Assembly (NCBI RefSeq): GCF_030704535.1
Contig: NC_081807.1
Location: 5,559,001-5,623,000, forward strand
Source of the DNA: Vitis vinifera
Lineage: Eukaryota; Streptophyta; Magnoliopsida; Vitales; Vitaceae
Reading direction: 5' to 3'
Length of the DNA: 64,000 nt
Part shown: positions 1 through 64,000 of the stretch, piece after piece
Position numbering within the stretch: position 1 is the first letter of the stretch
Layout: the number at the start of each line of letters is the position of its first letter
The notes under the pieces: generated by a model
Told to the model about the DNA's origin: nothing
Seen by the model: the letters and a program-made list of their open reading frames with translations, nothing else
Database searches by the model: none
Made by a program: the position numbers and the translations under genes

Positions 1-2474
1 TTATTTCACTTTTGGTGTGGAACAGGGTAACACTGGAAACAAAAACAGATAAAATCCTGGACCTCAATTAGAAGGTTGAGCAATAGTGATCATATGTTTA
101 GTCAAACATGTTCTAACGGACAAAACATATCATATGCCAAGTTATCTGGATCAATATATTCCAATGGATCTAAAGGAACTTTGTACTGTAAATCCTTGAT
201 GACCACCTACCACTACAACAAATGCTAGAATATGTGAACTTAATGTTACTTAGTAACTAATACAAAATCCAATTTAGTCACGTTAATAACCAAAGTTCAA
301 GCCACAAAAGTCGGATCCAAGACATGAAACCACAAAAGCAAGTAACCTCAAAAAATACCCCAAAACCAACAATCATATCCACTGAACCCTTGACAAAATA
401 GTTGAGAATAAAAGGAATACTTACATGAGGACTATGATCAACTGACCATTCAACTTCATTAAACTCTTCCTTTTTATGATTGTCCTCAGCAGTACGCATC
501 AGCTGACATGAAAGACACAAAATAGAGTTAGCTCAAGCTGATTAGCCACATAATACATTTAAAGAAAAGGAAAAGACACATAAGGGGAAAAGAGAGAGAT
601 CAAAGTCCATCTGTTGATCAGAAAATAGTTGACACTTCACACACAATATTTAAATAGAGAATATTGATAGCAATGGCACAAAACAATAGTACAATGAGTT
701 ACACAGTACAGTAGTAGGTCTCACCAACAATTCTCCAACCTCCTTGGCTACAGACTCTCCAAAAAGTTGATCAACTAATGCTAAAGCAAACTCAAAAGCA
801 GTTCCGGGGCCTCTGCTTGTTGTGAGCTCCCCAGAAACTTGTAGATTTGATTTAACAGCCCTGAAGGTTGGAAGCTTGTCCATGAATGCTGGGTGACAAG
901 TCATCTTGCACAAGAAACTACATCCAAATCAGCCAACCAAATACATTCCTACATTCAAATTCATTAGAACTTGATCAAAAGACAAAGCACCTAACTTACC
1001 TGTTTTCTTCTCAGAAGGCCCCATGGTTGAAGTGTAATGGCTGGAGCAGCACATATAGCACCATACAGCCTTTTTTCCTCAGCGTGTTTGCTAGTAATTT
1101 TCCGGAGAATTTCACTATCCCTCAATCGTGCAGAGCCCGGCATTCCTCCCTTAAACAATGCACATGATATAAGCCATTTATAAAATATCAAACCAGATCA
1201 GAAGAATAAACATCGCAAAAGGGAAAACAAATAACAACAATTGATTTCATCAATTGGGAAATGCAAACATAAAAAGAACAAGAAATCTAAAGCTATGTCT
1301 GGTTCTAGGAAAGCACTAATGAAAGGAAAAAAAATGTTAAGGAAAACCATTTTCTCATGATAGGTTTTACTATGAAAAATACGGAAAAGAAGCAAATATG
1401 ATTAAAACTACTTGGAAACTTATGCATTTTCAAATTATTTAATTTTTATGTAAAAAAACTTAAATATGTTAATGAGTTTGACATACCATATAAAAATAAT
1501 TTATTGATTCTAAATCTGTTTTTAAAATTTTTCTTTACTTTTTCTTTCCTTCTATTTTCCTCTTTATTTTTTTCCCTTGCATTTTACCTCAAATTTGCAT
1601 AACCAAACATGGCCTAAAGAACTAGAATTTTTCCTCCAATTTTGAGTACTAGTTGCTTCTCTTCAATGGCCCTACCAATTAATGCAGGATCCTCATCTAA
1701 CACCACAAGCCCCTAAAACTCTTTGCTTCAAACAGTTGATAGGAACTTCTCTAACCTTATTCTTTGCCAAAATCTCCAATTGTCAATCTAATAAATTCTA
1801 GTTACCATTATCAGGCAGCATTGCTGCAACCACTATCACAACAACCCCATTCTCCAATTCATGAATCATACGATGTATAAAATCAGCAATAATGAAATCT
1901 ACGTTCTTGAAAACTAACCGGCAAAGCTATGAGATCAAAAATTTCATCAGAGCATGTTGAGATGGAGGTATCAGCAACCAGTCTGGTGCCGCTAGAAGCC
2001 TCAATCTCGAGCTGGGGTTCCACCGACGCCACAACCACGTTCGCACCAGCTCGCCGCAGAACGTCGACTAGAATAACCGCTTCCATTTCCTCCGTTCCAT
2101 ATCCAATAGGCACCAGAACCTGCGTCCATAACACAAACTCACAAAATTAAGACCTTCACAACCCTAAAACTTTATCCCCTCAAAAAACTGTTTGATTCCC
2201 GGGAAAATGCAAAAAGGGCCAAAAAAATTTCGTTCGGCTACGTTTTCCCTTCTGGGTTTTGTCCGAAACCAAAAATAGAGAGTGCGACAACCTTTTTGGG
2301 AGGAAGAGAGGTGGTGGTGGTTGGAAAGAGAGTTTTAGCGGATTTCGAGGAGCGTTTGGGAGTATGTGTTTTTGAGGGCGTGGAGGTGAGAGCCACCAGA
2401 AATGGGGTCTTGATGGAAGAAGAGAAGCTCAAAGAAGGTGGTGAGAGAAGCGGCGATAGACTCAGACACTTCAT
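1..2474 (-). CDS. DJ1C: Chloroplast DJ-1/PfpI-family protein, DJ1C type (partial, 3' part off the window)
   Basis: Minus-strand exons with GT-AG junctions: 2292-2474, 1919-2119, 1000-1149, 725-904 and 425-502; the rest lies beyond position 1 or in an unseen exon. The ATG at 2474 opens a Ser/Thr-rich leader like a plastid transit peptide. It is followed by a first DJ-1 domain: [15 protein letters not shown], then LPGGMPG (joined across exons 2 and 3), [13 protein letters not shown] with the nucleophile-elbow cysteine, and [19 protein letters not shown]. The last visible exon ends [14 protein letters not shown], the linker before the second DJ-1 domain in two-domain plant proteins. About 264 residues are visible of an expected ~440. 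Known for the family: the Arabidopsis orthologue is plastid-located and needed for chloroplast development; its biochemical activity is unclear. Assignment to DJ1C rather than DJ1B rests on remembered similarity and on the neighbouring MCCB gene. Confidence 0.85.
1292..1613. mobile_element. MITE-like element in DJ1C intron 2
   Basis: About 322 bp inside the intron between exons 1149 and 1919. The left end reads GCTATGTCTGGTT and the right end AACCAAACATGGC, which are imperfect inverted repeats of each other. CTAAA stands directly outside both ends (1287-1291 and 1614-1618), as expected of a target duplication. The interior is AT-rich and has no coding capacity. The length and termini suggest a non-autonomous hAT-like DNA transposon. 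The superfamily is uncertain, since a 5-bp duplication is short for hAT and the site may extend by a mismatched base. Confidence 0.45.
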
Positions 2475-2533
2475 TGCGTTTCATCAACTGCAAATTTCAG
2501 CTCTGGTTTCTCACTATATCCAGATTTTTTGAA

Positions 2534-3997
2534 GCTTCTCCGGTTTGAGCCCCATTTTTTTTCTAATAAACAAAAAAAAAAATTGAATATCCCCTAATAT
2601 TATGAATTATTGCTTTAATGAAAAATATTTTTTTCCCAAACAGTAGGAAATTTTGGTTTGAGTAATTATTGAAAACTGATTCAATTTTTCGTTTTAGTTT
2701 TTTTTTTCTTATTAGGATAAATATTGATAGTAATTCTCTTATTATTATAAAGAAGATATCAATATAGTTAATTTCATATAATTTGAAAAAAAAATCTATA
2801 TTTGAATAAAATAACTAAAGTGGTCTAATATCCTATATTGAATATTGAATGGGGAAAAAAATGAAAAAACTTATAATTTTATATATGTATGAATTAATCT
2901 CAATCGTATAGACACATTTTAAAATTATATAAACCTTTTAGACCTATAGTGGACGATATCTCGGGATTAGGAGTTAATCATTACAAATGATATTATGTTA
3001 TGATGTCCCCGTAAATAATATTTACATGATTGAAAGTTAACTATTATAAATGATATATATCTCGCTGTCTAAATAATCACTCTTCTCCATAAAAAAATAA
3101 CACATTTATTGTGTTTTATAGGACTGTGGTGCCAAATAAACATGTGTGCGTGATTGTGATATTTCATGTTGGACATAAATTTTTTTGTTTAAAGTTACGT
3201 ATGTATTAAATTATTTTAAATTTATAAACGCATGTTTAAAGTCGATGACCCGTTAAGCTTAAAGTGGGCAACATCAATATTATTGGTAACAAATCATTAT
3301 GATTTGATCCTACAATACTATGAGAACAACAAAAGTATTATATTTATATAAGGGTAATCGTCATATTTCTAAACGATAGAAAAAGTTTTTTGAAATAGAA
3401 CTTTAAACTAAATGATATTTAATAATGTTAAATATTAAATTGTTTATTTTTGTAATATTTTATTTTTATTAAATATTAAAAATTAAAAATAAAGAAAAAC
3501 CAACAAAAAAACAAAATGAGTCTGAAAGTAAATTATTTTCAACAAAAAATTAAGAAAAATAAACACTGTTTGGGTGTAGTCAGTATAAATTATAATAAAT
3601 TAACTTAATAACTTAATATTCGTTAAGTTAATCTAAGTTATTAAACAAATTTAGTAAAATGGACGTTATTTTGGTCTGATATAATTTTTAACCAAACCAA
3701 ATCAATTGATTAAACAAATTAAATTGATTTATCTAGTTAAACCAATCCACGTAACAATGGTTTAAATTGGGTTGATTAATTGTAAAATTGAAATAAAACT
3801 ATCACACCGTGTATATATATATAATTAATTAATTATAAATAGAGATAAATTTATTCAATAGGATTATCCGTGGCAGGCTGCCACCTAAGGGATATGCATT
3901 GCAGAGATGCCAGGTAGGACGATAAAATGAAAAGTTTAATATAATTATAAATATAATTTATAAATCCACTGCTCAGTGGATGCACAGAAAAAGAAAG
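2534..3997. other. Shared upstream region of DJ1C and MCCB
   Basis: Divergent intergenic stretch of about 1.5 kb between the start codons of DJ1C (minus) and MCCB (plus). It is very AT-rich, with several poly-A/T runs and a TATATATATATA tract near 3810-3825. No open frame of interest is present. It should hold the promoters of both genes. At about 3395-3535 it carries a decayed relative of the long-inverted-repeat MITE found in MCCB intron 8. Confidence 0.5.
3395..3535. repeat. Decayed half of a foldback MITE (same family as 10355-10718)
   Basis: The run containing GTTAAATATTAAATTGTTTA, then TTTTGTAATATTTTATTTTT and ATTAAAAATAAAGAAAAACC, matches base by base, with scattered changes, the left arm of the MITE at 10355-10718. 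The terminal GGTGGTGTTTG is not visible here, so this is an eroded partial copy. Confidence 0.5.
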
Positions 3998-6900
3998 ATG
4001 CTGAGGGTATTGGGAAGAAGAGCATCCACGTCTCATCAATGGCGAAATCCGGTATCACTTCTCCAGAAATGTCAGTTCTGCATAGGAGTGCTTCCCGACG
4101 GCGTCGATCGTCAATCTCCTTCCTTCTCTCAGAACTCCGCTATCATGAACGATTACATTTCCGAACTCAAATCGCATGTCCAAAAGGTCTGCCCCTTTTC
4201 TACTCTATGTGAATGTGAGTATATATGTGAGGCGTAATGGGCGAAGTTTGTGCGTTTTCGGTTTGTTTCAGGTGCTTGGCGGAGGAGGAGCAGAATCTGT
4301 GAGGAGGAACCGGAGCAGGAACAAACTTCTCCCTAGAGAGAGAATCGATCGCCTGCTTGACCCTGGCTCTTCATTTCTTGAGCTTTCTCAGGTTTCTAAT
4401 TTTCTATTTGATTTTTTATGTTGTTGCTTATTTGAGTTTAGTAGAGGTAGAATTTGGCTCTTTGGAAACTGCTTACTTTCCCCCCTCCTTTTTAGGTATT
4501 ACCGACTAATATAGCTTGAAAATTAACCCTATCGTTATTAGGATGAATTAGGTTTAAAGGAAAGATAACTAGTCAGTCCAGGAGTTGGCTCAGCAAGTAA
4601 GGCTTTCGCTTAGAAGACCTGTGATCATTTGATTATGAAATACTGACACCGGGGATTCAGAATTGGTAGTTAAATTTCGAAAAAAAAAAGGAGGGGACGG
4701 CCTAGTTTGGATATGCTTTCTGTTTTCTGTTTTTAAAATCAGTAAATAGTAGAAAGACTTATATAAGATACAAAAATTTGTAAAGCTTTACATTGAAAAA
4801 GTCATGGGTTTTAAAACTGTTTTAAAAGATTGAGGTATTAAAATTTTTTTATTACCTTAAATTTTAAAATTTCTGAAAATGATAAGATCAATCTATACTT
4901 TCTGTACAAGATATTTTACTTTTATGTAGAAATTTCTAATTTTAAAAACAAAAAACAGGAAATGTATCTAAAGTCGAAACCAACACTTAGTTCCTAGTGA
5001 TTTCAATTTCGTCAAGGTGCGATGGGAGTGATCCCATTTGTGGCATTGCCAGGACTGCATGCATCACATTCAATCTTTAGTTCAAGAAAAAGAGTAGTGT
5101 TTTGAATCATCTGATTCATCCAACAAGTGGATCAAATCACTAGTCAAGAATATTGGGAGCTCATGTTTCTCAAACATCACAAGTCTTGACTGTACTATTT
5201 TAGATCAAACAATTATCTAGATCCAGCACAAGCACTTCTCGATGCTCTCACAACCCCATGTATACATGCAAGCAGGCCACTCTAACTGAGGAAAATATTG
5301 TGTACTTTGGTATTAGCTTTGAATGAAAAAATTTTCTTTATCAATTGATTAAACTTGTTATATGCTTTGAGATAATTTATTGTCTATCTGCTTTTAGTTG
5401 TATTTTTTATGGTTAAAGCTTGCAGGCCATGAGCTATATGAAGAACCTTTACCATCTGCTGGGATAATCACTGGAATAGGACCTGTGCATGGGCGACTTT
5501 GTATGTTTGTGGCTAATGACCCTACTGTAAAGGGAGGAACTTACTATCCCATCACTGTTAAGAAACACCTTAGGGCACAAGAGATTGCTGCTCAATGTAA
5601 ATTACCGTGCATATACCTTGTTGATAGTGGAGGTGCTTACCTTCCAAAGCAGGCTGATGTCTTTCCTGACCGGGATAACTTTGGTAGAATTTTCTATAAT
5701 GAAGCACAAATGTCTGCAGAAGGTATTCCTCAAATTGCTCTGGTATTAGGTTCTTGTACTGCTGGTGGTGCTTATATACCTGCAATGGCGGATGAAAGTG
5801 TTATGGTCAAAGGAAATGGTACCATATTTCTAGCTGGGCCTCCACTTGTGAAGGTTAGTTCCAGATCTTTTGGCATGCCTAAATGCTTCATGCAGTGGCT
5901 GGATTCATAATTCTTTTTGCATGTTTTGCATGTTTCCTGAAGAATTATAAAAAAATAGATGCATGCTTTCACATACAAATGTTTTTGTGTGTATATCTAT
6001 GTGCATATGTATGGATCTATGTATAGACATAGTTATAGCTAAAGGATTGGTTTTACTAGGCTGCTACAGGAGAAGAAGTCTCTGCTGAGGATTTGGGAGG
6101 TGCAACTGTGCATTGCAAAACATCAGGGGTTTCAGATTATTTTGCTCAAGGTATTCTCCTTCTGTTACCCTGTGCTATCCATCTGACATGGCTAACTTTT
6201 GAACTCTCTCTGATCTTTCAGTGCTTTCTTCTTGCACCACTGATTTGCAGTTTGACTCAAACTTCTTTACGTAAACTGATATAGCACTTGGCAAGATGTG
6301 GTGTGATGAGTGTTAATTTGTGAGATTTAAACACAACCCTTGTTTCGAATTTGGTGTCAGGACAATTTTTTCATATTATTTTATTTTAACCCTTTACATT
6401 TATTTTCTAGAAGCCCTATGAGTAATTTTTTGCCTTTTTTTTTTAATCAAATGGTCTGCGTGCTGAACTCTGAAAAGGAGGCATTGCAAAAATGCTGGTG
6501 GCATGCTGCACAATTGGATCCAAGCTTCTCACAGTGAACTCTAGAGTGTGAATATATGCTATGAATATGTTGTCTATCAAAGCTGCTTTTACTTTTTGTT
6601 TATATGTCTATTTACTTTGCCCTCCTTTGCTATGGATAAAGTTGTGCATAATTTTCTTGTTTGAAAATTGATTTTATTAATTTGAATTTCATAAAGCATT
6701 AATAATGCTATTCAAATGTAAAGGATCCTAGTGTGTAGCAAGGAGATCTTCCCTTCAAATGTTGCAGCCATGTTATAAGAGTTATCAGATCCCTTCAACT
6801 ATATTAATAGCTATACACACATCATTTAGAAATTTATGGAGATGAATTTGATTTTAAGTTTGACTGAGAAGCCATTCCCATATGATAAAATCCAAAATGA

Positions 6901-9900
6901 ATTTAGTGGAATTCAGTATGCTCATTCAAGTTTTGAAGCCTCAACCTGCAGCCCTAGAGTTTTTTTTTGAAGTAATCTTTTACAGCAACCACAACTGAAA
7001 ATGCCTTTACGTTTCACTTTCCTGGTGTGCAATTTTGTTATTAGAATGACAATGTCTAAGGCAGAATTCATTGGTCCCCAAAGAATGAGAAAGAGAAGGA
7101 AAAACATCTCATCGTATGACAAGTTTTATGGGGTCCTTGTCCAAATGGAGTACTCATGTAAAGAAATTTAAAGATTTAAGTTTATTCTTCTTTCTCTCTC
7201 TCTCTCATGCTTCTCAGGAAAAATATAAGAAAAAAGAATATGGCCTTCTTATTTTAATCATGGTAGTCTTATTTGTGATTTTATGTCCATCTTGTAGATG
7301 AATTGCATGGACTTGCTATTGGGAGGAACATTATCAAGAATTTCCACATGGCTGGAAAACTGGGGATTGTAAATGAATTGCAAAATATTATTCCTGAATT
7401 TAAAGAACCAGTTTATGATGTAAAGGAGCTCCGTTCAATTGCACCAGCAGACCACAAGCAGTCTTTTGACATCCGATCAGTTATTGCTCGCATTGTTGAT
7501 GGAAGCGAATTTGATGAATTCAAGAAATTGTATGGAACTGTGAGGGCATTTTAATATCTTAAAACTCTAAGCTAATTGCATGTTCTTTTTGGCAATTTCA
7601 AATTTGGTAATTCTAGTTGTTTCTATGCAGACTCTTGTAACAGGTTTTGCTAGAATTTTTGGACAACCTGTGGGCATAATCGGAAACAATGGGATATTAT
7701 TTAATGAATCTGCTCTAAAAGGGGCCCATTTCATTGAAATATGTACTCAACGCAACATTCCTTTGGTGTTTCTTCAGAACATCACTGGATTTATGGTATG
7801 TGATCTCAACTTCTCTTCCCATTACTCTATTGATGAAGTTGTGCACCATTCTTGTGCCATTACATTCAAGAAGAGGAATGCATTAATGTGGAAAATGTTA
7901 TGTTTCTGGTTATTCGAGTCCATTCTAGAGGGGTTGATGCAGTGTATAGCTCTGCTGATTGAGGTTTAGGGAATGACAAATGGAGAACCAAATAAAAGGG
8001 TTAAAGGGCTGAACTAAGTTGCATGGAGTGTAAGATCTCATTTAAAGGTAATAAGAAGAAAATTAATATGAGATGAATAATGTAGGTAAAGGAAATGAAG
8101 ATGAACCACAATGTGAAATGTTTTTTCTGATAATAGAAGATGGACTAAGACATAATCTAGAATAAGGTCCTTGGAAACTCATTCAGATGTCTAATCCAAG
8201 TAATTGGAGTCTCAACCATCAAAGAGAAGATGAATCTCTACAGTTTTTTCTGCTCAAGGCCAATCAGACAACCTTAATCTTTTTTGTGAAAATGTTGTTT
8301 GCTTGGGTGTCTATAAGCTGTACAATTGTTTGGTTCTGTTATTTTGATTCCTTTTTCTTTTTAATGTTTCTTCTCAAACTATATGGAAAAGGAGTTTAGA
8401 GTGACCTTCATATAACATAGGTCTGAGTTTCATTGGAGAAATTTTTATTTTGATATTCTGGTTTTCTTTCCTTATTCACATGACAGTTAGTGACTTTCAT
8501 ATAATCTAGATCTGAGTTCTATTGAAGAAATTTATATACAACTGAACTAGTTTTACTCTCTTCTGTTTTTTTTTTTAATCTCAATGCACTTATTCTGCAA
8601 AATTCTTTTTTCCATTTTGTTTGACTCATGAAGTAGTATCACTTAGGATGGAACTCATGCAGGTTGATAGAATCATTTGGACCTGTAGAGCCTTTTCATT
8701 GGTAGGTCAGTTGATAAGTACTTGTTTGATAGGTTGGTTCAAGATCTGAGGCAAATGGGATAGCAAAATCTGGAGCGAAGATGGTGATGGCAGTTTCTTG
8801 TGCAAAGGTTAGTTTCTTCTACTTTTCTTCACTTTTTTGTTGGGATGAAAATGTTTTATATAATTTTTGTAATATTCATGACTGCATGTGAATCCTGCCT
8901 TAAGCTGGTATCTGCCCTGCATGGTGAAGAGCCTAATAGAACCTTAACCTCTCTAGCTGGATCCTTGATTTACATAGTTGGACCACTAAGGCCTGCAGTA
9001 GCCCAACTTCATATACTGGGCTTCTATGTACTTTGACATGAATTCTTGTGACTTTTTAATTCTCTTTCCTTTTTTATGCATTGTTGGGAGGAATTTTAGT
9101 TGCACACAATCTCAAACATTATATACAATTTTTAAAACTTTAGGACTAGACCTGCTGGAAAGCTCACTATTTGCGCATCTGTCTTAATTCAAGACCTTAA
9201 GCGTAGTCTTCTTAAGAGTCTGATTGTTGCTGATAATATGTTGAAGGATTATTAATTTATTTTTCTTATGTAGATAGACTTTAAAATCCCAAAGCTTCCT
9301 TTTTTATTGTTTTTATTTTGGTTAAGAAGCCCATAGGCTGTAAGCCAGCCATACATAGCGTGAACTGTGATGGCTACAATGCTTAGTTATTGCCGATCCC
9401 CAATACACCTTTGGTGTGGGCCTCTAGGCCACCAACAAACTTGCTATAATGCGAGAAAATGGAAGAAAAATAGTGCTATTAGAATGTCACTAGCTACAAG
9501 GTGCAGTGAGGCACACATTATGAACTCTCTCAATGGAAGACTCAATCAAGTGTAGGCCTTTAGAACTCAGAGTAGGTGCGGGTGCACATTGGACTTATCA
9601 CCCCAAGAACTGAACAGACTCTAACCTCCAATGGTTTAAGGATACTGAATTGAATATTATGTTGTTTGAGGTCCATTGGATGTGATACATTCAGAATAAT
9701 CTTTATTTAAGTGCTTTATCTATCTAAAAAGAAGGGGGAAAACAAAGTAATATCAGTTTTGTAATTATTAAATGATTTTTTTTTTTTTTTTTTTTTTTAA
9801 AAAAGGGACCAACTCTGTTGATTAAAATGCAGAAAAAAATGTGAAATATGGTCAAGATATCCAATTGTCAACATATTGTTATGGCTTCAATCATAGAATT

Positions 9901-12064
9901 TAAAAGTCGTTTTGTGTGACATCTACAAATTAATGATGTTTATCTTACAGATGCCTCGTTTGTTTGTTTTCTTTTTCCTACCAATGGTTTTTATTTTTCT
10001 TTTTTCCTTAAGTCATATTGTTTAGACCTTTTCTTTTATAACTTAATGAGTGCAAAGCTTTTGAGTTACATTTTCTCTTTAATATGGTTCTTTTGTTAGT
10101 ACTTTTGAATCACAAAGGAAATTAATACAGAGAAAATGCACAGGTTCCTAAAATTACTATTATTGTTGGCGGAAGCTTTGGTGCTGGAAATTATGCAATG
10201 TGTGGGCGTGCATATAGTCCCAATTTCATGTTCCTTTGGCCAAATGCCAGAATATCCGTGATGGGTGGTGCTCAGGTTAGCCCTTTAGCTCAATATGTTT
10301 TGCATGTGACTCTAATGTTGAATACTTGTCATTGCTTAGTACTTTTCAATCTTAGGTGGTGTTTGTTTTTTTACTTAATTCTAAGTAGAACTTTAATGCT
10401 TAATAGTGTTAAATATTAGGTTGTTTGTTTTTGTAGTATTTTATTTCTATAAAGTATTAAAAAGTAAAGAAAAACTAATATGTTATTTTTTCTATTTAGA
10501 AAAAGCTACATATTTTGGCTTTTTTTATTTAGTAAAAAGTTTATAATAAGTCATTAAAAAGTAAAAAAACAAACAAACAAACACCACCTCCATATTGGTT
10601 TTTTTTTACTTTTTAATACTTAATAGAAATAAAATACTATAAAAACAAACAACCTAATATTTAATACTATTAAGCATTAAGGTTCTATTTAGAATTAAGT
10701 AAAAAAACAAACACCACCTTAGTGTCTAACTTCTTCATTTGCCTTGTACTATCCTTTATCCATCTGTCTATATTTCAGAAGGTCATGTAGCTTGTATTTA
10801 GGAGGAGGTGATCCTCTTCATCTGCTATAGGAGGGAACTAACAGCATTCTGATTCTGTTACCTGTCCGATCATTGACATGTTATAATTTACATACTTTTT
10901 AAGGAGCATTCTTTTGTTTTTCTTTTTTTGTTGGCAACTGGGCAAAAGGCTTAGAGATTGTAACTGAGCCCCACCCAGGTCGATTTCTACCCTGATCCTT
11001 GACTACCCTGGTCAAGCTCCATAGGACTTGTTACGGTGCACTCTCCTATTGAAGAAAGAAAATGAGCTAGGACATCAGTAGTTTGACTGGTCTCCTGATG
11101 GATATTGCCCAGTCTAATGAAATCAAATTTATGCCCTAAGAACTTTGATTTGTTGAATCATTATCCAGACACTCCTATGAGCTGAGTTTGGTAATGTGAT
11201 AACATTAACTGAATGCTTGAATTTGAAAGATGCAATAAAGTGATCAATCTGCTTCTATATTGCAAGCTTGATACTGTTTCTCTATTGTAGACATAATGAA
11301 TTTACTTCCACCTCCTAAGGGGAGATTTGATGGCTAAACCCATTTTTTTTTCCCAAGAATCTTAATCCAGATGTATGGACTTCATGCAATTTTGTTATGA
11401 TATGTAACCCTTATGCTGTGTCTAATTTATAAGTTATTTATGTGTATGATGAATGCTGACAATAATGTGTAAATGCAACACAAAATCCTAATAAAAGAAG
11501 ATAAAAATTCCCCTTGCGCATGTTACCTTTTTCCCACTCAAATTCTTCCTGACCTTGCATGGTCCTGCATCTTCCTGATTTATTCGGCCAGTACAGAGTT
11601 ATTGGTCTGAGTCCTGAATCTGTTGGTATGCTCAAATTGTAGTTGTGATTTGTAGAAGTAGGCTTTTAAACTCTTCAGTTCTGATTGTATCATTCAGGCT
11701 GCTGGTGTGCTTTCTCAAATAGAAAGAGGCAACAAGAAAAAGCAAGGAATCCAGGTAAAGTTCTTTCTTGGTGTTTCTGCAAGGCACAATATTTTTTATT
11801 CTGAGCCAAAAAAACTGAACCATTGTGTGGGTAATGTGCTCATACGCGTTGTTGCAGTGGCCAAAGGATGAAGAAGAAGCATTCAAGGCAAAGGTGGTGG
11901 AGGCATACGAGAAAGAGGGAAGCTCCTATTACTCAACTGCAAGACTCTGGGACGACGGCATCATTGATCCAGCAGACACAAGAAAAATCATAGGTCTCTG
12001 TATCTCTGCAACCACCACCAACCATGCCCCAGAAGATACCAAGTATGGTGTATTTAGAATGTGA
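3998..12064 (+). CDS. MCCB: 3-methylcrotonyl-CoA carboxylase beta (non-biotin) subunit, mitochondrial
   Basis: Ten exons in consistent phase: 3998-4186, 4272-4391, 5419-5853, 6060-6150, 7298-7539, 7631-7795, 8733-8807, 10144-10275, 11698-11754, 11858-12064, giving 570 residues. MCCB carries out the carboxyl-transfer half-reaction: carboxybiotin on the alpha subunit carboxylates 3-methylcrotonyl-CoA in mitochondrial leucine breakdown. Visible signs are an Arg-rich N-terminal presequence ([11 protein letters not shown]), the acyl-CoA-binding oxyanion loop [13 protein letters not shown] (residues about 214-226) in the N-terminal carboxyltransferase half, [16 protein letters not shown] (about 448-463) in the C-terminal half, and the C-terminus GVFRM typical of plant MCCB. 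The start at 3998 is preferred over the in-frame ATG at 3980 because plant MCCB begins MLR. All family landmarks are present and the gene looks functional. Confidence 0.95.
4575..4692 (+). repeat. Possible tRNA-derived SINE relic in MCCB intron 2
   Basis: Starts with GTTGGCTCAGCAAGTAAGG, which resembles a pol III A box, and ends in an A run (about 4680-4689). The B box is not convincing and no target duplication was found. Weak call. Confidence 0.25.
4702..4990. mobile_element. MITE-like inverted-repeat element in MCCB intron 2
   Basis: The left part (TTCTGTTTTCTGTTTTTAAA) pairs with the right part (TTTTAAAAACAAAAAACAGG). The outer ends, CTAGTTTGGATATG and the complement of GTCGAAACCAACACTTAG, are looser inverted repeats. 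The interior is AT-rich and non-coding. It is non-autonomous; the exact ends and target duplication are not settled. Confidence 0.4.
10355..10718. mobile_element. Long-terminal-inverted-repeat MITE (Tourist-like) in MCCB intron 8
   Basis: A 364-bp foldback element. The left arm begins GGTGGTGTTTGTTTTTTTAC and the right arm ends GTAAAAAAACAAACACCACC. About 127 bp at each end are near-perfect inverted copies with roughly ten differences. TTA flanks both ends (10352-10354 and 10719-10721), the target size and sequence preferred by PIF/Harbinger elements. A third copy of the terminal motif (CAAACACCACC) lies inside at about 10578-10588. It lies in the intron between exons ending 10275 and starting 11698, so MCCB is not disrupted. 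Confidence 0.8.
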
Positions 12065-13505
12065 ACTACCATCAGTTTCTTTATAAAATAAACACACTGG
12101 CAGTGAAATGTTTACTGCCCAATAACCCAAATGGGTTCTCTTGGAAGCACTATGTTGCTCTGTTATATTCTCCCCAAGAGTTCTTTACAAGGGATTTGGG
12201 TTTTATAGAAATAAAATTCAAATCTTGGTTCAAAAAAAGTTTTAAAATTGAATGAAATAAAAAGATGAGTAGGTTTCACTGAATGTATTCAGAAGTGCAG
12301 AAGGACCTGAAATGAAAGGATTGCTGAAAATTGCATTTGGCTGTGAGATATGCGGACTGCAGAGGAAAGGTTTTGAGACCAAAACAATATTTTGAGTTAC
12401 CCTGGTGATGCATGGCCCTTTGTCACGAGGTACCAGTACCACTTCTAATATAAGTGAGCTTTTGTGCTATATACCTCAAAGAAAAGCCAAACACATACGC
12501 TTTGGAAATGTTTTTGAAAAAGAAAGAAATTCAATATTCTGAATTTATTATTTTTAAAATAATTTTCATTTATAATATTTTATTTTCAGCCATTACCATA
12601 TTAATATAATTATTTTTTAAAATAAGCCTTATAAAATAATTAAAAATATGTTGTCAAAAAATACATTATTTTTAGAACAATTTATAAAAAGTTTAAGCTT
12701 TGTTTTAGAAGTGTTTTTGAATGGTTCGAACAAACCATTTTTGAGAATTGTTTTTGAAAACCGTTTTATAATGTTTTGTAAAATAAAAAACTTATTTAAA
12801 AATCTTAAATATTTGATATATTTTTTTCAAAAACTTTTATATAATAACTTTTAAAAAATCTAATTTATTATTTTAATAATAGCTTTTATATATACATATA
12901 CTAATTTGCTTTTAATTATTCTTCGCATTTATATAATTATTTTTAAAATAACCCTCAAATGACATATGAAAATAAGTAAAAATAACTCCAATATATTATT
13001 TGAAAATATCTTATTTATTATTTTTAAGAACAAAAAACTATTTTTTATTTTTTGGTTATCAAACATATTTTCATTTTCTTTTATTTCGGTGAATAAAAAA
13101 CTATTTTCGAAAATAATTATCATACAAATCCTTCTTTTTGTTAAAAGGTTATCAAATATGTTTAGCTTTATGTTTTAAATATTAGAAAATTGTTTTAAAA
13201 AATAAATCTCAAAAAGGCTCAAAGTCCTCCAAATCTTCTTGCCTCGGTTTGGTTCCTTACACTTCAACTTCCCCACTACTTTCAATTCCTTAAATTTTTG
13301 TTTATTTATTATTAGTATTTTTTGGGCTGATCCAAGGTCCCTAATCCAGTGTAGTAAATTTTCAGATCTTAATACCGCAGAAGGCTAAATTTGGAAAAAC
13401 TAAATCACAGAATGCCCATAATTTATTTCCCAATAAATCTTTGGATCTGCTTGGAGGCATAATCTATCTGATTAGATTTCAAATAAGAATTCCTACTAGC
13501 ATCAA
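12065..13505. other. Downstream region of MCCB, no gene seen
   Basis: 3' flank of MCCB followed by a strongly AT-rich stretch (about 12480-13200) made of repeated short runs such as TTTTTGAAAA and AAAATAATT. Short frames here are low-complexity and not credible genes. Confidence 0.5.
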
Positions 13506-13578
13506 GCGCCCGTGGCCTAATGGATAAGGCGTCTGACTTCTAATCAGGCGATTGTGGGTTCGAGTCCCACCGGGCGTG
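13506..13578 (+). tRNA. tRNA-Arg (anticodon UCU)
   Basis: A 73-nt cloverleaf. The acceptor arms GCGCCCG and CGGGCGT pair with one terminal G-U; the D arm carries the A box TGGCCTAATGG; the anticodon stem TCTGA/TCAGG encloses loop CTTCTAA with anticodon TCT; the T arm is GTGGG TTCGAGT CCCAC (B box GGTTCGAGTCC). The discriminator base is G and CCA is not encoded, as normal for eukaryotes. No intron. It reads AGA codons. Confidence 0.95.
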
Positions 13579-13600
13579 TAGTTTTATTTTTTATTTTTTT
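13579..13600 (+). terminator. RNA polymerase III terminator of tRNA-Arg
   Basis: T runs (TTTT from about 13583, then longer T tracts) directly follow the tRNA on the non-template strand. Confidence 0.6.
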
Positions 13601-13813
13601 CCTTTATGTATAAATTATTCTTAAATTTTCCAAATCATTATTCCAAGGAGAAAAAAAAAAAAAAACACGAAACCGTGGTGGGGCCCAATGTTTCGAAGCT
13701 CGGAAATCAGAAAAAACGTGCTCCATTCTGACTTTCCCATTCGTTTCTCACTCCACCCACCTCTCTCTCGTTTTCGATTCCCCCAAACGCCCCTCTCTGG
13801 TCTCTGCTCAACC

Positions 13814-16800
13814 ATGGCTTCTTGCTCCAATCCTCCTCCTCTCTCTTCACCGCTCTCCCCTTCTCTCCAAACCCGAAAACTCTTCGCTCCTCTCTCCTAT
13901 CCTCGCTCCGGCGGACCCTCCTATGCTCTTCATTTCCACGCCAAAAGGGGCATTAGGTTTTCAAACCCACCTCTCCGTCTCAAGGTTCTTTGCTCCGCTG
14001 ATTACGACAAAGGTATCCTTCCCTTTCACTATTCAACCCTTCGATTCTCAATCTTGGAAACTTCTTGTTTTAATTTGAGTTCTTGGGAAATTTTTTAGCT
14101 TTAGGAGTTGTTTTTATATTTTTTACTTGTGGAAATTTTGATTTGGTTCTGTTAGGATCGTTTGGTTGCTGAGAAAATGTAGGGAAGTAGCTGAAACTGA
14201 TTTATTTATTTATTCTTTATTTTTTTGAATTTTGGAGTTTATGTTGATGAGAAAATAATGAGATCAAGGCATTCACCGGAATGCGGTTGATCCGATCTTT
14301 TGACCACGATGAAGCCTTAAATTCTAGTTGTGTGGGCTTTGGTCACAGATTGAAAATTTCAATTTTGAGTGTTGAAAGTTTCCTGCAATCTGATTTTTGT
14401 TCTTGAGCTTTTTTAGTGGTTATTGGTGGAAATTTGGTTTGATGCAGTTAAAGTCTGTTTGGTTGCTGAGAGAACTATGCAAAGAGATGAAACTGAATAT
14501 TTGAGTTTTGGAGTTTCTGTCAATGACGCTGAATAAATTCAGACTCATTGATTGTTTGGCTTGATTAAGTTTATTTTTGGAAGCTAGGGCATCGGAAACA
14601 AGCACTCAATTTTTTTTTTTATGTTCTCGTTTTCTTTTCTCTCCTCAGTTTTCTCTGCAATCAAACTTAAGGATTTAGGATAGTGGCGGTTTGGGGTCTT
14701 ATGAAAAGTCTTAGATTCGTTAATGGGGGAATAGAACTAGCCAATTTCTTTATCTGTTTCAATCTTAGATGGGACATTTGGTTGGATGTGTTGGCATCTT
14801 TTAGCTGCCTCAGCAATTTTGTCAGAATCTTGTTAGGGGAAGCTTCTACCCTACTCCCTGATATTTTCTTTCATCTGCTTTATTGATTTACAAAAAGCTT
14901 ATCATTGTGTTAGATGGGGTTGATAAACCATTTATCTCACTATAAATTGACCTGAGGGATAATGTTTTGAAAACCTCAAAGTGCGGTGTGTTCATGTTAG
15001 CATTTCGGTGAAGATGGAATCTTGAGAAAAAGCTTCAACTTTTTTTGTTGATTTTTCCTTTTTTTTATGGCATCTCCATAAAAACCAGATCTAGTTCTTG
15101 ATTAAAGAGCCAATCATTTGTAAAGGTTTGCGATAAAAGGCACTACCAAAGTCATTGGGTGTCATGCAAGAGCATCCTTATATTTATCTCTTATTCCAAT
15201 ACCCATACTTTTTTAATGGCCAGAATTATATTTTTTGCAACTTTTATTTATCTATATTTATTTATTGGATTGGGGTGGGATTCCAAATTGTGAAGGAGGT
15301 TTTTTTTTTTTGTGCTTCTTTTTTCTGGCATGGAGATAGATGTTGAAGTTTAAAGTTTGCTTCATGACGATGACCCAGTGATGGCAATTCATTAGTTACA
15401 AATAGAACCAATATCAGAAAATGAAGCGGTTCTCTTCAAGTTTGGACAAAAATATTGAAGCAACTTCTGTATTATTTTTTATTATATATAATTTTTTAAA
15501 TAAAATGCTGACCAGTTTTAAGTGTATTTCCTTTCCTGGGTTGGTCAAGTTGGGATTGCTTCTCTGAAAATTCGCAGAGGGAATAATGATTTTGAACTCT
15601 TGATACAATCTGGTTGGATGAAATGTTACAACGGAAACATATGTGCCTCCTAGGATGTGACATTGGACTCCTATGGGTTATGCTTATGTCGAAATAACTT
15701 CCAAAAAATTGGGGAAGAAGAGGTGAGGAGGCAGCATGGATGTGGTGGGGTTGGGTGGTGGTGATGTTTAAATGCTAATGCTCTGCATATTATTTTCTGA
15801 CCCTTAATTTTTGCTCCTTTTTATTGTTTATTCACTTCTCTCTCTGTTTAGATTTTCTCAGGCAAGTGCATATCTAATTGGTTAATCAGTTTTAGTTTGT
15901 TAATTATGTTCTTCTTGTAGTTCATTTGTTGAACTAATTGCATCTTGTCTTTGACTTTTGTGTGTGGATGGAAATAAATGTTTATGGCCTTTTTCTTTTG
16001 TTTGTTCTATGTAGATTTTGAAATCAATATATTTTTTCTTCTTCTAGTGTTCTTGTTTTTCACATAATTTTCTTTCTCCATAACCAATGTACAATATTTT
16101 TAGATCTCCCTTTGGTTTTCCTCCCATTGTCTGGACTATATTTTTATTTAACCTATTTGGTTTAGATGCTCCTTATCGTTACTTTTGATGCATTTTTTGT
16201 TTTCTAAAATGTGTTGCTCATTTCTTATCCTTCCACTTTGTCTGTTGTTCTGTTTGATTAACTGTATTCTTTTCTATTTAATAAAATATTGAATTTGAGT
16301 TTCTTGGGGTTGGAACATTGATTCTGTTTTATGGTGTCATTTTTGGTTTTTAACGTTTTCGATTTGTATTCTTCTTTGCTACCTGGGTGTTTTGCCTTCA
16401 GTATATTGGTAATAGTTTACAGTAGCAAAATGGAAGAAACTAGAACAAAGTGAAAAAATGAAAGAAAAAAATGGATACCACAGAAATGAAATAACTGCAC
16501 TCTTTAGTTTCAGCACTCTTCAAAAATGTGGCAGAATGAAGGATTGGGTGAGCGCTGTGCTCTCTGTCTGAGCTTATCAGGTTTTTTTTTCCTATTCTCA
16601 TTCAACCCTCATTCCTTGCGTGGTTTAGGGGTAGTTTATGGTTGTTTAGACCATTTTCAGAAATTTGCAATCTGCTCAGAGGGAAAACTTTTGACTTTGA
16701 ATGATTTTTCTCCATGTCAATTAGTCATGTGATTAAATCAAACTCATATGCAGAGATATCTGTAAGGTAGGCATGTACAATTTGAGAATACTCGAACGGT

Positions 16801-17447
16801 CGATTCTTTTTTTTGTCTTAGCTTCCACCTTTCCGAATGAAAGCAGAGGAATGTCTCATTATGATCTGAATTGCATTTATCTGGATTGCATCTTTCTATT
16901 TCATTTTTCTTATCCTTTCCTTAGTCCTTAGAGCAGACCCTCTATAACTAAAATGGGAATTCATTAATGATTATTTAATGATCACTAAGTATTAATATAT
17001 TTTAAAAATGAAAAAATTATATTATGGAATTCTAATGTATATGTATATTAGAATAATAAGATTCTAATCTAATAATTAGATAAACATTGGATGGTCCTCT
17101 TAACCACATTATGTTTGGAATGTGCAGCTGCAGTGGTCACTGGAGACTCATGGGAAAAATCAATTCTGAACAGCGAAATCCCTGTCCTGGTTGAATTTTA
17201 TGCTAGTTGGTGTGGGCCCTGCAGGATGGTTCACCGGGTGATAGATGAGATTGCAGAAGATTATGCAGGGAGACTTAAATGCTTTGTGCTGAACACAGAC
17301 CATGACTTGCATATTGCTGAGAACTATGAAATTAAGGCTGTGCCAGTGGTTTTGCTGTTTAAAAATGGAGAGAAACGTGAATCTGTAGTTGGAACCATGC
17401 CTAAGGAGTTCTATGTGGCTGCCATTGAGAGGGTCCTCTCATCTTAA
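13814..17447 (+). CDS. TRX-M3: Thioredoxin m-type, chloroplastic (TRX m3/GAT1-like)
   Basis: Two exons, 13814-14012 and 17128-17447, joined across a GCT alanine codon; 172 residues. Residues 1 to about 65 are Ser/Pro/Arg-rich with few acidic residues, as in plastid transit peptides. The thioredoxin fold follows, with the active site WCGPC at residues 94-98 ([14 protein letters not shown]) and the cis-proline motif [19 protein letters not shown] before the active site, MVHR after it and GTMPKEFY near the C-terminus match TRX m3 rather than m1/m2/m4. Known: the Arabidopsis orthologue GAT1 affects callose deposition and cell-to-cell transport in meristems through plastid redox state. The catalytic dithiol is intact. 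The 3.1-kb intron contains a short internal duplication but no recognised mobile element. Confidence 0.92.
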
Positions 17448-18466
17448 TCCCAGTTTGTTTCACAACTAGACCATCCAGGGAAATTGATCAATTTTCCCCC
17501 ATGTCATATCATTTTTATATCTTGAATTGTGAATTGTGCTGTCAGCCTGTCACGACATGGTTGTACATTCTAGTTACCATCTTCTTCTTCGTCTTCTTCT
17601 TCTTCTTCTTCTTCTTTTTTGAAGAATGAGCTGGTATGAGTTTATGTTTTGTACATATGACCTTGACTGTGCGGCTTGTTTTAGGAATCTGAATGCATTT
17701 CATGTCTATGCAAGTTGTGCATCATTAATGATAATGAACAATAAAAGGTTCAAAGTCAGTCAATTTGCATTTATTAACTGTTTCTCTTTTATAAATTTGG
17801 AGGTAGAATGTGGTTGGATACTAATGGATAGAATGATTCTCCAGTGGATGTTATTGGTTCTAATTCAACTATCTTATCTCAATCTGACAAGTGCTTGTAC
17901 TGCTAACCCTAGTTGGCCGCCATGTTTTACCACAGATGGTCAAAATGGATGGAGATGAATGTGAAAGGGATTGTTCTTTTTCTTTCTTCCAATTGGAAGA
18001 AGTTTGTTAATTCTCCACAATGGTTTGTTGCTGAACTTTATGCTAAACTTTTGATTGTAGAAGCGATAGAAATAGTAACTTTGAAATTTTAGTATCTTCA
18101 TTTTCCTCCTTTAAGCTTGTGATGGTAATGAACCATGCTTTAAGGTTTTTCCCATGATCCAAAACTTAAGGAAATATTTGGCCTTATCAAATGTAAACTT
18201 AATGTGGTTGTTAAGACTAGTTCGGGTTTCATAATCATGATCATCGTAAGTTTTAAAATTTAATTTCTTGAATAAACAAATTATTGATATAGATCATGTT
18301 GATCCTATATTATCTTTTCAACGTAATTATGAACAACAAGCTTTAATGAAAAAATTAGGTCAAAATAATTATATTATTTCCACGAGCTTTAGTGACTTGA
18401 CTTTGATGTCTAAATAAGCCTCGTGATAGTGAAAGGGTAAAAATCATTAAAGACATTCCAAACTCA
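17448..18466. other. 3' flank of TRX m3 and intergenic region
   Basis: Holds the thioredoxin 3' UTR, a CTT-type microsatellite at about 17578-17618 and otherwise anonymous sequence. A 110-codon plus frame starting at 17626 has no recognisable domain and begins inside the probable UTR; it is not annotated as a gene. Confidence 0.5.
17578..17618 (+). repeat. (CTT)n microsatellite
   Basis: Imperfect CTT/CGT trinucleotide run followed by T's, just after the thioredoxin coding region. Confidence 0.9.
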
Positions 18467-18480
18467 AAACGACGTCGTTT
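18467..18480. promoter_or_regulatory. Perfect 14-bp palindrome with GACGTC core, likely promoter element
   Basis: AAACGACGTCGTTT is its own reverse complement and contains GACGTC, the C-box recognised by plant bZIP factors. It lies about 100 bp ahead of a pyrimidine-rich stretch that looks like a 5' leader, so it probably belongs to the promoter of the NYN/LOTUS gene. No binding data are available. Confidence 0.5.
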
Positions 18481-18559
18481 CCTGAGTTGGTAGAGGCGGT
18501 TAGTTGTCCCTCAAACTGGGCCGGTGACTCCAATAAAAGGCCCAAGGTGTCGGCCATAA

Positions 18560-18963
18560 AAATGCCTCCCTTGCCCTGTTCTGCTCTGCTGTCTCTACCC
18601 AAAATCTCAGTTGCAGAGTGCAAAAAGCAGGGCACCCCCTTGTTCTTTCCCATTCTCCACACACCTCTCTTTCTCTCTTTCTCAATATCGATTTTTCCAA
18701 CGTCTGAATTCGTCTGAGGTTTTATATTCAGATATTTTATCGGGAAAACTTTGGATCGCTTTGTTTTTCCTTTTTCTTTCTACGGAATCTAGGTTTCTTC
18801 AGGATTCATCTTCTCTTCTTTCAGGACCTGTTTGGCAATGTTTCTTTGATCATCAATTATAGAGTGTAATATCGGATGAGCTGTTTTGGATGATTTAATT
18901 TATTTGATTTTTTTCGGGACAGGAGCCTGGGAAGCTGTGTAAATTTGAGAATCGCAACGCCAG
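18560..18963 (+). other. Probable 5'-leader exons of the NYN/LOTUS gene
   Basis: A CT-rich, leader-like stretch ends at a GAG|GT donor near 18718. A small candidate exon, 18923-18963, is bounded by GGGACAG and CGCCAG|GTAC. No long frame is present. The coding exon at 27800 is preceded by an acceptor (TTTTCAG before GAACC at about 27770) with only some 30 nt of leader behind it, so upstream leader exons are expected. Linking the two over about 8.8 kb is inference; a separate non-coding transcript is the alternative. Confidence 0.4.
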
Positions 18964-19363
18964 GTACTTTTATTTATTAGATTCTATTTATATTTTTGGG
19001 TATGAAACATTTCTCTGGTTGGTGAGAAATTGAAGGAAGGGGCGAAGAGAATTGCATTCTGAATCTGTTTTTTTAATTTTTTTTTTGTTTGGTTTCTATA
19101 AAATGAAACTTAAGCCAAATTGCTGTTAGGCTTAGTTAAGTTGATGCCTCTATGTGTATGTGGAGTCGCGCGTCTACGCGAATGCCCACACAAACATCCC
19201 TGAGCCTTTGGCCGATCATAGATTTTCAGTTCCACAAGTCATGAGTGAATTGGGAGGGGACTTGGGACCTAGCTATCAGTGTTGAGGTATGGCTGGTTGG
19301 CTACCGTTCTTAAAAGAAAAAAAGGAGCTTAACTTGTATTAAAAAAAATGGAATTGATGAATA

Positions 19364-19722
19364 ATGCACATAATTTATTCTCAAAACAAGAAAGAATCAG
19401 TAGAGCACCTCCTGCTTCATTGCACCAAAACAGGAATTCTGTGGCAGATAGTTTTATCTTTATTCAGGTTACTGTGTGTGATAACCCTCTTTAAGGGGGA
19501 TGGATCCTTTGTCAGGAAGATGAGAAAGAAAGCATGGAAGGCTGACCCTTTGTCCATATTTTGAACTTTTGGAAGGAGAGAAATGGTATATCTTTTAGAG
19601 ATATGGAATAAATGTATTTAGTGCTAAAATACTTCTTGTGTTTCTTTTCAGAGTGGATAAGGGTGTGCTTAAATAATGTGACACTGTGTATGATAGACTT
19701 TGTTGAGTGGTTGGGTTCTTTT
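19364..19722 (+). mobile_element. Degraded L1-type LINE, ORF2 3' end (copy 1)
   Basis: Plus-strand translation gives ESVEHLLLHCTKTGILWQIV, then WKADPLSIF, and farther on FVEWLG across stops and shifts. This is the terminal zinc-binding region and tail of plant L1 ORF2, equivalent to ETINHILIHCPKAKVLWN ... WRAAPLCLFW ... FVDWLGSN in the younger LINE at 20960-24419. It is heavily decayed and lacks the endonuclease and reverse transcriptase. Confidence 0.75.
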
Positions 19723-20790
19723 CAGAGTTGTTTTGGTGCTTAAAGGGAAGGTTATGGAGTGGGTCTTTGGAAGGTCATCAGGAATGGGTGGATGGAGTTT
19801 AGCAAAATGGTGGCTTTTAAGGCGGGGAATGGTAGAAGAGTGTGTTTCTAGAAGAATAGGTGGTGTAGGGAGGATTCCTTGGAAGAGGCTTTTCCAAGCT
19901 TGTACTCATTAACCTCCTCTAAAGAAGCTTGGGTAACTCATTTGTGGGAATAGATAAGAGAAGTGGGTCATTGGAACCTTGTATTCACAAAACATAACAA
20001 TGGATAGGAAATAAGAGAGGTGGAAGCTCATTTAGAAGGTTGCATAGATAGGGTGTTTAGAAAGGACGATGAAGATGTCATGTCCTTACGGGCTTCAAAG
20101 AAAGGCCTCTTTACTTGTTAAGTCCTTTTACTCCTCCCTAGCTCTTTGCAATGCTAGACTGTCTCCTTCAGGCATAGTTTGGAATCTTGGGTACTGAATA
20201 GGGTTAGCTTTTTTGTTTGGGAAGGGATTTGGGGAAGAATTCTAACTCTGGATTAACTAAAAAGGAAGGGCTAGTTTTTACCAAGTAGGTGCTATTTGTG
20301 TAATATGGAAGAGGAATGAATGAATCATTTGCTTCTTCATTGTCCTAAGGCAATCATGATTTGACAACTTATTTTTGCTCTTTTTAATGTTTAGTGGGTT
20401 ATGCCTTCTTCAATCAAGGAAACAATAGTTATCTGGCATAACTCTTTTGTTGGGAAGAAAGGAAACAGGTGTGGAATGCAGTCCTATTATGCTTATTTTG
20501 GACCTTATGGAAAGAGAGAAATAGAAAAGCCTTTGAAGATACTGAATTGGTGGACCAAGCTATTGTGCAGTCCTTTTTGTACATTTTTTGGAATGGGTCA
20601 AGGCGCATGTAGGCTTTAGCTTGTGGTCTTTATTTGATTTTTTTGATTGGTTAGGATGTAAGGTGATGTTCTTTGTGTTTTCTCTTTTCTTTTTTGGCTT
20701 TAATGCCTTGTATGCGTTGTGTATACTTTCGAGCATTCTTCTTTTAGCACTCTTAATACAATTGCTTTTACTGATCAAAGAAAAAAAAAA
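19723..20790 (+). mobile_element. Degraded L1-type LINE, ORF2 3' end with 3' UTR and A tail (copy 2)
   Basis: A second plus-strand copy. REGYGVGLWK-like sequence near 19740, NGRRVCF near 19830, CYLCNMEEE ... MNHLLLHCPKA near 20290-20350 and a plausible 3' UTR ending in an A run at about 20778-20791. Many stops and shifts interrupt it. It follows copy 1 head to tail and is only distantly related in sequence to the minus-strand LINE next door. Confidence 0.75.
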
Positions 20791-20837
20791 AGATAATACA
20801 AAGGTAGATCTCCTCTATAAAGATCCTCCTAAGACCT

Positions 20838-20839
<2 letters not shown>

Positions 20840-20901
<62 letters not shown>
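20840..20901 (+). repeat. (TC)n(TA)n compound microsatellite
   Basis: About 16 TC units followed directly by about 15 TA units. Likely length-polymorphic. Confidence 0.95.
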
Positions 20902-20903
<2 letters not shown>

Positions 20904-20959
20904 CTTCCTAAGACTTAATCTTAGATCCATCTCCAATAATGTATCTAATGTGATGAATT

Positions 20960-23900
20960 TTTTTTGATAGATAAACACAGAAATATTATATTAAAAAGAG
21001 GGAAGCAAGAAGGCAACCCAAAGCATACAGGAAGTATACACGAGAAGCCCCAAAAACAAAAAGCACAAGGAAGCAGACACTCACCAACCCTCAATTAGAG
21101 CCCAACCAATCTACAAAATTAATTAAGGAGTGGGGCTCTCCATCTAAGCAGGACTTAGTCCAAGAGAAAAGATTACAAACGAAGGAGGTTTTCAATCTTT
21201 GGATCGACAAAGCCTCATTATCAAAAACTATCCTATTTCTTTCTTTCCACATCGTCCAAAATAAACAAAGGGGGGCTGCCCGCCAAATCTTCCCACGCTT
21301 CTTGTCTACAAAGGAATCGGACCAGCCAAGGAGAGTGTCTTTAACCGTGAGCTGAAGGACCCAATTAACCCTAAACATCATAAACATAAGATTCCACAAC
21401 ACCTTCGCCTTGGGGCAATGAATAAGGATGTGGTTAATTGTCTCCTCATCATCACAACATAAGAAGCATCTGTTTGCTAGAGACCAGTCCCTCCTTTTGA
21501 GATGATCTTGGGTTAGGACCTTCCCCCAAGAAGCTTCCCAAGCAAAAAAACCCACCTTAGTAGGCACGCAAGGGCTCCATATGATTCTCCACGGAAACGG
21601 GACTGCACCACCAAAATCCAGAGTATTGTAAAGGGATTTTACAGAGAAAATCCCATTCTTAGAAGCATTCCACACCACTCTATCCTCCAATCCAACATTC
21701 AGCCTCTTTCCTTGAAGGACCGAAAGGAGACTCGCCACCGCCTCCAGCTCCCAGTCATTAAAAGACCTAGAAAAACAAGGATACCATCCCCCCGCATCCC
21801 CCCGCATCCCCCATATAATCCCAACAATCCTCTACCCACGCATCTTGGGATACCGCAAAGGCAAACAGAGAAGGAAAAGCCTCACATAGGGGAGTATTTC
21901 CACACCAAATGTCCTTCCAAAATTTCACCCTTCTACCATCCCCTATAGTGAAGGAAGCGTTTTAAACAACAGAACGCCTTCCTTTCTAATTTCCTTCCAC
22001 AACCCCACCCCATAGCCTTCCCTAACCTCACAAGAGATCCACCCTCCTTCTTCTTCCCCATACTTCGAGCTGATAACAAGTTTCCAAAAAGATTCTCTTT
22101 CAGCTGCAAAGCGCCAGCTCCATTTACACAACAGGGCCCTATTGAGGATAGAAAAATTTATGATCCCCAATCCACCCTTCATTTTATGAAAGCGAACCAC
22201 ATCCCATTTTACAAGGTGAGGCCTCTTCTCCAACGCACCCCCTCCCCAAAGGAAATCCCTTTGGATTTTCTCAAGCCTCAATCTTACAACTCTTGGAATA
22301 CGCATCAAGGACATAAGATAAATCGGCATGCTAGCCAAAGTGCTCCGAATGAGAGTGATTCTCCCCCCCTTAGAAATAAACTGCCTCTTCCATAGAGCGA
22401 GTCTCTTCCTCATCCTTTCTTCCACACCATCCCACACAACCACCGATTTGTGAGGAGCACCTAGAGGCAGCCCCAAGTAAGTGGAAGGAAGAGAACCCAC
22501 TTTGCAGCCCAATTCAGAAGCCAAGACCTCAGCATTCTTAACACTTCCCACCAACAGAATTTCGCTCTTTTCCAAGTTAATATTCAGACCAGAAATGGCT
22601 TCAAACCACATTAAAAGCCAGCTTAGAACAACCATTTGGTCTTGGGAGTCCTTGCAAAAGACCAGCGTATCATCTGCAAATAATAGATGAGAAACTTGAA
22701 TCCCATTTCCACCCCTTCCCCTTAGCCTGCAGCCGGATAGGAAGCCCCCCCTAACCGCTTTGTTAATGAGGCAGCTTAAGGCCTCCATTCCTAAGACAAA
22801 CAAGTAGGGGGAAATGGGGTCCCCTTGCCTTAACCCTCGAGTGCTCTGGAAGAAGCCCGTTGGCGAACCGTTAATCAGAACTGAGAAAGAGGCAGTGGAG
22901 ATGCACCACCTGATCCAGCCGACCCACTTCTCCCCAAAGCCCATTTTTTGCATCACTAACATCAGAAAATCCCAGTTAATATGGTCATAAGCCTTCTCTA
23001 GGTCCAGCTTGCATAACACACCAGCTTCATCCCCTTTCAGCATCGAGTCTATGGCCTCGTTAGCAATTAACGCTGCGTCAAGGATTTGCCTTCCTTCAAC
23101 AAAGGCATTTTGGGCCAAAGACACCACCTTACTCACTACTTTCTTCAGCCTATTGGCTAGAACCTTGGCGAGGATCTTGTACAGACCACCCACCAAGCTG
23201 ATGGGTCTATAGTCACGTAAATCCTCAGCCCCACCTTTCTTGGGGACTAAAACCAGAAACGTGGAGTTGAGACTTTTAACGAATTTACCCCTCTTTAAAA
23301 AATCCTTAAAGAAGCCCATAATTTCGTCTTTGACAAAATCCCAACAGAACTGCCAGAAGGCAATGGGAAATCCATCCGGTCCAGGAGCCTTGTCCCCATT
23401 TAGCTCCGAAAGGGCCAGATACACCTCTTCCAAAGAGAACATCTCCTCCAGCCTGGCAGCCTCCTCTCTTCCAATACTATCAAACTTCAAGCTGCTCATG
23501 CTCGGGTGCCAGCCACCAGGATCCGATAATAGATCCTGATAGGCCCTTACCACTCCCCTTTGAATATCTTGCTCGTCTGAAAGCCAAATACCTCTGACTT
23601 TAATCTTTTTCAAACAATTCCTTCTACTGTTAGAGTTCGCCATCTTATGAAAGAATCCTGTGTTCTTATCTCCTTCCTTCAACCATATTTGTCTTGATTT
23701 CTGCCTCCACGAGATTTCCTCCATAATCGCCCACTTTTTAAACTCCTCCTTGGCCTCCTTTCTAGCCTCTAACTCCTGCTCGTTTAACGTTCTCTGCCTC
23801 TCCTGATCATCCCAAAAAGATACACTGCCCAAAGCCATCCTCAAGTTTACTCCCACCTTACCAAAGACTTCCTTATTCCAATTCTTCAGCTTAACTTTTA

Positions 23901-24419
23901 AGGCCTTTAGTTTTTCTGAGAGGACAAAGCTATATGAACCACTGCAATTAAATCCTTGCCACCAACCCTTCAGAAGCTCCTTAAATCCCTTCTCCTTCAA
24001 CCACATATTCTCAAAACGGAAAGAGATAGGACCTCTCCTAACACCACCCCCATCTAACAGGATTGGGGAATGGTCAGACACAGGCCTTGGGAGTGTGCAC
24101 TGAGACACTCCACTAAAATGGTTTTCCCAATCCTCCGAAATCAGGAAGCGATCCAGTCTCGACCAGGATTGGCCATTTAACCCCCCACTCCACGTATAAG
24201 GACCCCCCTGAAGAGGCAGATCTCTTAAAGCCAACTCATTTAGCACCTCTGAAAACCTTCTCATAGGACCAGATAGTCTTCCAACTCTACTCCGTTCATT
24301 GGGAAATCTAATAACATTGAAGTCCCCACCGATGCACCAGGAATCAGACCACAAACCTCGAATTGCACCTAACTCTTCCCAAAAAGGTTCTTTATACCTT
24401 TTCATAGTAGGTCCGTAGA
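20960..24419 (-). mobile_element. 5'-truncated L1-type LINE with perfect target-site duplication
   Basis: The minus-strand ORF2 remnant covers 24405-21091. It starts inside the endonuclease domain (WCIGGDFNVIRF, VSDHSPILL) and runs through the reverse transcriptase (GDKAPGPDGFP, YRPISLVGGLYKILAKVLAN, KLDLEKAYDHINWDFL, GLRQGDPISPYLF, catalytic LLFADDTLVFC) to the C-terminal zinc region (CFLCCDDEETINHILIHC). A frame change by loss of one base near 21950 and an 11-bp tandem duplication of GATGCGGGGGG at about 21785-21807 split the frame in two. The short A tail is at the low-coordinate end. GTATCTAATGTGATGAATT stands at both edges (20941-20959 and 24420-24438), so this is a recent target-primed insertion. 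The upstream part of the element, including ORF1, is missing. It is not competent to move itself. Confidence 0.95.
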
Positions 24420-25759
24420 GTATCTAATGTGATGAATTGAGTCTAGGTAACTCTTGTAAATGACTTGTTATGGACAATGATGTGAATCTGTAACTATAGG
24501 ATTGACGTCTAGTCTCTTATTTTGTGCCCCCTTCCCCCATATTTACTTTTGATAATAGAATGATATCTCCTTGGGAGATCTCTTTGATCACTTACCAATG
24601 AAAGCTCAACCGTACACATTCCTTCCATTCTGAACCTAATTTCCTTTTAGCCTTTAGTTTACAAACCACCTCTAATTTGATAAGATGATCTTTAGAACCT
24701 TCTCCAGGTATGGATTATAGGAAATCCCTTTGAATCGATGTAGTCCCATCTATAGGACAAATAGCCTTCTCAAGACTCTTGACAGTGGTATCCTAGATTT
24801 TTAGTGCTCATAGGTTCCCCGTAGGCAAGGACCTTTGTATTTCAAAGGTCAATCACTCATCTCACAGCCTATAAAGGACATTGATCCCCCCAAATTCTCC
24901 TTGTGCATGTCAATGCCCAATATAGTGCTCTTGTTAATGGTAACTATGAGGCTTAAGTCCAGGTGAAGAACTCTCTGGGTGCCCTTGATACTGGATATTT
25001 TACCTTATGAGCTAGATAAGCCAAACAATCATGTCTATAAAAGGTGGGAGTTATGAGGATGTGTCCTTTAATGTCTATTCACAAAAAGAAGAAAATTAAC
25101 AGATCTTAGATTGACCTAGTTAAGAGTGTGTATACAATTTAATAATTGTTTTGGTCTTATTAATTTCTGGTTGGTTATTTGATTCTCATTTAGAATCTGA
25201 AAATTTACTAGAAAAATTCTTATTATAAGAAATTTCTTTGCTATTACAATTTAAGAGGTTCTACATTTTTAATCTGTACTTTGAATTAATTGGAAGTTTT
25301 TTTTAGGCTTCAATTCAATTATTGAGGATGGGCTATTATATAGATTAGGTTTCTTTTAACATTTTTCTTTCCCTTTTTTCTTTTTTAATAGTTTGTTGAG
25401 TTTTGAGGATGTTCTGTAGTCTATAAATAAGTATTGGAATTGTAAAGTGGGAATAGAATGAATTGTAATTTTTGTAGGCTTCATTCACTTTAATAGTGAG
25501 GTTTATTGTTTTCTAGTCTATTTAGAGACTATTAGAGGACTTTAGTGAGATTTCAAGGTTTATAGGTGTCCTTTTTCTTTTTTTCCTTTTATTTGTTAAA
25601 ATTTTAATTTCTTTCTTTCTTTCTTGTTTCCATATTCCCTAATTCCTCATTTTCCTCCATAAAGCATAGATAACTAGCTTTTTCAGTTGTTTTACATTGG
25701 AAAGACTGAGATACTCTCTCTCTCCCAAACTCATAGCTCTCGACTAAACCTAAACCCTG

Positions 25760-25930
25760 AATACATCCACCACTAGTGCAAACAGAAAGGGGGATAAAGG
25801 ATCTCCTTGTCTGGCCAGAAGCTTGGATCCAATGCTTTTCATTCCATTAATCATAACAGCTGAACTCACTGAGGACAACCAATCCTAGCTTGCTAGAGAT
25901 GAAACTTCATCTCTATTTTTGAGTCCTCAT
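25760..25930 (-). mobile_element. LINE reverse-transcriptase fragment
   Basis: The minus strand translates to SAVMINGMKSIGSK followed by ARQGDPLSPFLFALVVDV, the (L)RQGDPLSP block of plant L1 reverse transcriptase. Only this short piece is recognisable; the flanks have decayed. Confidence 0.65.
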
Positions 25931-27799
25931 GTAACAAAAGAATAAAAGCAGCATGTTTGGTTGGAATTTATATCACTATATCCAGCTTAGGTTCAACTTT
26001 GATGCCTTGTTTTCCTGCTCCTTTGTGAATCTCATAGTTTTCTCCTATTGCTAAATCTACTATTTTGTAGGCTGTGTTTAGTTTTTAATGTGATATGCTC
26101 ATGGGAACTTTTTGTTCAACTTTTATGAGGGCATCCCCTAGAAGTTTCTTGTAAAATTAATGGAAGATTTTTATATGCAGCTGTGAAATTATCAATGCTT
26201 AATGGTACAGGATGATAAGTGGGTAAATGCACTGAGAGTAATTTTTTTAAGGAGTGAAAAGTGAATGAATTTAAGGTGATGCCGAGAAAAAAAATGTTGA
26301 TTGGTGCTTTAAGAAAATGTAAGGCTGACCAGTTCAGATATAGAAGAATGGGAAAATGAAACCCTTTAACTGAGAACAAGTAGTTTGGATGAGACTTGAT
26401 TGAGTTGAGATGAGAGAATACATCTCTATTAGGTGGTTTTTTTATTTTTTATTTATTTTATTTATTTTAATTTTGTTAAATTATTGGTGGTATAATTATC
26501 ATGGTATTTCTTAAGTTTGTTTTTTATATGCATTATGTTCATCACTTCATGGCTTATAGTTTTAATTTCCTGCTTGGTACTAATGGATGTTAAAATCAAA
26601 ACTAAAATCTTGATGTTATTTGTTTATCAACAACATCTTTGGTTTAGCTTCTCTGCTTCTATGATTAGTAATACATGCAGAAAATGAATGCTGAACATTT
26701 TATTTAAAAAATCAGTGACTGACTTGTTTCAGAGTGATGAGAAACAAGGGGTGTTGTCATTGGAGAAAGTTTCATTCCTTATTAGTTGGAGATTTGCAGT
26801 TGGTTAGTGTTTCTTTTGTTGGGTTGAAACTTGTATCAAGTAGGGCCATTGCACTGTCAGATTTGTGGAAATTCTACTTTAGAATTGGGTAGTTTATGTT
26901 AATTGGTTGTGTGCCATGAGTTCAGAAATGAATTTCAACCAGGCTGTAGCTTTAAGTTCTTTTTCTCTCTGTTGTGTTTCATGGAGGTGATCTATGTTTT
27001 ATTACCACATCAAAGTTGGGACATCATGCTCGAGGCTCATTTTTCAGTCGATCATTGGCCTAACAATTTGCGCAAGGATCCACTAAGCTAGATAGAGCTA
27101 TTCTAATTTTTTTTTAATCGATGTGCATCTGATCAAATTCAACCTTAATTTTTTTCTAAGCTCCTTCAACAATATGTGCTATAAAATACATCAAAATTTC
27201 CGTACACGGTTTTATTTTTGTGTGAAATACCAGAAGAGAAAACTTTGGATATGTCGATGTACCTTTGGAAGCCTCCTTGGCTTTCTGCACATAGTGTGGG
27301 ACTCTTCTAATTTTTTGGTGTCCCAGAAAGGTTTTTCAGGAAGCTACTAATCTGGGGGAGAATTGTGGAGATATTTCTTCAAGTTTATGCATTTATGATG
27401 TAGTTTTGCTTCCTTGTCCTGACTTTTGGATTGTGAAATCTAAATCCAGGTTAACTGCAACTTTGATTGATTACACAATTGAAAGTAGCCAAGGTTTTAA
27501 ATACTTATATTGAACAACTAAAATTTGATTGCTATATCAGGAGTGTTGTGTTCTAGGGCAACTAGTGAACACATGTGCTGTTAGTTTAAGTTTGCTCGTG
27601 TTTTTGTTTAGAATTCTAGTTTAAATAAAATTGGGTATAGTTTGAAATCTGAAGCTGGAATCTGAAGCTGGCTATATGATTCCTTTAGCAACAGTTTCTA
27701 TGAATGGATATTGGGATGGCCGGGGTCAGCTATGCCTTAACAATTTTTCCCCTCTTTTGGCCCTTTTCAGGAACCTTTTAAGTTGTTGATGAAGCACTA

Positions 27800-29395
27800 A
27801 TGGCTGATCCAAATACATCAGCTTTGATAGTATCTTCAGAATCCTCTGAACAAAGTGGAACACATATGATGAATCCAAGTGCGAATCCTCTTCAACCTCT
27901 TCTAAATCAGCAAGGTCGAACCTCCCCACATGGTTCTGTGGCTATCCTTTGGGACATTGAGAATTGCCCTGTCCCAAGTGATGTGCGGCCTGAAGATGTA
28001 GCTGGCAATATCCGAATGGCACTGCGTGTCCATCCTGTAATTAGAGGTGCTGTAACCATGTTTTCTGCATATGGGGATTTTAATGCCTTTCCCAGGCGGC
28101 TCAGAGAGGGCTGCCAGAGAACAGGAGTCAAACTCATAGATGTTCCAAATGGGAGGAAGGATGCAGCTGACAAAGCTATCTTAGTTGACATGTTCCTGTT
28201 TGCCCTTGACAATCCTCCACCTTCTTCCATCATGCTGATATCTGGGGATGTTGATTTTGCTCCTGCACTTCACATACTTGGTCAACGTGGATATACTGTC
28301 ATTCTAGTAATTCCTTCTGGAGTGGGTGTGGCATCTGCCCTGTGCAATGCTGGAAGGTTTGTTTGGGACTGGCCTAGTGTGGCTCGTGGGGAAGGCTTTG
28401 TGCCTCCCACCAAGGTTTTGATCCCCCCTCGTGGAGGAACAGCTGATATTGCTGGGTGTCTCATGGGTTGCCATATCAATGACAATCCAGATGGACAAAA
28501 TGAAGAAGAGGCAATTGTATATAGGGGAATGTCACAAGGTTATTATAGCACAAGGGATTTCTCAATAATATCACAATCCTTATCTGAATTCAACAGTACT
28601 TCTTCAATCACCATGTCTTGTTTTCCTCCGACTTTGAGGTCACAAAGCCTCCCATCTGGTTTGAATGAAGCTTCAGCAGGACCTATTTCTTATGGTGAAC
28701 AAAATGAATCCACCTTGTGGGTGCAGCCTGGGGACCTAAATGGACTAAAGGCACAGCTGGTAAAACTGCTTGAACTATCAGGAGGGTGCCTGCCTCTTGC
28801 CCGCATTCCTTCTGACTACCAGAAACTCTTTGGACGGCCTCTTTATGTTTCAGAATATGGAGCTTTCAAGCTTGTGAATCTTTTCAAGAAGATGGCTGAT
28901 ACATTGGCCGTAGAGGGGAAGGGCCATAGGAAGCTTGTCTACCTCCGAAACTCGAAGGCTGGCCCAAGTGCTCCTCCATTGATAATGGCAAGGAAGGAGA
29001 AGAAAGGGAAGGGGATCCAGGAGGAGAACATGGATAATATCACTGGCTGTGGGTCTTCAGATGAGTTCTCAGATGATGAAAGAGTGGTTGTAGAAGAACA
29101 TGATGAGAGAAGGAGAGAAGAAAAGTTTGGTCTGTTGGCTTCTAGATGTGAAATCAATGATCAAAATATTGAACAGTTCAAACATGAGTTGCAAGAGATC
29201 CTAGTGAGCTATTCTTGTCGGATTTTCCTGGGTTGTTTTGAGGCAATATACCAACAAAGGTACAAGAAACCACTGGACTATCGAAAGTTTGGTGTGAATG
29301 AGTTAGAGGGGTTGTTTGACAAGGTGAAGGATGTTGTCGTGTTGCATGAGGAACCAGTAACCAAGAGGAAGTTCCTTGATGCAGTTGGTGGCTAG
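27800..29395 (+). CDS. NYN-domain and LOTUS (OST-HTH) domain protein, MARF1-like putative endoribonuclease
   Basis: A single exon of 531 residues. The NYN (PIN-like) domain covers about 45-195: VAILWDIENCPVP with Asp52, DAADKAILVD, and ISGDVDFAP with Asp150 and Asp152 supply the acidic residues expected at the metal site. A LOTUS/OST-HTH domain covers about 311-385 (LKAQLVKLLELSGGCLPLARIPSDYQ is its start region). A basic KEKKGKG patch, an acidic stretch and a second, weaker LOTUS-like module (about 445-525) follow. NYN-LOTUS proteins bind and may cleave RNA; the plant members are mostly uncharacterised and often annotated as putative endonuclease or glycosyl hydrolase, the latter without support. 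The ATG at 27800 is the first in frame after an acceptor near 27770. A decayed copy of its 3' end lies at 42361-42622. Confidence 0.9.
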   Translation: MADPNTSALIVSSESSEQSGTHMMNPSANPLQPLLNQQGRTSPHGSVAILWDIENCPVPSDVRPEDVAGNIRMALRVHPVIRGAVTMFSAYGDFNAFPRRLREGCQRTGVKLIDVPNGRKDAADKAILVDMFLFALDNPPPSSIMLISGDVDFAPALHILGQRGYTVILVIPSGVGVASALCNAGRFVWDWPSVARGEGFVPPTKVLIPPRGGTADIAGCLMGCHINDNPDGQNEEEAIVYRGMSQGYYSTRDFSIISQSLSEFNSTSSITMSCFPPTLRSQSLPSGLNEASAGPISYGEQNESTLWVQPGDLNGLKAQLVKLLELSGGCLPLARIPSDYQKLFGRPLYVSEYGAFKLVNLFKKMADTLAVEGKGHRKLVYLRNSKAGPSAPPLIMARKEKKGKGIQEENMDNITGCGSSDEFSDDERVVVEEHDERRREEKFGLLASRCEINDQNIEQFKHELQEILVSYSCRIFLGCFEAIYQQRYKKPLDYRKFGVNELEGLFDKVKDVVVLHEEPVTKRKFLDAVGG

Positions 29396-30181
29396 AAGAT
29401 CTGTTGGCTGCCGATTCTTGTAACTTGCCATGTTCTAACTTGTTTTGGATCACAGTTGAGGCATGCTTATTATTGCCTACCTCTTTTTTTTTTTCCCTTC
29501 ATTTATATAATAGGTGATAGGATGGGCTAGGGGCATGTTGGCTTTTCCTTTTTACCTTTTCCTCCTACATGGGTTTGTAGTTCATTTTCAGAACTTCCAT
29601 GTTGGACTCATGCCTGATCGATGTAACTGAACAACTGCTAATGGGAGATCCATATGTAAATTAACTTGCATTTTAATCATTGTATTTCATTATCAGAATC
29701 CAGGGTTTACTGACTTTATTGTGCTTCTTGTTCTAGAATTTGCATAAAGCCTATCGTTAATACATTTTGGTTTTTACCTTCAGTTTTTCCTCCACTATTG
29801 CTTGTATCATCCCCTCTCATTTAGGCGAGCATTGCTTCTTGTCTTTCTCCTATACATATTGCTTCGTTTGCTTTACTAACAACATGTGGAGGTTAACTCA
29901 AAAACATTGTATTAGGATAGTGGCAGAATGACCATCCGCAAACAAATACAAATTCGCTTGCCGGCCTCAATTCTAGCAATGTTGCAACAACCTAGACGAC
30001 CATGGCTATGCAAAATTGCTAGACGGCCTCCATTGCATTTACTGGGTTACATCTGCTCAGGGTTCAGCAGAAAGTCCAAACGCTAAGTTCTCTTTCTTTC
30101 TTTTATTTTTTTGGTTTGTTTTCTCTCAAGTACCTTTAGATTCAATCGCTGGGAAAACTGTCCTCTACATCAAAACCGGCC
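29396..30181 (+). other. NYN/LOTUS 3' flank and promoter region of the first subtilase gene
   Basis: No gene. From about 29940 it contains the promoter block shared by the array, with GCCGGC at 29961-29966 and a degenerate second copy near 30021. Confidence 0.5.
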
Positions 30182-30189
30182 TATATAAG
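30182..30189 (+). promoter_or_regulatory. TATA box of subtilase gene A
   Basis: TATATAAG in the context CCTATATAAGT, 56 bp before the ATG at 30238. The same sequence and spacing (52-58 bp) occur at all four intact copies. Confidence 0.8.
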
Positions 30190-30237
30190 TTCATATTGTC
30201 CTAATGTTTCTCTTCACATGGTTTCAGTGTTCCAACC

Positions 30238-32538
30238 ATGGAACACGTCACTCCTTTCAAGCTCCTATGTCTCCTTCTTGTTCTGTCAACTGTTACAACA
30301 TCTTCCATGTCAGAAGATATAAGAACTTATATAGTTCACATGGATAAATCAGCCATGCCAATTCCCTTCTCCAGTCATCATGACTGGTACTTATCAACCC
30401 TCTCATCCTTCTACTCACCAGATGGTATTCTCCCAACCCATCTCTACACCTATAACCATGTGTTGGATGGCTTCAGTGCTGTTCTGTCCCAGTCACACCT
30501 TGATCAACTGGAGAAGATGTCCGGCCACCTGGCAACATACCCAGAGACCTTTGGAACAATCCACACCACACACACCCCAAAATTTCTTGGCCTGGAGAAT
30601 AATTTTGGTTCATGGCCGGGGGGCAACTTTGGTGAAGACATGGTTATTGGTATACTCGACACTGGTATCTGGCCAGAGAGTGAGAGTTTTCAGGACAAGG
30701 GAATGGCTCCTGTGCCAGATAGATGGCGAGGTGCCTGTGAATCTGGGGTGGAATTTAACTCTTCTCTTTGTAACCGAAAACTCATTGGAGCACGGTCTTT
30801 CAGTAAAGCACTGAAGCAACGAGGCTTGAACATATCAACACCTGATGATTATGATTCCCCAAGGGATTTCTATGGACATGGAACTCATACATCATCTACA
30901 GCAGCTGGGAGTCCAGTGGCAGACGCCAATTACTTTGGCTATGCCAAGGGTACAGCTACTGGCATTGCACCCAAGGCTCGGCTTGCCATGTATAAAGTGC
31001 TCTTTTACAATGATACTTACGAGTCAGCTGCCTCAGACACATTAGCCGGAATAGACCAAGCCATAGCGGATGGTGTTGATCTCATGTCACTTTCACTGGG
31101 GTTCTCTGAGACAACTTTTGAAGAAAACCCAATTGCCGTTGGAGCTTTTGCAGCCATGGAGAAAGGGATTTTTGTGTCTTGTTCAGCTGGAAACTCCGGC
31201 CCTCATGGTTACACTATATTCAATGGAGCTCCTTGGATTACAACCATTGGTGCTGGGACTATTGATTTAGATTATGCCGCTGACGTCTCACTGGGCAATG
31301 GCATATTGAACATCAGAGGAAAATCAGTTTATCCGGAAGACTTGTTAATCTCCCAGGTTCCTCTCTACTTCGGTCATGGAAATAGAAGCAAAGAACTCTG
31401 TGAGGACAATGCCATAGACCCAAAAGATGCTGCAGGCAAGATTGTGTTCTGCGACTTCTCTGAATCAGGAGGAATCCAGTCAGATGAAATGGAGAGAGTA
31501 GGAGCTGCCGGAGCCATATTCAGTACAGACTCAGGGATTTTTCTCTCGCCCAGTGATTTCTACATGCCATTTGTGGCTGTAAGCCCCAAGGATGGAGATT
31601 TGGTGAAGGACTACATAATCAAATCAGAGAATCCTGTAGTTGATATTAAGTTCCAGATAACAGTATTGGGTGCTAAACCAGCTCCTATGGTGGCTTGGTT
31701 CTCGTCACGAGGTCCTAGTCGTAGGGCTCCAATGATATTGAAGCCTGATATATTGGCTCCTGGGGTGGATATCTTAGCTGCATGGGCATCCAACAGAGGA
31801 ATTACACCAATAGGGGACTATTACCTGCTCACCAATTACGCTCTCTTGTCTGGAACCTCTATGGCCTCTCCCCATGCAGTTGGGGTAGCTGCACTGCTGA
31901 AATCAGCACACCCAGATTGGAGCCCAGCTGCCGTTCGCTCGGCAATGATGACAACAGCATACCTGCTTGATAACACTCAAGGACCAATCATGGATATGAC
32001 CACTGGAGTTGCAGGGACTCCTCTCGATTTTGGAGCAGGGCACATAAACCCCAACATGGCCATGGATCCTGGTCTAGTTTATGATATAGAGGCCCAAGAC
32101 TATATCAATTTCCTGTGTGGATTGAACTACACCAGCAAACAGATTAAGATCATCACCAGGAGATCAAAGTTCAGCTGTGATCAAGCCAATCTAGACCTAA
32201 ATTACCCTTCATTTATGGTCCTCCTCAACAATACTAACACTACAAGCTACACCTTCAAGAGGGTGTTGACAAATGTAGAGAATACCCATTCCGTTTATCA
32301 TGCCAGTGTGAAGCTACCTTCAGGAATGAAAGTTTCTGTACAGCCCTCTGTAGTATCTTTCGCAGGAAAGTACAGCAAGGCTGAATTCAACATGACGGTA
32401 GAGATCAATCTGGGAGATGCCAGACCACAGAGCGATTACATTGGAAATTTCGGGTATTTAACCTGGTGGGAGGCTAATGGGACTCATGTTGTGAGCAGTC
32501 CTATTGTCTCCGCCATTGCACCTATCATCAGAACTTGA
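30238..32538 (+). CDS. Subtilisin-like serine protease, SBT1-type (copy A)
   Basis: Intronless, 766 residues, the usual plant subtilase length. Order: signal peptide (about 1-25), I9 inhibitor propeptide (TYIVHMDKSAMP to about 112, with the usual maturation point at TTHTPKFLGL), S8 catalytic domain with Asp141 (ILDTGIWPES), His214 (GHGTHTSSTAAGS), oxyanion Asn319 (SAGNSGP) and nucleophile Ser541 (GTSMASPHAVGVAAL), a PA domain inserted between Asn319 and Ser541, and a C-terminal Fn3-like domain. Secreted to the apoplast. The closest remembered relatives are Arabidopsis SBT1.9 and tomato SBT3; natural substrates are unknown. All catalytic residues are present. From about residue 493 onward it is almost identical to copy C, and the match continues about 0.7 kb past the stop. 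Confidence 0.93.
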   Translation: MEHVTPFKLLCLLLVLSTVTTSSMSEDIRTYIVHMDKSAMPIPFSSHHDWYLSTLSSFYSPDGILPTHLYTYNHVLDGFSAVLSQSHLDQLEKMSGHLATYPETFGTIHTTHTPKFLGLENNFGSWPGGNFGEDMVIGILDTGIWPESESFQDKGMAPVPDRWRGACESGVEFNSSLCNRKLIGARSFSKALKQRGLNISTPDDYDSPRDFYGHGTHTSSTAAGSPVADANYFGYAKGTATGIAPKARLAMYKVLFYNDTYESAASDTLAGIDQAIADGVDLMSLSLGFSETTFEENPIAVGAFAAMEKGIFVSCSAGNSGPHGYTIFNGAPWITTIGAGTIDLDYAADVSLGNGILNIRGKSVYPEDLLISQVPLYFGHGNRSKELCEDNAIDPKDAAGKIVFCDFSESGGIQSDEMERVGAAGAIFSTDSGIFLSPSDFYMPFVAVSPKDGDLVKDYIIKSENPVVDIKFQITVLGAKPAPMVAWFSSRGPSRRAPMILKPDILAPGVDILAAWASNRGITPIGDYYLLTNYALLSGTSMASPHAVGVAALLKSAHPDWSPAAVRSAMMTTAYLLDNTQGPIMDMTTGVAGTPLDFGAGHINPNMAMDPGLVYDIEAQDYINFLCGLNYTSKQIKIITRRSKFSCDQANLDLNYPSFMVLLNNTNTTSYTFKRVLTNVENTHSVYHASVKLPSGMKVSVQPSVVSFAGKYSKAEFNMTVEINLGDARPQSDYIGNFGYLTWWEANGTHVVSSPIVSAIAPIIRT

Positions 32539-33629
32539 CCAGCAACTGATCAATCTTATTTCATGACCTTGTGAGCTGTTGATTGATCATTTCTTTCGGA
32601 AGAGCATAGATTTTCATGGTACCTAGCTGGCAACTTGATTAAGAAATGCATGTCAGTTTGACAGGATTCAAAACAAATAAAATTATTTTTACTTGATAGT
32701 TTTCTTCTCATCTACGCAATAAGCTGTCCATTAACATACAATTTCACTAGCACCATGCAAAATGACAATAAGTTTTAGTAAGTGATTGCTATGCCAATTA
32801 GCTCCAACCAAATCAATCTAAACACTCAAATTGAACTCAGCTTTGCTGAATATTCTTATTTCTTTTGAGAATGAGGATAAGAATGTCCTTCCTTGTGGCA
32901 AGCTCAAAAGCTATAATGTACTCTGCATCCCATGCAAGAAATTGTAGTCTGCTACCCCTGTATCATACAGAAAGACGGGTTCAATAGCCTTATCGAGATA
33001 AACGTGCTGTCCTTAAAAATCAAGATGGGTCCCCGGAGCTGTTCAATTAGACCCTCATGGCTAGAAAGATACCAGCTGTAAAGTTGGCTTGGTACCCAAC
33101 ATCACCATCAGGAATTCAATATCAACTGCTGGATTATCCAATTTGATCATTATAATCATTCATCAGCTCGGTATTTTTTGGGGCCAGAAGCATTTCCTCC
33201 TGAACGTGTCACAGATTGCTGCAAAAGCTACTTGTGCAATTGGGATGGTCATGTGATAAATATCAGGACATGTTCATTCTGCCCCAGACAAAACCATTAG
33301 TACTTCTGTGAAACAGTAGCAGTGACAATTTTACAGTGTTCTGTGATATCATCAAATATCCGGGAACTCTAATAATGGAGGAAAATCAAATCCATCCTCA
33401 TCTTATATCAAGATCAATATGATTGTTGGCCTATCCTGAACATGTAACTATTAAAAATTGCTTGCCGGCTTCAATGGCAGCAATATTATACAAAATTGTT
33501 AGTTTGCCGGCCTTCTAAGCTGTAACTTAGTTTGCATCGTTCTTGCTCCGGCCAAAACTTCAAATCCTAGGTTTTTTACTAAACTATTTCATGGATTATT
33601 AGCTGGGAAAAACTTCTACAATGCTTGCC
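32539..33629 (+). other. Spacer between subtilase copies A and B
   Basis: The first 0.7 kb (to about 33243) is nearly identical to the sequence downstream of copy C (41677-42358). The rest is the distal promoter block of copy B, related to the block ahead of copy C (about 38930-39130). GCCGGC occurs at 33464-33469 and 33506-33511. No gene seen. Confidence 0.6.
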
Positions 33630-33637
33630 TATATAAG
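33630..33637 (+). promoter_or_regulatory. TATA box of subtilase gene B
   Basis: TATATAAG, 52 bp before the ATG at 33682. The following TCCTTGTTGTCC is shared with copy C. Confidence 0.8.
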
Positions 33638-33681
33638 TCCTTGTTGTCCAAACACCTCTTGACCCATTACAGTATCCAGAA

Positions 33682-35991
33682 ATGGAATGCTTCACTATCA
33701 GCAAGCTTCTCTTCCTCCTGCTTGTTCCCGTAATTTCTATCTCAACTTGCATGGCTGGAGATGTGGGAAGCTATATAATTCACATGGATAAATCAGCCAT
33801 GCCCATGACCTTCTCCAGTCACCATGACTGGTACATGTCAACACTTTCATCCATATCCTCTCCAGATGGTAGTCTTCCCACCCATCTCTATACCTATAAC
33901 CATGTTTTGGATGGCTTCAGTGCAGTGCTGTCCAAGGCGCACCTTGATCAGCTGGAGAAGATGCCGGGTCACCTGGCAACATACCCAGATAGCTTTGGAA
34001 AGCTACACACCACACACAGCCCAAAATTTCTTGGTCTGGAGAAAAATAGTGGCGCCTGGCCAGAAGGTAAGTTTGGTGAAGACATGATTATTGGTATACT
34101 TGACACTGGAGTATGGCCAGAGAGTGAGAGTTTCAGGGATAAGGGAATGGGTCCGGTGCCAAAGAGATGGAGAGGTGCCTGTGAATCTGGGGTGGCATTT
34201 AACTCTTCTTATTGTAACCGGAAACTCATTGGAGCTCGGTCATTCAGTGAAGGGTTGAAGCGACGAGGCTTGAACGTATCGGCGCCTCCCGATGATTATG
34301 ATTCTCCCAGGGATTTCCATGGACATGGGACTCACACATCGTCTACGGCAGCTGGGAGTCCAGTACGAGGCGCCAATTACTTTGGTTATGCAGAGGGGAC
34401 GGCTATTGGCATTTCACCCAAGGCTAGGCTTGCCATGTACAAAGTGATTTTCCTCAGTGACCTCACAGATGGCGATGCCGCTGCCTCTGACACATTAGCC
34501 GGAATGGACCAAGCCATAGCCGACGGTGTAGATCTCATGTCACTGTCACTGGGGTTCGAGGAGACGACCTTCGAACAAAACCCAATTGCAGTGGGAGCTT
34601 TCTCGGCCATGGAAAAAGGGATTTTTGTGTCATGTTCAGCTGGAAACTCTGGCCCAGATGCTTACACTATGTTCAATGGAGCTCCTTGGATTACGACTAT
34701 TGGTGCTGGGACTATTGATCGAGATTATGCTGCTGATGTCAAACTAGGTAATGGCATCTTAACCGTCAGAGGAAAATCTGTTTATCCAGAAAACTTGCTA
34801 ATCTCTAACGTCTCTCTCTACTTCGGCTATGGGAATAGAAGCAAGGAACTCTGCGAATACGGTGCTCTAGACCCTGAAGATGTGGCGGGCAAAATTGTGT
34901 TCTGCGACATCCCTGAATCAGGAGGAATCCAGTCATATGAAGTGGGGGGAGTAGAAGCTGCAGGAGCCATCTTCAGTTCAGACTCACAAAATTCTTTCTG
35001 GCCCAGTGATTTCGATATGCCATATGTGGCTGTAAGCCCCAAGGATGGAGATTTGGTGAAGGACTACATAATCAAGTCACAGAATCCAGTAGTTGATATT
35101 AAGTTCCAGATAACAGTGTTGGGCGCTAAACCAGCCCCTCAGGTGGCCGAGTTCTCATCGCGAGGTCCTGGTAGTAGGGCTCCAATGATACTGAAGCCTG
35201 ATGTATTGGCTCCTGGGGTGCATATTCTAGCTGCCTGGGCACCCAACAGAGCAATTCAACCTATAAGAGATGAGTATTTGCTCTCTGATTATGGTCTCCT
35301 GTCTGGAACATCTATGGCATCTCCCCATGCAGTTGGGGTAGCCGCATTACTTAAAGCAGCCCACCCAGATTGGAGCCCAGCTGCTATTCGTTCAGCAATG
35401 ATGACAACAGCATACCTGCTTGATAACACTCAAGGACCAATCATGGATATGACCACTGGAGTTGCAGGGACTCCTCTCGATTTTGGAGCAGGGCACATAA
35501 ACCCCAACATGGCCATGGATCCTGGTCTAGTTTATGATATAGAGGCCCAAGACTATATCAATTTCCTGTGTGGATTGAACTACACCAGCAAACAGATAAA
35601 GATCATCACCAGGAGATCAAAGTTCAGCTGTGATCAAGCCAATCTAGACCTAAATTACCCTTCATTTATGGTCCTCCTCAACAATACTAACACTACAAGC
35701 TACACCTTCAAGAGGGTGTTGACTAATGTAGAGGATACCTATTCCGTTTATCAAGCAAGTGTGAAGCAACCCTCAGGGATGAAAGTTACCGTGCTGCCTT
35801 CTACAGTTTCGTTCACAGGAAGATACAGCAAGGCTGAATTCAACATGACGGTAGAGATCAATCTGGGAGATGCCGGACCACAGAGTGATTATATTGGAAA
35901 TTACGGGTATTTAACCTGGAGGGAGGTTAATGGGACGCATGTTGTGAGAAGTCCAATCGTCTCTGCCATTGCACCATACATCAGAACCTAA
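33682..35991 (+). CDS. Subtilisin-like serine protease, SBT1-type (copy B)
   Basis: Intronless, 769 residues. Hydrophobic signal peptide (about 1-25), I9 propeptide ending at TTHSPKFLGL (about 110-119), catalytic Asp141 (ILDTGVWPES), His215 (GHGTHTSSTAAGS), Asn322 (SAGNSGP) and Ser544 (GTSMASPHAVG), PA domain between Asn and Ser, Fn3-like C-terminus. It is the most divergent of A, B and C over the propeptide, S8 and PA regions, but its bases 35396 to about 35735 are nearly identical to the matching parts of A and C. It has one extra residue in the APPDDYDSPRD loop. Predicted secreted and active; substrate unknown. Confidence 0.93.
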   Translation: MECFTISKLLFLLLVPVISISTCMAGDVGSYIIHMDKSAMPMTFSSHHDWYMSTLSSISSPDGSLPTHLYTYNHVLDGFSAVLSKAHLDQLEKMPGHLATYPDSFGKLHTTHSPKFLGLEKNSGAWPEGKFGEDMIIGILDTGVWPESESFRDKGMGPVPKRWRGACESGVAFNSSYCNRKLIGARSFSEGLKRRGLNVSAPPDDYDSPRDFHGHGTHTSSTAAGSPVRGANYFGYAEGTAIGISPKARLAMYKVIFLSDLTDGDAAASDTLAGMDQAIADGVDLMSLSLGFEETTFEQNPIAVGAFSAMEKGIFVSCSAGNSGPDAYTMFNGAPWITTIGAGTIDRDYAADVKLGNGILTVRGKSVYPENLLISNVSLYFGYGNRSKELCEYGALDPEDVAGKIVFCDIPESGGIQSYEVGGVEAAGAIFSSDSQNSFWPSDFDMPYVAVSPKDGDLVKDYIIKSQNPVVDIKFQITVLGAKPAPQVAEFSSRGPGSRAPMILKPDVLAPGVHILAAWAPNRAIQPIRDEYLLSDYGLLSGTSMASPHAVGVAALLKAAHPDWSPAAIRSAMMTTAYLLDNTQGPIMDMTTGVAGTPLDFGAGHINPNMAMDPGLVYDIEAQDYINFLCGLNYTSKQIKIITRRSKFSCDQANLDLNYPSFMVLLNNTNTTSYTFKRVLTNVEDTYSVYQASVKQPSGMKVTVLPSTVSFTGRYSKAEFNMTVEINLGDAGPQSDYIGNYGYLTWREVNGTHVVRSPIVSAIAPYIRT

Positions 35992-37982
35992 CCAGCAAAC
36001 GATCAATCAGCATACATGGAAAATGGTTTGCTCATGATCTTGTGGAGCAGTTGATTGTTCATTTCTTTTAGAAGAACATAGACTTTCATTTGCCCTAGCG
36101 GGCAACTTGATTGAGATATGCATGTCAGTTTGATAGGATTTTCAAAACAAATGAAAATTCTTTTGCTGGGAAGTTTTCCTTCTCATCTACCTAGAGAGGG
36201 AAATTGGTAAAAACTAAGAGCAATAATGCTTTTAAATGGAATAAAGAAGGGTAAAAATGTATTAAACATATCATTTTTTAAAATATTTAGAAATTATTGG
36301 TTTTTGATGTGGAATTTCTTTTTCTTTTTTTTTTCCCTGGAAAATTACGAGTTTTAAAGGTGATGTTGAATTTCTTTATTGTAACCATCTTACATTGAAT
36401 GATAACAATTTTCACTCACTTAATTATATCAAGATATTTCTTATTGTCTTAAATATTTATAATTTTCACCGTACAAGATTTGAAAATTTTCTTATTATTT
36501 ACAATATCTTATATTAATAATTAAATTATCTTACATTTTTAATTTGCATATCTTATACAAAATTCAATTCAATTCACATATTCTCGTTTACCTTCTTTTT
36601 TAGCATCGAAATGCATGGTTTTGGATTAAACTACCCATCAAATAGTGCAATTAGATGGTCTTTTCCAAAGTGTTAATTTCATTCAAGATGGGGAAGGGTA
36701 AGAAACTATTACTAGGAAGTCATTGATTTGCAATCAAAAGGATGATTTGAAAATGGGTTTTAAAACTTAATCACTCAAGAAAAAGTACATGTTTCAAGAT
36801 GAATGGGGTACCAAGCATATAAAGATGGATGTATCTTTCAAAACAAAACCTTAAGTCATGTTTGTTATGAGGAAATGAAGAGTCGAAATAAACATTTTAT
36901 TTATTTTCTCATCTATTATCATGTTTGGATAATTGAAGTGATAATAGAAATGAGATAAAAAATGATTTTATGAAAAATGAAATCACATTTGTATATGAAA
37001 TTTCAATTGATCTTTATCATGAGGTATTATGATTCCTTTGATGCAAGTTATTTTAAAAAAATGAAAAACCCAAAAGCTTGCTTAGAGAAGATGTTTTCAA
37101 AAATAATTATTTTATTTTTATTTATAAAAAATTAAAAATTCAATTTATATAATATAAACTAAATTTTATTAAAAATAATTTTGTAATTACAAATAAATTT
37201 AAAAATAAATAGTTTTTAATAAAATATGAATAGTCATATTATAATAAAATAATAAATGATATGTGTTTTTATAAATAGTATAAAAATATGGATATTAACA
37301 TCTTCATAATAGCATAAGTGATTTATTTTGTTAAAAATAAATAACAGCAATTTAAAAATAATAATTGGTAATAATCTAAAAACAAATAAAATTTAATTTT
37401 TAATATGTAAAGAAGTCAAGTTTTCATTACATATATTTAGTATATTTAGTAATCAATTTGTGATAGGGTATTCTAAATTTTTTTATTTAGTCTATAATTA
37501 AGTAATTAATTTTTTAAATTACAAATTATTCAAAACATTAATTATATGTCACTTAATATCAAATTTATTTACTTAGTGAGAAAATTAGGAAAATATAGTT
37601 ATATGGATAAGAGAAACAGTAAAGTTATTACTCATATGTATTAGTTTTTGTCTATTACTTTTTATAATAGTTATATATTTTTTGAGTTTCAAATTATTTC
37701 TAAAAATTATTAAATTCATTAATAAATACAATATAAAGTCTTGCTTGTTTTGATATTCATTTCTCTAGTAAAAAATATAAAATAAAAATGGTTTATGCAA
37801 AATAAAAACAATAAAATCATTCTAAACCAAATTTTGTCCATAATTTTTTTATATTTAATGATCAATATTTGAATTTTAAATTATTTTTCAAAATTGCTAG
37901 ACTTGTTAGAGAATCCAATATACTAATTTTTGTTTAATTTGAAGCTTATTTACTTAGTAAAAAAATTTATAAAATTATGATT

Positions 37983-38029
<47 letters not shown>

Positions 38030-38820
38030 TAATTCAAAATGAAGGTTTGTGACTTTCTAATAATTTGACCATTTTTTAAGTTTCATAACTTTCTAATACT
38101 AATTGATTCCATTTTTAAATTTTAAATTATTTTTTAAAAATTAATAATTATTGTGTATTAAGAGTTGCTTGATTTGGAATGCATTTGCTTAATATATATA
38201 TATATATATATATTATATTGGTATGGGGTTGTAGAGAGAAAATGAAAAAAAAGAAACATATCATGTTCTACTTTATTTACTTTCGTTTTATTTTTCTATA
38301 TTTTCCTTTTTGTTTTTATAATCTATTTGTTTTCTAGAATCTATTTTCTTTTTCACTTTGTTTTTAAAAACTATTACTAAAAAACAACAATCAAATAGTG
38401 CAATAAATTTTTAAAAATAATATATTTTTTTAAAATAAAATATTGTTTTTAAATCACACCATCAAGCAAGATTTTATCATTTAGCTAAAAAAAATTAAAT
38501 AAAAAATATTTTTAAACTAATTGTAAATGGAGAGGTTTTCTTTTTTAAAATTTAAATGAAAATAAAAATTATTTTAAACTAATTGTATGGAAATTATTGT
38601 TTTTTTCTTTTTCATTCTCATTTCCCTTATTAGTCACATTAAATGTAAACAAATAATCATTTCAACCATAAGTTCTTATTTATATCCAAATACAAAAATT
38701 TGAATAATCAAACTTATTCTTATTCCAAATAAACTAAAAATAAAATATTTATTTTCATTCCCCACTCTAAACTACCATAATCCTAAAATCGTGTGCCTGC
38801 TACTATCCTAGAAGGTTTTA
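35992..38820. other. AT-rich spacer between copies B and C
   Basis: The first 0.2 kb is a diverged relative of the subtilase 3' flank. From about 36200 to 38800 the sequence is extremely AT-rich, with long A/T runs, an AT microsatellite at about 37986-38029 and a second TA tract at about 38194-38213. Phrases such as CATGTTTGGATAATTGAAG near the left end look like MITE termini, but no bounded element could be defined. No gene. Confidence 0.5.
37986..38029. repeat. (AT)n microsatellite
   Basis: About 20 AT units in a row. Confidence 0.95.
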
Positions 38821-39338
38821 AGTATCATGAATATACAATTCCTGCAGCATCAACATGAGTACTGGTCCAAGGAACTCCTTAGCAGATTATTTATGCCTTA
38901 AAGGCTACATTTCAAGGCGAACGTGCCACGAATATATCAATATCTGGACATGTATATTCCAACCCAGACAATTAATCTCTTCTTTTGTGATGTTACACAG
39001 TGATATGGTCAAAGATCCAAGAACTGATAATCCAAGTTGCCGGCGAAAAATTAAATCCCACCTGATCCTGCTCCTTTGTCAAGATTGATATGATTGGTCT
39101 GTCCAGAACAATGTTTTATTAGGATTCCAATGGACATAACAATACAAAATTTCTAGCCGGCCTCTATAGCAGCAAATTTTCCAAATACAAAGCTGTTTGC
39201 TGGCCAACAAAGCTGTAACTTAGATCGCATCGGTTCTTGCATTGGCCAAAACTCCAAATACTAAGTTCTTTTGAACTCTTTCATGGATGAAATTAAGCAT
39301 TATTAGCTGGGTATAGCTTCAATAGATTCAAGCTCACC

Positions 39339-39346
39339 TATATAAG
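39339..39346 (+). promoter_or_regulatory. TATA box of subtilase gene C
   Basis: TATATAAG, 52 bp before the ATG at 39391. GCCGGC lies upstream at 39156-39161, with a degenerate second copy (GCTGGCC) near 39199. Confidence 0.8.
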
Positions 39347-39390
39347 TCCTTGTTGTCCAACTATCTCTTGACCCATTTCAGCCTCCAAAA

Positions 39391-41676
39391 ATGGAATGCA
39401 TTCCCTACAAGCTTCTCTTCCTCTTTCTTGCTCTCTCAACCTCCGTGGCAGAAGATCTGGGAACCTATATAATCCACATGGATAAATCAGCCATGCCAAT
39501 GACCTTCTCCAGTCATCATGACTGGTACAGGTCAACGCTCTCATCCATGTCGTCCCCAGATGGTATTCTCCCAACCCATCTCTACACATATAATCACGTT
39601 TTGGATGGTTTCAGTGCAGTGCTGTCCCGTGCACACCTTGATCAATTGGAGAAGATGGCAGGTCACTTGGCAACATACCCGGATAGCTTTGGAAAACTAC
39701 ACACCACACACACCCCAAAGTTTCTTGGTCTGGAGAAAAAAGTTGGGTCCTGGCCGAAAGGTAAGTTCGGTGAAGACATGATTATTGGTATACTTGACAG
39801 TGGAATTTGGCCAGAGAGTGAGAGTTTCAAGGATAAGGGAATGGCTCCGGTGCCAGATAGATGGAGAGGTGCCTGTGAATCTGGGGTGGAATTTAACTCT
39901 TCTTATTGTAACCGAAAACTAATTGGAGCACGGTCTTTCAGTAAAGGGATGAAGCAACGAGGCTTGAATATATCCTTGCCTGATGATTACGATTCTCCCA
40001 GGGATTTCCTTGGACACGGGACTCACACATCGTCAACCGCAGCTGGGAGTCCAGTGAGAGATGCCAATTATTTTGGCTATGCAAAAGGAACGGCTACTGG
40101 CGTTGCACCCAAGGCTAGGCTTGCCATGTACAAAGTTTTTTTCTTCAGTGACAGCAGTGATCCGGAAGCGGCTGCCTCAGACACATTAGCCGGAATGGAC
40201 CAAGCCATCGCAGACGGTGTCGATCTTATGTCTCTATCACTGGGATTCTTCGAGACAACTTTTGACGAAAACCCAATTGCAGTGGGAGCTTTTGCAGCCA
40301 TGGAGAAAGGGATTTTTGTGTCTTGTTCAGCTGGGAACGCTGGTCCTCATGGTTACACTATCTTCAATGGAGCTCCTTGGATTACAACCATTGGTGCTGG
40401 GACTATTGATCGAGATTATGCCGCTGATGTGACACTAGGCAATGGCATCTTAAGAGTCAGAGGAAAATCTGTCTACCCAGAAGACGTGTTCATCTCTAAC
40501 GTTCCTCTCTACTTTGGCCATGGAAATGCAAGCAAGGAAACCTGCGACTACAATGCTCTAGAGCCCCAAGAAGTTGCAGGCAAGATTGTGTTCTGTGACT
40601 TTCCAGGAGGCTATCAGCAGGATGAAATAGAGAGAGTAGGAGCTGCAGGAGCCATCTTCAGTACAGACTCACAAAATTTTCTCGGGCCGAGAGATTTTTA
40701 TATACCATTCGTGGCTGTAAGCCATAAAGATGGAGATTTGGTGAAGGATTACATAATCAAATCAGAGAATCCTGTGGTTGATATCAAGTTCCAGAAAACA
40801 GTGCTGGGTGCTAAACCAGCTCCGCAGGTGGCCTGGTTTTCGTCACGGGGACCCAGTCGTAGGGCTCCAATGATATTGAAGCCTGATATATTGGCTCCTG
40901 GGGTGGATATCTTAGCTGCATGGGCACCCAACATAGGAATTACACCAATAGGGGACGATTACCTGCTCACCGATTACGCTCTCTTGTCTGGAACCTCTAT
41001 GGCCTCTCCCCATGCAGTTGGGGTAGCTGCACTGCTGAAATCAGCACACCCAGATTGGAGCCCAGCTGCCATTCGCTCGGCAATGATGACAACAGCATAC
41101 CTGCTTGATAACACTCAAGGACCAATCATGGATATGACCACTGGAGTTGCAGGGACTCCTCTCGATTTTGGAGCAGGGCACATAAACCCCAACATGGCCA
41201 TGGATCCTGGTCTAGTTTATGATATAGAGGCCCAAGACTATATCAATTTCCTGTGTGGATTGAACTACACCAGCAAACAGATTAAGATCATCACCAGGAG
41301 ATCAAAGTTCAGCTGTGATCAAGCCAATCTAGACCTAAATTACCCTTCATTTATGGTCCTCCTCAACAATACTAACACTACAAGCTACACCTTCAAGAGG
41401 GTGTTGACAAATGTAGAGAATACCCATACCGTTTATCATGCCAGTGTGAAGCAACCGTCAGGGATGAAAGTTTCTGTGCAGCCCTCTATAGTTTCATTTG
41501 CTGGTAAATACAGCAAGGCTGAATTCAACATGACGGTAGAGATCAATCTGGGAGATGCCAGACCACAGAGCGATTACATTGGAAATTTCGGGTATTTAAC
41601 CTGGTGGGAGGCTAATGGGACTCATGTTGTGAGCAGTCCTATTGTCTCCGCCATTGCACCTATCATCAGAACTTGA
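39391..41676 (+). CDS. Subtilisin-like serine protease, SBT1-type (copy C)
   Basis: Intronless, 761 residues, with a shorter signal peptide (about 1-20). I9 propeptide ends at TTHTPKFLGL (about 105-114). Catalytic Asp136 lies in ILDSGIWPES (DSG instead of DTG, both normal for the family), His209 in GHGTHTSSTAAGS, Asn316 in SAGNAGP, Ser536 in GTSMASPHAVG. PA domain between Asn and Ser, then a Fn3-like domain. The C-terminal third and about 0.7 kb of 3' flank are nearly identical to copy A, while the front part shares features with B. This mosaic suggests conversion or unequal exchange. Predicted secreted and active. Confidence 0.93.
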   Translation: MECIPYKLLFLFLALSTSVAEDLGTYIIHMDKSAMPMTFSSHHDWYRSTLSSMSSPDGILPTHLYTYNHVLDGFSAVLSRAHLDQLEKMAGHLATYPDSFGKLHTTHTPKFLGLEKKVGSWPKGKFGEDMIIGILDSGIWPESESFKDKGMAPVPDRWRGACESGVEFNSSYCNRKLIGARSFSKGMKQRGLNISLPDDYDSPRDFLGHGTHTSSTAAGSPVRDANYFGYAKGTATGVAPKARLAMYKVFFFSDSSDPEAAASDTLAGMDQAIADGVDLMSLSLGFFETTFDENPIAVGAFAAMEKGIFVSCSAGNAGPHGYTIFNGAPWITTIGAGTIDRDYAADVTLGNGILRVRGKSVYPEDVFISNVPLYFGHGNASKETCDYNALEPQEVAGKIVFCDFPGGYQQDEIERVGAAGAIFSTDSQNFLGPRDFYIPFVAVSHKDGDLVKDYIIKSENPVVDIKFQKTVLGAKPAPQVAWFSSRGPSRRAPMILKPDILAPGVDILAAWAPNIGITPIGDDYLLTDYALLSGTSMASPHAVGVAALLKSAHPDWSPAAIRSAMMTTAYLLDNTQGPIMDMTTGVAGTPLDFGAGHINPNMAMDPGLVYDIEAQDYINFLCGLNYTSKQIKIITRRSKFSCDQANLDLNYPSFMVLLNNTNTTSYTFKRVLTNVENTHTVYHASVKQPSGMKVSVQPSIVSFAGKYSKAEFNMTVEINLGDARPQSDYIGNFGYLTWWEANGTHVVSSPIVSAIAPIIRT

Positions 41677-42360
41677 CCAGCAACTGATCAATCTTATTTC
41701 ATGACCTTGTGAGCTGTTGATTGATCATTTCTTTCGGAAGAGCATAGATTTTCATGGGACCTAGCTGGCAACTTGATTAAGAAATGCATGTCAGTTTGAC
41801 AGGATTCAAAACAAATAAAATTATTTTTACTTGATAGTTTTCTTCTCATCTACCCAATAAGCTGCCCATTAACATACAATTTCACTAGCACCATGCAAAA
41901 TGACAATAAGTTTTAGTAAGTGATTGCTATGCCAATTAGCACCAACCAAATCAATCTAAACACTCAAATTGAACTCAGCTTTGCTGAATATTCTTCTTTC
42001 TTTTGAGAATGAGGATAAGAATGTCCTTCCTTGTGGCAAGCTCAAAAGCTATAATGTACTCTGCATCCCATGCAAGAAATTGTAGTCTGCTACCCCTGTA
42101 TCATACAGAATGCTGGGTTCTATAGCCTTAAAAATCAAGACGGGTCCCCGGAGCTGTTCAATTAGACCCTCATGGCTAGAAAAATACCAGCTGTAAAGTT
42201 GGCTTGGTACCCAACATCACCATCAGAAATTCAATATCAACTGCTGGATTATCCGATTTGATCATATAATCATTCATCAGCTCGGTATTTTTTGGGGCCA
42301 GAAGCATTTCCACCTGAACGTGTCACAGATTGCTGCAAAAGCTACTTGTGCAATTGGGTC
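41677..42360 (+). other. Duplicated 3' flank of subtilase copy C
   Basis: Matches 32539-33243 (after copy A) almost base for base apart from a short length difference near 42125. The match stops abruptly at GCAATTGGG, after which decayed NYN-gene sequence begins. Confidence 0.8.
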
Positions 42361-42622
42361 CTCAGATGACGGGAGGAGGGAAGAGAAGCCAGACCCATCA
42401 GCTGCTAGCTAGATGTAAAATTAGTGATCAAAATATTCAATAGTTCAAGCAGGGTTTCAAGACCTCCCATGCAGAGAGGTATTCTTGTGGGTTGTCTTAG
42501 AGGCTAAGGTAAAAAGAAACCACTGTGTTATCATAGGTTTAGTATGGAGGAGTAGAGGGGCCATTTGACAAGGTCTGTCGTGATCTTGTATGATGAACCA
42601 AAAGGTATGAGGAATTTTCCCA
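42361..42622 (+). pseudogene. Decayed fragment of the NYN/LOTUS gene 3' end
   Basis: Aligns with about 29056-29365 of the NYN/LOTUS coding exon. Shared words include AGTGATCAAAATATT (AATGATCAAAATATT in the parent), GTATTCTTGTGGG (CTATTCTTGTCGG), AAGAAACCACTG, TTTGACAAGGT and GATGAACCA. Several deletions and frame changes are present and no NYN domain is included. It begins exactly where the duplicated subtilase 3' flank ends. Confidence 0.8.
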
Positions 42623-42624
42623 CA

Positions 42625-43119
42625 ATAATGGCAATGTTACTTGTCAAATTTGTTGGAAAATTCAATCACTTTTTCATTGATTGCTAGCACATGTTTTAAT
42701 ATTCATTTCAGTCTGAAGATTTTCATCAGGCCCTAGCCCCTCTTGTCCTTGCTGACTCAAACGACCGCTCCTTTTATGCTGATTTGGGAGCCGTGTCTCA
42801 TATGACAAATGACACCGGTAAATTATCCCATATCGAACCATATAATAGTACTGATGTTACTACAAATGAGGATTTTGTTGTTAAGGATCACAATTAAAGG
42901 AAAATAGCAAAGGGGCATAAAAAAAGGGGCAGTTCTGTCTTAGATGAAATTTGTCAAAGATACTATCTCTCTTAAAAGAGAAGAAAAATCTTAATAATAC
43001 TTGATAGATGACTAGACCTGCTATATATGTATTAGTCATCAAATGGGAAATTGCTTTAAATTACCTTTTCATCGTTTAAATAAAATATCGAAATATTCTT
43101 TTGAACATAGTGTGTGGCT
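42625..43119 (+). mobile_element. Old Ty1/Copia relic (gag zinc-knuckle to protease region)
   Basis: Plus-strand sequence recalls a Copia zinc knuckle, then a protease-type stretch, then pre-integrase-like sequence up to the next insertion. No LTRs are recognisable. It is broken in many places and clearly older than the element inserted at 43125. Treated as a fossil. Confidence 0.6.
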
Positions 43120-43124
43120 CTTCT

Positions 43125-43342
43125 TGTCAAGTAGAGTGGTTTTTAGTAGTTAGCAAGCTGTTTGTTGTAACTAATTAGAAAGTTGTTAGTAACTAATCTT
43201 TAAATTCCTGTATATAAGAAACAGAGTACCCATCAGTGGGTTGCCGGTCGTAACTCAATTTCAGTTTTCCATCTCTCTGGTTTTCTCTCAAACAGATGTT
43301 TTGCACATCTTCTTCTTCTCTTCATATCTCTGAGTTCTTTCT
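43125..43342 (+). repeat. 5' LTR of the Copia element
   Basis: 218 bp, starting TGTCAAGTAGAG and ending TTCTTTCT. It contains a TATATAAG promoter box near 43213. It is followed at once by TGGTATCAGAGCC, complementary to the 3' end of initiator tRNA-Met (primer site). Confidence 0.9.
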
Positions 43343-46300
43343 TGGTATCAGAGCCACAAACTAACATTTGCAAATCCCTTTTCCATGGCACTAGAAGGAT
43401 CAGCTTCTTCCACTGATCATCCTAACTCCAGTTTTACTCATCATACAATGTCATCGTTGAATCAAGCATTCACGGTAAGACTCGATCAATCAAATTACTT
43501 ATTGTGGCGAACTCAGATGCTCAACATCATCATTGCAAATGGCCTTGAAGAGATGATCCATGGAAAGATCCCTGCTCCTTCACGATTTCTTGGCGATTCA
43601 GAGAACATAAATCCAGAATACAGTATATGGCAACATCGGAATCGCTTAGTGATGTGTTGAATTTATTCTTCTTTGACAGGAGGAGTGATGGCACAGATTA
43701 TCGGCCTTGATACTGCATCAGAAATTTGGACTGCTCTAGAGAAAATTTTCTCAGCAGCTTCAAAGGCTCGTATCATGCAGCTTCGCTTCCAATTGCAAAC
43801 AACAAAGAAAGAAGGATTGAGTAAGATGGAATATCTACTCAAAATCAAGTTCGTTGTAGATAACCTGGTTGCAATTGGAGAAAAATTACAAAACAAGATC
43901 GAATTCTCTATTTACTTGCAGGACTTGGAGCAGAGTATAATTCGTTTGTCATTTCAGTTACTTTTGGGCATGAACCATTAAGCCTAGAAGAAATCCACAG
44001 CATGCTCTTGACTCATGAAAGTCGATTAGAACAACAACACACAACAGAAGAAACAAATCTCCTGCAAGCAAATATTGCAACAGTGAACCTTCAATGACAC
44101 AAAAAAAAATCATAAGTTTGGTCAATTCAAGACTCAAGGTAGAGGCAATCCGAATCAACAACAATTTTATCATCAGAATTTTGGCAGAAGCCGTGGGAGA
44201 GGCCACTATAACAACAATGGTGGAAATTTTGGACATGGTCTAGGAAGAGGTAGCTTTAATAATCATTCTTACTCATTTGGAAACTTCAATAATGTTTCTG
44301 GTGGCAGCAATGGAAAACCACAATGCCAAGTATGTGGTAAATATGGTCACATTGCGATTAATTGCTATCATAGATTTGATCAAACTTATCAACCATCAAT
44401 GAACAATCATCTTGTTGCAATGGTTGCAACTTCGTCCACTGTTGGAGATAGAGGCTGGTACATGAATACCGGAGCTACGTATCACCTAACTCCAAATCTC
44501 AACGATTTGAATTCACATACTCCTTTTGTTGGTTCAGACAAAGTCATCGTTGGAAATGGTAATCGTTTAAATATCTCAAATATTGGACACTCCACTATTT
44601 CTTCAACTTCTTGGTCTTTAAATCTAAAGAATATTTTACATGTTCTACAACTTAAAACCAATCTGATAAGTGTGAATAAGTTGTGTACTAACAATAATAT
44701 TACTGTGGAATTCTTTACTAATGGATTTGTGGTGAATGATCAAGCTTCGAAGAAGGCTTTTCTCCAAGGCAACCTTAACTATGGCTTATACAAATTGTTG
44801 TCTTAAGCACCTAGTAGAAGATATCAAGATCCTGATGGTGATAAACTTGCTGGAAGAACAAGCTTGACAACTGAGGTCCCATGTATGTCATCTGCATTAC
44901 AACTTTCCAATAAGGCAGTTCTATGGCATTTTAGGTTAGGCCATCCTGCACGTAAAATAGTCAATAAAGTTCTGAGTGCTTGTAGCTTGCCCCCAGAACA
45001 TTGGACAAGTGTTTGTGAACCTTGTCAAATGGCAAAGAGCCATCACTTACCTTTTACTTTGTTTGAATCTAGAGTCTCTCAGCCTTTTGCTCTTGTACAT
45101 TCTGATCTATGGGGTCCTACCCCTATTGTTGGTGCTAATGGTGCAAGATAATTTGTACTCTTTGTGGATGACCATACAAGATTTTCTTGGTTGTATCTAC
45201 TAGCTTCTAAAGATCGAGCTATCTCTGCCTTTTTGCAATTTAAAGTGATGATTGAGACTCAATTTGATACTAAAGTTAGAGTGCTTCAAACTAATTGGGG
45301 AGGAGAGTTTCAAGCCTTTACTAATACTTTGTGTAAGTTTGGGATTCTACATAGAGTATCTTGTTCGTCTACTTCTCAACAAAATGGTCGTGTGGAGAGA
45401 AAACATAGACATATGATTGAAGTAGGTCTTTCCTTGCTTGCTCATGCTTCTATTCCACTTAAATATTGGTCTTTTGCCTTCCAATCTGCTTTATATTTGA
45501 TTAATAGGCTTCCTTCCTCTGTGCTGAACTTTTCTTCTCCACATAAAACTCTTTACCATTGTCTACCAAATTATTCTTTTCTTTGTGTCTATGGTTGCAC
45601 TTGTTATCCTTTTCTATGCCCTTTTAATCGCCATAAATTTGCATATTGATCAGTTAAATGCACCTTTATTGGCTATAGTTCTAAGCATAAAGGATATCTC
45701 TGTTTAAACATGTCCACTGGAAAAATACATATATCACGACATGTTATTTTTTATGAACTAGATTTCCCGTTTGCTAAGTCTTCTACAGTTCAGCCTCCCT
45801 GTTTTGTTTCCCTCTCTCATTGTGCCATTCCCTTAGCTGTACCAACCACTCCAATATCTTCCCTTTTGTCTTCTTCATCAGGTCCACTTTCAGAGTTGGT
45901 TTCAGTCTCTGATACTAGTGTGTCAGTTTCCTCTTCTAAGGTTGCACCTATTCCAACAGCTCAACCTCCTTCCTCTCATGTTCCTTCTTCTTGTCATCCC
46001 ATGACAACGTGTGCCAAAAATGGCATTTTCAAACCCAAGATATTTCTATCCCCTACTGAGACTATTTTTCCTCCACCTTGTGAACCGAATTCCTTCAAGG
46101 AAGCTGCTAAAGTTCCTGAATGGCAGCAAGCTATGCATCTTGAATTTGAAGCTCTTATGAACAATAAAACATGGGTCTTGGTTCCTCCTCCGTCTAATCA
46201 GAATATCATTGGATGTTGCTGGGTTTATAAATTGAAGTATAAACCTGATGGAACTATTGAACACTATAAGGCACGTTTGGTGGTGAAAGGATTTCATCAA

Positions 46301-47615
46301 ACTCCAAGTTTTGATTACTTTGAAACCTTCAATCCCGTGGTTAAACCTACTACTATTTGTGTGGTTCTCTCTTTGGCATTAAGTAAAAATTGGTCTATCA
46401 AACAACTTGATGTTCATAATGCCTTTCTTAATGATGATTTATCTAAGCAAGTTTTTATGACGCAGCCACCAGGTTTTGTGGATCCTTCTATGCCCCACTT
46501 TGTTTGTAAATTTACCAAGGCATTGTATGGTTTGAAGCAAGCTCCACGAGCTTGGTTCACCAAACTCAGCTCCACCTAAGTTAAATGGGGTTTTTCCATT
46601 TCTCAAGCAGATACATCAATGTTTGTTTATTGTAACAATTCTGCCATGCTTGTTGTCTTGGTTTATGTCGATGATATTATTGTCACTGGCTCAAGTTCCT
46701 TGCTCATTGAACAACTTATATCCTCCTTAAACTCTTGCTTTGCTCTCAAGGATCTTGGTCTTCTCAACTTCTTCCTTGGAATAGAGGTATTCAATTCTGG
46801 ATCTTCTTTGCATTTAAGTTAAGCTAGATATATATGTGATCTTCTTCAGCGTGCTGGTTTGTCTGAATCAAAGCTCGTGACTTCCCCAATGGCTGTTGGT
46901 CATGTTCTCTCCATAGCTGATGGTACTAGATTTGAAGATCCCACCTTGTATCGGAGTCTTGTGGGTGCCCTACAGTATTGCACAATTACTAGACCAGACA
47001 TTGCTTATACTATTAATAAGTTTTTCCAATTTATGCATGCTCCAACCTCTACTCATCTTCAAGCCGTGAAGCGTGTTCTTCGTTATCTCAAAGGTTCATT
47101 GTTTTATGGGCTTTCTTTCCAACCATCTTCCTCCCTTGATCTTATTGCCTATACAGATGCAGATGGGGCATCTTGCCCTGATGATAGACGTAGCACCAAT
47201 GGCTACTGTATATTTTTTAGAGGCAATTTGATCTCTTGGTCAGCTTCTAAACAAAAGGTGGTTTCTCGCTCTAGTATCGAATCCAAATATAGGGGCTTGG
47301 CTAATGCAACAATTGAACTCACTTGGATCCAGTCTCTACTTAAAGAACTCTTTGTTCCCCTGTTTCAGCCACCTGTTCTTTTTTTGTGATAATCTCAGCA
47401 CTACTTATTTAGTTGCAAATCTTGTCCTTCATTCTCGGGCTAAACATATGGAAATTGATTATCATTTTGTTCGTGAACGAGTCTTGCAGAAAACTCTTGA
47501 TGTTTGATTTCTTCCATCTGAAGACCAGGTTGCTGATATCTTGACCAAAGCTCTCTCCACTCAACGTTTCCTCCATCTCTGAAGCAAGCTTACAGTTCTT
47601 TCTCGCCTTGTGTGC

Positions 47616-47625
47616 TTGAGGGGGA
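47616..47625 (+). other. Polypurine tract of the Copia element
   Basis: TTGAGGGGGA directly before the 3' LTR. Confidence 0.75.
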
Positions 47626-47866
47626 TGTCAAGTAAAGTGGTTTTTAGTAGTTAACAAGCTGTTATTTAAGTAGTTAACAGGCTGTTTGTTGTAACTAATT
47701 AGAAAGTTGTTAGTAACTGATCTTTAAATTCCTATATATAAGAAACAGAGTACCCATCAGTGGGCTGCTGGTCGTAACTCAATTTCAGTTTTCCATCTCT
47801 CTGGTTTTCTCTCAAACAGATGCTCTGCACATCTTCTTCTTCTCTTCATATCTCTAAGTTCTTTCT
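47626..47866 (+). repeat. 3' LTR of the Copia element
   Basis: 241 bp, starting TGTCAAGTAAAG and ending TTCTTTCT. It is slightly longer than the 5' LTR because of a short partial duplication near its start. Confidence 0.9.
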
Positions 47867-47871
47867 CTTCT

Positions 47872-49196
47872 AACCATTAACATTTTTTTCAAGGAGTCAA
47901 GTGTGGTCTCATTAGTGGCCTCCACTTGTGCATTGCTCTAAGAGAACCTTGAAATTAACTATGGTTTAGTGGTTGGCTTAGTATCGCAACCCACCAAGAA
48001 GATGTCCAGAGAGTGCAAACAAACTGGATAGCTGGCCCAATTCAGGCGTGCGACAGCCCCTCTCTTGCCTTGGAGGGCTAAAAATGAGCACTCGTACGTG
48101 GCCTAGACAGGCAAGTAGAGCCAAGCGGCCTGGGCAGTTAAAAAGACATCAACTCTTTCTCAGAAATATGGCCTGTGTGGGCCAGGGGCCACGGGTCAGG
48201 CGAGCCCTGGCCCAAAGGTGACCAGGCTGCCCCAATCCTCCAAATCAGAAGGCTAGCCGCCTGTGTTATATCTATGGTCATGTTTGTATTTGCTTGGCTT
48301 AGAATAATAAGGTGGGTGTGGTAGATCAAACCAACTGAAAAGAGATGGAAGAAAAAAACAGTGTATATGTGGGTGGCCTCTGCATATTTCCAAACATGAA
48401 CCATTTTGATTTTCACTTTAAAAATGGGTAAGTTTAGTATACTCGACATTCATGATATGATCCAACAAGTTTAAACTAATTTAACTAAAGCTCAAGTCCT
48501 ATCCCAGTATGACTTGATCGAGATGTATATGCTCGTCTAATGGGATTCCAACTATGCAAATTTGTCTTTCTTTGAAACCTTCCCTTCTCTTCCTCGTGAG
48601 CTAGCTGCCCATTAACTAGGCATTTAGTATATATGGTCTACAATTACAAAATATTCAGTTCACTCATCCCTTGCAACATGCTACTCATACTGTCTTCAAC
48701 ATGGTATGTCGTCCCACATGTCATAGACACTCATAGGTGCAAGATGTCAACTTAACAGGCCTCAGTCCCGTATCAACATAATCAATGTGCTAACGCAGTC
48801 CACTTCATAAAGTGTGACATTGGACGCAAATTAAACCTCCATCTATAATTCCTGCTGCAATATAGTGATGTGCACAAGAATAGTGATGTGACCCAGTCTA
48901 GATAGTACCTTTTGCGAAACCGTAGCGGTGCTCGATCGGTTTATATTAGCACAGCAATAACCATAGCTATACAAAATTGTTTGCCGGCTAAAGTGCAGGA
49001 ATATGTTTCCACGTACTAGAAAATCATAACTAGAACAAAATTTCTTGCCGGCCTAAATAATTGAAACTTTGTTTGCATCGAATTTTGTTTTGATCAAGCC
49101 TGTAACCACTCCGATGTTGTTTTTCCCTGTTGGTTTTTCATGGATGGTAATTAGCTCCTTCAGCGGGAATGAACTTCCACTGCATTTGAACTGACC
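47872..49196. other. Spacer and promoter region before subtilase copy D
   Basis: Contains a GC-rich patch at about 48000-48250 unlike its AT-rich surroundings, with repeated GGCC-type words and no recognised origin. The promoter block of copy D begins about 48868, with GCCGGC at 48983-48988 and 49047-49052. No gene seen. Confidence 0.5.
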
Positions 49197-49204
49197 TATA
49201 TAAG
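49197..49204 (+). promoter_or_regulatory. TATA box of subtilase gene D
   Basis: TATATAAG, 58 bp before the ATG at 49255. Confidence 0.8.
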
Positions 49205-49254
49205 TTGTTCTTGTACTAGGTTCCTTACAAACCATGCATTTTCAGCGTCCAACA

Positions 49255-51552
49255 ATGGAATGCTTCACTCCTTTCAGGCTCCTGTATCTCCTCCTCGTTC
49301 TCTCAATTGCTATGTCAGCTTCCATGGCAGAAGACCTGGGAACTTACATAATCCACATGGATAAGTCAACCATGCCAATGACCTTCTCCAGTCATCATGA
49401 CTGGTATCTGTCAATGCTATCATCCATGTCATCCTCGGATGGAGTGCATCCAACCCATCTCTACACATACAACCATGTTTTGGACGGCTTCAGTGCTGTG
49501 CTGTCCCGGGAACATCTTGATCAGCTGGAGAAGATGCCGGGGTTCTTGGCAATCCATGCAGATACCTTTGGGAGATTCCATACCACACGTTCACCAACAT
49601 TTCTTGGACTAGATAAAAATGCTGCAGGCTCATGGCCGGAAGGCAAGTTTGGTGAAGACGTGATTATCGGTATAATTGACACTGGAATCTGGCCAGAGAG
49701 TGAGAGTTTTAAGGATAAGGGAATGGGTCCGGTGCCAGATAGATGGCGAGGTGCATGTGAATCTGGGGTGGAGTTCAACTCTTCTTATTGTAACCGAAAA
49801 CTCATTGGAGCACGCTCTTTTAGTAAAGGGTTGAAGCAGCAAGGCTTGATCATATCAACGTCTGATGATTATGATTCCCCAAGAGATTTCTTTGGACATG
49901 GGACTCACACTGCGTCGACGGCAGCTGGGAGTCCAGTGAGAGATGCCAATTACTTTGGCTATGCAAAGGGAACAGCTATTGGCATTGCACCCAAGGCTCG
50001 GCTTGCTGCGTACAAAGTGCTTTTTACCAATGACTCGGATATTTCGGCTGCCTCAGACACATTAGCCGGAATGGACCAAGCCATAGCCGACGGTGTTGAT
50101 CTCATGTCACTGTCGCTGGGATTCGAAGAGACAACCTTCGAACAAAACCCAATTGCAGTGGGAGCCTTTGCAGCCATGGAGAAAGGGATTTTTGTGTCTT
50201 GTTCAGCTGGTAACTCTGGCCCTGAGGGCTACACCATGCTCAATGGAGCTCCTTGGATTACAACCATTGGTGCCGGGACTATTGATAGAGATTATGCGGC
50301 CGATGTCACATTTGGCGGTGGCATCTTGACCATCCGAGGAAGATCCGTGTACCCGGAAAACGTGTTGGTCTCGAATGTTTCTCTGTACTTCGGCCATGGA
50401 AATAGAAGCAAGGAACTATGTGAAGACTTTGCTCTAGACCCAAAAGATGTTGCAGGCAAAATCGTGTTCTGCTACTTCAACCAATCAGGAGGTGTTAGTC
50501 AGGTGCGTGAAGTGGATAGAGCAGGAGCAAAAGGAGCCATCATCAGTTCAGACTCGGAGTTTTTTAATTTTCCTAGTTTTTTCTTTATCCCATTGGTGGT
50601 TGTAACCCCCAAAGATGGAGATTTGGTGAAGGACTACATCATCAAATCAGAGAATCCTGTGGTTGATGTTAAGTTCCTGATAACTGTGTTGGGTAGTAAA
50701 CCAGCCCCTCAAGTTGCCTTTTTCTCATCTCGAGGGCCGAATAATAGGGCCCCAATGATACTGAAACCTGATGTATTGGCTCCTGGGGTGAATATCTTGG
50801 CTGCATGGGCACCCAAGGTAGCACTGACACGGGTAGGAGATAACCGCTTGCTCACTGATTACACTCTCCTCTCTGGAACATCTATGTCCTCTCCCCATGC
50901 AGTTGGGGTAGCTGCACTGCTGAAATCAGCACACCCAGATTGGAGCTCGGCCGCCATTCGGTCAGCATTGATGACCACAGCATACCTGCTCGACAACACC
51001 ATTGGATCTATCATTGACATGGACACTGGAGTTGCAGCGACTCCTTTGGACTTTGGAGCAGGGCACATCAACCCTAACATGGCCATGGACCCAGGTCTTA
51101 TTTATGATATAGAGGTCCAAGACTATATCAATTTCCTGTGTGGACTGAACTACACTAGCAAACAGATTAAGATCATCAGCAGGAGATCAAAGTTCACCTG
51201 CGATCAAGCCAATCTAGACCTAAATTACCCTTCATTCATAGTCCTCCTCAACAATAACACCAACACTACTAGCTACACCTTCAAGAGGGTGTTGACAAAC
51301 GTGGTGGATTCCCCTTCGGTTTATCGGGCAAGTGTGAAGCAACCATCGGGAATGAAAGTTAACGTACAGCCCTCCATGGTTTTCTTTGCAGGAAAATACA
51401 GCAAAGCTGAATTCAACATGACAGTAGAGATCAATCTGGGATATGCTAGACCACAGAGCGAATATATTGGAAATTTTGGATATCTAACCTGGTGGGAGGT
51501 TAATGGTACCCATGTGGTGAAAAGTCCTATTGTCTCTGCTTTTGCACTTTAA
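49255..51552 (+). CDS. Subtilisin-like serine protease, SBT1-type (copy D)
   Basis: Intronless, 765 residues from the ATG at 49255. An in-frame ATG 21 bases upstream (49234) exists, but MECF at 49255 matches the start of copy B and MEC that of copy C. Signal peptide about 1-25, I9 propeptide ending TTRSPTFLGL, catalytic Asp142 (IIDTGIWPES), His215 (GHGTHTASTAAGS), Asn320 (SAGNSGP) and Ser543 in GTSMSSPHAVG, PA domain between Asn and Ser, Fn3-like C-terminus. It is the most distinct of the four, without the near-identical C-terminal tract of A, B and C and without the IIRT/YIRT tail. Predicted secreted and active. Confidence 0.93.
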   Translation: MECFTPFRLLYLLLVLSIAMSASMAEDLGTYIIHMDKSTMPMTFSSHHDWYLSMLSSMSSSDGVHPTHLYTYNHVLDGFSAVLSREHLDQLEKMPGFLAIHADTFGRFHTTRSPTFLGLDKNAAGSWPEGKFGEDVIIGIIDTGIWPESESFKDKGMGPVPDRWRGACESGVEFNSSYCNRKLIGARSFSKGLKQQGLIISTSDDYDSPRDFFGHGTHTASTAAGSPVRDANYFGYAKGTAIGIAPKARLAAYKVLFTNDSDISAASDTLAGMDQAIADGVDLMSLSLGFEETTFEQNPIAVGAFAAMEKGIFVSCSAGNSGPEGYTMLNGAPWITTIGAGTIDRDYAADVTFGGGILTIRGRSVYPENVLVSNVSLYFGHGNRSKELCEDFALDPKDVAGKIVFCYFNQSGGVSQVREVDRAGAKGAIISSDSEFFNFPSFFFIPLVVVTPKDGDLVKDYIIKSENPVVDVKFLITVLGSKPAPQVAFFSSRGPNNRAPMILKPDVLAPGVNILAAWAPKVALTRVGDNRLLTDYTLLSGTSMSSPHAVGVAALLKSAHPDWSSAAIRSALMTTAYLLDNTIGSIIDMDTGVAATPLDFGAGHINPNMAMDPGLIYDIEVQDYINFLCGLNYTSKQIKIISRRSKFTCDQANLDLNYPSFIVLLNNNTNTTSYTFKRVLTNVVDSPSVYRASVKQPSGMKVNVQPSMVFFAGKYSKAEFNMTVEINLGYARPQSEYIGNFGYLTWWEVNGTHVVKSPIVSAFAL

Positions 51553-52112
51553 ATAAGTCGAACATAAAACAAGAAGCAACTAATCAGCATTGGTTAGTAT
51601 GCTATTTGGTCTAAGTTAGTTATAAGTCATTTGGTCTATTTCATGACCGTGTGAGCTGTATCCTTTGCCTTGTACCCTAGCTGGAGCAACCCCTGGACGT
51701 GATTGGGAAGCACTGATTTCCAGTATGTATTTGTCGTTCATAAATTGTTCAGGGATTTTTATTTACTGCAAAACAGTTTCTCTTTTCTTTTCTCCTCTTT
51801 AACATCATATAGAAATACCTATAGTGGGAATTTACTGACTGCAAGAATTGATATACAACCTCCATGACAATTTTTTTTCCGCAAAGGGCATTGCTCTTGG
51901 GTGGATGATGAGTCAACACCCTCTTGAAGATGTGGCTACCTTTTTTAGTCTTCTTCAAGATTAATGTCAATGGAGGATAGTTAAGGTCCAGACTGGGTGG
52001 TTTGCAGGGGAAACCTGACGTCCTTATAAAGCCTGAACCGTTTTGTTGTATAGTTCATCAATCCCAAGCAAAAAATAGATGTATGCTCGGCTTCTATATC
52101 ATAGACAAGGCT
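51553..52112 (+). other. 3' flank of subtilase copy D
   Basis: Anonymous sequence with no recognised gene. It is not clearly homologous to the 3' flanks of copies A and C beyond a few words such as TTCATGACC.TGTGAGCTGT. Confidence 0.5.
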
Positions 52113-52790
52113 AGGGTAATGGCATCTTAACCATCGGAGAAAAATCTGTTAATTCAGGAAACCTGTCGATCTCCAAAGTCCCTCTCTACTTTGGCCATGG
52201 GAATAGAAGAACCTCTTAACAATGTGCCATGGATCCCACCGATGTTGAAGTCAAGATTGTGTTATGCGATTTTCCTGGATCAGGAGGAAATGAACGGCAG
52301 GGTGAAGTGGGTAGAGTAGGAGCTGCAGGAGCCTACTGCCCTGTGCATTCAACATACCATTTGTCTATGTAAGCCCCAAATTGTTGAAGAACTACATAAT
52401 CAAATCAGAAAATTCTATTTGATACTAAGCCCTACGTAACCAGCCCCTGTGATGGCGCCTGGTTCCCGTCATGAGGACCCGGACGTAGCACTCTAATGAT
52501 ATTGAAACCTGGTGCATTGGCTTCTGGAGTGGTTTTTTTGGCTACCGGGGCACCCAACAGAATAACATGGATAGGAGGTAACTACATGTTCAATGAGTTG
52601 GCAGTTGGCACTCAGAGTCTTGCAGTTGGGGTAGCTGCTTACCCTGATTGGAGTGAGGCTCCATTTGTTGGCAAATGATGGCCACACCATACCACCTCCA
52701 TGATAGTATGGTACCAATCACTGATATGGACACTGTAGTGGCAGGGACTGCTCAGCTTTGGAGCAGGGCACATCAACACTAAGTCATGGC
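52113..52790 (+). pseudogene. Subtilase pseudogene (partial copy E)
   Basis: Begins with GGTAATGGCATCTTAACC, equal to copy B at about 34747. It continues through degenerate PA-domain sequence (VPLYFGHGNR, DFPGSGG, RVGAAGA), a remnant of SSRGP...MILKPDVLAPGV (here MILKPGALASGV) and FGAGHIN before stopping. The propeptide and most of the catalytic domain with Asp and His are absent, and the GTSMASPH serine block is lost by deletion. Several stops and frame changes are present. It is the fifth subtilase locus of the array and is not functional. Confidence 0.88.
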
Positions 52791-52921
52791 CTACATGCAA
52801 AGCCTGCAGCCTCCTCTTCCAAAGTTCCCCTCAAGTATGTTTTGTATTATATGTATAAAACGTCCACAAATCTAATTCTCAATAGTCTCTTGATTTATGT
52901 CCTTTTACGGTAATATGGAGT

Positions 52922-53857
52922 TTTAAGTCCAAAATAATACTTTTGAAAAAAAAATAGTGAGAATAGTGTCCCACCCAAAATATTTATCAAAGTAGTCTTT
53001 TTTTTTTTACCACGTATTCATCCACTTGGATTTTTTCCTTTTATTTTTTTTAGTATAAAATACCATAATTGATGATTGTGGTTTTAAAAGTTTCATAAAT
53101 ATCCTTAAAATCATAATCATAAAGTTCTACAATTTTCTTTAAAACCATAATTACTAACTATAGTTTCAAAAATATTTTTAAACCATAACTCGTTTCAACT
53201 TTTAATAGTTAGTATTGTGAGTTTAAAATTATTTTTAAAATCTTTTTTATCATAACAACCATAAAACCATAGTTAATAACTGTGGTTTCAAAAATATTTT
53301 TAAACTAACAATGCAACTATGAAAAATTGTAACAAATGCAATTTAAAGGATATTTTTGAAACCACAATTACTAATTATGGTTCTAAAAAAGATTTTAAAA
53401 TTATAATACTAATTATTGAAAATTGTAACGGAGTGTACTTTAAAGATATTTGTGAAACTATAGTTAGTAACTATGATTCTAAAGAAAATTATAAAACCAC
53501 AATCAGTGACTGTGGTTTTCAAAATATTTTTAAAACCATAATTATTAATTGTGATTTTAAAAATAATTTTAAAATCATAATACTAACCATTGTAATGGGG
53601 TGTAATTTAAAAATATTTTTGAAACCACAGTTATTAACTGTGGTTCTAAAGAAAATTGTAAAATCACCATTTTTTATTATGGTTTTAAGGATATTTCTAA
53701 AACTTTTAAAACCATAATAATGTGGTTTTCTGCACAGAAAAAAAAAAAAAAAAGACATGGATAATTACGTGGATAAAAAAAACTATTTTGATAAATAATT
53801 TGAGAGGAGTACTATTCTCACTATTTTTTTCTTCAAAAGGATTGTTTTGGACTTAAA
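52922..53857. mobile_element. Foldback element with internal palindrome array
   Basis: A 936-bp region with long inverted ends: TTTAAGTCCAAAATAATAC at the left and its imperfect complement ending GGACTTAAA at the right. Complementarity runs for about 105 bp on each side (AATAGTGAGAATAGT, ATTTATCAAAGTAGT, CCACGTA blocks). The interior (53062-53729) holds about ten short palindromes of the type AACCACAGTTATTAACTGTG with AT-rich spacers. No transposase, and no clear target duplication beside the ends. It resembles non-autonomous foldback DNA transposons, but the internal array is unusual. Confidence 0.7.
53062..53729. repeat. Array of about ten imperfect palindromes
   Basis: Units of about 22-26 bp lie near 53062, 53142, 53179 (weak), 53264, 53359, 53455, 53494, 53532, 53621, 53660 (weak) and 53707. 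Each has an ACC(A/C)(C/T)A arm, a loop near TTA(C/T)TAA and the reverse-complement arm ending TGGTT. The spacers share TTTTTAAAAATATT and GAAACC words. Confidence 0.75.
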
Positions 53858-54860
53858 CACAGTGATACGAGTGAAACATAATCGGAGAAATGACAAGGAA
53901 TAAATTGAACATCAATGGTTCTAGAATACTAAATTTACTTGAAATTTCTGCTTCGGTTTCATCACTTGGATACCCTTAGATGACATTTGAATTAAGGCGG
54001 CAGAAAATTATGTTTCCTTTAACATCTTCCGCATGGTAATGTAAAGGAGTAGGCAGGCAGTGTATTTGGTACAAAATGAAGAGGCCACCATGGGCAACAT
54101 ACCAACAAATTTCAAGGATTGGCTAGTAACAGTAATGACATTCCATCACCAAGTGCCAAATGGGATGCAAAATCCCAATACATGCCAAAAATATCCCTTC
54201 TCTATTGCTGCATAAGATCCCAGTATGGTAATAAATTGATTTCCCAGTATGTCATCTGATGGCTAACACTCATCATAGACCTCATCATGATTGTCAAGGA
54301 AAACACTTTTCAGAAACAAAACAGATCTATACACAGTAGAATGGTTTCATCTTTTCCATACATAAAGTGCAGCAAGTCCAACCACACCAAACACAATCAA
54401 TATTACAAGATAAATTGTACTTGCTAGTTGCTACAACATTCAAACTGCATTATCCATTTTGACTGTTCCAATAACAATGATGAGAAATTGTTGCATTCCC
54501 ACAATGCTTAATGTCAATACACAAGCCAAAAGAATAAAATTATACATCATTTCTAATATATTTATACCTCATTTCTCCCAAAATTTAACACAATATGAGC
54601 CAAAAACAAATGCCACAGGCTACTTCAATTTTTCATTTGTTTCTGTTTTTCCCTTTTACCAGGACTAATAATACTCTCAAAATCCTTTGACATGCTCTAT
54701 AGAAGCAATTCTTTTACCCATTCAAAATTAAAGAAACATGTGAGCATACCTGTCAAATAGCAACTGTGGTTCCATGCTTCCTAAGCATTACCATAAACAA
54801 GAGCTGCATTCAAAAGTTTTCAGTCCATCATCAGTGCCTGAAGCAGAGGAAAAGTTGGCC
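53858..54860. other. 3' flank of the receptor kinase gene
   Basis: AT-rich, no recognised coding region. It is expected to include the 3' UTR of the minus-strand kinase gene that ends at 54861. Confidence 0.5.
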
Positions 54861-56813
54861 TCAAACAGAGAGTATACCAGAAGGAGATTGTGGAGAGCCA
54901 TTTTCAAGTAAAAAGCTTCTACTACAATATGACCTAGATGTACTTGAAGAAGAAGCAAGACATCGCCCATCCCCACTGTGAAAAATCCCATCACCCCTAT
55001 TCATTTTTCCTTTGCTTGTCCTTCCCCTCTCTTCAGTTTCTTCATACTCTTCGTCTTCCACAGCTTGCACAAACCCATTATGCATTGGATCTGAACTCTC
55101 ATACAAAAGCCTTAGGACTTGTTTAATTGAAGGCCTAGCTCTCGCTTCTCCTTGTGTGCACCATCTCACAATCGTCACAACTGTTTGAAGCTGATCAAAA
55201 TCAAAGGAGTCCCCAATACTGGGGTCCACTAGTTCGGCTAGTCTTGATTCTGATGCCATGAATATTTGGGACCATTCTACCAAATTCTTGTTGTCTTGTA
55301 TCGCTCGTCTTGCAGTCACAAGCTCCAATAGTACCACACCATAACTGTACACATCACTTTTCTCGGTGAGCTCTTGAGTGATCACATATTCAGGATCCAT
55401 ATAACCTGAAAGCCATATAAAAATTAGGTCCTTCTAAAAGAAGAGGGAATTCATGTTCAAACCATTCACAAACCTAACCTGGAGTACCCCGAACATCAGT
55501 GTTTACCGGTTCAAAGCAAATGGAACCATCTTTTGAAGCATGTGCAAGACCAAAATCTGCAACCTGGATTTAATTAATTTGGGAGAGACGGGGAACAAGA
55601 GTAAAAGAGTGTCATTTTAGAGCATTCAAGTGAGTACTCAATATGCATTTTCAAGAAAAAGGGAATCATTGAAAACGGGGCTAACATAAAATGTGTTATC
55701 TTCCTCCATGTCATTTGATTTAAACATAGCAAAGTTGAGTTATATCCATAAAAAGATACATATACAAGTGGAAAAACTACCTTGGCGACAAAATTCTCAT
55801 CTAGTAAGATGTTGCTGGACTTGATGTCTCTGTGGCAAAGTGGAGGATCACAATAGAAATGGAGATACTCCTGTATGTTAGAAAATCAAATGAGGAAGGT
55901 AAAGTAATTTCACAAGATAATGGTATGACGATAATATTGGAGGTTCTGCATCTAAGCCATTGAAAGTTTTTGAAACTTTGAGCATGATCTCAACAGATTA
56001 CCAGAGCATTTGCCACGTCAATTGCAATTTGGATTCTTGTCTGCCAACTTAGTGGAGTTCTACCTGGAGCTGGACAAAGTAAAAGACCAGGCTTAATCCA
56101 AGTACAGAATGAGCAAATATGGATAGTCCATTATTTTATGTTATGTAGCATCAATTAAAATGGAGTCATCACCCAAGAGAGACTCATTTCATTTCTTACC
56201 AAAAACAAGATAAGAATGATATGAAAAACAAAATAGAATTATTCCACTTCCATGATGTAGCTTACAACATCCCCATCACACCTGACCCCACACACACACT
56301 CCTGCACTATGATTAACCTCCAACAGAGCACACTCAAAACCAACAAAAGAAGAAGCGCCTGACCCCACACACACGCTCCTGCACTATGATTAACCTCCAA
56401 CAGAAAACACTCAAAACCAGCAAAAGAAGAACACACTCCTGCAAGAAGATTAAACTCCAACAGATTACACTCAAAACCAACAAAAGAAAAAGAAGGATTA
56501 CACCTGACCCCACACACACACTCCATGTGGCTTACAACATCCGCATCACACCTGACCCCACACACACACCCCTGCACTAAGAGTAACCTCCAACAGAGCA
56601 CATTCAAAACCAACAAAAGAAGATGAAGAAGCCAACAAAAGAATAAGAAAAAGAAAAAGAAGAAGAGGAGGAATAAGAAGATAAAGAAGAAGAGGAAAAA
56701 GCATACAATGAAGATGATCCTTTAAGCTTCCATTTTCCATATACTCGTACATGAGAAACCTGCCATTCAACATGCACAATTGTTCGATTACACAGAGATA
56801 TTAAAGAGTAATT

Positions 56814-56870
<57 letters not shown>

Positions 56871-59800
56871 CCTATTATGTTTTTCAATGCAAAAGCCTCT
56901 CAAGGCAACAAGATGACGATGATGCAGTCTGGCAAGAAGCTCTATCTCTTGGCAGAATTCATCCTCCCCCTGCTCCGAAACTTTGTTCATTCGCTTAACT
57001 GCTGCCACTGAACCATCCCTAAACTGAGCTTTGTACACAGTTCCAAATCCTCCTTGTCCAACGATAGTGTTGAAATTGTTAGTTGCCTTCTTTGTCTCCT
57101 TGTAGCTATACTTCTGAAACATAGATGAAGAACCTGTATGCAGTTTCAGTTCCGCCCACCCCCACCCCAAAAGAAAAGGAATTTAGTGTAAGTATGTATG
57201 CCATAACTGAGAAAGCATTAAACCAAAAAAAAAGGGACCTTCTTGAAGTTTTCTTATAGGCCGAGGAGGAGGGGGGAAGTCTTTTGAAGAAGTCTTGCCA
57301 GTATTCTCAAAATTCTCTAGCTCTCTGTTTTTCTTACGTATGAGAATTATCAAGACTACCAGCATTATAACAGCAACGGCAGTGACTGCAATGCCAACAC
57401 CTGGAATTAACGTGAGGTGGTAGGGATGGTGATTTTCATCACGGGTTACGGTGGAGACAACCTGGCTAGGGCTGGCAGCAACCAATGGACTAGGAGACAC
57501 CTCAGGAGTGTGCACAGGTGGTGGTGGTTCTGAAACTAGCATTAAAAATTCAGCAAAATAGTAGATAAATGGTTGGATGAAAAAACACAAAATTAGATAA
57601 CCATATATCATCAAAACCCAATATTACATGATGTAAAGTACATTACAGACTAAACTGATACACAGTGTAACACAATAACAACTACCAATATCCTAACATA
57701 TATCCCATGCTAATCCCAAGAAGGAATGTAACAAGAACTTGATAATTGGTTTTTTATAGAACTGAAATTTAGTTTTCAAATTGGTTTATCTTGAAACATT
57801 AGTTGGTTGAATTAAATTACACATTTTCTGGGGAATTTCCTTGATAGCTTCTGCAGCTTCTTGGAAACCCTTACAGGAAATCAAGCAAATAAGTAGAAAG
57901 ATTAATCGATGCCCCCTGATAAGTCTAAATCAAGGACAAAACAAAATGAGGTACTGTTGGAAAGATTAATTAATACACTTATTGCAAAATCCGCCCCCTT
58001 TCAACTCTACCAACTCACATGTTTCCAGTCAACTGTGTCAGAATCATGTATGAGGTGAATGTAGATGTAGGCTGTCTTTTTTTTTTCTTTTTCTTTTTTT
58101 GATAGGAAAAAGAGCAATGTATTAAAGAGCCAAAAAAGCTACACAAAGTACACAGTGAGTATACAGTGTGCTCCGAAGCAAAAAAACAAGAAAACCCTCC
58201 TCTTACTGGATTGTAGATGTAAGCCGTCTGGAAAATAATCTGCACTATAATCCAAATCGAGGACAGAAAAAACCAAACATTTTAGAACACCATGGTTCCT
58301 TTTAGAGAAGGTTCATTTTTAGTTGGATACAATTGCTAAACGTAGTGACACAAAAATGGTATATCTAAATTACTAACTAGACATCCTGGCAGAAGAGAAT
58401 AATATTGTCAATAGAAAATTAAACTGAGGAAAAATTGGCCTTTTGTCTTACTACACTCTTAAAGAAACTCCCCTTTAAAGCTTTGGAAAGCATCTACCAT
58501 ATACTTTCTACAGCTAAAATGAACAAGCAAATGTCCATCTGCAGCATGCCACCAAGAAAGAGCTCTAATCTCTTTCTGTATTGAAACACCATTTAGTTCC
58601 TCAGTCTCAATGTAAAGATTGTGAGAACACCTAGAAACCTGATCTTCATCTAGAATGGCCAGATGAATTAACAACAAAAATGTCACATAGACATCTTCTT
58701 AGAAAGGCCTTCTGAGAAAGGATGATACAATACTAATCCAGAGCTAGGAAGAAAAATCCTTAGCCAAAATCTTATATGGGATCCCCAACAATCCAATAGA
58801 CCAGAGAATCTGGTTGAAACAACTATAAAAGTTACTGATAAAAGCACCAAACTTCACCTCAATTTTGCTCTCCCCTGAAGCCAAGTCAAATTTACCCTTC
58901 TGAAGAACAGAGCTCACATTCTCCTTTAGTCAGCAAACCTGTTTGAGCCCTGCAACTCTCCTCATTTGTAAATTGTCTTAACCAAATTTTACTGGAGTAA
59001 GACCTTTCTGGAACTTTATTGAGGCCATGTGCCTGCTTCTTTGAGACCAGAAAAGCTAGTGTCCAGGCTTCATTTTTCATTCTATATAGTTGCTAGAGAA
59101 GCCCCATCATTCCTCAACCAAACCTGTAAAAGACTCTTAAACCACACTTCCAAATGAGGAAGTAATCAACTATGACACTTAAAAAGAACTGGAAGATAGC
59201 TGCAAGTCGAACTAGATAGAGCAACTTGACTATCATAGCTCAGAAATGTTTCCCAACCTGTTAGTATCTCCACACTCAAAATGTGAAACCAGTTCCACTT
59301 AATGTACAACAAAGTGAGAAATTGATGAATCTTCATAGATATCCTCCCCATTGTTAACTGATCAAATTAGTGACACCATTGGGTGACAAAGTCCCTACCT
59401 TCCTTCATATAAAATTGTTATGGAAAAGCAAACAACCAGTTAACTACATCAAGTTCCTCCGAGAACATTGCCCTCATCTCATCATGATTAGAACTGCAAA
59501 TTAATACTCCAGTGCATATACTGACCACTTCTTTTGCCATGGCACAAACATTTTGTTGTGACAATGAGAGGTTGGATAGCGTGTATTGGAGTAATGTGTA
59601 AAATAAAGTGAAACCACACATAAATAGACATGTTTTAATGTGATTCAATCAACTATACTTACATGAGTATATTCAAGTACGTGAGAGAACCAATCCAGCA
59701 TACTATAGGTAACTTACAGAGCAAAAGGAAACATATATAACTTCCAACCCCAAAACAATTCCATGAATCTACATCCCTGAAGCCAAGCCTTGCTCCATTG

Positions 59801-61750
59801 GGTGTCTTTTGCTCTCCCTCATATTTTTACAGACTTTACATATTTATCTCAATGTCATGAAGATATTTCTAACACCTTTCCCTATCCTATAAGGAAACCT
59901 ATTTTCACAAGGAAATACCCATACATAATACGTTCTATAAAATATTTATTAGCAAAAAGTAACATATACCAGACACTCTTCAACATATTTCTTAACACCT
60001 TTTTTTTCTATAGACAACATTCCTTAACACCCGTAAAGTCATGAGTAAAAACTACAATAGAAAGACAACAAAATTATATATACAAATGGTAGAGACCCCT
60101 ATACATTTTAGAATTTGGTTGCAATTCCATGAACAGACACACAAAATCCAATGATAAAGTAAAAAAGAAGTACCAATTAGAGATGGAAATCCAGAACAAG
60201 AATAAAATTTTGACTCATGACAACACATCTAACAGAAAGAGCCTGATTTATATTATGTCTAATACAGGTTAAAACCCCATTTTCTTCGATCCAATCATAC
60301 CTGGAGAAATACTCAGCCCTTGAATGCCAAAGAAACAGCTTGCAATATCAACAGCTGATGTGTTGTCAACTTGGCTTGCAAGTGCAGCAAAAGTTGCATC
60401 CCTGCATGTACTCAGTGTCATATTGTTTTCTGCTCCTAGCAGGCGATGAAGATAGCTAATTCCTGCATTTAAACATTTTTTGCATTTGCTTTCCTCTGAA
60501 AGGGGCACTTTGCAATTATCTGCGACATCGGAAAATCTTGGGGACTCCAGCATCTGCACCACAGTTGTTCGACCCTTACAATCATAATTAACAGGAATCT
60601 TCGTCCCAAACCCGCAGAAAACTGTTGCATTTGGTGGAACTCCATATAGTTCTAAGGTCTCCGATATTGAATGAAGGCAAATATCAGATAAATTTGAAGC
60701 AACCCCCAAGGTACTAGTTTTATTTGCATAACGAGCAACAGAAATTGCAATAAAGGCATTAATATAGCGACAGCACTTTCCTCTATCAACTTTATTAGCG
60801 CATACAGAGGCCACCAGAGTAAAATTTGACCCACTCAAATCCAAAGGGCAATCTGCACAAGTAGGACAAGCAAACATCACTTCTGATATACCCTTTTTTC
60901 CTCTTTAAACATATATTACCTGGAACAACTGCATTTGGGTCATTTCCACTCATAAAGGAAAATATAGAATCATGTCAAAGTCAAAAGAATAAGAAGAACA
61001 TAGCATTGTCTAAACTCATGGGAAAATTTTTCTAATATACTTTTGCCAAAAGCCTTGTTTCTGTGATTTCTGGTTCATGCATTGAATGATAGGGCTGAAT
61101 CAAAATAATCAGCGAAGTAAAGAAAAATTGTCCTCCACAGAGATCACCAAAACACAAACATACCACTCAACCCATAAAAACCCAGTTGCAGACAGACTAA
61201 CTGAGCCTAGATTCCTCGCACAAACCCAAATTTGTCGAAGAAAGATTTTACTAAAATGCTTCTCCTCAAGCCAAAACCAAAAATAGAAAAACTATTCGGA
61301 CAGTGAGTTCAATACAAGGATACAAAAGAGCCACACAACACCTAGTACCAAATTCACCACCCCCAAAACCCATAAAACACACATGCCCATAAAAATGAAG
61401 GACAGAACAAGAAAGAAAATGAAACAAAACAACAGCTCAAAGAATCAAACCCATTTCTACCCAAAACACTCCCCACAAGCCCCACAGATAAAATACTGAA
61501 ATGGGTTTCAAAATCCGACATTACCCACCAAGAAGATGATCAACAAAAGCAAGTTCCATACGTGGCTTCAGTACTGTAACTTCACACAAATTGCAAGACC
61601 GAGAAGGGAAAAGTAAAGCTAAGAGAGATCACAAAGAAAGGACAGAGTCCATGAGAAATGCAGAGAAACCTCACCTCCCATCACTAGTGGAAGCTGCATT
61701 CCAAGAAAAACCAGTGATCCCAGAACGGCGGCAGCTCCGTACACCGCCAT
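54861..61750 (-). CDS. SPARK-domain receptor-like serine/threonine kinase (At3g19300/At1g49730 type)
   Basis: Nine minus-strand exons in consistent phase: 61675-61750, 60301-60852, 57239-57535, 56872-57133, 56707-56759, 56002-56069, 55781-55870, 55479-55563, 54861-55405; 675 residues. Order: signal peptide (1-25), Cys-rich SPARK ectodomain (about 26-205, starting [18 protein letters not shown] and including GKCCRY and CKKCLNAG), Pro-rich stem, transmembrane helix (about 251-275) followed by RKKNRE, then the kinase with glycine loop GQGGFGTVY (334-342), VK Lys355, HRD Asp451 (CHRDIKSSN), DFG Asp469 and GTPGYMDPEY. All catalytic residues are present, so an active RD kinase is expected at the plasma membrane. 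The ligand is unknown. Its length and layout match the Arabidopsis proteins. Confidence 0.93.
56238..56640 (-). repeat. Minisatellite in a kinase-gene intron
   Basis: About five imperfect tandem units of roughly 70-85 bp, each with CCTGACCCCACACACACACT, a CCTGCACTATGATTAACCTC block and CACTCAAAACCAACAAAAGA. It lies between exons 56707-56759 and 56002-56069. Short frames here are repeat translations, not genes. Confidence 0.85.
56817..56868 (-). repeat. GATA/GA microsatellite beside a splice donor
   Basis: A few GATA units and then about 17 GA units on plus. On the transcribed strand this is a CT run starting a few bases after the donor of the exon ending at 56872. Confidence 0.9.
57536..60300 (-). 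other. Large intron of the kinase gene
   Basis: 2.8-kb intron between the ectodomain exon and the stem/transmembrane exon. It holds a very short LINE tail (58078-58211). From about 58440 to 59640 it has anonymous sequence with several unlinked minus frames that I could not assign to a family; they may be a decayed mobile element. Confidence 0.5.
58078..58211 (-). mobile_element. Severely 5'-truncated LINE (3' tail only)
   Basis: 134 bp. A T-rich run (tail on minus) leads into GATAGGAAAAAGAGCAATGT, which resembles the 3' end of the LINE at 20960 (GATAGATAAACACAG...). It is flanked by TGTAGATGTAGGCTGTCT (58060-58077) and TGTAGATGTAAGCCGTCT (58212-58229), an 18-bp target duplication with two differences. 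It carries no coding sequence. Confidence 0.75.
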
Positions 61751-64000
61751 TGGGAAGAATGGAGAGTGGAAAGTGGAGAGCAACACCACCTGCGTACATT
61801 AGCAGTTAGCACTTAGCACATCTGGTTAAGATGGAGGACTCCTAGGCAGGGTGTGAATGCGTCTTTTTCACTGATTTCAGGGCCCCACCCTCGACTTGTC
61901 AAAACCATATGATTTCTTTTAGTCAAATTTAATTGGACGGTGCAGATGTGGGTTGCATTTCAGAGTGATCTACACTCGGTTGCAGTGAGATTCTCCTCCA
62001 ATATTAACATCAACTATTATATCATCCTCCTTTAAGCTTTCCAATTAAGAAAATTTGGAAATTATTTTACATATTCACGTCAAATCCACCTTCTTAAATA
62101 TTAATTTAATGAATTCTTGCCATTTTTACACCTTATTTTTTTTTAATTCAAATTATTTTATAGTTCAAGATTAGACACCTATATCTAAATCGATGGGTTC
62201 AACTTAGACATGTTTACCTTATCTAACTCGATCCCAACTTAGTATCGAAAAAGATTTGAATGGTTATTTTTAACATTTGAAATGAATTTAAGTTATGATT
62301 TTCAATTCAAACTCAATTTGGATTCGATTCACACGATCAAATTTAGAATAATCCGAATATAAGCTAAATTCAATTTAATATTTTTACAATAATTATAACA
62401 TATATCATCTTATATGATAATATTTATTTTTCTAGAATTTTTAATAAAAAAAAATCAAATTACAACTATACCATATATATTTTTGGTTTTTAAGAAAAAT
62501 ATATAAATTTATTTTCATATTGTTGTTTTACCTTCAAATTTTATCTAAGTTTTAAAAAAACATGGATGAATTTTAAATCATATAACATGATCAACCCGAC
62601 CAACTAAACTTAACCCATGTATCCAAATAGCCCATTTAAAAAAATTTAGACCAAAAGGGTGACGTTTTAGACTATAAATCCATCTAAAAATGTGAGTATA
62701 TTTTGGCCTAAGGATTTTAATTTTCACCTCCTCTTGTGACAATTGAAGGGGAATTGAAAGGCTCATTTATGGAGGGAAAAACAGAAATCACTAACTTCCA
62801 AGAAGTGCCCCCGTGCCTAAGCCAGCATGTGTATACTTTGATTTGCCTTTTGTTTTGGGCGCTGCTGCCCCCTACCCACCACCCTCACCCACCTAATAAG
62901 AATTTAATTTTAATTATATTCTTTGTATAATAACCTTTACACCAATGCATTGACGGTCCATATCTTTGAATGACAACAAATTTGCCATGTTTCTCTTAAC
63001 TTTTTATTTATTTATTATTATTTTTATTATGAGCATTATTATCATGGCTACAATGATGTCGAGAACAAAGTTTTACCGAAGAAGTAATTTTTAATAGATT
63101 TTTTTTTTTTTTTTTTTTTTGTTAAATACACTTCACTCTTTTAAATTTTGACGTGTTTTACGGTTTACCATTTCATATTAAAAATCTAACATTTTAATAT
63201 CAATGTTTTATCACTAGTTGCAAACCCTTTCATAAAATTATGAAAAGAATTGATCTTTTTTATACTTTGACTTGAACACTAAGATGAAATTAGATAAAAC
63301 CAATTTTGAATTAACAGTCTTAAAGTAAGTTTTTTTAAATATCTTTAAAATATAATAATTATCAATTTAAATTTTTATTTAAAATATATATTTATATGAT
63401 TATTCATGATTTTTTCATACAGATATGAAATAGAACGGTTTTGAACTTAGGTAATAGATTTTTTTTATTATCACATTTCAAGCGTTTTTCTTTATATCTT
63501 AACATTGTTTCTTTATTTAACAAATTATTCATTGATTTTTTTAATAAATTTATGAGGTAAAATATCTTATTTTAACAAATTTTAGGAGTATAAAATAGGG
63601 TAAAGGTTAAAGAGAATAAAATATATTTAATTTTTTTTATAAAAATAAATTTAAATTTTTTTATAAAATTATTTAAAATTTTTGAAAAATAATAAAAATA
63701 GATATAAATAAATGAGATAATTAAACATGGGTGACTAGCCCAGAACCCAGGATTGTCATCTCTACATGTCCTTTGAGTTACTAAGAATCCATTTGATAGT
63801 AATTTTAAGAAACGTTTTTAATCTTTATAACAGTTGAAAATTTTTATCAATCATGTTTTAGAAATGTTTCTTAAAATTACTGTCAAACACACTCTAATTT
63901 TTTGCATGCCTCAAAAGCCGTTGATAATGATCCAGTTGCTGTGTATTAGCTCCGTCACATGCGCTTTCCTGTCCGAGGAAATAGAGTATGAAAACGGCAG
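61751..64000. other. Upstream region of the kinase gene, no gene seen
   Basis: Kinase promoter near 61751-62000, then AT-rich sequence with a T run at about 63099-63120. Short frames near 62740 and 62930 have no recognisable domain. The final 100 bases are less AT-rich and could precede another gene off the window, but nothing can be called. Confidence 0.5.
63785..63894. mobile_element. Small MITE (Tourist-like)
   Basis: 110 bp. The left arm GAATCCATTTGATAGTAATT, continuing TTAAGAAACGTTT, pairs with the right arm AAATGTTTCTTAAAATTACT, continuing GTCAAACACACTC. TAA flanks both sides (63782-63784 and 63895-63897), as for PIF/Harbinger-type insertions. Confidence 0.65.

Follow-up and report, generated by a model that had tools for sequence, protein, structure and literature searches.

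Subterminal repeats and foldback ends are already known from Mutator-like elements (MULEs), and MULEs bearing a plant mobile domain (PMD) as well as MULEs of grapevine have been described. In the VANDAL MULEs of Arabidopsis, binding of dense motif arrays by VANC proteins is described to result in a loss of methylation (PMC5735166, PMC10398659). VANDAL21 and VANDAL6 possess a dense family-specific short motif in non-coding tandem repeats, and the arrays expand or contract and differ between copies. Muta1 of Aedes aegypti, named a 'type 2 Foldback' by its authors, is a MULE with target-site duplications (TSDs) of 8-9 bp and long composite terminal inverted repeats (TIRs); furthermore, it has subterminal tandem repeats and many derivatives of variable repeat number (PMC5225508). 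The Mutator/Foldback element Tm1 of root-knot nematodes also combines a 9-bp TSD and foldback TIRs with a variable number of short motifs and MITE-like derivatives (PMC3169594). FARE and MuTAnT, as cited in PMC4486113, are modular plant MULE foldbacks with long inverted ends. In grapevine, Mutavine is reported to comprise 18 families whose length reaches 17.7 kb, with 11 kb for Mutavine-2 and a 9-nt TSD where one was found (PMC2528002), and a PMD is present in most of the MUDRAVI2 group (PMC6446971).

The element described here is located in a stretch of 64,000 nucleotides of the grapevine genome (the window, G000:C3:5559001-5623000), and searches covered its own genome (495.6 Mb, 21 contigs). 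In identity and origin it is very likely a degenerate non-autonomous MULE, both ends of which are of the array-bearing right type (Table 1). An earlier note, made from the letters of the window, had drawn a foldback at 52922..53857; the foldback stands, but homology to other copies places its limits at 52918-53860, 3-4 bases wider per side. The inverted ends of about 105 bp claimed there are borne out by arms that are 91 % (52922-52954/53825-53857) and 83 % (52941-53003/53775-53837) complementary and by TIRs that agree at 92 of 106 aligned sites, and the element matches its own minus strand over the span 1-936 at 70 %. As in foldback elements, long inverted ends are combined with internal repeats and end-to-end folding. 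As in MITEs, the sequence is short (943 bp), non-coding (the longest open reading frame (ORF), 132 aa, is located in the repeat) and has its ends in common with an autonomous element. The flanking 9-bp sequences GGTAATATG and AGTGATACG are identical at six positions, the three mismatches all being transitions; of 456 mismatched flank pairs, 8 reached an identity of at least 6/9. TTAA (piggyBac-like) termini, prompted by the start TTTAAGTCC, were dropped because other copies have a GAG terminus and 9-bp TSDs; the terminus consensus of these copies is GAGTTTAAG-N-CCAAAA or near it. Further copies are numerous, with at least 167 element matches in the genome.

Table 1 Features of the element in the window (positions are those of the window)
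Feature	Position	Strand	Remark
Very likely non-autonomous foldback MULE, two right-type ends face to face	52918..53860	.	943 bp
Decayed 9-bp TSD, left copy, GGTAATATG	52909..52917	.	set by GAG-terminus homology
Decayed 9-bp TSD, right copy, AGTGATACG	53861..53869	.	
Left TIR of about 106 bp, an end of the right (R) type	52918..53023	+	alignment to autonomous ends
Right TIR, about 106 bp, likewise R-type	53755..53860	-	alignment to autonomous ends
Palindrome unit 1	53061..53083	.	6 mismatches vs consensus
Palindrome unit 2	53143..53165	.	4 mismatches vs consensus
Palindrome unit 3	53265..53287	.	1 mismatch vs consensus
Palindrome unit 4	53360..53382	.	3 mismatches vs consensus
Palindrome unit 5	53456..53478	.	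4 mismatches vs consensus
Palindrome unit 6	53495..53517	.	3 mismatches vs consensus
Palindrome unit 7	53534..53556	.	4 mismatches vs consensus
Palindrome unit 8	53623..53645	.	0 mismatches, consensus exactly
Palindrome unit 9	53662..53684	.	7 mismatches vs consensus

The assignment to the Mutator-like elements is based on the TSDs of the family together with a MURA-like transposase. Both ends were located in 22 elements, a set that includes two alternative readings with a common right end, and 13 of them have TSDs of at least 8/9 (10 perfect), compared to 0 of 456 mismatched flank pairs; the window copy alone reaches 6/9. Among the nine elements below 8/9, three come to 8 after an end shift of one base (C2:8.59 and both readings of C18:5.27). 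The others stay below despite such a shift, namely C19:1.686 with 7, the window copy, C8:14.75 and L083 with 6, L084 with 3 and C14:16.70 with 2. A search for the MULE domain together with a palindrome search led to an autonomous locus at C7:25.9 Mb (L068), in which an 829-aa MURA-like ORF is followed by two ORFs with parts of the PMD (PF10536; 6e-53 and 1e-22), 11 palindromes and the terminus. The first ORF contains the Pfam domains MULE (PF10551, 4e-19), DBD_Tnp_Mut (PF03108, 2e-10), Transposase_mut (PF00872) and SWIM (PF04434), and a scan of the four unspliced ORFs of at least 150 aa, run with Pfam profiles alone, gave transposase domains and PMD only. At C14:3.93 Mb lies a second autonomous copy, which shares 96 % identity with L068 across 9.1 kb. 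The complete members have 11,203 bp (C14:3928547-3939749) and 11,928 bp (C7:25893859-25905786) and are flanked on both sides by the perfect TSDs GAAATTATT and AGAAAAGAA, respectively. Their left (L) and right (R) TIRs of about 105 bp are related yet distinct (82 of 100 aligned sites, or 71 % by BLAST).

Several further arrangements were observed among the family members. Several tandem copies of a unit of about 155 bp intervene between transposase and PMD ORFs (L069:4713-5795, L068:4070-5162). Two transposase-bearing copies with the same palindrome spacing lie tail to tail at C19:7924953-7944632 (L074 being the middle), their right ends about 30 bp apart. At C16:20439159 and 20439273 (L029) two R-type termini of the same direction are 114 bp apart, perhaps because one element inserted into the end of another or was duplicated there. 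The region C14:16644401-16711364 (L011, L017, L018, L019, L025) holds several copies with a near-identical left flank, of which four of the five segments have just 2-3 palindromes and the fifth has 9; these copies are perhaps segmental duplications of one old member.

The palindrome unit comprises 23 bp, that is two 11-bp arms around one central base. The earlier note had counted some ten of them; the internal array is confirmed, and the number is nine units of AACCACAGTTANTAACTGTGGTT at up to 7 mismatches, with start-to-start spacings of 82, 122, 95, 96, 39, 39, 89 and 39 bp. At up to 6 mismatches, 8 units are found in the window element, whereas the mean over 1000 composition-matched first-order Markov sequences was 0.014 and the maximum 2. 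The exact palindrome occurs 156 times in the genome and a reversed-pattern control 0 times. Of 50 listed occurrences, 46 lie, as judged by eye, in loci that searches with the element or its ends had matched, while the retrieved sequences of the other four contain 6-8 units each. On the basis of these 156 versus 0 matches and the 50 listed loci, the palindrome appears to be specific to this MULE family.

Within the autonomous members the array is a property of one end. In the two left-end stretches of the C14 and C7 copies no palindrome was found at up to 7 mismatches, and the transposase-linked R ends carry 6-15 units each in 14 of 14 cases examined. Among 28 transposase matches (at least 80 % identity, two second fragments left out), an R end follows within 15 kb downstream in 16 and an L end precedes within 10 kb upstream in 20, but in no case do the listed ends place an R end upstream over the latter distance; for 12 of the 28 there is no downstream R end among the ends listed. 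The transposase runs from L to R in all 14 L-R pairs that contain one. The gaps between units follow a pattern of 48, 39 and then mostly 42 and 39, and there are also blocks of about 111, 85 and about 156 bp. Since this rule is modular and the blocks occur in differing numbers from copy to copy, the array appears to change by tandem duplication and loss of head-to-tail modules. When sites are picked on one arm, the other arm is at consensus in 88 % for 14 autonomous ends (236 sites) and in 94 % for 10 young copies (135 sites), where the flanks reach 57-70 %; 28 other segments (200 sites) give 84 %, and the flanks of all three groups range over 54-73 %; therefore the palindrome is the common unit and the spacers differ.

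Both TIRs of the window element resemble the right end of the autonomous members. Its left TIR matches two autonomous R ends at 86/106 and 88/106 and L ends at 75/97, its right TIR the R ends at 82/104 and 83/106 and L ends at 72/104 and 71/104, and each half of the element aligns to an autonomous R end at about 69 %. As the window copy has two right-type ends, its palindromes are an inherited right-end repeat array whose number changes via tandem modules. An origin of the array inside a MITE by the palindrome-driven expansion that had been proposed before does not agree with this, because the array matches the right-end array of MULEs of 11-12 kb.

The window copy is one of many such elements. 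Three R queries and one L query were used to list ends, the matches scored being the best 40 of 131, the best 40 of 182 and the best 40 of 58. In this way at least 103 R-type and at least 40 L-type ends were listed, and inward-facing neighbours were paired within 20 kb, leaving out a 45-bp partial end match at C18:5272573. Most pairs are positional and few were confirmed base by base. Among the listed ends there are at least 24 R-R pairs including the window copy, at least 22 L-R pairs (14 with and 8 without a transposase) and at least 4 L-L pairs (one with a transposase), and 33 R and 10 L ends are unpaired; R and L being unequally queried, the ratios of these pairs are no census. The R-R copies have 0.9-1.8 kb, which is large by MITE standards, and none contains a transposase.

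Eight young R-R copies are 94.9-98.9 % alike over the best aligned stretch (four are cut by the end of the retrieved locus), and in 8/8 the interior match to L068 begins at 7800-7802, with 84-94 % identity to the autonomous copy. In older R-R copies the starts of this match are close to 7880 or to 7980-8006 and may represent other junctions or merely alignment ends; by alignment it is absent from the window copy, C2:6.075 and C14:16.70. The sequences suggest, without proving, that R-R foldbacks formed in more than one event, and their abundance may reflect one successful lineage. As a mechanism, the right end would have been duplicated in inverted orientation, perhaps via interrupted gap repair following excision. 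The transposase would then have mobilised the two-right-end product in trans, leaving 9-bp duplications, and a young branch of these foldbacks seems to have multiplied. Tandem modules come and go in the right-end array, and that of the window copy has decayed, chiefly by C>T/G>A change.

The element is predicted to fold strongly. As RNA, its minimum free energy is -333, compared to -144 in a set of 20 shuffles (z -24.5), and the interior as DNA reaches z -20.3. The RNA is predicted to pair end to end in one long stem that includes two inner arms, as to be expected from the two-right-end architecture. The foldback described in the earlier note is supported by folding, but its ladder of small hairpins is not: in the minimum-energy RNA fold 0 of 9 units pair with themselves, their partners lying elsewhere in the element (53360 for the unit at 53265 and 53623 for that at 53495, for instance), and four units form whole unit-to-unit pairs. 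It is rather unlikely that the foldback is a structured-RNA source of 21-24-nt small RNAs, comparable to miRNA loci derived from MITEs or to siRNA loci with inverted repeats. The very stable fold would suit such a role, but long inverted ends alone predict the same stability, the units do not make hairpins of their own, and no Rfam match above the gathering score was obtained in 52900-53880. The ladder reading further supposed that the arms vary together, CATA on one side calling for TATG on the other so that the hairpin is kept, and that the array grew by palindrome-driven expansion. From 365 units, of which 360 have a neighbour within 400 bp, 196 remained after removal of near-identical contexts; these contain 79 complementary double changes, more than in a global shuffle of the arms (57.4 ± 6.1, 0/2000 reaching 79) but within chance when right arms are shuffled within elements (71.5 ± 5.5, 208/2000 reaching 79). 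All 360 units give the same picture, with 88 doubles against 57.4 globally (0/2000) and 83.7 ± 6.5 within elements (539/2000), and the nine window units have 7 against 5.4 ± 1.4 (429/2000). Position T10, with 26 doubles versus 12.5 expected, stands out in the global comparison. We attribute the excess over the global shuffle to differences in age and subfamily between the copies. Among the substitutions away from consensus, C>T or G>A accounts for 24 of 32 in the nine units of the window element, for 360 of 743 in the older units, these nine included, and for 39 of 201 in the young and autonomous ones. The CATA/TATG pattern is accordingly explained by decay of both arms of CCACAG..CTGTGG, for which no pairing constraint is needed. 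Moreover, the array changes by head-to-tail modules and occurs in transposase-bearing elements. What stands from the earlier note is the foldback itself, its unusual array of internal palindromes and its many genomic copies; the hairpin ladder with compensatory arms is almost certainly wrong.

Regarding the function of the array, the reading favoured here, quite possible though short of probable, is that of a repeated candidate platform bound by a regulator of the host or of the element itself, by analogy to the tandem VANC targets. The dyad symmetry of the unit, two 11-bp arms, suggests a dimeric DNA-binding protein. A passive, functionless satellite-like tandem repeat, in which palindromes persist through duplication and conversion alone, is somewhat unlikely. 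Modules are freely gained and lost, and near the terminus of 14 autonomous ends no extra constraint was detected on the palindromes, which are as variable between autonomous copies as the spacers (pi 0.072 versus 0.066; A/T sites 0.021 versus 0.035, C/G sites 0.139 versus 0.173), so that recent constraint on the motif is unsupported. However, such a repeat would account less readily for a palindrome common to units with differing spacers, and for the 6-15 units in every autonomous R end examined. We regard it as unlikely that the array is a transposition enhancer, for which its subterminal location beside the TIR and its variable copy number speak, as do the precedents of Galileo (PMC3688188) and the subterminal tandem repeats of Muta1 (PMC5225508). 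Against this, both autonomous left ends lack an array, and the palindrome counts of three L-L elements with perfect TSDs are 0 at C4:24.63 Mb (761 bp), 1 at C15:3.54 Mb and 0 at C11:5.72 Mb, so that the array is dispensable in cis for transposition; enhancement without being required is possible. The likelihoods given to the four functional readings, from small-RNA source to binding platform, overlap. Most likely the array is neither a hairpin ladder nor an obligatory transposase site, and the array of the window copy is most likely inert now. Extending the binding-platform reading, the PMD protein (or the transposase) of PMD-bearing MULEs would bind the dimeric palindromes of the right end against host silencing, and R-R foldbacks would outcompete other derivatives via a double array dose; this is a decidedly speculative and unlikely proposal.

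The neighbourhood of the element had been described as a subtilase pseudogene directly preceding it. The sequence at about 52460-52700 indeed resembles, by eye only, a degraded second subtilase copy, its 60-aa ORF giving no Pfam match. However, the clear subtilase at 49234-51552 (+) is an uninterrupted ORF of 772 aa (PF00082, 5e-47; fn3_6, Inhibitor_I9, PA). Elsewhere in the window, positions 36001-38000 have a GC content of 21 % versus 47.5 % and 32.6 % in the adjacent 2-kb blocks, a 179-aa ORF at 54861-55400 (-) looks, by eye, as if derived from the C-terminal portion of a receptor-like protein kinase, and a tRNA-Arg (TCT) is located at 13506-13578 (+).

In comparison to the described systems, the VANC21 motif has 9 bp, runs in one direction and occupies several non-coding regions, whereas 23-bp palindromes at one end are found here; VANDAL elements carry VANC, and no VANC protein was recognised among the ORFs scanned in L068, two of which encode PMD parts. 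The repeats of Muta1 differ in being 12 bp long, inside the TIRs and separated by spacers of 3-4 bp, and a terminal 10-bp motif, not the repeat unit, is described there as palindromic (PMC5225508). Tm1 has a Phantom-class transposase and a motif of about 14 bp (PMC3169594), and FARE and MuTAnT are without a 23-bp palindrome array by their description in PMC4486113. The PMD of MUDRAVI2 is often antisense (PMC6446971), unlike the sense orientation observed here. The autonomous partner is probably a member of a Mutavine or MUDRAVI family or a close relative. The main text of the 2008 grapevine paper (PMC2528002) does not contain the terms 'subterminal' and 'palindrom'. A one-ended palindrome array and two-right-end foldbacks were not found in the accessible parts of the literature on palindromic or subterminal repeats of plant MULEs and on grapevine and foldback Mutator elements, which is not proof of absence, and the listed papers matching the exact motif strings appear unrelated, judged by title.

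A transposase-bearing MULE with a one-ended array and mobile R-R, L-R and L-L derivatives, all in one genome, amounts to a natural experiment on the role of the array. In addition, an anti-silencing function of MULE-captured PMD proteins has been speculated upon (PMC5418596), and for this the palindrome array may provide a concrete candidate target.
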